Below are positions 1-33,850 of a DNA stretch of 33,850 nt, piece by piece; position 1 is the stretch's first letter, and each line of letters begins with the position of its first letter. Origin of the DNA: Clostridiales bacterium GWE2_32_10. GTDB taxonomy: Bacteria > Bacillota > Clostridia > Lachnospirales > UBA12420. The position numbers and the translations under genes are program-made. Under the pieces are notes generated by a model. It saw only the letters and a list, made by a program, of their open reading frames with translations. It ran no database searches and had not been told where the DNA came from. The stretch covers positions 1 through 33,850 of the forward strand of contig MGOW01000081.1 of NCBI GenBank assembly GCA_001797255.1. The letters run 5' to 3'.

Positions 1-920
1 AGGCATTACTCATTCGCCGATATGTGACGGATGCTATACTAATATATGATAGTGATAATGCAGGCACTATGGCAATTCTCAGAGCTATACCGATATTAAA
101 GGCGGCAGGTATAACTGTAAAAATATTGCAAGTAACTGATGCTAAGGACCCTGATGAGTATATTAATAATTTTGGAGTAGAAGCATTTGGCTCCTTGGTT
201 CAAAATTCTATGGATTATACTGACTTTCAAATGAAAATTGTAAAAAAGCAGTTTAATACAGATAAACATGAAGAAAGATTAAAAGCAGTTAGAAAAATGA
301 TAGAGTATGCAAATGAGATAGATAATGAACTTGAAAAGCAAATGTATATGCAAAAAATTTCGGAAGAGTTTGGGGTAGATAATAAAATTGTAAGTGAGCA
401 AGCGATTAAAAACAAGGTAAGTTTAAAAACGTCTAAAAAACAAATTCAAAAAGTAGAAAAAATTGGAGAACAAACTGTGTCAGAAATATATAAAAAACGA
501 GAGCGGATTTTACTATCATTTATGATAAGTGGCAAAGAGTTTTTTGACCAAGCTATAGATTTAATAGGTGACGAAGTTTTTTTAGTAGATTTGCATAAAA
601 GCATTTTAAAAAGGATTAAAAATATGTATATTATATCCAAAAAGGTTGAAGAGGCTCAATTAATAAATTATTTTCCAGATTTAGAAGAGCAGAAAAAAGT
701 AAATAATATAATCAGTGAAATAGAACTTTTTTCAGAAAAAGAGCACGATAAAATCTTAAAGGAACAGCTAAAAGTTATTAGTAACAAAATTATTGATTCT
801 AAAATAGAAGGTATAACAAATAAAATAAAAGATTGTGATAGCTTAGAAAAAGATAATTTAGAACGGGAACTCGCAGGATGGTTGAGTAAAAAGCTACAAG
901 TAAAGAAACAAATAAAGTAA
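1..920 (+). CDS. dnaG: DNA primase DnaG, C-terminal part (5' end outside window)
   Basis: DnaG makes the RNA primers for lagging-strand synthesis and binds the DnaB-type helicase. The reading frame is open from base 3 and has no start in the window. A GTG at 24 lies inside the TOPRIM domain, so it is not the true start. The visible part starts in TOPRIM: YDSDNAG carries the metal-binding DxD, and KDPDEYI is the usual DnaG signature after it. The remaining ~240 residues are helical and charged, matching the primase linker and the C-terminal helicase-binding domain, and end near ELAGWLSKKL. About 305 residues are visible, roughly half of a normal DnaG. rpoD follows after 56 bases, the classic macromolecular-synthesis arrangement of Firmicutes. 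Identity is secure; only the N-terminal half is unseen. Confidence 0.95.
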   Translation, partial: ALLIRRYVTDAILIYDSDNAGTMAILRAIPILKAAGITVKILQVTDAKDPDEYINNFGVEAFGSLVQNSMDYTDFQMKIVKKQFNTDKHEERLKAVRKMIEYANEIDNELEKQMYMQKISEEFGVDNKIVSEQAIKNKVSLKTSKKQIQKVEKIGEQTVSEIYKKRERILLSFMISGKEFFDQAIDLIGDEVFLVDLHKSILKRIKNMYIISKKVEEAQLINYFPDLEEQKKVNNIISEIELFSEKEHDKILKEQLKVISNKIIDSKIEGITNKIKDCDSLEKDNLERELAGWLSKKLQVKKQIK

Positions 921-976
921 AATGACTAAAGATTGTGCTCTATGCACTGTAAATCGAACATACTGGAGGGGTATAC

Positions 977-2251
977 ATGAAAGAAAAATTAAGGGAAGAT
1001 GATGATTTTTTAATTGATGATGAATTAGATTTACTAGAAGATGACATTGATTTTGCGGAGAATGACATCGAGGAAGAAGAAAGAATGTTAGAAGTAGAAT
1101 TGATGTCTAAAGTTACAGCATTGATTGATTATGGTAAGAAAAATAATGGGGTTATTGAATATAACCATTTGATGGATAAGCTAAGTAAATTTGATTTAGG
1201 TGTAGAGCAAATAGAAAAGGTATATGACCAACTAGAGAAGAGCGGAATTATCGTGATTGAAAATGCTCCAGATATAGAAATGGACATTGAAAGTTTATTA
1301 GATGATGAGATTATTGATGGTATAGATGTTGAAAATATTGAAAACATTGAAAATATTGAGAATATTGAAAATATTGAGAACATTGAGAATACGGGAAATA
1401 TTTATGATGGTATAAAGCCTGATGATCCAGTTAGAATGTATTTAAAAGAGATAGGTAAAGTGGCATTACTTTCAATGGATGAGGAGCTAGAGCTAGCAAA
1501 GAGGATTGAGCTAGATGATGATTATGCGAAACGAAAACTTGTAGAGTCAAATCTTCGACTTGTTGTAAGTATTGCTAAAAAATATGTTGGTCGTGGCATG
1601 ATGTTTCTAGATCTAATACAAGAAGGCAATCTCGGACTTATTAAAGCTGCGGAAAAATTCGACTATACAAAAGGATATAAATTCAGTACTTATGCCACTT
1701 GGTGGATAAGGCAATCAATTACTAGAGCTATAGCTGATCAAGCTAGAACGATAAGAATACCAGTACATATGGTAGAGACCATAAATAAGCTGATCCGTGT
1801 TTCTAGAAGATTGATGCAAGAACTAAGCAGAGAGCCACGTACAGAGGAAATAGCTAAAGAAATGGGGATGCCAGTTGATAAAGTGCTAGAGATAATGAAA
1901 ATGTCTCAAGAGCCAGTATCACTAGAGACTCCTATTGGTGAAGAAGAAGATAGCCATTTAGGTGATTTTATTCAAGACGAAAATATACCAGTTCCCGAAA
2001 AGTCAACATCGTTTTCTATGCTAAGGGATCAGTTAGGAGATGTTTTAAATACGCTTACAGAAAGAGAAGAGAAAGTGTTAAGACTAAGATTTGGTTTAGA
2101 TGATGGAAAGGCACGTACTTTAGAGGAAGTAGGAAAGCAGTTCGAAGTAACTCGTGAAAGAATAAGGCAAATAGAAGCCAAGGCATTAAGAAAACTAAGG
2201 CATCCAAGCAGAAGTAAGAAATTGAAGGATTATTTAAATGGACAGTCATAG
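977..2251 (+). CDS. rpoD: RNA polymerase primary sigma factor (RpoD/SigA)
   Basis: This is the housekeeping sigma-70 factor, which directs core RNA polymerase to -35/-10 promoters. It starts at ATG 977 after TGGAGGGG. The 424 residues contain an acidic N-terminus, a region 1.1-like segment (about 40-95) and region 1.2 ([13 protein letters not shown], about 152-165). Region 2 follows with [17 protein letters not shown] and [20 protein letters not shown]. Region 3 is next, and region 4 ([35 protein letters not shown]) ends in the HTH that reads the -35 box. All promoter-reading regions look intact. The odd feature is a run of Glu-Asn-Ile triplets (about residues 119-139) between regions 1.1 and 1.2, encoded by a 9-bp tandem repeat. 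rel follows 29 bases downstream, where many Firmicutes have trmK and a Nif3-like gene. Confidence 0.98.
1331..1393 (+). repeat. 9-bp tandem repeat inside rpoD (Glu-Asn-Ile run)
   Basis: Six 9-bp units of the form GARAAYATT start at 1331, 1340, 1349, 1358, 1367 and 1376. A diverged seventh (GAGAATACG) starts at 1385. Each unit encodes Glu-Asn-Ile, so unit gain or loss keeps the frame. Units differ only at purine or pyrimidine third positions. The run lies in the linker between sigma regions 1.1 and 1.2. Confidence 0.93.
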
Positions 2252-2280
2252 TAGAATATAGAGAGAACGGAGTTGGGATT

Positions 2281-4515
2281 ATGCCAAATATTTTGTTTGA
2301 AAGACTAATGGATAAAGTGGTGAAGTATCATGATTTTGGTGACTTCACCATGTTAGAGAAAGCATATGAGGTTGCTTATAATGCACATAAGAATCAGCTT
2401 AGAAAATCAGGGGAGCCTTATATTATACATCCCCTAGAAACTGCCATTATACTTGCTGATTTGGAGCTTGATTTAGAGTCAATAATAGCTGCTATTTTGC
2501 ATGATGTAGTTGAAGATACTACATATACTTATGATGAGATTAAGAAACTTTTTAATGAGGAAATAGCAGACCTTGTAATAGGGGTTACAAAGCTTACTAA
2601 TATTGACTATCTTAAAAGTACGGAACAGAAAAAAGAACATAGCAAGGAGGATATTCAAGCGGAAAATTATAGGCGGATGTTTATGGCTATGGCTAAGGAT
2701 ATAAGGGTTATATTTATAAAGCTAGCTGATAGACTACATAACATGCGTACATTAAAGCATATGCCTGAGTATAAGCAAAAACAAAAGGCACAAGAAACCC
2801 TTGATATTTATGCGGTACTTGCTAATAGATTAGGTATTTCAAAAATTAAGATTGAGCTAGAGGACTTGGCGTTTAGATATTTATATCTAGAGGAATATTA
2901 TAATTTAGTTGATCAGATAAAGTCTAAAAAAGAAGAACGTACACGATTTGTAAAAAATATAACAAAAGAATTAGAAAAAAGGATATCAGATGAAGGGATA
3001 AAAGTAGATATTCAAGGAAGAGCAAAGCATTTTTATAGTATATATAAAAAAATGAAAAAAAAGAATAAAAGTATTGACGAAATATATGATTTGTTTGCAT
3101 TAAGAGCTATGGTAGATACTGTTAAGGATTGCTATGGAGTTTTGGGTATTGTACATGAAATGTATAAACCTATTCCTAATAAATTTAAAGATTATATAGC
3201 GATGCCAAAGCCTAATATGTATCAATCATTACATACTACAGTTATAGGACCTGATGGACAACCTTTTGAAATACAGATAAGAACATGGGATATGCACAGG
3301 ACATCAGAATACGGTATTGCAGCACATTGGAAGTATAAAGAAGGTAATGCAAATAAAAAGGACGGAGATGGATTACAACAGAAATTAGCATGGTTACGTG
3401 AAATTCTTGAGTGGCAAAAGGATATGTCGGATAGCAATGAATTTATGAAAAATCTTAAGGTCGACCTTGGTATGTTTAATGAGGGGGTTTTCGTTTTTAC
3501 GCCTAAAGGTGATGTAATCAATCTGCCACAAGGTTCTACGCCTATAGATCTTGCTTATCATATACATACTGCAGTAGGAAATAGAATGGTAGGAGCAAAA
3601 GTAAATGATAGAATTGTTACATTAGATTACGTACTAAAAATAGGAGATAGAGTAGATATCCTGACATCTCAAAATTCACGAGGACCTAGCAGGGACTGGC
3701 TAAACATAGCGAAATCTTCACAAACGAAAAGCAAAATAAATCAATGGTTTAAAACAGAATTTAAACAAGAAAATATAGAAAAAGGTAAAGTACTACTAGA
3801 AGATGCAGCAAAAAGAAAAGGTATAGAACTAAGTAAATTATTAAAGCCAGAATGGATGGATATGCTGGTAAGAAAGTTTGGATTACAAAAGTGGGAAATG
3901 GTGTATGCACTGATAGGGCATGGGGATTTGAAAGAAAGCTATGTACTGAACAGATTATATGACGAATATGCAAAGGTAAATGAAAAGACACTTACAGTGG
4001 AGGAGCTTATAGAGAAAAATCAGCATGCAGTTAAAAAGAATGTAACTAAAAAGAGTCAAAATGGAATTATAGTAAAAGGAGTAGAGGATTTGGCGGTTAA
4101 ATTCTCTAAGTGTTGTAGCCCTGTTCCAGGTGACGAGATAGTAGGTTACATAACTAAAGGAAGAGGTATTTCTATTCATAGAACCGATTGCAAAAATATA
4201 TTAAATTTATCAAGTATCGAGAAAAACAAACTAATAGAATCGGAATGGGATTCAATGCAGGATAAGTCAGATAATCTTTACTTAACAGATTTACTTATAA
4301 TTGGTGGAGAACGGGAGGGATTTTTATTTGACGTATCTAAGGTTGCAACAGATATGAAAATCTCACTCAAACAAGTAAGTGCAAAAGCACTTTCTTCTAA
4401 AGAGGCATATATAAGTATAACTGTCGAAGTACAAGGTAAAAAAGAGCTTGACACACTTATGAGGAAACTAAATAATATTAGAGGTGTGCGAGAAGTAACA
4501 AGGGTAAGCGGGTGA
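2281..4515 (+). CDS. relA: Bifunctional (p)ppGpp synthetase/hydrolase Rel
   Basis: Rel makes and degrades the stringent-response alarmone (p)ppGpp and senses uncharged tRNA on the ribosome. The 744 residues show the full long-RSH order. An HD hydrolase domain comes first, with H50, H74-D75 (AAILHDVVEDT) and D150 (LADRLHNMRT), so hydrolysis is probably active. The synthetase domain (about 240-355) has YSIYKKM, KFKDYIAMPKPNMYQSLHTT and EIQIRTWDMH. The basic KFKD resembles the RxKD motif of bifunctional enzymes rather than the ExDD of synthetase-only RelA. A TGS domain (about 400-460, GVFVFTPKGD), a Cys-containing segment (FSKCCSPVPGDEIVGYITKG) and a C-terminal ACT domain follow. ATG 2281 is preceded by CGGAG. 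The usual neighbours apt, recJ and dtd are absent; the gene sits between rpoD and miaA. Confidence 0.95.
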   Translation: MPNILFERLMDKVVKYHDFGDFTMLEKAYEVAYNAHKNQLRKSGEPYIIHPLETAIILADLELDLESIIAAILHDVVEDTTYTYDEIKKLFNEEIADLVIGVTKLTNIDYLKSTEQKKEHSKEDIQAENYRRMFMAMAKDIRVIFIKLADRLHNMRTLKHMPEYKQKQKAQETLDIYAVLANRLGISKIKIELEDLAFRYLYLEEYYNLVDQIKSKKEERTRFVKNITKELEKRISDEGIKVDIQGRAKHFYSIYKKMKKKNKSIDEIYDLFALRAMVDTVKDCYGVLGIVHEMYKPIPNKFKDYIAMPKPNMYQSLHTTVIGPDGQPFEIQIRTWDMHRTSEYGIAAHWKYKEGNANKKDGDGLQQKLAWLREILEWQKDMSDSNEFMKNLKVDLGMFNEGVFVFTPKGDVINLPQGSTPIDLAYHIHTAVGNRMVGAKVNDRIVTLDYVLKIGDRVDILTSQNSRGPSRDWLNIAKSSQTKSKINQWFKTEFKQENIEKGKVLLEDAAKRKGIELSKLLKPEWMDMLVRKFGLQKWEMVYALIGHGDLKESYVLNRLYDEYAKVNEKTLTVEELIEKNQHAVKKNVTKKSQNGIIVKGVEDLAVKFSKCCSPVPGDEIVGYITKGRGISIHRTDCKNILNLSSIEKNKLIESEWDSMQDKSDNLYLTDLLIIGGEREGFLFDVSKVATDMKISLKQVSAKALSSKEAYISITVEVQGKKELDTLMRKLNNIRGVREVTRVSG

Positions 4516-4519
4516 TGTT

Positions 4520-5455
4520 ATGGATAAAAAAAAGCTAATCGTTATAGGAGGACCCACAGCAAGCGGCAAAACCGCAGTATCAGTGGAGCTAGCCAAACGA
4601 ATAGATGCTGAGATAATATCGGCTGATAGCATACAAGTGTATAAATATATGGATATTGGTAGTGCTAAGGTATCAAAAGAAGAGATGCAGGGGATCAAGC
4701 ATTACATGATTGATGAGCTTGACCCATCTTATGAATTTAGTATAGCTGTTTTTAAACAAAAAGCTGTGAAATATATCAAAGAAATATATACAAAAGAGAA
4801 AATTCCCATGATAGTTGGTGGGACTGGTTTTTATGTTCAAAGCGTGATAAAAGATGTTTCATTTGAAAAAGTGAAGGCTGATTATGAACTACGAAGTAAG
4901 CTAGAGAATGAAGCTACAATGTATGGTAATGGATATGTGCATGATAAACTAAAACAAATCGATGGGACATCAGCAAATGTAATACATCCAAATAACCTAA
5001 AGAGAGTAATCCGAGCAATAGAATATCATAAGTTAACAGGTCAAACTATTTCAAAGCATAATCAAGAGGAAAAAGACAAAAAAGATAAATATAATACAAA
5101 ATATTTTGTACTAGATATGGATAGGGAGCTACTCTACGAAAGAATAAACAAAAGGGTAGATATAATGATTAAAGACGGGCTTGTAGATGAAGTTAAAAAA
5201 CTTTTAAATATGGGGTATACAGAAAATTTAACTTCAATGCAGGGGATTGGATATAAAGAAGTTGTTGAGTATCTAAAAGGAAATATATCATATGGTAAGA
5301 TGCTTGAAACTATAAAACAAAATACGAGAAATTTTGCTAAAAGACAACTAACGTGGTATAGGCATCAAACAAATGCGATTTGGATAGATGTGGGTAGGTT
5401 AGGATTTGATGTGCGTAGAATAGTGGAAGAGATGGAAAAGGACGTGAGATTATAG
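4520..5455 (+). CDS. miaA: tRNA dimethylallyltransferase MiaA
   Basis: MiaA transfers the dimethylallyl group from DMAPP to A37 of tRNAs that read codons starting with U, which improves decoding fidelity. The 311 residues, normal for the family, contain the P-loop GPTASGKT near the N-terminus, SADSIQVYKYMDIGSAK for tRNA/substrate binding, GGTGFYVQS, the MQGIGYKE segment and the C-terminal RNFAKRQLTWYR. The start at 4520 is four bases after the rel stop, so the two are probably co-transcribed. In many Firmicutes hfq follows miaA; here there is a 189-base gap holding only a promoter and a palindrome, then an ATPase gene. Confidence 0.96.
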   Translation: MDKKKLIVIGGPTASGKTAVSVELAKRIDAEIISADSIQVYKYMDIGSAKVSKEEMQGIKHYMIDELDPSYEFSIAVFKQKAVKYIKEIYTKEKIPMIVGGTGFYVQSVIKDVSFEKVKADYELRSKLENEATMYGNGYVHDKLKQIDGTSANVIHPNNLKRVIRAIEYHKLTGQTISKHNQEEKDKKDKYNTKYFVLDMDRELLYERINKRVDIMIKDGLVDEVKKLLNMGYTENLTSMQGIGYKEVVEYLKGNISYGKMLETIKQNTRNFAKRQLTWYRHQTNAIWIDVGRLGFDVRRIVEEMEKDVRL

Positions 5456-5575
5456 ACACAGCATTAAAACAAAAGATTATAAATAGAAATATATTATATG
5501 CCAAATCACTAAAAAATCACGAAATTAAATGTAAGGAGTGTTATATAAAACAATAGAAAAACAGTATAAAGGCAC

Positions 5576-5604
5576 TTGACAATGCTAACTTTAATTAGTA
5601 TAAT
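5576..5604 (+). promoter_or_regulatory. Consensus sigma-A promoter before the ATPase gene
   Basis: TTGACA (5576-5581) and TATAAT (5599-5604) are separated by exactly 17 bases, a perfect match to the sigma-A consensus. The predicted start of transcription is near 5611, about 34 bases before the ATG of the ATPase gene. The -10 box lies inside a perfect palindrome, so the promoter is probably controlled. Confidence 0.85.
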
Positions 5605-5620
5605 CTAGATTATACTAATT
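5593..5620. promoter_or_regulatory. Perfect 28-bp palindrome over the -10 box (candidate operator)
   Basis: Two 14-base arms, AATTAGTATAATCT and its exact reverse complement, meet at 5606/5607 with no spacer. They cover the -10 hexamer and the likely transcription start of the ATPase gene. A dimeric repressor bound here would block RNA polymerase. A second TATAAT lies on the opposite strand at 5609-5614 because of the symmetry. In RNA the site could form a hairpin, but there is no T-run, so a terminator is unlikely. Confidence 0.75.
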
Positions 5621-5644
5621 TGAATTATATAGAGGGTGAATAAT

Positions 5645-7045
5645 ATGTTTTTGGGAAGAGAAGAGGAATTAAGAATTTTAGAGGAAGAGTACAATAAAAG
5701 TAGAAGCTCTTTTATTGTGGTGTATGGAAGAAGAAGAGTAGGTAAAACTACATTATTGAAAGAATTTATAAAGAATAGAGAAAGTCTATACTTTCTAGCA
5801 TCAGAGGAAATTGAAAATGAAAACAGAAAAGGTTTCATAGAAAAAGTAGCAACATTAACTAAGCAGGATTACTTAAAAAATGCTAAGTTTGATAAGTGGG
5901 ATGATATATTTGATATAATCATCAAATATAATAAAGAAGAAAAAAAGATAATAGTAATAGACGAGTTTCAGTATTTAGTAAGCTCAAACGCTGCATTTTC
6001 TTCTATAATTCAAAGAATCTGGGATGAAAAGCTAAAAAATGAAAATATAATGTTAATAATTTGTGGATCGTATATAAGTATGATGATAAGAGAAACACTA
6101 TCCTATTCGAGTCCTCTTTATGGAAGAAGAACAGGGCAAGTGAATTTAAAACCATTAAAATTCAGAGAAACGATAAGCTTCTATAACTCTAATGATATAG
6201 AAAAGCTTATAAATTTTTATTCTATAACAGGCGGAGTGCCTAAATATATAGAGCAAATAAGAGAAAATGAAGATTTATATGAAAGTATAACAAAAAACAT
6301 CTTAAGTAAGGGTAGCTTTTTGTATGACGAGCCTGTATTTTTGATGGATAAAGAAGTAAATGAAGTGGGAAATTATTTTTCTATTTTGAAAGTAATCGCA
6401 AATGGAAGCCATAAAATAAGTGATATCTCAAATATATTAGAAATGAATTCATCAAAAATAAGTCCGTATTTAAAAATACTTATAGACCTAGATGTATTGG
6501 AAAAAAGGATTCCTGTAACAGAAACACAGCCAGAAAAAAGTAGAAAAGGTCTGTATTTTATAAAGGATAAATTTATAGGTTTTTGGTTTAGGTTTGTTTT
6601 TGCTAATAAAGGGGAACTTGAAATAGGGAATGTAGACTATGTCTTAGATAAGATAAAAAATAGCCTTATCGAAAATCATACAAGCTATGTATATGAAGAT
6701 GTGGCGAGGGAAGTTTTATGGGATGAAAACTCTAAAAATAAATTACCATTTAGATTTGCAAAGATAGGATCGTATTGGGGAAAAAATATAGAGATAGATA
6801 TAGTTGCATATGATAAAGAAAACCTATTAGTAGGTGAATGTAAGTACACTAACAAAAAAATAGATGTGAATTTATTTTTTGACCTTCAACAAAAGGTTGA
6901 TAACGTGGCGGAGCTAAAAAATTACAATAACACATATTACATTTTTTTTAGCAAAAGCGGGTTTACGAAAAAAATGGAAGAATTAGCAGTAGAAAGAAAA
7001 GATGTGTTGCTTTATACAGGGATAGAGAGGATGTGTCACGAATGA
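5645..7045 (+). CDS. Archaeal-type (DUF234) AAA/STAND ATPase with C-terminal nuclease-like domain
   Basis: This belongs to the 'archaeal ATPase'/DUF234 family, which is common in archaea, Thermotogae and Clostridia and whose cellular job is unknown. The first ~230 residues form a P-loop NTPase: Walker A GRRRVGKTTLL, Walker B IIVIDEFQYL, and a sensor strand IICGSYISMM. A winged-helix segment follows (about 245-305, KISDISNILEMNSSKISPYLKIL). The C-terminal DUF234 part has EIDIVAYDKENLLVGECKY, an E-x-D...E-x-K pattern like PD-(D/E)XK nucleases. ATG 5645 is chosen over GTG 5636 because the GAGGG site at 5632-5636 overlaps the GTG. The stop overlaps the next start as ATGA, so translation is coupled. 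It has its own promoter and may be an inserted cassette between miaA and the PLP enzyme. Confidence 0.85.
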   Translation: MFLGREEELRILEEEYNKSRSSFIVVYGRRRVGKTTLLKEFIKNRESLYFLASEEIENENRKGFIEKVATLTKQDYLKNAKFDKWDDIFDIIIKYNKEEKKIIVIDEFQYLVSSNAAFSSIIQRIWDEKLKNENIMLIICGSYISMMIRETLSYSSPLYGRRTGQVNLKPLKFRETISFYNSNDIEKLINFYSITGGVPKYIEQIRENEDLYESITKNILSKGSFLYDEPVFLMDKEVNEVGNYFSILKVIANGSHKISDISNILEMNSSKISPYLKILIDLDVLEKRIPVTETQPEKSRKGLYFIKDKFIGFWFRFVFANKGELEIGNVDYVLDKIKNSLIENHTSYVYEDVAREVLWDENSKNKLPFRFAKIGSYWGKNIEIDIVAYDKENLLVGECKYTNKKIDVNLFFDLQQKVDNVAELKNYNNTYYIFFSKSGFTKKMEELAVERKDVLLYTGIERMCHE

Positions 7046-8316
7046 ATAAAATGTTAAATGAAATGCTAAAGTCGGAATTTAATATTAGTCAAGATTTAAT
7101 TGATTTAGCCGATAAAGTTGAAAGTACGTTACAAAAGAAATTTATGGAAGTTGAAAAAATAGTAGAATATAATCAATACAAAGTGCTGAAGGCTTTCCAA
7201 AAAAATAGAGTAAGCGAAACTCACTTTGTAAGTACTACAGGATATGGGTATAACGATGCGGGGCGTGATATTGTCGAAAGAGTTTATGCGGATGTATTCA
7301 AAACCGAATCAGCACTTATGCGTTCGCAAATGGTATGCGGCACTCATGCGTTAGCAGTTGCACTTTCGGGTAATCTGAAGCCGGGGGATGAGATGCTTTG
7401 TCCTGCAGGAAAGCCTTATGATACACTTGATTCTATAATAGGTACGAATGGTGCTAGGGGATCGCTTGCAGAATATGGGGTTACGTATAGGCAGGTGGAT
7501 TTGCTACCTGATAATAATTTTGACTATGAAAATATAAAGAAAGCTATAAATTATAAAACAAAATTAGTAGAAATACAACGTTCGAGAGGGTATAGTATCA
7601 GGCCATCTTTTTCTATTAAACAAATAGGAGATTTGATAAAATATATCAAAGGTATAAAAGAAGATATTATATGTTTGGTCGATAATTGCTATGGTGAATT
7701 TGTAGATTATTTAGAACCATCTGAGGTTGGAGCTGATATGGTAGTTGGGTCGCTTATTAAAAACCCAGGTGGAGGGCTAGCACCTATAGGTGGGTATATA
7801 GCTGGTAGAAACGAATACGTGGAAAATTCAGCATATAGGCTTACTTGTGCGGGGCTTGGCAAAGAGGTAGGAGCAAGTCTGGGGTTAAATCAAAAGTTTT
7901 TACAAGGGTTATTTATGGCACCACAGATTGTAGCAGCTAGCTTAAAAGGTGCTATATTTACATCTGCTCTAATGGAGTCACTAGGTTTTGAAGTTAGCCC
8001 AAAGCCAGAGGAACGGCGAACAGACATAGTACAACAAATACATATGAAAACAGCTGAAAATGTTATTAAGTTTTGTCAAGGAATACAAAAAGCATCACCA
8101 ATAGATAGCCACGCTATGCCACAACCATGGGATATGCCAGGCTATGAAAACCCGGTTATAATGGCAGCAGGCACATTTGTACAAGGCTCGTCTATAGAAC
8201 TAAGCGCAGATGCCCCTATAAGACCGCCGTATACAGTTTATATACAAGGTGGACTGACTTACTACCATGCGAAGATTGCAACACTTGTTGCGACTGGAAA
8301 TTTATCTGCAAAGTGA
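7042..8316 (+). CDS. ynbB: YnbB-like PLP-dependent enzyme (methionine gamma-lyase family, 'aluminum resistance protein')
   Basis: This is a fold-type-I pyridoxal-phosphate enzyme of the Met_gamma_lyase/'aluminum resistance' family, possibly a C-S lyase. The true substrate is not established. The 424 residues include the aldehyde-binding lysine in VVGSLIKNPGGG (K240), the cofactor-binding aspartate in CLVDNCYGEF (D214), and THALAVALSG (about 101-110), which is typical of the phosphate-binding region. ATG 7042 is preferred to GTG 7033 because AGAGAGG lies 11 bases upstream. Its start overlaps the ATPase stop by four bases. Close linkage to miaA is common in Firmicutes; here the ATPase gene has come between them. 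No clear terminator follows. Confidence 0.88.
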   Translation: MNKMLNEMLKSEFNISQDLIDLADKVESTLQKKFMEVEKIVEYNQYKVLKAFQKNRVSETHFVSTTGYGYNDAGRDIVERVYADVFKTESALMRSQMVCGTHALAVALSGNLKPGDEMLCPAGKPYDTLDSIIGTNGARGSLAEYGVTYRQVDLLPDNNFDYENIKKAINYKTKLVEIQRSRGYSIRPSFSIKQIGDLIKYIKGIKEDIICLVDNCYGEFVDYLEPSEVGADMVVGSLIKNPGGGLAPIGGYIAGRNEYVENSAYRLTCAGLGKEVGASLGLNQKFLQGLFMAPQIVAASLKGAIFTSALMESLGFEVSPKPEERRTDIVQQIHMKTAENVIKFCQGIQKASPIDSHAMPQPWDMPGYENPVIMAAGTFVQGSSIELSADAPIRPPYTVYIQGGLTYYHAKIATLVATGNLSAK

Positions 8317-8344
8317 AAAATGTAAAAAAATATAACAAAATAGC

Positions 8345-8373
8345 TTGACGAATGTGTAAAAATATGGTAAACT
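8345..8373 (+). promoter_or_regulatory. Sigma-A-type promoter of the first SLH/Ig protein gene
   Basis: TTGACG (8345-8350) and TAAACT (8368-8373) are 17 bases apart, matching 5/6 and 4/6 of the consensus. An inverted repeat follows, GTTTAAAA at 8382-8389 and TTTTAAAC at 8391-8398, at about the transcription start. It could be an operator or chance in AT-rich DNA. Confidence 0.65.
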
Positions 8374-8426
8374 ATTGAAGGGTTTAAAAATTTTAAACAA
8401 ATATACACGATACTAGGAGGGAAAGT

Positions 8427-11400
8427 ATGGAAAAGATTAAAAACAAACAGGTATTTAGGTTTAAGATGGTAATTGGAATGTTACTGATGATATTAATTTC
8501 TATGATTACATTATCTGATAATGTATATGCAGAGAGTGATTATAGGAACATGCCAGCGAACGGGCTTACAAAGCCTATAGCGAGGTTAAAAATTTATAAT
8601 GATAATGGTTCATTACTGGTAACATCAAATGATGGAAATAGTACTTCGAGTATACCAGTTATATACGTAGATAAGGGAGAAAAATTAGAATTTAAATGTG
8701 ATAATTCTAGGTCAGTATGTCATACTGACTATGAAACTATAGTTCAATGGGATTTTCAATTATTTCGTGATGGAAGATCAACAAGTGTATCTAAAGCTCA
8801 AAAAGCACCTGAGTCAATATATTATCCATTTGATACTACAGGAACATATAATGCATATTTATGTGTACGCGCTGATACCAATGGTTCTTGGAGTTCTGTG
8901 TCTAGTGATTATAATACAAGGACAAATTATATGGGACTTTGGTCTCAAAATGGACAATATACAGTAAAAACCCCTAGTACGGGGATTTGGTGGTATTATA
9001 CTCAAGTGAAAATAATATGTGAGGAAGCTCAGGATGAGTTAGAAAGTATAGAGGTAACACCAGATAATCAATATATTGATGGATTTAATAAAAAAGGTAA
9101 CAAGTTAAAAATAACAGCTACGTATGAAAATGGGGAAGAAGATACAATATCTTTTTCAGATTCGGATGTAGATGTAGAAATAGATGATGAGGATAAGGTT
9201 AAATATGTGGATTCAAGTGGATATCCTGTAAGTGGAGATGAAGAAGGGACGGCTAGAATAACTGTATACTATAAAGAAAACGGGATAGAAAAATCTGATA
9301 CAGTTAGAGTGAATGTTAGTGATGACAAAGAATTAAGTAAAATAGAGTTAATAGACAGTAATAATCAAACAATAAAAGGGTTTGGAAATGTAGGAAAAAG
9401 AATAACTGTGAAAGCCACATATTCAAATGGAGATACTAAAACAATAGATAATTCATTATATTTTTATAACTATGATAAAAGTATAGTAAGTAGCGTAAGT
9501 TCATCTGGGTATCCTAAAAGCGCTAATAAAGCTGGTTCTACGGATATGAAAGTATCATATACTGAAAATGGTATAACAAGAGATACTCAAATTAAAATAA
9601 TAGTCGAAACAGATAATGTAGCTGCAACATTATCTAGAATAGATGTAACACCAAATTATCAAGAAATAATTGGATTTGGAATAACCGGTCAACGATTAAA
9701 GGTGATGGCTACATATTCAAGTGGAGATCCAAAGGATGTAACTGACTCAGCATATTTTGTTAGTAGGGATAATAATGTAGCAGATATAACATCGAATAAA
9801 TATGTAAAGAGTGGAAATACTGATAAAACAGTAATCATAGATATTTCATATACTGAGGGTGGTATAACAAAATCCACTACAGCAAGTGTTAAAGTTATAG
9901 ATAATATACAGACTCAAACGAAATCACTAAGTAAAATAGTAGTTTCGCCTACCGAGAAAACAATCTATGGTCTAGATAAAAATTGGTGTTCTGTGACAGT
10001 AACAGCTTATTATACAGACAATAGTACCCCAACTGATGTAACAACGAATTCTAATACTATATATACAAGCCAAAATGATAGTAGAGCCTTCGTTAGCAAT
10101 GGTAGGTTAAGAAGTGGTAGTCAAGAAGGAAATACAAATATTGAAGTGAAATATACAGAAAATGGTATATCTTCGTATGAGTCTATATATGTTAAAGTTA
10201 TAGATGACTCAGAGGATGAGAATATACCGGAAGAAGATGTTGAGTTAGAAAAAATAGAAATAGTACCTGATGATAAACAAACAATCGAGGGTTTTGGAGA
10301 ATATGGGGATACATTAAAGGTAAAAGCATATTATACAGATGGTAGCACAAATTATGTAACGGAAGATTGTGATTTTGAATCAGATGATGACGATATAGCA
10401 TATGTGACAAGTTCTTATAAAGTAAAAAGTGGAGATGAAGATGGAACAGTAGATATTACGGCAAATTACAAGGAGAATGGTATTACAAAGCAAGACTCTA
10501 TAAAAGTTAAAGTAATAGAAGAAGATGAAGAAGATGACAGTGACAATGATTTTAATTCAAGGGTTTCTGGATTAAGAGTAGAATTACAAAATAAAGATAA
10601 TAAAGTTAAGTATTTGGAAAATACAGAAATTACTTATTATGTAGATTACTATAATGCCACTAATAGAGAACAAGAAGATGTAGATATTGTAGTAACATTT
10701 CCGAAAACAATGAGTGTAGTAGATGCAGACGATGGCAATGAATCAACTACTAAAATAACATGGAATTTAGAAACAATTGATCCATGGGATACGGGAAGAT
10801 TTAAAATTGTATTAAAATGCAAAGATGCATCAGGGACAAAGGAAGTAGAAATTGTAGCTAGATTAAATCAAGATGGTGACGAAGAAGATGAATCAGAAGT
10901 CAAAAATCTTATATACGAAAAAAGTGCTTCTGGTTATCACAATTTATATATGAAGGGTTATCCAGATGGAACATTTAGACCAGAGAATAAAATAACCAGA
11001 CAAGAATTAGCAGTTGCATTAGTAAGATTGTTTGATTTAAATTATGTGGGAGACAATTATTATAATGGTTATAGTGTATATAATGATGTAACACCAGAGA
11101 AATGTTGGGGATATAATGAGATTATGATTGCTACAAACGTGGGATTATTTTCAGGATATGCAGATGGAACATTTAGACCAGAAGCACCAATAACTAAAGC
11201 TGAATTTTTAGCTATAATAGCAAAGAGGATGGAAGTAGCAAGCAAAGAAACACTAACACTTAATTTTCCTGAAATCAAAAATTATTGGGCATCAAATGAA
11301 ATTGAACAACTGTATAGACTAAAACTAATATTAAACAGTGATCTAGTAACAAAGAACATAACTCAATCAATAACAAGAGCAGAAGTTGTCAATATATTAA

Positions 11401-11549
11401 ATAGAGTAAATTATAGAGGGCCCCTTAAAAGTGGAAGAGTCTACTTTAGAGACGTTTCATCATATTATTGGGCATACAGTGATATACAAGAAGCAGCGAT
11501 AGAACATGGTTATATAATAAATATATCTGGGGAAGAAAGCGAAAGATAG
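8427..11549 (+). CDS. Secreted Ig-like repeat protein with C-terminal SLH domains
   Basis: This is a 1040-residue surface protein, probably held to secondary cell-wall polymer by its SLH domains. A basic N-terminus and hydrophobic core (IGMLLMILISMITL) with VYA at 33-35 form a signal peptide. Residues ~40-200 are unassigned and rich in Trp/Tyr. Five related Ig-like modules of ~90-100 residues follow (about 205-700). Each starts like LxxIxVxPxxQxIxGFG and contains KVxATYxxG and a YTENGI motif near its end. An acidic Asp/Glu linker leads into a DUF11-like beta domain (about 710-810). At the C-terminus, YMKGYPDGTFRPENKITRQE and GYADGTFRPEAPITKAEF are clear SLH modules, with a weaker third (QSITRAEVVNILNRV). 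AGGAGGG precedes ATG 8427. It has its own promoter and terminator, so it is monocistronic. Confidence 0.88.
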   Translation: MEKIKNKQVFRFKMVIGMLLMILISMITLSDNVYAESDYRNMPANGLTKPIARLKIYNDNGSLLVTSNDGNSTSSIPVIYVDKGEKLEFKCDNSRSVCHTDYETIVQWDFQLFRDGRSTSVSKAQKAPESIYYPFDTTGTYNAYLCVRADTNGSWSSVSSDYNTRTNYMGLWSQNGQYTVKTPSTGIWWYYTQVKIICEEAQDELESIEVTPDNQYIDGFNKKGNKLKITATYENGEEDTISFSDSDVDVEIDDEDKVKYVDSSGYPVSGDEEGTARITVYYKENGIEKSDTVRVNVSDDKELSKIELIDSNNQTIKGFGNVGKRITVKATYSNGDTKTIDNSLYFYNYDKSIVSSVSSSGYPKSANKAGSTDMKVSYTENGITRDTQIKIIVETDNVAATLSRIDVTPNYQEIIGFGITGQRLKVMATYSSGDPKDVTDSAYFVSRDNNVADITSNKYVKSGNTDKTVIIDISYTEGGITKSTTASVKVIDNIQTQTKSLSKIVVSPTEKTIYGLDKNWCSVTVTAYYTDNSTPTDVTTNSNTIYTSQNDSRAFVSNGRLRSGSQEGNTNIEVKYTENGISSYESIYVKVIDDSEDENIPEEDVELEKIEIVPDDKQTIEGFGEYGDTLKVKAYYTDGSTNYVTEDCDFESDDDDIAYVTSSYKVKSGDEDGTVDITANYKENGITKQDSIKVKVIEEDEEDDSDNDFNSRVSGLRVELQNKDNKVKYLENTEITYYVDYYNATNREQEDVDIVVTFPKTMSVVDADDGNESTTKITWNLETIDPWDTGRFKIVLKCKDASGTKEVEIVARLNQDGDEEDESEVKNLIYEKSASGYHNLYMKGYPDGTFRPENKITRQELAVALVRLFDLNYVGDNYYNGYSVYNDVTPEKCWGYNEIMIATNVGLFSGYADGTFRPEAPITKAEFLAIIAKRMEVASKETLTLNFPEIKNYWASNEIEQLYRLKLILNSDLVTKNITQSITRAEVVNILNRVNYRGPLKSGRVYFRDVSSYYWAYSDIQEAAIEHGYIINISGEESER

Positions 11550-11557
11550 ATGATTAT

Positions 11558-11600
11558 AAAACAAGCAAAGAAATTTGCTTGTTTATTTATTTGTTTTTTT
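11558..11600 (+). terminator. Rho-independent terminator after the SLH/Ig gene
   Basis: AAACAAGCAAA (11559-11569) pairs with TTTGCTTGTTT (11574-11584), an 11-bp perfect stem with a 4-base loop. T-rich sequence ending in seven Ts follows (to 11600). It starts nine bases after the stop codon. Confidence 0.88.
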
Positions 11601-11602
11601 GC

Positions 11603-11631
11603 TTGACACAATGCAATAAAAACATTATAAT
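11603..11631 (+). promoter_or_regulatory. Perfect consensus promoter of the three-receiver operon
   Basis: TTGACA (11603-11608) and TATAAT (11626-11631) are 17 bases apart, identical to the sigma-A consensus. Downstream there is an inverted repeat (ATTTAAAG 11647-11654, CTTTAAAT 11657-11664) and another TTGACA at 11684-11689 with no good -10 box at normal spacing. This suggests strong transcription that may be modulated in the 110-base leader. Confidence 0.85.
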
Positions 11632-11749
11632 TTATTGTAAAGTTAGATTTAAAGTTCTTTAAATAAAAAAATAAAAATTTTACTTGACAAAATGACGAAA
11701 AAGTGAAAAAATAGTAAGTAATAAAAATATATGCAGGGGGATGATTGAG

Positions 11750-12991
11750 TTGAAGATATTAATTGTTGATGATACAAAGCTTAACTTGGCTTTTGCTGAG
11801 AGTATTATAAAAAAGTATAATCTAGATGTTGAAATGGTTTTTGCTGAAAATGGGATGGTAGCTCTAGAAGCACTTAGAAAACATACGATAAATATAATAA
11901 TACTTGATATTGTAATGCCAGGGATGACTGGAATAGAAGTATTGAAAAAAATAAGAAGTGATCAGGCTAATGACAATATAAGGATTTTGATGTTTACATC
12001 TATAAACGACAAGAAGATACTTAGAGAGTGTTTAGAGAGTGGAGCAACTGACTATATAAATAAGCCTATAGACGAGGTTGAATTTGTTTCTAGGATAAAA
12101 GTTGCAATAAGAGAGTGTAAATATCAGACTAAAATAAAAGATACTCAATATTTTATAGTACAGAAAGAAAAGCTTATTGCGATAGGTGAGCTTGCTGCAG
12201 GTATTGCACATGAAATAAATAATCCTGTAGGATACGTTCAAAGTAATCTACAGACACTCAAGAAATATGCTGAAAATCTAAAAAGTATTTCAGAAGAATA
12301 CGGGAATTTTTCAAAAGAACTTTTAAGAAATGTTGAAGATAAAGATATTTTAACTAGAATTCAAAGTATAGATGATCAAAAGAAACATATGAAATATGAT
12401 TTTATAGTAAATGATTTAGGAGAGTTATTCAAAGAGTCTTTTAGTGGGCTTGACAGAGTAACTGAAATAGTGCAATCTCTTAAAAATTTTGCACGGCAAG
12501 ATAAAATCGATTTAATAAAAGCTGAGGACATAACTCAAATAATGGATGAAACGCTTATAATAGCAAAAAATGAATCAAAGTATTATGTAAATATTATCAA
12601 GGAATATCAAGAAGGCTTGCCAGATGTGGAATGTATTAGAAATCAAATAGGGCAAGTATTTTTGAATATAATAGTAAATGCAATACAAGCAATAAAAGGT
12701 CAGGGAAAGGCTGAGAAGGGGAATATATACATCAAAATATACAGTGATAATATTAATATTATGTGTTCTATACGAGATGATGGTCCTGGGATTCCAGATA
12801 GTATGAAAAGTAGTATATTTGACCCGTTTTTTACCACAAAAGATGTTGGTGAGGGAACGGGGCTTGGACTTAGTATATCACATGACATTATTGTAAATAA
12901 GCATAAGGGTGAGATTATTTTAAATACTCAAATAGGTCAGGGGACGGAATTTGTTATTAAACTACCGATAAAACAAAAATTTGATGTATAA
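11750..12991 (+). CDS. Receiver domain fused to soluble histidine kinase
   Basis: This is a cytoplasmic signalling protein with no membrane segment. From the TTG start it has 413 residues. The N-terminal receiver (1-120) has phospho-acceptor D53 (ILDIVMPGMTG), T83 and K105 (YINKPID). A short linker leads to the kinase: H-box GELAAGIAHEINNP (His 154), N-box QVFLNIIVNAIQAI, G1 DDGPGIP, F-box DPFFTTK and G2 GEGTGLGLSI, so catalysis looks intact. TTG 11750 gives the typical receiver beginning MKILIVDD and sits nine bases after GGGGG. The in-frame ATG at 11741 directly abuts that GGGGG, leaving no room for ribosome binding. Having the receiver ahead of the kinase suggests the kinase is controlled by phosphorylation or relays phosphate to the next two proteins. 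Confidence 0.9.
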   Translation: MKILIVDDTKLNLAFAESIIKKYNLDVEMVFAENGMVALEALRKHTINIIILDIVMPGMTGIEVLKKIRSDQANDNIRILMFTSINDKKILRECLESGATDYINKPIDEVEFVSRIKVAIRECKYQTKIKDTQYFIVQKEKLIAIGELAAGIAHEINNPVGYVQSNLQTLKKYAENLKSISEEYGNFSKELLRNVEDKDILTRIQSIDDQKKHMKYDFIVNDLGELFKESFSGLDRVTEIVQSLKNFARQDKIDLIKAEDITQIMDETLIIAKNESKYYVNIIKEYQEGLPDVECIRNQIGQVFLNIIVNAIQAIKGQGKAEKGNIYIKIYSDNINIMCSIRDDGPGIPDSMKSSIFDPFFTTKDVGEGTGLGLSISHDIIVNKHKGEIILNTQIGQGTEFVIKLPIKQKFDV

Positions 12992-13005
12992 AGGAAGTGG
13001 TAATT

Positions 13006-14184
13006 ATGGAAAATAAAAAAATACTTTTTGTAGACGATGAAGTAGACATATTAAGATCGATAGAAAGGGCTTTTTTAGAAGAAGATTTTGAAATTTATTT
13101 TACAAAATCAGTTGATGAGGCAATAGTTATTTTAGATACAAAGGATATTGATATTTTAGTATCTGATATGCGTATGCCTATAAAAGATGGAGTTGAGTTA
13201 TTTAAATACGCGAAAAAAAACTACCCAAGTATTCCTAGGATAGCGCTAAGTGCGTATACGGATGAAGGTCAAGTATACAGGTTGCTCGATAAAAACCTTA
13301 TAAAGCTTTATATATTAAAACCGTGGAAAAACTCGGAGGTAGTTGATATTATAAAAAAAGCTATTGCGCTTGAAGAAAAGTTAAATGATAAGCGAATGCT
13401 TACTATAATAAATAATATAGAATCACTACCTACATTACCAGATATATATATAAAAGTTAATAATATGATTGAGACAGGAAGTGGTCTAAATGATATAGTG
13501 GAGGAAGTTTCGCGTGACCAATCAATTTCAAGTAGAATACTTAGAATAGCAAACTCAGGTTTTTACGGGTTAAAAACGGATTCTATAGCTCAAGCTGTAT
13601 CATATTTAGGAAGTGATATACTAAAAAATATAATTTTAACAACTCAAATATTTAAGCTTAGTAGTTCGGATAGAATGTATTATGAAATGATATGGGGGCA
13701 TACTGAAATTATAAGTGAAAACATGGTAAAGTTTGTTAAAAATTATTTAGGTGAAAAGCCTCTTCCTATATATTTATCCGCGGCTTTATTTCATGATATT
13801 GGCATGGTTATCTTGATAAAAGAATTTAAAAATAAGTATAAACAAATATTAAGAACAGTACAAGAAGGCAATGGTGAAGGAAAACTCTTAGAACTAGAAA
13901 AGGAAAACTTCGGGATGACACATCAAGAGTTAGGTGGACTATTACTTAATTGGTGGGAGTTTCCTTATCATATAATAGAATGTTTGATGTACCACCATTC
14001 GCCAAATAATGAAGAAATAATAAATAAGGATCTAGTAAAAATGTTATATTTATGTGATGTATATTCATGGAAAAATATATTAAAAAACAAAAAAAGGAAA
14101 ATAGAGATTGATCCAAAAGTACTTAAAGATATGAATTTAACTGTCGAGAAATGTGATGAGATATTTGGTGCTTCGACAAAATAG
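13006..14184 (+). CDS. Response regulator with HDOD output domain
   Basis: The receiver (1-120) has D54 in VSDMRMPIKDG and K105 in the LYILKPWK motif, which is typical of receivers attached to HD-type outputs. An HDOD domain follows (about 132-330), starting at NNIESLPTLPDIYIKV, with QSISSRILRIANSGFYGL and FHDIGMVIL. HDOD domains are HD-related but generally lack nucleotide hydrolase activity and act in regulatory assembly. A further ~60-residue helical tail completes the 393 residues. ATG 13006 is chosen over GTG 12997 because AGGAAGTGG (12992-13000) then acts as the ribosome binding site. It starts 14 bases after the preceding kinase gene and is clearly co-transcribed. No DNA-binding domain is present. 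Confidence 0.9.
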   Translation: MENKKILFVDDEVDILRSIERAFLEEDFEIYFTKSVDEAIVILDTKDIDILVSDMRMPIKDGVELFKYAKKNYPSIPRIALSAYTDEGQVYRLLDKNLIKLYILKPWKNSEVVDIIKKAIALEEKLNDKRMLTIINNIESLPTLPDIYIKVNNMIETGSGLNDIVEEVSRDQSISSRILRIANSGFYGLKTDSIAQAVSYLGSDILKNIILTTQIFKLSSSDRMYYEMIWGHTEIISENMVKFVKNYLGEKPLPIYLSAALFHDIGMVILIKEFKNKYKQILRTVQEGNGEGKLLELEKENFGMTHQELGGLLLNWWEFPYHIIECLMYHHSPNNEEIINKDLVKMLYLCDVYSWKNILKNKKRKIEIDPKVLKDMNLTVEKCDEIFGASTK

Positions 14185-14195
14185 GAGAGATGAAA

Positions 14196-15224
14196 ATGAG
14201 CCAAGAAACCATGAAGGTTTTATTTGTAGATGATGAAGAAAATATACTAAGCTCTTTGAGGAGGGCTATGATTGACGAGCCTTATATATGTTATTTTGCT
14301 ATTTCTGGAGCAGAGGCACTCAAAATAATGGCAAAAGAACGGATACAAATAATTATATCTGATATGAAGATGCCTAATATGACTGGGCTTGAACTTATGA
14401 AAAATATAAAGGAAAACTATCCGGATACTGTTAAAATAATACTTTCGGGTTATGCTCAAATAACGCAAGTTATTGCAACTGTAAATCAGGTTGATTTATA
14501 TAAATTCTTACTTAAACCGTGGAAAAATGAGGAATTGTATAGTACACTAAGTGAAGCAGTAAGTTATGTAAAATTTATAGAAGAGAGAAATAAGGAAATA
14601 TTAGAGCTGCAAAATAAAACTCTTATATACCAAAAACTTATGAATATAAAACAGGTAAGTGAAAGTAATAATAATGAAAATATTAGAAACATTAAAATAA
14701 TTTCAGCTAAATTTTTTAAAAATTTTAATTTTGTATTTTTAGTGCAAAGCGGAGAAAAGCTTACAAGTACAGTTAATAGATTTCAAAAACTTTATGAGAT
14801 ATATATAGAAAGCCTACCTACTATGAATTCTAATTATAAGATTGATATGTTGATAGATGCGTTAAAAAATGATTCTAGGATAAGTTTTAAATTTAATATA
14901 AATATAAATGATGAGAAATATATAGGAAATATAAGTTTAATAACTAGTCTTATAGAGGAAATGGTAGGGTATATATTTAATCTGATTGGAAAAAGACTGA
15001 TACAAGTTAATTTGATTATGATTGATAACGGGTTTCAACTACAATTTAGCATTCCGCTAGGGCTTATAATGAAAACAGATCAAAATGTATCAGCAGAGGT
15101 AAAAATACTTCCTAGATATTTAGATTTTTTAAAGGAACTACTAAAATTATCTAATATTGATTTAAGTATGTCGAATAATGAAAGTGAACTACAGATAGTA
15201 TTGGCTAGTGAAAATGTAATATAA
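14196..15224 (+). CDS. Response regulator with unassigned C-terminal domain (possible degenerate HATPase)
   Basis: A receiver (1-122) carries D56 in IISDMKMPNMTG and K107 in YKFLLKPWK, closely matching the HDOD protein before it, so the two receivers are probably paralogues. A charged coiled segment follows (about 125-165). The last ~180 residues match no family I recognise. Their order resembles a histidine-kinase ATPase domain without the key residues: helix SLIEEMVGYIFNLIG where the N-box would be, MIDNGFQLQFSIPLG where the G1 loop would be, and a final RYLDFLKELLKLSN helix before a beta hairpin. That assignment is inference. ATG 14196 is 8 bases after AGGAG; ATG 14190 is only two bases away and is rejected. 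It lies 11 bases downstream of the HDOD gene. Confidence 0.75.
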   Translation: MSQETMKVLFVDDEENILSSLRRAMIDEPYICYFAISGAEALKIMAKERIQIIISDMKMPNMTGLELMKNIKENYPDTVKIILSGYAQITQVIATVNQVDLYKFLLKPWKNEELYSTLSEAVSYVKFIEERNKEILELQNKTLIYQKLMNIKQVSESNNNENIRNIKIISAKFFKNFNFVFLVQSGEKLTSTVNRFQKLYEIYIESLPTMNSNYKIDMLIDALKNDSRISFKFNININDEKYIGNISLITSLIEEMVGYIFNLIGKRLIQVNLIMIDNGFQLQFSIPLGLIMKTDQNVSAEVKILPRYLDFLKELLKLSNIDLSMSNNESELQIVLASENVI

Positions 15225-15253
15225 GACAGATAAAAAGACTGGAGGTTTTGTAT

Positions 15254-16579
15254 ATGCGGATGTATGATATTATACAAAAGAAGAGAGATGGGTATGAATT
15301 ATCAGATGATGAAATAAAATATGTAGTGGAGGGATATACAGAAGGAAGTATTCCAGATTATCAGGTGTCGGCACTTCTTATGGCTATATATTTTAAGAAG
15401 ATGACAACACGAGAAACTACATATTTGACTATGGCTATGGCAGGTAGTGGAGATAATCTTGACTTGTCTTGTATACAGGGGATGAAGGTCGATAAACATA
15501 GTAGTGGGGGTGTCGGTGATAAAACGACTTTGGTTGTTGCACCTTTGGTCGCTGCCTGTGGACTTCCTGTAGCCAAGATGGCTGGCAGAGGATTAGGACA
15601 TACGGGAGGTACGATAGACAAACTTGAGTCTTTTCCTGGGTTTAATGTTAAACTTGATTTTAATAAATTTATAGATAATGTAAATAAATATAAGATAGCA
15701 CTCGTTTCACAAACAGCTAATCTAACTCCAGCAGATAAGAAAATATACGCACTTAGAGATGTTACTGCCACGGTTAGCAATAGTTCGTTAATTGCTAGCA
15801 GTATAATGAGTAAGAAAATAGCCTCTGGAGCGGATGCCATAGTGCTTGATGTAAAAGTTGGTAGTGGTGCGTTTATGAAAGAAATAGATGATGCTATAAA
15901 TTTAGCTGATGAGATGGTACAAATTGGTAATCAAGTAGGGCGTAATACTATAGCTATTGTTTCAAATATGGATCAACCACTTGGTGTAGCTGTAGGGAAT
16001 ACATTAGAGGTGATTGAAGCTATTAATACGTTGAAGTGTAAAGGACCTAAAGACCTTGAAAGCTTGTGTATAGAAATTGCAGCATATATGCTTATAGCAG
16101 GAAAGATGACGAGTACTATTGCAGAGGCTAGAAATAAGGTAATTGCGAAGCTTAAAAGTGGTGAAGGCTTGATAAAATTAAGAGAACTAGTAGGTTCACA
16201 AGGCGGTGACGAAAGCTTTGTAGATAATCCCGAAAAGTTCGAAATAGCAAAGATAAGAAAGCAGGTAAAGTTAGATAAAATAGGATATGTGCATAAAATG
16301 GATACAGAGGCTATTGGCAAGGCTGCTATGATACTAGGTGCAGGAAGGGAAACAAAGTATAGCGAAATAGACCTTTCTGTAGGGCTTATGGTACATAAGA
16401 AAGTAGGAGACTTGATTCTAGAAAATGAGGTTGTTGTTACTATATACGGAAATGATGATGATAAAATAAAACAAGCAGAAGATATAATAAAAGCTTCTTA
16501 TACAGTAAGTAATGTCGAAAAGTATAAAGAAAAACTAATAAGGGCTATAGTTATGAAGGATGAAGTAGAAAGATATTAG
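15254..16579 (+). CDS. pdp: Pyrimidine-nucleoside phosphorylase
   Basis: This enzyme cleaves thymidine, uridine and deoxyuridine with phosphate to give the free base and (deoxy)ribose-1-phosphate, in pyrimidine salvage. The 441 residues match the family length. They show VDKHSSGGVGDKTTLVVAPL (phosphate and nucleoside binding), KMAGRGLGHTGGTIDKLES (the phosphorylase signature), SNSSLIASSIMSKKIA and DVKVGSGAFMK. ATG 15254 is preferred to TTG 15248 because GGAGGT (15241-15246) then has a 7-base spacing. It begins 29 bases after the third receiver gene with no terminator between, so it may share that transcript, though a functional link is not evident. Confidence 0.95.
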   Translation: MRMYDIIQKKRDGYELSDDEIKYVVEGYTEGSIPDYQVSALLMAIYFKKMTTRETTYLTMAMAGSGDNLDLSCIQGMKVDKHSSGGVGDKTTLVVAPLVAACGLPVAKMAGRGLGHTGGTIDKLESFPGFNVKLDFNKFIDNVNKYKIALVSQTANLTPADKKIYALRDVTATVSNSSLIASSIMSKKIASGADAIVLDVKVGSGAFMKEIDDAINLADEMVQIGNQVGRNTIAIVSNMDQPLGVAVGNTLEVIEAINTLKCKGPKDLESLCIEIAAYMLIAGKMTSTIAEARNKVIAKLKSGEGLIKLRELVGSQGGDESFVDNPEKFEIAKIRKQVKLDKIGYVHKMDTEAIGKAAMILGAGRETKYSEIDLSVGLMVHKKVGDLILENEVVVTIYGNDDDKIKQAEDIIKASYTVSNVEKYKEKLIRAIVMKDEVERY

Positions 16580-16620
16580 AAAGGGAAGTAAGTATAAATT
16601 TATTTTAGGAGGTATTGACT

Positions 16621-16830
16621 ATGAAAAGAGAAATTATATTCTTAATTGAGGAATCAGTTGATGGAGGTTATGAAGCGAAGGCATTAGGCGAATCTATATA
16701 TACTCAAGCAGAATCATATGAACAAATTAAAGAAAATATAAAAGACGCTGTCATGTGTCATTTTGAAGAAGATAGTAGACCATTATTTATTAGATATCAT
16801 TTTGTGAAAGATGAGGTAATAGCTATATGA
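16621..16830 (+). CDS. hicB: HicB-like antitoxin (small)
   Basis: A 69-residue protein with the partial RNase H-like HicB fold. It begins with a strand (KREIIFLIEES), then GGYEAKALGESIYTQAESYE, matching the GYxAxxxxLG pattern and the following helix EQIKENIKDAVMCHF. A C-terminal DNA-binding extension, found in many HicB proteins, is absent, so autoregulation by this protein alone is doubtful. ATG 16621 follows AGGAGGT by seven bases (TTG 16615 overlaps the site). Its stop overlaps the hicA start as ATGA. The antitoxin-first order is a common arrangement for this small class. Confidence 0.78.
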   Translation: MKREIIFLIEESVDGGYEAKALGESIYTQAESYEQIKENIKDAVMCHFEEDSRPLFIRYHFVKDEVIAI

Positions 16831-17075
16831 ATCTACCAAGGGATATTGATTTTTCAGAACTTATTAAAAAACTTAAAAAAATTGGATATATGATAGATAG
16901 GCAAAAAGGAAGTCATATTAGACTGAAAACAGAAATAAATGGGGAGCATCACATAACAGTACCAGCACCAGCACATGATCCTATAAAAATAGGTACACTT
17001 AATAATATAATATTAGATGTATCAGAACATATGGGGATTAGTAAAAAAGAAATGATTTATAAATTATTTGATTGA
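16827..17075 (+). CDS. hicA: HicA-like mRNA interferase toxin
   Basis: HicA toxins are small double-stranded-RNA-binding-fold RNases that cut mRNA on or off the ribosome. This 82-residue protein shows the family layout: SELIKKLKKIGYMIDRQKGSHIRL, with the catalytic histidine in GSH (H30), then HHITVPAPAHDPIKIGTLNNIILDV, where VP...H...I..GTL is the conserved second half. The start overlaps hicB by four bases, so translation is coupled. The pair is 41 bases after pdp and 22 bases before uppP, placing a toxin-antitoxin module inside a run of housekeeping genes. Confidence 0.87.
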   Translation: MNLPRDIDFSELIKKLKKIGYMIDRQKGSHIRLKTEINGEHHITVPAPAHDPIKIGTLNNIILDVSEHMGISKKEMIYKLFD

Positions 17076-17097
17076 TAGTCTTGAAAGGGGAGTATAT

Positions 17098-17904
17098 ATG
17101 GAGTTAATAATACAAGCAATAATACTTGGGATTGTAGAGGGAATTACGGAGTTTTTACCTGTATCGTCTACAGGGCATTTGATTTTATTTGGGGATTTTA
17201 TTGGATTTAAAAAAGGTGATTTTTCGATTATGTTTGATGTTATAATACAGCTAGGAGCTATACTTGCGGTATTAGTTTATTATAGGAAAAAGATATGGGA
17301 ATCACTCAAAAATATAAAGCCGGGTGAATGGGGATTTAAGCTATGGTTTAAAATATTTATAGCCTTTTTGCCAGCGGCTGCATTAGGATTTTTATTAAAC
17401 GATTATATTGATGAATATTTATTTTCTAATGTTACAGTTTCAATTGCACTTATTATAGGTGCGATATTTATGATTGTAGTTGAGAAATACTTTGCAAACA
17501 AAACATCTGATGAAATCACAGAAATAAGCACAAAGAAATCTTTATTTATAGGTTTTGCACAATGTATGGCACTTATACCAGGAATGTCAAGATCTGCCTC
17601 AACTATTATGGGTGGTATGATAGTCGGCTTATCAGTTAAAGTGGCAGCCGAATTTTCATTTTTTCTTGCAATTCCAACTATGTTTGCTGCAACAGGGTAT
17701 TCGATTATAAAAGGCTTTGCTGCAATGGGTGCAACAGAATGGATAGCACTATCTGTGGGCTTTGTTACATCATTTATTGTTGCATTTATAGTAATAGGAA
17801 AATTTTTAAGTTTCCTTACTAAACATTCATTAAAACCATTTGCTTATTATAGGTTGATAGTAGGAATATTAATGTTGATACTTATTGCTAATAATTTGGT
17901 GTAA
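17098..17904 (+). CDS. uppP: Undecaprenyl-diphosphatase UppP (BacA)
   Basis: This integral membrane phosphatase removes one phosphate from undecaprenyl diphosphate to recycle the lipid carrier of peptidoglycan synthesis, and confers bacitracin tolerance. The 268 residues have about eight hydrophobic segments and both catalytic signatures: GIVEGITEFLPVSSTGHLIL near the N-terminus and PGMSRSAST (about 163-171). ATG 17098 has AAAGGGGAG 6-14 bases upstream; the in-frame ATG at 17068 overlaps the end of hicA and lacks a site. A 29-bp dispersed repeat and a terminator follow. Confidence 0.96.
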   Translation: MELIIQAIILGIVEGITEFLPVSSTGHLILFGDFIGFKKGDFSIMFDVIIQLGAILAVLVYYRKKIWESLKNIKPGEWGFKLWFKIFIAFLPAAALGFLLNDYIDEYLFSNVTVSIALIIGAIFMIVVEKYFANKTSDEITEISTKKSLFIGFAQCMALIPGMSRSASTIMGGMIVGLSVKVAAEFSFFLAIPTMFAATGYSIIKGFAAMGATEWIALSVGFVTSFIVAFIVIGKFLSFLTKHSLKPFAYYRLIVGILMLILIANNLV

Positions 17905-17923
17905 GCTGTAATTTATATAGAGC

Positions 17924-17952
17924 TTGTCATTGCGAGGTACGAAGCAATCTCG
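17924..17952 (+). repeat. 29-bp dispersed repeat, copy 1
   Basis: It is identical over 29 bases to 23108-23136, in the same orientation. Recognisable parts are GTCATTGCGAG, a central GTAC and GAAGCAATCTCG. Inverted parts (GCGAG...CTCGC and ATTGC...GCAAT) allow alternative short hairpins. It starts 20 bases after the uppP stop. Repeats with this general layout occur in varied bacterial genomes; no mobility gene is near. Confidence 0.85.
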
Positions 17953-17997
17953 CTAAATTTGGATACAAAAGAAAAAATGTGAAGCGAAAATGAAACA

Positions 17998-18025
17998 AAA
18001 TGCAACGATTGTTGTATTTTTTTTT
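17998..18025 (+). terminator. Terminator between uppP and spoVT
   Basis: AAATGCAAC (17998-18006) pairs with GTTGTATTT (18011-18019), a 9-bp stem with one G-T pair and a 4-base loop, followed by Ts to 18025. It probably ends the long transcript from the three-receiver operon through uppP. The rest of 17953-18135 is AT-rich; a near-direct repeat AGATATCAGA occurs twice around 18054-18077. Confidence 0.7.
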
Positions 18026-18135
18026 ACAAAAAAACCAATACTAGTAATGGAAAAGATATCAGATTTAGATATCAGAGGAAAAATATAAATTATACACGGT
18101 AAATTGTGTACTGAAAAAAATGGGAGGAAAAAATA

Positions 18136-18687
18136 ATGAAAGCGACAGGAATTGTTAGAAGAATAGATGATCTGGGTAGAGTTGTTATTCCTAAAGAAAT
18201 AAGGAGAACCCTTAAAATACGTGAAGGGGATCCACTTGAAATTTTTACCCAAAAGGATGGGGAAATCATCTTTAAAAAATATTCTCCAATAGGTGAACTT
18301 GGAAATTTTGCAAAAGAGTATGCAGAGGCACTTGCTCAGGTTTCTGGACATATTACATGTATTGCTGATAAAGATCAATTAATAGCAGTTTCAGGAGGTT
18401 CTAAAAGAGAACTACTAAAGAAGGAAATAAGTGAGCAGCTAGAAAGAGCGATAGATGATAGAACGATAGTGCTTGCAAATAAAAATGACTCGCATTATAT
18501 ACCGGTACTTATGAATGAAGGTGATAATAGGTATAATGCCCAATTGATAGCACCAATAATAAGTGAAGGGGATGCTATAGGTGCTGTAATATTTCTATCC
18601 GAAGATGGTAAAACAAAAATGGGGGAAGTAGAAGAAAAGCTAGCACAATCAGCAGCTGGATTTTTAGGTAGACAAATGGAGCAATGA
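18136..18687 (+). CDS. spoVT: Stage V sporulation transcriptional regulator SpoVT
   Basis: SpoVT is a tetrameric AbrB-family regulator that adjusts sigma-G-dependent genes in the forespore. The N-terminal swapped-hairpin AbrB domain (1-50) is MKATGIVRRIDDLGRVVIPK then EIRRTLKIREGDPLEIF, nearly invariant in the family. A GAF-like domain fills the remaining residues to 183 (GDAIGAVIFLSEDGK near the end). ATG 18136 follows GGGAGG. I found no convincing sigma-G promoter in the 110 bases upstream. It leads the HU/rqcP/yabPQ/divIC/spoIIE group, as in many Clostridia. Confidence 0.95.
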   Translation: MKATGIVRRIDDLGRVVIPKEIRRTLKIREGDPLEIFTQKDGEIIFKKYSPIGELGNFAKEYAEALAQVSGHITCIADKDQLIAVSGGSKRELLKKEISEQLERAIDDRTIVLANKNDSHYIPVLMNEGDNRYNAQLIAPIISEGDAIGAVIFLSEDGKTKMGEVEEKLAQSAAGFLGRQMEQ

Positions 18688-18772
18688 AGGTAAGAAATGC
18701 AAGGAATTTAGTGGAAAATTTTAGAAAATAGAAAAAATATTGAAAAAAAACAAATAAATTAGCAATAAATAC

Positions 18773-18801
18773 TTGACAAATTGGCTAAATAAAGGTATAA
18801 A
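18773..18801 (+). promoter_or_regulatory. Strong sigma-A promoter of the HU gene
   Basis: TTGACA (18773-18778), 17 bases, TATAAA (18796-18801). The start of transcription should be near 18808, leaving a leader of about 70 bases. The leader opens with a hairpin (GATAGT 18810-18815 with ACTATC 18824-18829) that could stabilise the message 5' end. Confidence 0.8.
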
Positions 18802-18876
18802 TAGTGGTAGATAGTATTTAAAGACTATCCTAGTGTTTAATAAAAGTTCAATCTTAAATGCAAGGAGGAAACACAA

Positions 18877-19152
18877 ATGAACAAAGCAGAATTAATTACA
18901 GCCATGGCTGAAAGTGCAAGTGTAACAAAAAAGGTTGCAGAACAAGTTTTAAAATCTTTTCAAGAAATTGTTGCAACAGAACTTTCAAAAGATGGTAAAG
19001 TTCAAATGGTAGGTTTTGGGACTTTCGAAACTAGCAAGAGATCAGCTAGAACAGGAAGAAATCCACAAACAAAAGCTGCTATAGAAATTCCTGCGTCTAC
19101 AGTACCAAGATTTAAACCAGGAAAAGCATTAAAAGAGTCTGTTAATCAATAA
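18877..19152 (+). CDS. hup: HU-family DNA-binding protein
   Basis: HU is a dimeric nucleoid protein that bends DNA. The 91 residues are full length: MNKAELITAMAESASVTKK at the start, the conserved VGFGTFETSKRSARTGRNPQ DNA-binding arm base, then IPASTVPRFKPGKALKESVN. AAGGAGG precedes ATG 18877 by about 8 bases. A strong promoter and a terminator 10 bases past the stop make a short, probably highly expressed transcript. Confidence 0.97.
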   Translation: MNKAELITAMAESASVTKKVAEQVLKSFQEIVATELSKDGKVQMVGFGTFETSKRSARTGRNPQTKAAIEIPASTVPRFKPGKALKESVNQ

Positions 19153-19159
19153 TTACTTA

Positions 19160-19191
19160 AGAGGCCTGCACTATGTGTAGGTTTCTTTTTT
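19160..19191 (+). terminator. Terminator after the HU gene
   Basis: CCTGCAC (19164-19170 region) pairs with GTGTAGG (19175-19181 region) with one G-T pair and a 3-5 base loop, followed by TTTCTTTTTTT. It begins about ten bases after the HU stop. Confidence 0.75.
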
Positions 19192-19228
19192 CTACTAAAC
19201 TAATGAAATCGAAAGGAAGGGTAATTTT

Positions 19229-19474
19229 ATGCGTTTAGATAAATATCTAAAAGTTTCACGTATTATAAAAAGAAGAACTCTAGCCAAAGATTTTTGTGAT
19301 GCGAATAGAGTACTGATAAATGAAAGAGTAGTGAGAGCAAGTTACGAGGTAAAACTAGGTGATATAATTCAAATCAATTTTGGTAATTCATCCCTTAAAG
19401 CAGAAATAATAGATATAAAAGAACATGTACGAAAAGAAGACTCAAAAGAAATGTATAAAGTAATAACCGAATAA
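19229..19474 (+). CDS. rqcP: S4-domain RNA-binding protein RqcP (YabO/Hsp15-like)
   Basis: RqcP binds stalled 50S-nascent-chain complexes and works with RqcH in alanine tailing during ribosome quality control. The 81 residues are a single S4 domain: MRLDKYLKVSRIIKRRTLAK, then ANRVLINERVVRASYEVKLG DIIQINFG. AAAGGAAGG precedes ATG 19229. It lies between HU and yabP, the standard location in spore-formers. A terminator overlaps its stop codon. Confidence 0.93.
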   Translation: MRLDKYLKVSRIIKRRTLAKDFCDANRVLINERVVRASYEVKLGDIIQINFGNSSLKAEIIDIKEHVRKEDSKEMYKVITE

Positions 19475-19506
19475 AACTTGATTTCAGGAATGAAATCAAG
19501 TTTTTT
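19473..19506 (+). terminator. Strong terminator after rqcP
   Basis: AAAACTTGATTTC (19473-19485) pairs perfectly with GAAATCAAGTTTT (19492-19504) around a 6-base loop, and the T-run reaches 19506. The stem begins within the rqcP stop codon. yabP, 39 bases beyond, must rely on read-through or its own promoter, consistent with sporulation-specific control. Confidence 0.88.
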
Positions 19507-19544
19507 AAATATAATGTATTAAAGAAGTAATTGGAGGTTTTAAT

Positions 19545-19832
19545 ATGGTTGTTAATGAAAAAAGAGAGGCGGCAGTAAAGCACAATATTAGTATGGATAA
19601 CAGACAAAGATTTTCGGCTAGTGGTATAGTCGAGGTGATTAGCTTTGAGGAGAGTGTTATTATTATTGATACAAAGCAAGGTGTATTAGTTATAAAAGGA
19701 AAAAATCTTCATATAGATAAGCTGAATTTAGAAACCTCTGAAATAGAACTAAATGGGCAAATAGATAGTTTAACCTACAATTCAAATCCTAAAAGAAAAA
19801 CAAAAGGATTTATTAAAAGTTTATTTAAGTAA
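19545..19832 (+). CDS. yabP: Sporulation protein YabP
   Basis: YabP is a small protein of spore-formers needed for normal sporulation; its biochemical role is unknown. The 95 residues show the YabP/YqfC pattern: charged N-terminus, HNISMDNRQRFSASGIVEVI, SFEESVIIIDTKQGVLVIKG, then a basic C-terminus ending in FIKSLFK. GGAGGT precedes ATG 19545 by about 7 bases. yabQ begins almost at once, so the two are co-translated. Confidence 0.92.
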   Translation: MVVNEKREAAVKHNISMDNRQRFSASGIVEVISFEESVIIIDTKQGVLVIKGKNLHIDKLNLETSEIELNGQIDSLTYNSNPKRKTKGFIKSLFK

Positions 19833-19842
19833 GGTGATGCAC

Positions 19843-20235
19843 TTGATACTTTCAATTAATGCAGAAGTAAACATATTTTTACTTGCCATATGCGTAGGCT
19901 TCGGTCTTGCAGCTATATATGATCTTCTCCGAATACTCCGAAGGGTATACAAACACAAAAATCTTATAGTAAATATCGAGGATTTTATATATTGGATGTT
20001 TACTGTGTGTATATTATTTGAATTTCTAAGGTATAAAAACTTCGGAGAACTTAGAGGGTTTATTTTGATAGGCTGTATTATAGGAGCAACCATTTATTTT
20101 TCTGTGCTGAGTAAATATATTATAAGTGTGGGAGTTACAGTTTTTTTATATATTAACAGTATAATTAAAAAAATTTTTAAAAAATTCTCTTTACTTTTGG
20201 AAAAAATAAAGGTATTATATAATAAACGAATATAA
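19843..20235 (+). CDS. yabQ: Sporulation protein YabQ
   Basis: YabQ is a membrane protein required for spore cortex formation. It has 130 residues from TTG 19843 (MILSINAEVNIFLLAICVGF). About four hydrophobic segments are visible, with IYDLLRILRRVYKH after the first, as is typical. TTG is preferred to GTG 19834 and ATG 19837 because AAGGTG at 19831-19836 serves as the ribosome binding site with a 6-base spacing, and family members usually begin MILS. The site overlaps the yabP stop. Confidence 0.9.
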   Translation: MILSINAEVNIFLLAICVGFGLAAIYDLLRILRRVYKHKNLIVNIEDFIYWMFTVCILFEFLRYKNFGELRGFILIGCIIGATIYFSVLSKYIISVGVTVFLYINSIIKKIFKKFSLLLEKIKVLYNKRI

Positions 20236-20250
20236 AGTAAGGGAATGATG

Positions 20251-20526
20251 ATGATGTATCAAAAAAAGAAGAGAATACTCCTTGGAGTTGTAGTCGTAAT
20301 TGCTGTATTATTACTAATAAAGCTATATGATATTAGTATTGTAAATAAACAGATGGATGAACAAATCAACGCATACAATAACGAGCTAAAAAAACGTAAA
20401 GCAGATTTAAATGAAGCGACTGAGAAGAAAGACTATTACAATTCAGATGAATACATAGAAAAAATTGCAAGAGAACAAGAGAATCTGGTGAAGAAGAATG
20501 ACATTATTTTTGTGACTGAGGATTAA
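20251..20526 (+). CDS. divIC: Septum formation initiator DivIC/FtsB-like protein
   Basis: A bitopic division protein that joins FtsL and DivIB at the septum. The order is a basic N-terminus, one membrane segment (ILLGVVVVIAVLLLIKLY), a coiled coil (about 30-60, KQMDEQINAYNNELKKRK) and the family end motif YIEKIAREQENLVKKNDIIF. Four consecutive ATG codons lie at 20245, 20248, 20251 and 20254. AAGGGA ends at 20244, so 20251 or 20254 has the best spacing. The S1-domain gene (yabR) usual after divIC in many spore-formers is missing; a promoter-like region and a repeat element follow. Confidence 0.9.
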   Translation: MMYQKKKRILLGVVVVIAVLLLIKLYDISIVNKQMDEQINAYNNELKKRKADLNEATEKKDYYNSDEYIEKIAREQENLVKKNDIIFVTED

Positions 20527-20566
20527 TTAACTTGGACTAGGGGTTAGTTGAAATTTGTTACAAGTT

Positions 20567-20599
20567 TTTACATTTTTTACCATATATAATGTGTATAAT
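20567..20599 (+). promoter_or_regulatory. Possible spoIIE promoter with wide spacing
   Basis: TTTACA (20567-20572) and TATAAT (20594-20599) are 21 bases apart. In B. subtilis the Spo0A-activated spoIIE and spoIIG promoters are known for unusually wide -35/-10 spacing, so this layout fits. I could not find a clear Spo0A box (TGTCGAA). A second TATAAT lies at 20585-20590. Tentative. Confidence 0.4.
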
Positions 20600-20628
20600 A
20601 ACATACAGTGAGATGTATGTTATTTTTT
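20597..20628 (+). terminator. Hairpin plus T-run after divIC
   Basis: AATAACATAC (20597-20606) pairs perfectly with GTATGTTATT (20615-20624), followed by Ts to 20628. It could end the divIC transcript. The left arm overlaps the putative spoIIE -10 box, so a transcript starting there would not form it. Confidence 0.6.
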
Positions 20629-20638
20629 GTGGCTGCCC

Positions 20639-20762
20639 CGGACTCACCCCCCAGCCCCCTCTCTAAAAGAGAGGGGGAGATGGGACTTAAGTGTCTTGGT
20701 GGGGGATGAGACTAGTGTGTGAGGCTCCCCTCTCTTTTAGAGAGGGGCTGGGAGTGAGTCCG
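20639..20762. repeat. 124-bp GC-rich element with inverted hairpin ends
   Basis: The ends are near-perfect inverted copies of about 38-40 bases: CGGACTCACC... from 20639 to about 20679, and ...GGTGAGTCCG-like sequence at 20725-20762. Each end itself folds: CCCCCTCTCT/AGAGAGGGGG (20655-20677) and CCCCTCTCT/AGAGAGGGG (20727-20747), each with a 3-base loop. The middle (about 45 bases) is G-rich. Its base composition is very unlike the flanks. It has the form of a BIME/REP pair or a MITE, with no coding capacity. The spoIIE ribosome binding site starts one base past it. Confidence 0.85.
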
Positions 20763-20778
20763 AGGAGGAGAAAAATAT

Positions 20779-23091
20779 ATGGAAAATTTATTAAAAAGCT
20801 ATGTTCAGAAAATTAGTATAAGTAGTAAAAAAGTAAAAAATTTATTTTTTTATTTTCTACAATATGTTTTTGCAGGAGTTAGTATTTTAAATTGGGTATA
20901 TCCATTTGGAATGGTATTTTATGTACTTGGTGGAGAGTTTTTAAATAAGCTGTTGCTTAAAATAATAATTATAGCCGGTTTGTATGGAAAAATAAGCAAT
21001 ACAGAAATAATCGAGTATATAGTTTTGCTGTATGTATATGACAGGGTAAAAAATTTGGTAAATAGCATAAGTAAAAAGGCTATATTACTTGCTGGTATAA
21101 GTCTTGTGTTAGACACGGGGATGCTTTATTTTGAACAAAAGATTTATACATATACTATAGTTTTGATAGTTTTAAAGAGTATTGTAATATTTAGTTTGGT
21201 TTGTATAGCAGATAGATTTTTTAAAGTAGCAGTAAATAAGCATAAAAAAGCAAGCATTAATAATGAAGAAATAGTAAGTCTATTATTCTTGATTACTGTT
21301 ATGTTTGCTGGGTTTAGTAATATAAACTTTAGTGGGTTAAATCTTTTATATATAATGGGCTACATTTTTGTATTACTTATGAGCCATAGTGGGGGGATGC
21401 TGCACGGAGCACTTGCAGGTTGTGTTGTTAGTGCTGCTATAGTTATATCGGGAAATGACTTTAATGAATATCATTTGCTTATTCCTATTATAGGTATGGT
21501 TACAGGCATATTTAAAACGCCAGGTAAAATAATAATGAGTTTAGCTTTTTCTGTAATTTCGGTATTTGTGTATATACTAAACTCTACGTTTATAATAGAA
21601 ACTATAGATTTTGCAAAAAATTTGGTTATAGCAGTTCTGATTTTTAATGTTTTACCTATAGAGATAAGCAAGAGGTTAGAGAAAATGTTTAGAATAAATG
21701 GGACTACACAAGTAGATAAGGAAATGTCAAAGGTGAAAGCAGAGATTGCTATAAAGCTAGAAAACTATTCGGAAGCATTTTTGCAGTTGGCTAGCATATA
21801 TGAGCAGGTAGCGATTGATAAGAAAGCTATCAATAAAAGTGAGTCAGAAAAAATATTTAATTTTCTGATACAGAATGTTTGTAAAAACTGTGTTAGCTTT
21901 GATAAATGTTGGAATGCGAGTTTTTACACTACAAGTAAAAATCTATATGAAATGATGGACGAGATGGAAAAAGGGGCTAATGTGCAAAATAGTGAGTTAA
22001 AAGAAAATGCTGCATCATGGTGTTTAAATGCAGAGGTTTTGGTAAATAATATAACAGAATTGTTTGATGTATATAAAGGTAATTTATATCTGGCTAACAA
22101 AATTCAGAAAAATAAAAAATTACTTGCAGGGCAGCTTTATGAGATAGCTGATATGACCCAAAATATATCAAAGGAAATACAGGTAGGAAAGAAAGCTATA
22201 TATGATATAGAAGAAAGAATTGCATCACTACTAGAAAAATATAAACTTGAGGTTAGGGATATTTTAGTTATAATAAATGACGGAAAATATAAGATAGAGC
22301 TTTTACTTGATGAGGATGCTAGCAAAGTGGAAGGTATAGTTAAAGAAGTGGAACTTATACTAAATCGAAAGCTTAAAGTACAGAATCATTTTACAGAAGA
22401 AAATATAACTAAGATTGTAATTGTTGAAAAAGAAGAGTATAACGTATTTGTTGGAGTAGCACAAAATTTAAAGGAAGATAATTTTGTGTGTGGTGATAGC
22501 TACAAATATATAGATATGGACGATGAAAACTACGTAATAGTTTTATCAGACGGAATGGGGACAGGCATCTGTGCAGAGAGAGAAAGCAGGCTCACTATAG
22601 AACTAATAGAGAAATTTATAAAGCTAGGCTTCAGCAAGGAATTTATAATACGTGCTGTGAATTCGCTACTTATCATGAATGCTAAGGATGAGCTATACGC
22701 AACTCTTGATCTACTCATAATAGATAGAAACACAGGAAAAACAGATATAATAAAAATAGGTGCGTTCCCTACATTTATAAAGAAACAAGGTATTGTTGAG
22801 ATAATAACATCAGAAAGTGCACCTATTGGGTTGATAGATGAGCTGAATGTAGATATTATAGAACGGAATGTATCAGATGGAGATATAATATTATCAATGA
22901 CAGATGGTATACTAAACTCGAATAGAAACCTAGATGAAATCAAACACTATATAGCAGAGATTTTAGAAAATTTATACAACAATAGCCCACAAGAAATAGC
23001 AGAGTACATTATGTACAGAATAAAAGAAAGATACAACGATGAGGTTGATGACGATTTGACTATTGTGGTTGCTAAAATTGGGAGAAACTAA
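20779..23091 (+). CDS. spoIIE: Stage II sporulation protein E (SpoIIE) serine phosphatase
   Basis: SpoIIE dephosphorylates SpoIIAA to activate sigma-F in the forespore and helps form the polar septum. The N-terminal ~290 residues contain about ten hydrophobic segments. A central regulatory region follows (about 310-560), with the family's cysteine cluster VCKNCVSFDKCW. The C-terminal PP2C phosphatase (about 570-770) has metal-binding VCGDSY, VLSDGMGTG, SMTDGILN and DEVDDDLTIVV, all apparently intact. The length of 770 is normal. GAGGAGGAG precedes ATG 20779 by 8 bases, immediately after the inverted-repeat element. tilS, hpt and ftsH, which often follow spoIIE, are not here. Confidence 0.95.
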   Translation: MENLLKSYVQKISISSKKVKNLFFYFLQYVFAGVSILNWVYPFGMVFYVLGGEFLNKLLLKIIIIAGLYGKISNTEIIEYIVLLYVYDRVKNLVNSISKKAILLAGISLVLDTGMLYFEQKIYTYTIVLIVLKSIVIFSLVCIADRFFKVAVNKHKKASINNEEIVSLLFLITVMFAGFSNINFSGLNLLYIMGYIFVLLMSHSGGMLHGALAGCVVSAAIVISGNDFNEYHLLIPIIGMVTGIFKTPGKIIMSLAFSVISVFVYILNSTFIIETIDFAKNLVIAVLIFNVLPIEISKRLEKMFRINGTTQVDKEMSKVKAEIAIKLENYSEAFLQLASIYEQVAIDKKAINKSESEKIFNFLIQNVCKNCVSFDKCWNASFYTTSKNLYEMMDEMEKGANVQNSELKENAASWCLNAEVLVNNITELFDVYKGNLYLANKIQKNKKLLAGQLYEIADMTQNISKEIQVGKKAIYDIEERIASLLEKYKLEVRDILVIINDGKYKIELLLDEDASKVEGIVKEVELILNRKLKVQNHFTEENITKIVIVEKEEYNVFVGVAQNLKEDNFVCGDSYKYIDMDDENYVIVLSDGMGTGICAERESRLTIELIEKFIKLGFSKEFIIRAVNSLLIMNAKDELYATLDLLIIDRNTGKTDIIKIGAFPTFIKKQGIVEIITSESAPIGLIDELNVDIIERNVSDGDIILSMTDGILNSNRNLDEIKHYIAEILENLYNNSPQEIAEYIMYRIKERYNDEVDDDLTIVVAKIGRN

Positions 23092-23107
23092 AACTTAGTA
23101 ACAGACG

Positions 23108-23136
23108 TTGTCATTGCGAGGTACGAAGCAATCTCG
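23108..23136 (+). repeat. 29-bp dispersed repeat, copy 2
   Basis: It is identical to 17924-17952, in the same orientation, and begins 17 bases after the spoIIE stop. Similarity beyond the 29 bases is weak (both are followed within ~20 bases by ATACAAAA). Both copies are just downstream of + strand stop codons. Confidence 0.85.
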
Positions 23137-23171
23137 TTTTGGTAGAATACAAAAAGAAGAGGAGGGATTTT

Positions 23172-23414
23172 ATGCAGAGGAGAAGAGATTTGGTTTTGGA
23201 GGCGCAGGGGATAATAGATGCTTATGTTAGGAAAAATCAGATGGATAAGCTTGTAGCGGGATATGAATTTATGAGGGAGTATTCGAAGATGAAGAGTGTA
23301 AAAGAGAGGAAGAGACAAAGAAGTATATTTATAAACTATGTTTTAGCCATTTCTTCGCTACTTCTTATAAATATGATTATTTATCTAGTATTTTCACTAC
23401 ATTTTTTAAAATAA
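23172..23414 (+). CDS. Small tail-anchored membrane protein, unknown
   Basis: This is an 80-residue protein I do not recognise. The N-terminal 50 residues are very basic and helical (MQRRRDLVLEAQGIIDAYVR, KERKRQR). One hydrophobic segment of ~25 residues at the C-terminus (FINYVLAISSLLLINMIIYL) should anchor it with the N-terminus in the cytoplasm. ATG 23172 follows GGAGGG by 6 bases; an in-frame GTG at 23139 has no site. Its last 38 bases overlap the 3' end of the opposite-strand exonuclease gene. Its position right after spoIIE makes a sporulation link possible, but there is no direct evidence. Confidence 0.65.
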   Translation: MQRRRDLVLEAQGIIDAYVRKNQMDKLVAGYEFMREYSKMKSVKERKRQRSIFINYVLAISSLLLINMIIYLVFSLHFLK

Positions 23415-24462
23415 GTTCTTTATTTATCTGGTTTTGTTTTATATGAATATATTGACTTTTAGATAAGGTGCCTTTTTTGAAAACCTGTATGTCAGAGATA
23501 GTGACAAAGGTTTCAATGAAGTCGCCTGATTTTTTTATATAACAGTTTTCCTTATTAGCAGGAACTTTCTTTGATGTATCTACATATTTACCGACAGATT
23601 TATGTATAGCCTCATCTTTTTCTGCTATATAATAATAGTTTTTATAATCCTTAAAAAAGTGCATAAGTGTATCGCTTAAAATCTCTATATTTATCAAGAT
23701 TTCATTAGAAGAAGCTTTGAAAATTATTGTCCATGTCCCATTATTTAAAGTTAGGTCAAATGGTGAAGGGACAGGTGATGTGAGGAGTATTTTAAAACCT
23801 AAATCTTTTATACGAATATTAGTAATAGAGTCACCCTGTAAAGTTTTAACAGATGAAATAAAGTTTGTATAATCAACAATCCGTAGCAAGTCTAGCATAC
23901 CATATAAATCCTCTTCATTGTGAAGCAATAAATTACGTTCAAGGGGAGGATTTGGATTTTTCACATAAGTCTTATACTGCTCAATCAGTTCACCACCAGT
24001 GAATTTATCGGTACGATGGATACCTAGAAATTTCTCAAGTGATTTCTGCTTTAGGTTTTCTAGATTAAAAATGTTTTTATACTTTTTTATAATTTTATAC
24101 AAATCTACAGACTGTAAATTTTTAAACTTTATAGAATCAAGATTATGTATTAAAGATTTTTTTAATATATATGGGGTATCGAAGGTATCGCCATTAAAAT
24201 GAACTGTATAAACAAAATCCTTGCACAGCTCAAAAAAACATTCCAACACCTCCCACTCATCTGAATATTTCTCAGCAAAAAACTGGCTAAAAATCCACGT
24301 CCCATTTTTATTATAGATGTAGCCAATAAGATACAAATTAGACCTATCAGCTGTAAAGCCTGTAGTTTCTATGTCGAAGAATAGTACTTCGTGATTTTTT
24401 ATATGTTTAAAATATTTGGATATATCAAGATTGATATTTAAAGATTTAGTTATTGTTTTCAT
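23377..24462 (-). CDS. YprB-like ribonuclease H-fold (DEDD) exonuclease-like protein
   Basis: A 361-residue protein of the RNase_H_2/YprB group, predicted to have a 3'-5' exonuclease fold. The catalytic acids are visible: D and E in FFDIETTGF, D in HFNGDTFDTPYIL, and a later H-N-E-E-D (LLHNEEDLYGML) for the last acidic site. The SLEKFLGIHR segment before it also fits. The C-terminal ~150 residues are not assigned. The start at 24462 (MKTITKSLN) has AAAGGA about 11 bases upstream on the minus strand; an in-frame ATG 20 codons earlier (24522) lacks a good site. It is the only gene here on the minus strand, convergent and overlapping with the small membrane protein gene. Substrate unknown. Confidence 0.82.
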   Translation of the reverse strand: MKTITKSLNINLDISKYFKHIKNHEVLFFDIETTGFTADRSNLYLIGYIYNKNGTWIFSQFFAEKYSDEWEVLECFFELCKDFVYTVHFNGDTFDTPYILKKSLIHNLDSIKFKNLQSVDLYKIIKKYKNIFNLENLKQKSLEKFLGIHRTDKFTGGELIEQYKTYVKNPNPPLERNLLLHNEEDLYGMLDLLRIVDYTNFISSVKTLQGDSITNIRIKDLGFKILLTSPVPSPFDLTLNNGTWTIIFKASSNEILINIEILSDTLMHFFKDYKNYYYIAEKDEAIHKSVGKYVDTSKKVPANKENCYIKKSGDFIETFVTISDIQVFKKGTLSKSQYIHIKQNQINKELILKNVVKILDK

Positions 24463-24510
24463 GGTAATCAGTCCTTTCGCCTTCTCCCCTATGTGGGAGT
24501 TTTTTAACTC

Positions 24511-24539
24511 ATTATACATCAAATTTTTAAAAAAGTCAC
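24511..24539 (-). promoter_or_regulatory. Probable promoter of the minus-strand exonuclease-like gene
   Basis: On the minus strand, GTGACT (24539-24534) and TATAAT (24516-24511) are 17 bases apart, matching 4/6 and 6/6 of the sigma-A consensus, about 50 bases before the ATG at 24462. The intergenic region also holds a 17-base palindrome (ATGGTAT, AAA, ATACCAT; 24553-24569) between the two divergent promoters. Confidence 0.6.
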
Positions 24540-24611
24540 TAAAAAATAAATCATGGTATAAAATACCATAATTTAAGGAAAAAATTTATTTAAAAAATTA
24601 TTCACAAATTG

Positions 24612-24640
24612 TTTACAAAAGAGAAGATATTTGATAGAAT
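24612..24640 (+). promoter_or_regulatory. Probable promoter of the large surface-protein genes
   Basis: TTTACA (24612-24617) and TAGAAT (24635-24640) are 17 bases apart. A TATAAT overlaps at 24640-24645 but would need a 22-base spacer. The start of transcription would be near 24647, about 54 bases before the ATG at 24701. Confidence 0.6.
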
Positions 24641-24700
24641 ATAATAGATTGATTAATATAAATTGATTATAATTTAAAAAGGGGAGGAGTTTACGAGGAT

Positions 24701-27700
24701 ATGGAGTCAAAGAGAATTTGTGCATTTTTATTGTCTGCCACGATGCTGATTACAAGTACAGTCAGTGTAAATGCAGATAATAAAGTGAATGCGACTAATG
24801 TTGAAACAGCTAACGTAGTTAGTGACATATCTGATCATTGGGCAAAAGCCGAGCTTTCGAAATGGTTAGATAAAGCCTTGATTAAAGGCTATGAAGACGA
24901 CACTGTAAAGCCAAACAACAGTATTACTAGAGCCGAATTTTTTGCTTTGGTAAACAGGGTATTTAATTTTAAAGATAGTGCAAGCATAAGCTTCGATGAT
25001 GTAAAATCAGAAGATTGGTATTATGATATTATATCTAAAGCTGTTGCAGCAGGGTATACGAAAGGGTACAGCCAAAGTGATGGTTATTCGGGACATGTAG
25101 TATTGCCTAATAATAATATTACGAGATCCGAAGCAGCGACAATACTCGCAAGAACATTTGAACTTGTAGCAACAAGTCAAACGTCGCTAAATAATTTTAC
25201 AGATAACAGCAGTATACCTGACTACGCTAAAGCTAACGTAGCAGCGTTACTAGAGAAAAGTTACATAAAAGGATATGAAGATAAGACGTTTAAAGCAAGT
25301 AATAACATTACACGTGCAGAGGCAGTCAAGATGATTGACAATGTAATGGGAGAGTTATATAGTACAGAGGGGGAATACACAGGAACATATAAAAATGTAA
25401 CTGTTAATACTTCGGATGTAACATTAAAAAACGAGATAATAACAGGTGATTTGTACCTAACACAAGGTATAGGTGATGGTGATATAACTCTTGACGGTGT
25501 AACTGTAACAGGAGACACAGTTATAAAAGGTGGAGGAATAAATACAATCACGATAAAAAATTCTAAGTTTAAGAAAATTAAATTAAATAAACAAAACAGT
25601 AATGTAAGACTTCTTTTTGATAAAGCATCACAGGCTGATGAGGTAAATCTTGAGTCTGGTGGAACTATTGAAAGGGAAACAGGAAGTAATTTAGCTATGA
25701 ATATAGTAGTAGCTAATGGAGTTACAGAAAATGCAGGTGTAACACTTAGGGGTGCGTTTACTAATGTAGATGTACAAGGAGGAGCACGAATTGTAACAGA
25801 TGCTACTACTGTAATAAATAGTATGACTATTCAAAGTGGAGCAAATGGAACAAGCATTACAGGAGGTGGAAATATAACAACTCTTCAAAACAGTGCAACT
25901 GGTGTAACAGCAGGTGGTACGAGTCTAGGGCAAGGGACTTCTAGAGTAAATGGAGGTGTAGCGACAACGACGACAACTACAACAACAACTTCTAGTAGCG
26001 GAGGCTCTGGTGGTGGCGGAGGTGGTGGAAGTAACGATGATGATGATACACCAACAGATACTACAAAGCCTACAATGACAAATATGACACTTTCTACAAG
26101 TAATACATCAGCAGAAATAACATTTAGCGAAGATGTATACACAAACAATAATGAAACAGGAGTATTAACAATTGCAGACTTTGATGTAAGTATATCGGGT
26201 GGTACAGCTACACTCGACGGGTATACAGTAACTCATACAGCAGGAGCAGAAACAGCAACGATAACACTTACTATAGATGGAATAGCTGATGGTGATGAAA
26301 CATTAACTATAACACCAGCAAGTGCAGCTAGCATATACGATGCAGCAGGTAATGAAATGCTTGATACACAGTCAAGAACAGCAGATTTAACCGAGAAAGA
26401 AGTACCAGAGTTTGTTAGTGCTAGTGTATCCGATGCAACACCAAACAAGCTAGTAGTAGTGTTTAATGAAGCTATGACATTAGACGATACAGATGGACTA
26501 AGTCTAGGTGGAGTAGCTGTAGATATAGAAGGTGTGACTGGTTCAGGTAGTCAAATCCTTACATTTACACTTAGTAGAAATATAGTGGCAGGGGAGGGAT
26601 TTACTTTATCATATGATGCATCTTTAGGAAGCATAGAAGATGAAGCAGGAAATGCATTAGATGATTTTACAGATGAGGCAGTTACTAATAATGTGGGTGA
26701 TGATTCAGCACCAACACTACAAACTGTTACAGTAGAAGAAGCAAATCCAAATAAAGTAGTACTTACACTTAGTGAGGATGTACAATTAACTGACGGAACA
26801 GGATTTGTAATTACAGTAGAAGATGAAGAAGTGACTGTAACAAATGTTGCGTTAAATGCTGATGAAATTACGTTTACAATAGATACTGTTGTAGCTAATT
26901 TAGATGATGTAACTATTCTTTATGATGGTACAGGAAACGTACGAGATTTAGCAGAAATACCAAATCCTTTAGAAGTTATAGCCGAAACAGAAGTTGATAA
27001 TAATGTAGATAATCACAGACCAGAAATAACTTTAGAGGGAGATAATCCTACAGTTATTTATGCGGATGGGATAGCATATATTGATGAAGGTGCTACTGCA
27101 GATGATAACGAAGATGGAGATATAGAGGATATAGATGTGGATGCATCAGAAGTAGATACAGATTCAGTTGGTACTTATACAGTTACTTATACAGTAACAG
27201 ATAGTGATGGAGTAGTAGCAACAAAATCAAGAACAGTTGAAGTACATGCAACTCAAGTTGCAACACTAAACGTATTATCGGTAACGGCTACACAAGTTGC
27301 TGTATCATTTCCGGAGCTTATAGGAGCAACTGAAATAGAGATATTGCAAAGTGAAGATGGTGGTGACTATGAACTGTCTAATATACTAGAAGATGAAATC
27401 GGGGATGATGATATAGCGGTAACCGTTATAAATCTAATTCCAAACACAGAATATACATTTAAAATAATTGTAACTGGTGGAAAATATCACTATGATGGAG
27501 TTCATGATTCTACTGTAGATGCAACTACAGCGGTAGATGATGATGTAGTATACTCAAGTGTAGGGCTTGACGTAGCAGTACATGAAGCAATAGCAACATT
27601 TACAACGGATGTGACATTGAATGCAAGTTCAGATCCAAATGTTATAAATGTGGATATAGTAAATGCAGATACAGATGAGGTTGTGGCAAGCTTTGAACCA

Positions 27701-28183
27701 ACAGAGGATCAGACAGATTTTGAAGTACCAAATATAGAAAACGGACATTACTATATAGAGATTTTAGATATAGGTGAGGATATTGACTATAGTGGTAGAA
27801 CGAATACTGTATTAGTAGAAGGTCTTGTAGCAGATTTTGATGCACCAGAAATAACATTTAGCCCATTAAATGCGGCAATAGATGTAGCAATTGATTCAGA
27901 TATAACTATTACATTTGATGAAGCAGTTAGAAACTTAGATGATAGTGAGGTAGTAGATGGTGACCTAGCAGCAATGTTAACATTAAAAGAAACAGATGCA
28001 GCAGGTGCTGATGTAGCATTTACAGCAATAATAGATGTTACAAAACAAATAATAACAATAACACCAAATGCTAATTTGACTAACAATCAAGTATATTATG
28101 TAGCAATAGGTGATGACTTAGAAGATAGTTTAGATAATGCAATAGAAGAAACAAGCATAACATTTACAACAGTAGCAGAATAA
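24701..28183 (+). CDS. Large surface protein with N-terminal SLH domains and Ig-like repeats
   Basis: A 1160-residue exported protein, probably part of or attached to the S-layer. The signal peptide is MESKRICAFLLSATMLITST to VNA at about residue 25. Three SLH modules follow (about 40-215): HWAKAELSKWLDKALIKGYE, a middle one with VVLPNNNITRSEAATIL, and YIKGYEDKTFKASNNITRAE. Residues ~225-400 are repetitive beta strands (VTLKNEIITGDLYLTQGIGD; GNITTLQNSATGV) that may form a beta-helix. A Thr/Ser/Gly/Asp linker (about 423-455) separates this from Ig-like domains, a DUF5011-like module (about 775-850), an FN3-like module and a final Big_5-like module (about 1050-1155, SDITITFDEAVRNL, NQVYYVAIGDDLEDS). 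GGGGAGG lies 13 bases before the ATG, a little far. The next gene starts 33 bases later. Confidence 0.87.
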   Translation: MESKRICAFLLSATMLITSTVSVNADNKVNATNVETANVVSDISDHWAKAELSKWLDKALIKGYEDDTVKPNNSITRAEFFALVNRVFNFKDSASISFDDVKSEDWYYDIISKAVAAGYTKGYSQSDGYSGHVVLPNNNITRSEAATILARTFELVATSQTSLNNFTDNSSIPDYAKANVAALLEKSYIKGYEDKTFKASNNITRAEAVKMIDNVMGELYSTEGEYTGTYKNVTVNTSDVTLKNEIITGDLYLTQGIGDGDITLDGVTVTGDTVIKGGGINTITIKNSKFKKIKLNKQNSNVRLLFDKASQADEVNLESGGTIERETGSNLAMNIVVANGVTENAGVTLRGAFTNVDVQGGARIVTDATTVINSMTIQSGANGTSITGGGNITTLQNSATGVTAGGTSLGQGTSRVNGGVATTTTTTTTTSSSGGSGGGGGGGSNDDDDTPTDTTKPTMTNMTLSTSNTSAEITFSEDVYTNNNETGVLTIADFDVSISGGTATLDGYTVTHTAGAETATITLTIDGIADGDETLTITPASAASIYDAAGNEMLDTQSRTADLTEKEVPEFVSASVSDATPNKLVVVFNEAMTLDDTDGLSLGGVAVDIEGVTGSGSQILTFTLSRNIVAGEGFTLSYDASLGSIEDEAGNALDDFTDEAVTNNVGDDSAPTLQTVTVEEANPNKVVLTLSEDVQLTDGTGFVITVEDEEVTVTNVALNADEITFTIDTVVANLDDVTILYDGTGNVRDLAEIPNPLEVIAETEVDNNVDNHRPEITLEGDNPTVIYADGIAYIDEGATADDNEDGDIEDIDVDASEVDTDSVGTYTVTYTVTDSDGVVATKSRTVEVHATQVATLNVLSVTATQVAVSFPELIGATEIEILQSEDGGDYELSNILEDEIGDDDIAVTVINLIPNTEYTFKIIVTGGKYHYDGVHDSTVDATTAVDDDVVYSSVGLDVAVHEAIATFTTDVTLNASSDPNVINVDIVNADTDEVVASFEPTEDQTDFEVPNIENGHYYIEILDIGEDIDYSGRTNTVLVEGLVADFDAPEITFSPLNAAIDVAIDSDITITFDEAVRNLDDSEVVDGDLAAMLTLKETDAAGADVAFTAIIDVTKQIITITPNANLTNNQVYYVAIGDDLEDSLDNAIEETSITFTTVAE

Positions 28184-28216
28184 TTATTTTAAAATATGAA
28201 AGGAGAGGTTAACTAA

Positions 28217-31200
28217 ATGAGTAACATATTAAAAAAATTTAAATCTACGATATCGTTAATATTAGCATTAGTAATGATTGTGACTAATGTTAACATATCT
28301 AGTGCGGCTGTATATAACACAATAACGCTTTCAACAAGTGCCTATTATGTTAATGAAGCTACAGGAACAATGAATGTTGTAATAAATAGAAGTAATCCAA
28401 ATGGAACATCAACGGTAGGGATTAACTTTGCAAATGGGACAGCGATAAAAACTAATGATTATACTGTAGATGTTAATAATACAGGTAAATCATATGGAAC
28501 GTTGACATTTACATCAGGTCAAGAGCAAAAAATAGTAACAGTGGGTATAGTAAATAATGATATAGTAAACCCAACAAAAACAATAGCAGTTTCTTTATAT
28601 GCACCAAATAATGCAGTGTATGGGGCATATAAAGCTTCAACAATATATATAGTAAACGATGATATAGACGATAGTGATTCACCAGTAATTACAGGTGTAA
28701 GCAATGGTGGAATGTATAATGAAACAGTAACACCAAATGCAACAGATGTAGGAAGTGGTATATCAATATACACACTAACTAAAAATGGTGCAGTTGTATC
28801 AGGATATGCATTAGGGACTCCGGTAACTGATAGTGGTAATTATGTACTTTCAGTAACAGATAATAATGGTAACCCACCAGCTACAGCTAGTTTTACTATA
28901 GATAAGGTAGCACCTACAGTTACAATAGTACCACCAGATGCAAGAACAAATGTAGCAGTAGGAACAAATATTGTAGCAACATTTAGTGAAGCAGTAAGAA
29001 ATATAGATGATTCTGCTTTAACGAATGATAATGTAGATGGATTGATTACATTAGAAAAGGTTGTAGAGGGTGGAAATGTAGCAGCACCTTTTGATGCAAC
29101 TATAAGTGAAAATAAGATAATAACAGTAAATCCAAGTACTGATTTAGAAAGAGGAGCAAGCTACAAATTAGTAGTGATAGCTAATAAATTTGAAGATAGT
29201 GCAAATAATGCTAATTTAGAAAAATCAGTAACATTTACAACAGAGGCAGCAAGTGTAAACAATAACCTTAGTAATTTGACAGTAAATGGTCAAACAGTAA
29301 CAGGCTTTAGCCCAACTGTTACATCATATAATGTTACATTACCATATGGTACAGAAGCTATACCAACAGTAGCCGGAACAAAAAGTGATGCTAATGCAAC
29401 AATGGTTGTAACACAAGCATTAAGTGTTACAGGAACAGCAACAGTAGAGGTTACATCAGAAAGTGGAGTAGCGAAAACTTATACTCTAACATTCAGTGTA
29501 GCAGAAAACACACAAAATTCAATAACTGCATTTAGCATACCAGGTCAAATTGGAGAATCAGAGATTGATGAAGTAAATCATACAATAGATATAGAATACA
29601 ATGAAGCAAATGTAGCGCAATTAGCTACAAAGATTGCAACATTTACTTTATCACCAGATGCTACAGCTAATATTGCAGAGGTAGCACAAGAATCAGGAGT
29701 AACAGAGAATAATTTCACAAATCCAGTTACATATACTGTAGTAGCACAGAATGAAACTGCTCAAAACTGGATAGTAACAGTAAATCTTGTGGATATAACA
29801 GCACCAGACGCACCAGGTATAGCACCAGGTACAGGAACATATTCAGAAGCTCAGACAGTAACAATAACACCAGCAGAGGAAGGATTAACTACTTATTACA
29901 CAACAGATGGTAGTGTTCCAGATGATACAGACACAGAATATACAGCACCAATAACAGTAGATGGAAACAATGCTACACCAGTTACATTAAAAGTAATATC
30001 TTATGATGATGAGGGAAATGCAAGTAGCGTAGCAACAGCAACATATACATTTGATAAAGATGGACCAGTAGCACCAATATTAAATGTGGCTACAGGTACT
30101 TATAATGTAGAACAAAGTGTAACAGTAACTATAGATGAAACAGCAGAAGCTACGTATTATACATTAGATGAAACTATACCAGATGATACAGATACGCCAT
30201 ATACTGCACCAATAGCAATAGATGCAGTTCATGGAGCAAGTGTGACTTTAACAGTTGCGTCATATGATGCAGCAGGAAACAGAAGCACGGTAGCAGCAGT
30301 ATATACATTTGACAAAGAAGTAGAAGCAGAGATCAACTATGATATAACAGCAGTTACAAGTCAACCAGTTACTGCGACAATATCAGCTTTAGAAGGTGAA
30401 GGGGAATTAACAGTAACAAATAACGGTGGAAGTGCATCATATGAATTCAATGCAAATGGAACATTTGGATTTGAAGTTACAGACGATGCAGGAAATACTG
30501 ACACATTTACAGCAACAGTAGACTGGATAGACGGTGATGCACCAACTACACCAGCAGTAAGTGTACCAGAAGGGACATACAATTCATCTCAAAGTGTAAC
30601 ATTAACGGTAGATGAAGGAACAGAAACATATTATACAGTAGATGGAACTGAACCATCAGATGTAAATGGAGCAGAATATACAGGAGCAATAACAATAAAT
30701 GGAGCAGATGGAGTAACAGTAATACTTAAAGCCATATCTTATGATACTGCAGATAATGCAAGTAACATAATGGTAAAAACTTATGTATTTGACAAAGTAG
30801 CTCCAAATGTAGTAGCACCTATAGTAGGTGATGGAGTAGCTGATGTAACTATACTAAGCGGAAATAGCGAATCAGTAAACTTTAGCGAAGCAATAAATAA
30901 CAAAGCTGCAGTAGAAGGAATAATAACAGCAGCAAAAACAGGAGCAGGAACACCAAACTATGGCTGGGATGCACAAAATGATACACTCACAATAGCAGCT
31001 AATGGTGGAGATGTAACATTTGCAGCTGACGTAGTGGTAACACTTGCAGATGCATATGGAAATACAAGAGCAGATGTAACAATAATAGATTCATCAGAAG
31101 ATGAAGGGCAGCCATCATTAACTATAACACCAGATAAAACAAGCCCAACAAACGAAAGTCCTATAACATATACATTTGAATTTGATGAGAATGTGACAGG

Positions 31201-33850
31201 ATTTGTAGTAGGAGATATAACAGTAGTAAATGGAACTAAAGGAGCATTTGTACCTGTAGATGGAGACACATACACATTAGTAGTGACACCAGATGCAGAA
31301 GGAAATATAGTGGTAAGTGTAGCAGGTGGAGTATGTACTGATGTTGCACTAAACGGAAACATAGCAGCAGGACCAAATACTGTGGTATATGATAGCTTAG
31401 CACCATTAGCACCAACAGCAAACGTAGCAACAGGAACATATAACTCAGCACAAAATGTAACAATAACACCAGCTGGGGATGCAGCAACAACTTACTATAC
31501 ATTAGATGGAAGTGATCCAACAAGTGCAAGTACAGCTTTGGCTAACCCAATAGCAGTAGATGCAGCAGATGGAGTAACAATAACATTAAAAGCAGTAAGC
31601 TATGACGCAGCAGGAAATATCGGAGCGATACTAACAAGAGTATACACATTCGATAAATCAGGACCATTAGCACCAACAGCAAACGTAGCAACAGGAACAT
31701 ACAACTCAGCACAAAGTGTAACAATAACACCAGCTGGGGACGCAGCAACAACTTACTATACATTAGATGGAAGTGATCCAACAAGTGCAAGTACAGCTTT
31801 GGCTAACCCAATAGCAGTAGATGCAGCAGATGGAGTAGCAAGAACATTAAAAGTAGTAAGCTATGACGTATCAGGAAATATCGGAGCGATACTAACAAGA
31901 GTATACACATTCGACAAAGCTGTACCAGTAATATCACTTACTGGGGCAAATCCTCAAACAGTAGAAGCAAAAACAGCTTATGCTGAATTAGGAGCAACAT
32001 CTACAGAAGGATTAGATGCAAGTATAGTAATAAATGCAACAGCGGTAAATGCAAACTTGATAGGAAGTTATAGTGTAACATATAATGTAACAGACCTAGC
32101 AGGAAATGCAGCTGTACAAGTAACAAGAACAGTAAATGTTTCAGATTCAACAATACCAGTAATAACAAGAACTGGAAATGCTGAAGTAACTGTAGAAAAG
32201 GGTGACGCATACGTAGATGCAGGAGCGACAGCTACTGATAACTATGACGGCGACAGAACAGCCAACATAGTAGTGGGTGGAGATGCTGTAAATGTAAATA
32301 CAGTAGGAGACTATGTGATAACATACAACGTAGCCGATACAAGCGCAAATCCAGCAGTACAAGTAACAAGAACAGTGCATGTAGTAGACACAACAGCACC
32401 GACAGTTACAAATGTAACTTCAGCAGAAGTTAATGGAGCATATCCAACAGATGCTGTAGTTACAGTACAAGTAGTGTTTAGTGAAAATGTAACAGTAACA
32501 GGAACACCTACATTACAACTTGAAGCAGGAGCAACAGATAGAAATGCAACTTATTCTGCAGGAACAGGAACAAATACATTAACATTCTCATATACAGTTG
32601 TGGCAGGAGATACAAGTGCAGATCTTGAATATACAGGAACTGGAGCATTGGCTCTAGCTGGTGGTACTATAAAAGACGCTGCAAATAATGCCGCAGTACT
32701 TACATTACCAGCGATAGGTGGTGGAAATTCACTTTCAGATAATAAAGACTTAGTTATAGCTGGGGTGACACCACAAGTAGCAAATGTAACGTCAAGCACA
32801 GCAAACGGAAGCTATAACGAAGGTGATGCAGTAAGTATTCAAGTAGTATTCAACATTCCAGTAGTAGTTACAGGAACACCACAATTAGCTCTTAACACAG
32901 GTGACACTGTAAACTATGTAAGTGGAACAGGAACAACTACATTGACATTTACTTACACAGTAGGAGCAGGAGACACAAGTGCTGATTTAGACTACTCAGC
33001 AACTGATTCTCTAACTTTAAACGGAGGAACAATCCAAGACCAATTAGGTCAAGATGCTAATAGAACTTTAGCAGCACCAGGTGCAGCAGGAAGTTTAGGA
33101 GCTAATAAAGCGATAGTGGTGGATACGACAGCACCGACAGCATTGTTAGCAGCACCAAGTGATACAACAGTAAAAGCAAGTGATAGTGTAACAATAGATG
33201 TAGATTACACAGGAGCAGACACAATAACATTAGCAGCAGGAAATGTAACAGTAAATACAACTGGTGGAGATGCAAGTGCATCAGTAGCAAGTGTAGCAGA
33301 TGTAGATGCTGATACAAAGAGAATAACAATAGACACATTCACAGGAAATGGAACAATAACAGTAAGTATAGCAGCAGGAACAGCGACTGATGCAGCAGGA
33401 AACAGTGCATTAGCACCAGCAGCAAGTGCTGCTATAACAGTAGATACAACAGCACCAGTAGCAGTACTAGTAGCACCAAGTGATACAACAGTAAAAGCAA
33501 GTGATAGTGTAACAATAGATGTAGACTATACAGGTGCAACTGGAATTACACTTGCAGCAGGAAATGTAACAGTAAATACAGTTACAGGAGATGCAAGTGC
33601 ATCGGTAGTTAGTGTAACAGATGTAGATGGAGATACAAAGAGAATAACAATAGATACATTTACAGGAAATGGAACAATAACAGTAAGTATAGCAGCAGGA
33701 ACAGCAAGTGATGATGCAGGAAACACAGCATTAGCACCAGCAGCAAGTGCAGTTATAACTGTTGATGGAGTAGCACCAACAGTAACAGCATTAACAATAG
33801 CAAGTAACAATGCAACAGTAACAAAAGCAGTAACAGGAAACACAATAACA
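28217..33850 (+). CDS. Giant multidomain surface protein (3' end outside window)
   Basis: The frame stays open for 1878 codons from ATG 28217 to the window end. AGGAGAGG precedes the ATG. The signal peptide has a hydrophobic core ([14 protein letters not shown]) and cleaves near SSA (30). Domains in order: Calx-beta-like (about 33-150, [19 protein letters not shown]); Ig-like; Big_5-like (about 236-345); cadherin-like beta sandwich (about 350-430, [20 protein letters not shown]); a DUF5018-like segment; several chitobiase-C-like modules with YYTxDGSxP; two DUF5011-like modules (32,000-32,390); two GTPxLxLxxG modules; then a tandem [16 protein letters not shown] module. No SLH domain has appeared yet, so anchoring may be at the missing C-terminus. 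Third codon positions are mostly A (gca, aca, gta). Likely an adhesin or S-layer-associated protein. Confidence 0.88.
31402..31923 (+). repeat. Two near-identical 261-bp tandem units in the giant gene
   Basis: Unit 1 (31402-31662) and unit 2 (31663-31923) each encode 87 residues of the chitobiase-C-like module, beginning near [17 protein letters not shown] and including [20 protein letters not shown]. They differ at few positions, including synonymous ones (TAT/TAC) and a small cluster near 31839-31872. This points to recent duplication or gene conversion. Confidence 0.92.
33152..33780 (+). repeat. Two 321-bp tandem units near the window end
   Basis: The sequence GCACCAAGTGATACAACAGT recurs at 33152 and 33473, a period of 321 bp (107 codons). 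Each unit encodes [20 protein letters not shown], then [20 protein letters not shown] and AAGTA...DAAGN-like ends. The array may continue past the window. Confidence 0.88.

Follow-up and report, generated by a model that had tools for sequence, protein, structure and literature searches.

A conserved Clostridia signalling module that combines a probable receiver-controlled histidine kinase with REC-HDOD and a receiver protein predicted to carry a degenerate kinase core

Three adjacent genes of the uncultivated Clostridiales bacterium GWE2_32_10 form a signalling module that is real and conserved in Clostridia. They encode a soluble histidine kinase with an N-terminal receiver (ORF1), a receiver fused to an HDOD domain (ORF2, REC-HDOD) and a receiver followed by a domain, here called X, that is predicted to be a degenerate histidine-kinase core (ORF3, REC-X). 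The genes lie in the window, i.e. the whole stretch of 33,850 nucleotides analysed here, which corresponds to contig C81 of an assembly of 1.87 Mb that is 92% complete. As the best overall explanation we favor, at about even chances, a receiver-controlled soluble kinase with two co-encoded output receivers, of which REC-X would act as a binding module. What is new here is the REC-X family; the nearest system, LvrB-LvrC of Leptospira, is already known.

All three genes are encoded on the forward strand. ORF1 (11750-12991, 413 aa) has the order REC-DHp-CA of the LvrB-type soluble kinases, ORF2 starts with the ATG at 13006 (13006-14184, 392 aa), and ORF3 (14196-15224, 342 aa) comprises a receiver at about residues 1-125, a coiled coil and domain X. 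The gaps of 14 bases between ORF1 and ORF2 and 11 bases between ORF2 and ORF3 agree with the first-pass annotation of this DNA, which had described three consecutive receiver genes separated by 11-14 bases. The start of ORF3 is most likely at 14196 rather than 14190, since the AGGAG motif is about 8 nt away from the former and 2 nt from the latter. With the starts at 11750, 13006 and 14196, the previously proposed acceptor residues D53, D54 and D56 and the kinase histidine H154 are numbered correctly, and each of the three receivers possesses the DD pair, the acceptor Asp, the T/S and the K residues. In line with the suggestion that none of the proteins has a DNA-binding output, Pfam detects no DNA-binding domain in ORF1, ORF2 or ORF3.

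The upstream gene for a surface protein with SLH/Big domains is closed by a terminator-like hairpin (11559-11584, forward strand), followed on the same strand by the perfect sigma-70-type promoter TTGACA-17-TATAAT at 11603-11631, about 119 nt 5' of ORF1, which had been noticed before. This promoter is beyond chance for the local sequence composition (0.0003 perfect sites are expected per intergenic region of that size, by a first-order estimate). It is absent from the shorter intergenic regions of both sister genomes, Clostridiales bacterium GWD2_32_19 (G001) and UBA12072 (G002). A second promoter-like element on the forward strand (TTGACA-17-AAAAAT with TG before the -10 box, 11684-11712) is conserved in both sisters and is what they have in common with the window. 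Another perfect TTGACA-TATAAT match occurs at position 5576 of the window. The leader RNA matches no known family in Rfam, and the idea of a riboswitch or another leader RNA was dropped on this ground. Downstream, a gene for pyrimidine-nucleoside phosphorylase (about 15254-16579) begins about 30 nt past ORF3; given this spacing and the fact that no terminator was found between the two genes, they may be co-transcribed. This neighbor is not kept in the sister genomes, where a pseudouridine-synthase-like gene is found instead. A gene for a HicA-like toxin (16827-17075) lies between the phosphorylase gene and an UppP-like gene. The window also encodes three large putative surface proteins (8427-11549, 24701-28183 and 28217-33850), two of them with SLH domains; the last is repetitive, exceeds 1878 aa and continues beyond the window end. 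In each of the three species of the genus, a surface protein similar to the product of 8427-11549 is encoded next to the REC-kinase.

The kinase is the best defined of the three proteins. In Pfam it matches Response_reg (2e-25, residues 6-119), HisKA (2e-6, 149-184) and HATPase_c (3e-23, 301-411), and all its catalytic boxes are intact (HEINNP with H154, NIIVNA at 306, DDGPG at 343, FDPFFT, GEGTG at 367), in line with the earlier description of a receiver placed in front of an intact soluble kinase. The arrangement of the receiver, a helical linker and the DHp-CA core with no other sensor domain, together with the intact acceptor Asp and the complete kinase boxes, is that of LvrB, a Leptospira kinase for which phosphorylation of the N-terminal receiver, the entry point for an upstream kinase, was shown to be the switch (PMC13269768). 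The LvrB structure (8vc9) is among the best solved relatives of ORF1 by sequence (6e-23), and ORF1 matches the NCBIfam LvrB family NF047466 with 1e-32 and 113.6 bits, below the curated equivalog cutoff of 500 bits. By analogy, ORF1 looks like a kinase of the LvrB type that is controlled by its receiver and takes its input from upstream.

The gene set recurs well beyond the genus. In the two sister species a similar SLH/Big surface protein gene is followed by the REC-kinase (75-79% identical to ORF1) and REC-X, with no HDOD gene in between. The cluster in other families was traced through homologues of REC-HDOD and the REC-kinase. Two genomes (G097 and G138) have the order FIST, soluble kinase, REC-kinase, REC-HDOD, REC-X; G144 has REC-kinase, REC-X, REC-HDOD; G195 has REC-kinase, REC-HDOD and REC-X, the last with a stop codon after its receiver at the contig end. 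An initial search, in which X was the only query, gave the genus and a single distant genome and made X appear nearly genus-specific; this picture was overturned by a search seeded with the relatives, and a profile of the relatives' X domains revealed REC-X in two genomes outside the order, G603 and G649, the latter with the order REC-HDGYP, REC-kinase, REC-HDOD, REC-X, FIST. A further genome, the 69% complete assembly G004, has REC-X alone. Altogether, the REC-kinase lies within two genes of REC-X in 8 of the 10 REC-X genomes, all three genes occur together in six and the window's order is found in five, so that the homologues are linked rather than, as the first-pass annotation had allowed for, usually unlinked. 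Members of at least four families, from two orders, carry the set. A close REC-HDOD is encoded in seven of 295 genomes of the order, and each of these seven has REC-X too (p 2e-13, uncorrected for kinship and corresponding to about four independent lineages).

A FIST gene is present in three of the clusters (G097, G138 and G649) and a separate soluble kinase in two of these, and by analogy a FIST protein, probably a sensor of a small molecule, is the likely input in the relatives. The cluster FIST proteins match both FIST Pfam domains, and their scores of 73, 29 and 59 bits against NosP (NF041558) lie below its cutoff of 450 bits. No FIST-kinase pair was found in the window genome, 92% of which is available; its only FIST protein is a distant one encoded beside GGDEF-EAL. 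We found no report of a Clostridia cluster of HDOD, FIST and kinase genes in the part of the literature that was covered.

The relationships of the receivers argue against a closed phosphorelay with one kinase and three acceptors, as had been proposed for this locus. In a tree of 35 receivers, the sequences group according to the three genes, with one change sufficing for each group (0 of 500 shuffles scored as low), with support of 99/97 for the kinase receivers, 94/85 for the X receivers and 81/80 for the HDOD receivers. The receivers of ORF2 and ORF3 fall into the HDOD and X groups, respectively, so that the gene set was most likely inherited rather than assembled locally. These two receivers are indeed paralogous, as suggested earlier, in the sense of sister subfamilies whose split predates the divergence of the orders; a recent duplication of ORF2 into ORF3 is ruled out by the tree. 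The alpha1 helix of a receiver usually sets the specificity of its interaction with the kinase. The pattern IL-x-S-[IL]-x-R is common to alpha1 of ORF2 and ORF3, whereas ORF1 has NL-x-x-A, suggesting that the two output receivers share one kinase and that the ORF1 receiver answers to another. Since the kinase receiver and the two output receivers belong to different clades and differ in their alpha1 face, a closed relay is unlikely; the LvrB arrangement, with input from an upstream kinase, and the FIST sensor and soluble kinase encoded in clusters of the relatives point the same way.

ORF2 matches Response_reg (2e-17, 64 bits) and HDOD (3e-37, 128.6 bits), both above the Pfam cutoffs, and forms a long, early branch of the HDOD receiver group. 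In the two sister genomes the REC-HDOD genes sit away from the REC-kinase and REC-X, and three of the four adjoin other kinases, of the same core type as ORF1; the kinase is either a membrane sensor kinase accompanied by a substrate-binding protein, or a soluble kinase accompanied by a FIST protein. This displacement speaks against the explanation favored here and suggests that REC-HDOD may serve other kinases, additionally or mainly. The window genome itself encodes a separate system on contig C83 (L017, 6012-10258), composed of a REC-HDOD, a periplasmic substrate-binding lipoprotein and a membrane sensor kinase with a core of the same type as ORF1; ORF2, with its early-branching position, is not a recent copy of this REC-HDOD gene.

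The first-pass annotation had described ORF3 as a receiver joined to an unknown part. The receiver stands (Response_reg, 2e-21, the only Pfam match in the protein), and for the remainder, the approximately 220 residues of X, the label can be replaced by that of a predicted degenerate histidine-kinase core, i.e. a pseudokinase. AlphaFold models, built on five sequences only, have pLDDT 74 for the full-length protein and pLDDT 76 with pTM 0.75 for X alone, and predict a coiled coil followed by a pair of long helices and by strands and helices in the order E-H-E-E-H-E-E-H-E-E. In Foldseek comparisons with the PDB, the top match of the full REC-X model is LvrB (E 1e-12). For X alone, the 50 best matches listed are DHp-CA cores of histidine kinases and one phytochrome, including ZraS (2e-6), HK853, CpxA, RetS and WalK (prob 1.00), and the resemblance to DHp-CA cores extends along the whole of X; the TM-scores are 0.4-0.5, perhaps kept low by hinged subdomains. 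The predicted kinase-like fold has lost the features of an active kinase. The X domain of the window contains no histidine at all, its N-box Asn is replaced and the G1 and G2 motifs are missing, and the ten X sequences have no histidine in common and have all lost the N-box Asn and the G-boxes.

It could be argued that the resemblance to kinases is a modelling artefact, that X is a novel output domain with no relation to them, and that the locus is an ordinary branched two-component system with one kinase and two independent effectors. The small number of sequences behind the models would be consistent with this, as would the sequence comparisons: profile comparison links X to no kinase core (hhalign probability <2%), the Pfam scan finds HATPase_c in none of the X domains, and the X profile retrieves only a chance match from the PDB sequences. 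On the other hand, the kinase-like order of helices and strands was obtained also when X was modelled without its receiver, and the 50 best structural matches are kinase cores almost without exception. We therefore regard an ordinary branched system as very improbable.

A different objection would be that X hardly matters, and that REC-X works as a sink or connector for phosphate, which its receiver drains from ORF1, with X left as a dimerization relic. The receiver of REC-X is far more conserved than X, the version of the C83-type system in G002 adds a receiver that stands alone but belongs to the REC-X clade (L038, 7357-7791), and in G195 (L048, 1-700) an in-frame stop, either genuine or due to an error of sequencing, separates the receiver from X. 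However, the length of X is kept in nine complete genes while its sequence diverges, and hhalign aligns X of the window genus with that of G603 end to end (96%, 1.6e-9). These two observations indicate that X is under constraint, and make a mere sink, in our opinion, quite unlikely. In addition, hhalign connects X of the G138 group with that of G603 (82%) and with that of G649 (94%). REC-X is duplicated in tandem in G001 (L014, 11077-12099 and 12185-13210), the second copy being more diverged (37% vs 43% identity to X of the window).

The main rival to our explanation is an LvrC-like role, in which REC-X, as a receiver-gated protein with a Bergerat fold, would sequester either a transcription factor, for instance a sigma factor, or some other partner until phosphorylation releases it, the kinase not being its target. 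LvrC, the proven phosphotransfer target of LvrB, is a receiver fused to a Bergerat-fold domain, as predicted here for ORF3, and has been proposed to be an anti-sigma factor (PMC13269768); its structure (9qih) aligns along the entire length of the REC-X model (Foldseek, E 1e-8), and the genome comes from a sporulating lineage, with SpoIIE and YabQ encoded in the window. However, LvrC is described as lacking a DHp and its crystals contained ADP, whereas the model of X shows a pair of DHp-like helices and its ATP-binding boxes are gone, so that despite the similarity of fold ORF3 does not qualify as an LvrC-type nucleotide-binding protein. Moreover, among the matches listed X alone resembles kinase cores in preference to anti-sigma structures, and the clusters of the relatives have no linked sigma factor gene. 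We consider the LvrC-like role rather unlikely.

According to the explanation we prefer, that of a receiver-controlled kinase with two output receivers, the wiring and output that we infer are as follows. An upstream kinase would phosphorylate the receiver of ORF1 as the input switch; in the relatives the upstream signal would come from the FIST-domain sensor, with the soluble kinase beside it in two genomes. By extrapolation from LvrB, the helix after the ORF1 receiver would then rearrange and allow the kinase core to autophosphorylate on H154, from which the phosphate would pass to D54 of REC-HDOD and D56 of REC-X. X would be unable to bind ATP in the usual way or to take phosphate on a DHp histidine. 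A kinase-shaped domain that lacks these features probably acts by protein binding, which in REC-X would be gated by phosphorylation; the simplest possibility is that X pairs with or clamps the kinase core of ORF1, providing feedback or gating, while REC-HDOD would be the second effector. It is possible, although the balance is somewhat against it, that REC-X represents an undescribed class of Clostridia response regulators, in which a dead histidine-kinase core, gated by the receiver and inherited together with REC-HDOD and a receiver-controlled kinase, controls that kinase or an effector by direct binding.

Several known systems resemble parts of this scenario. Compared to LvrA-LvrB-LvrC, where LvrB shares the architecture of ORF1 and passes its phosphate to LvrC (PMC13269768), the Clostridia cluster adds REC-HDOD and, in the relatives, FIST, and overall sequence identity is low. 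In the nitric oxide system NosP-NosK-NosR, a FIST sensor likewise sits beside a soluble kinase and a regulator with a receiver and an output domain, which is degenerate in NosR of B. pseudomallei (PMC12570481). NosR is also the best NCBIfam match for the receivers of ORF2 and ORF3. However, the Clostridia outputs are HDOD and X rather than HD-GYP, a receiver-controlled kinase is inserted, the cluster FIST proteins score far below the NosP cutoff, and a FIST-kinase pair is missing from the available part of the window genome. In the HnoK/HnoS-HnoB/HnoC/HnoD system of Shewanella, kinase input branches to several response regulators, and one regulator with a degenerate enzyme domain inhibits its partner by direct binding (PMC6335343); there, the dead domain is HD-GYP and not a kinase core, and a receiver-controlled kinase is absent. 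Spo0B and ChpT resemble the predicted X in combining a DHp with a degenerate CA-like domain (PMC3433190 for ChpT), but they keep the DHp histidine and relay phosphate, and the lack of a conserved histidine in X rules out a phosphotransferase of this type for ORF3. Finally, DivL, RetS and Osp, which have a kinase fold or resemble receivers, control another histidine kinase through binding instead of catalysis (PMC4211667, PMC6335343, PMC9430884). X would differ from them in being gated by its own N-terminal receiver, in being co-encoded with the kinase and in lacking a phospho-site in the DHp.

The full-length structures that explain how a receiver controls a kinase date from 2026 and come from one Leptospira system (PMC13269768). 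The Clostridia cluster provides a second, distant lineage in which a receiver-controlled kinase is found beside its presumed outputs, and because they sit together the question of the output is directly testable. If our prediction for X is true, this dead-kinase effector would join the few kinase folds that work as binding modules, such as DivL and RetS, and the kinase fold of REC-X would be a phosphorylation-switched adaptor under the control of its own receiver.
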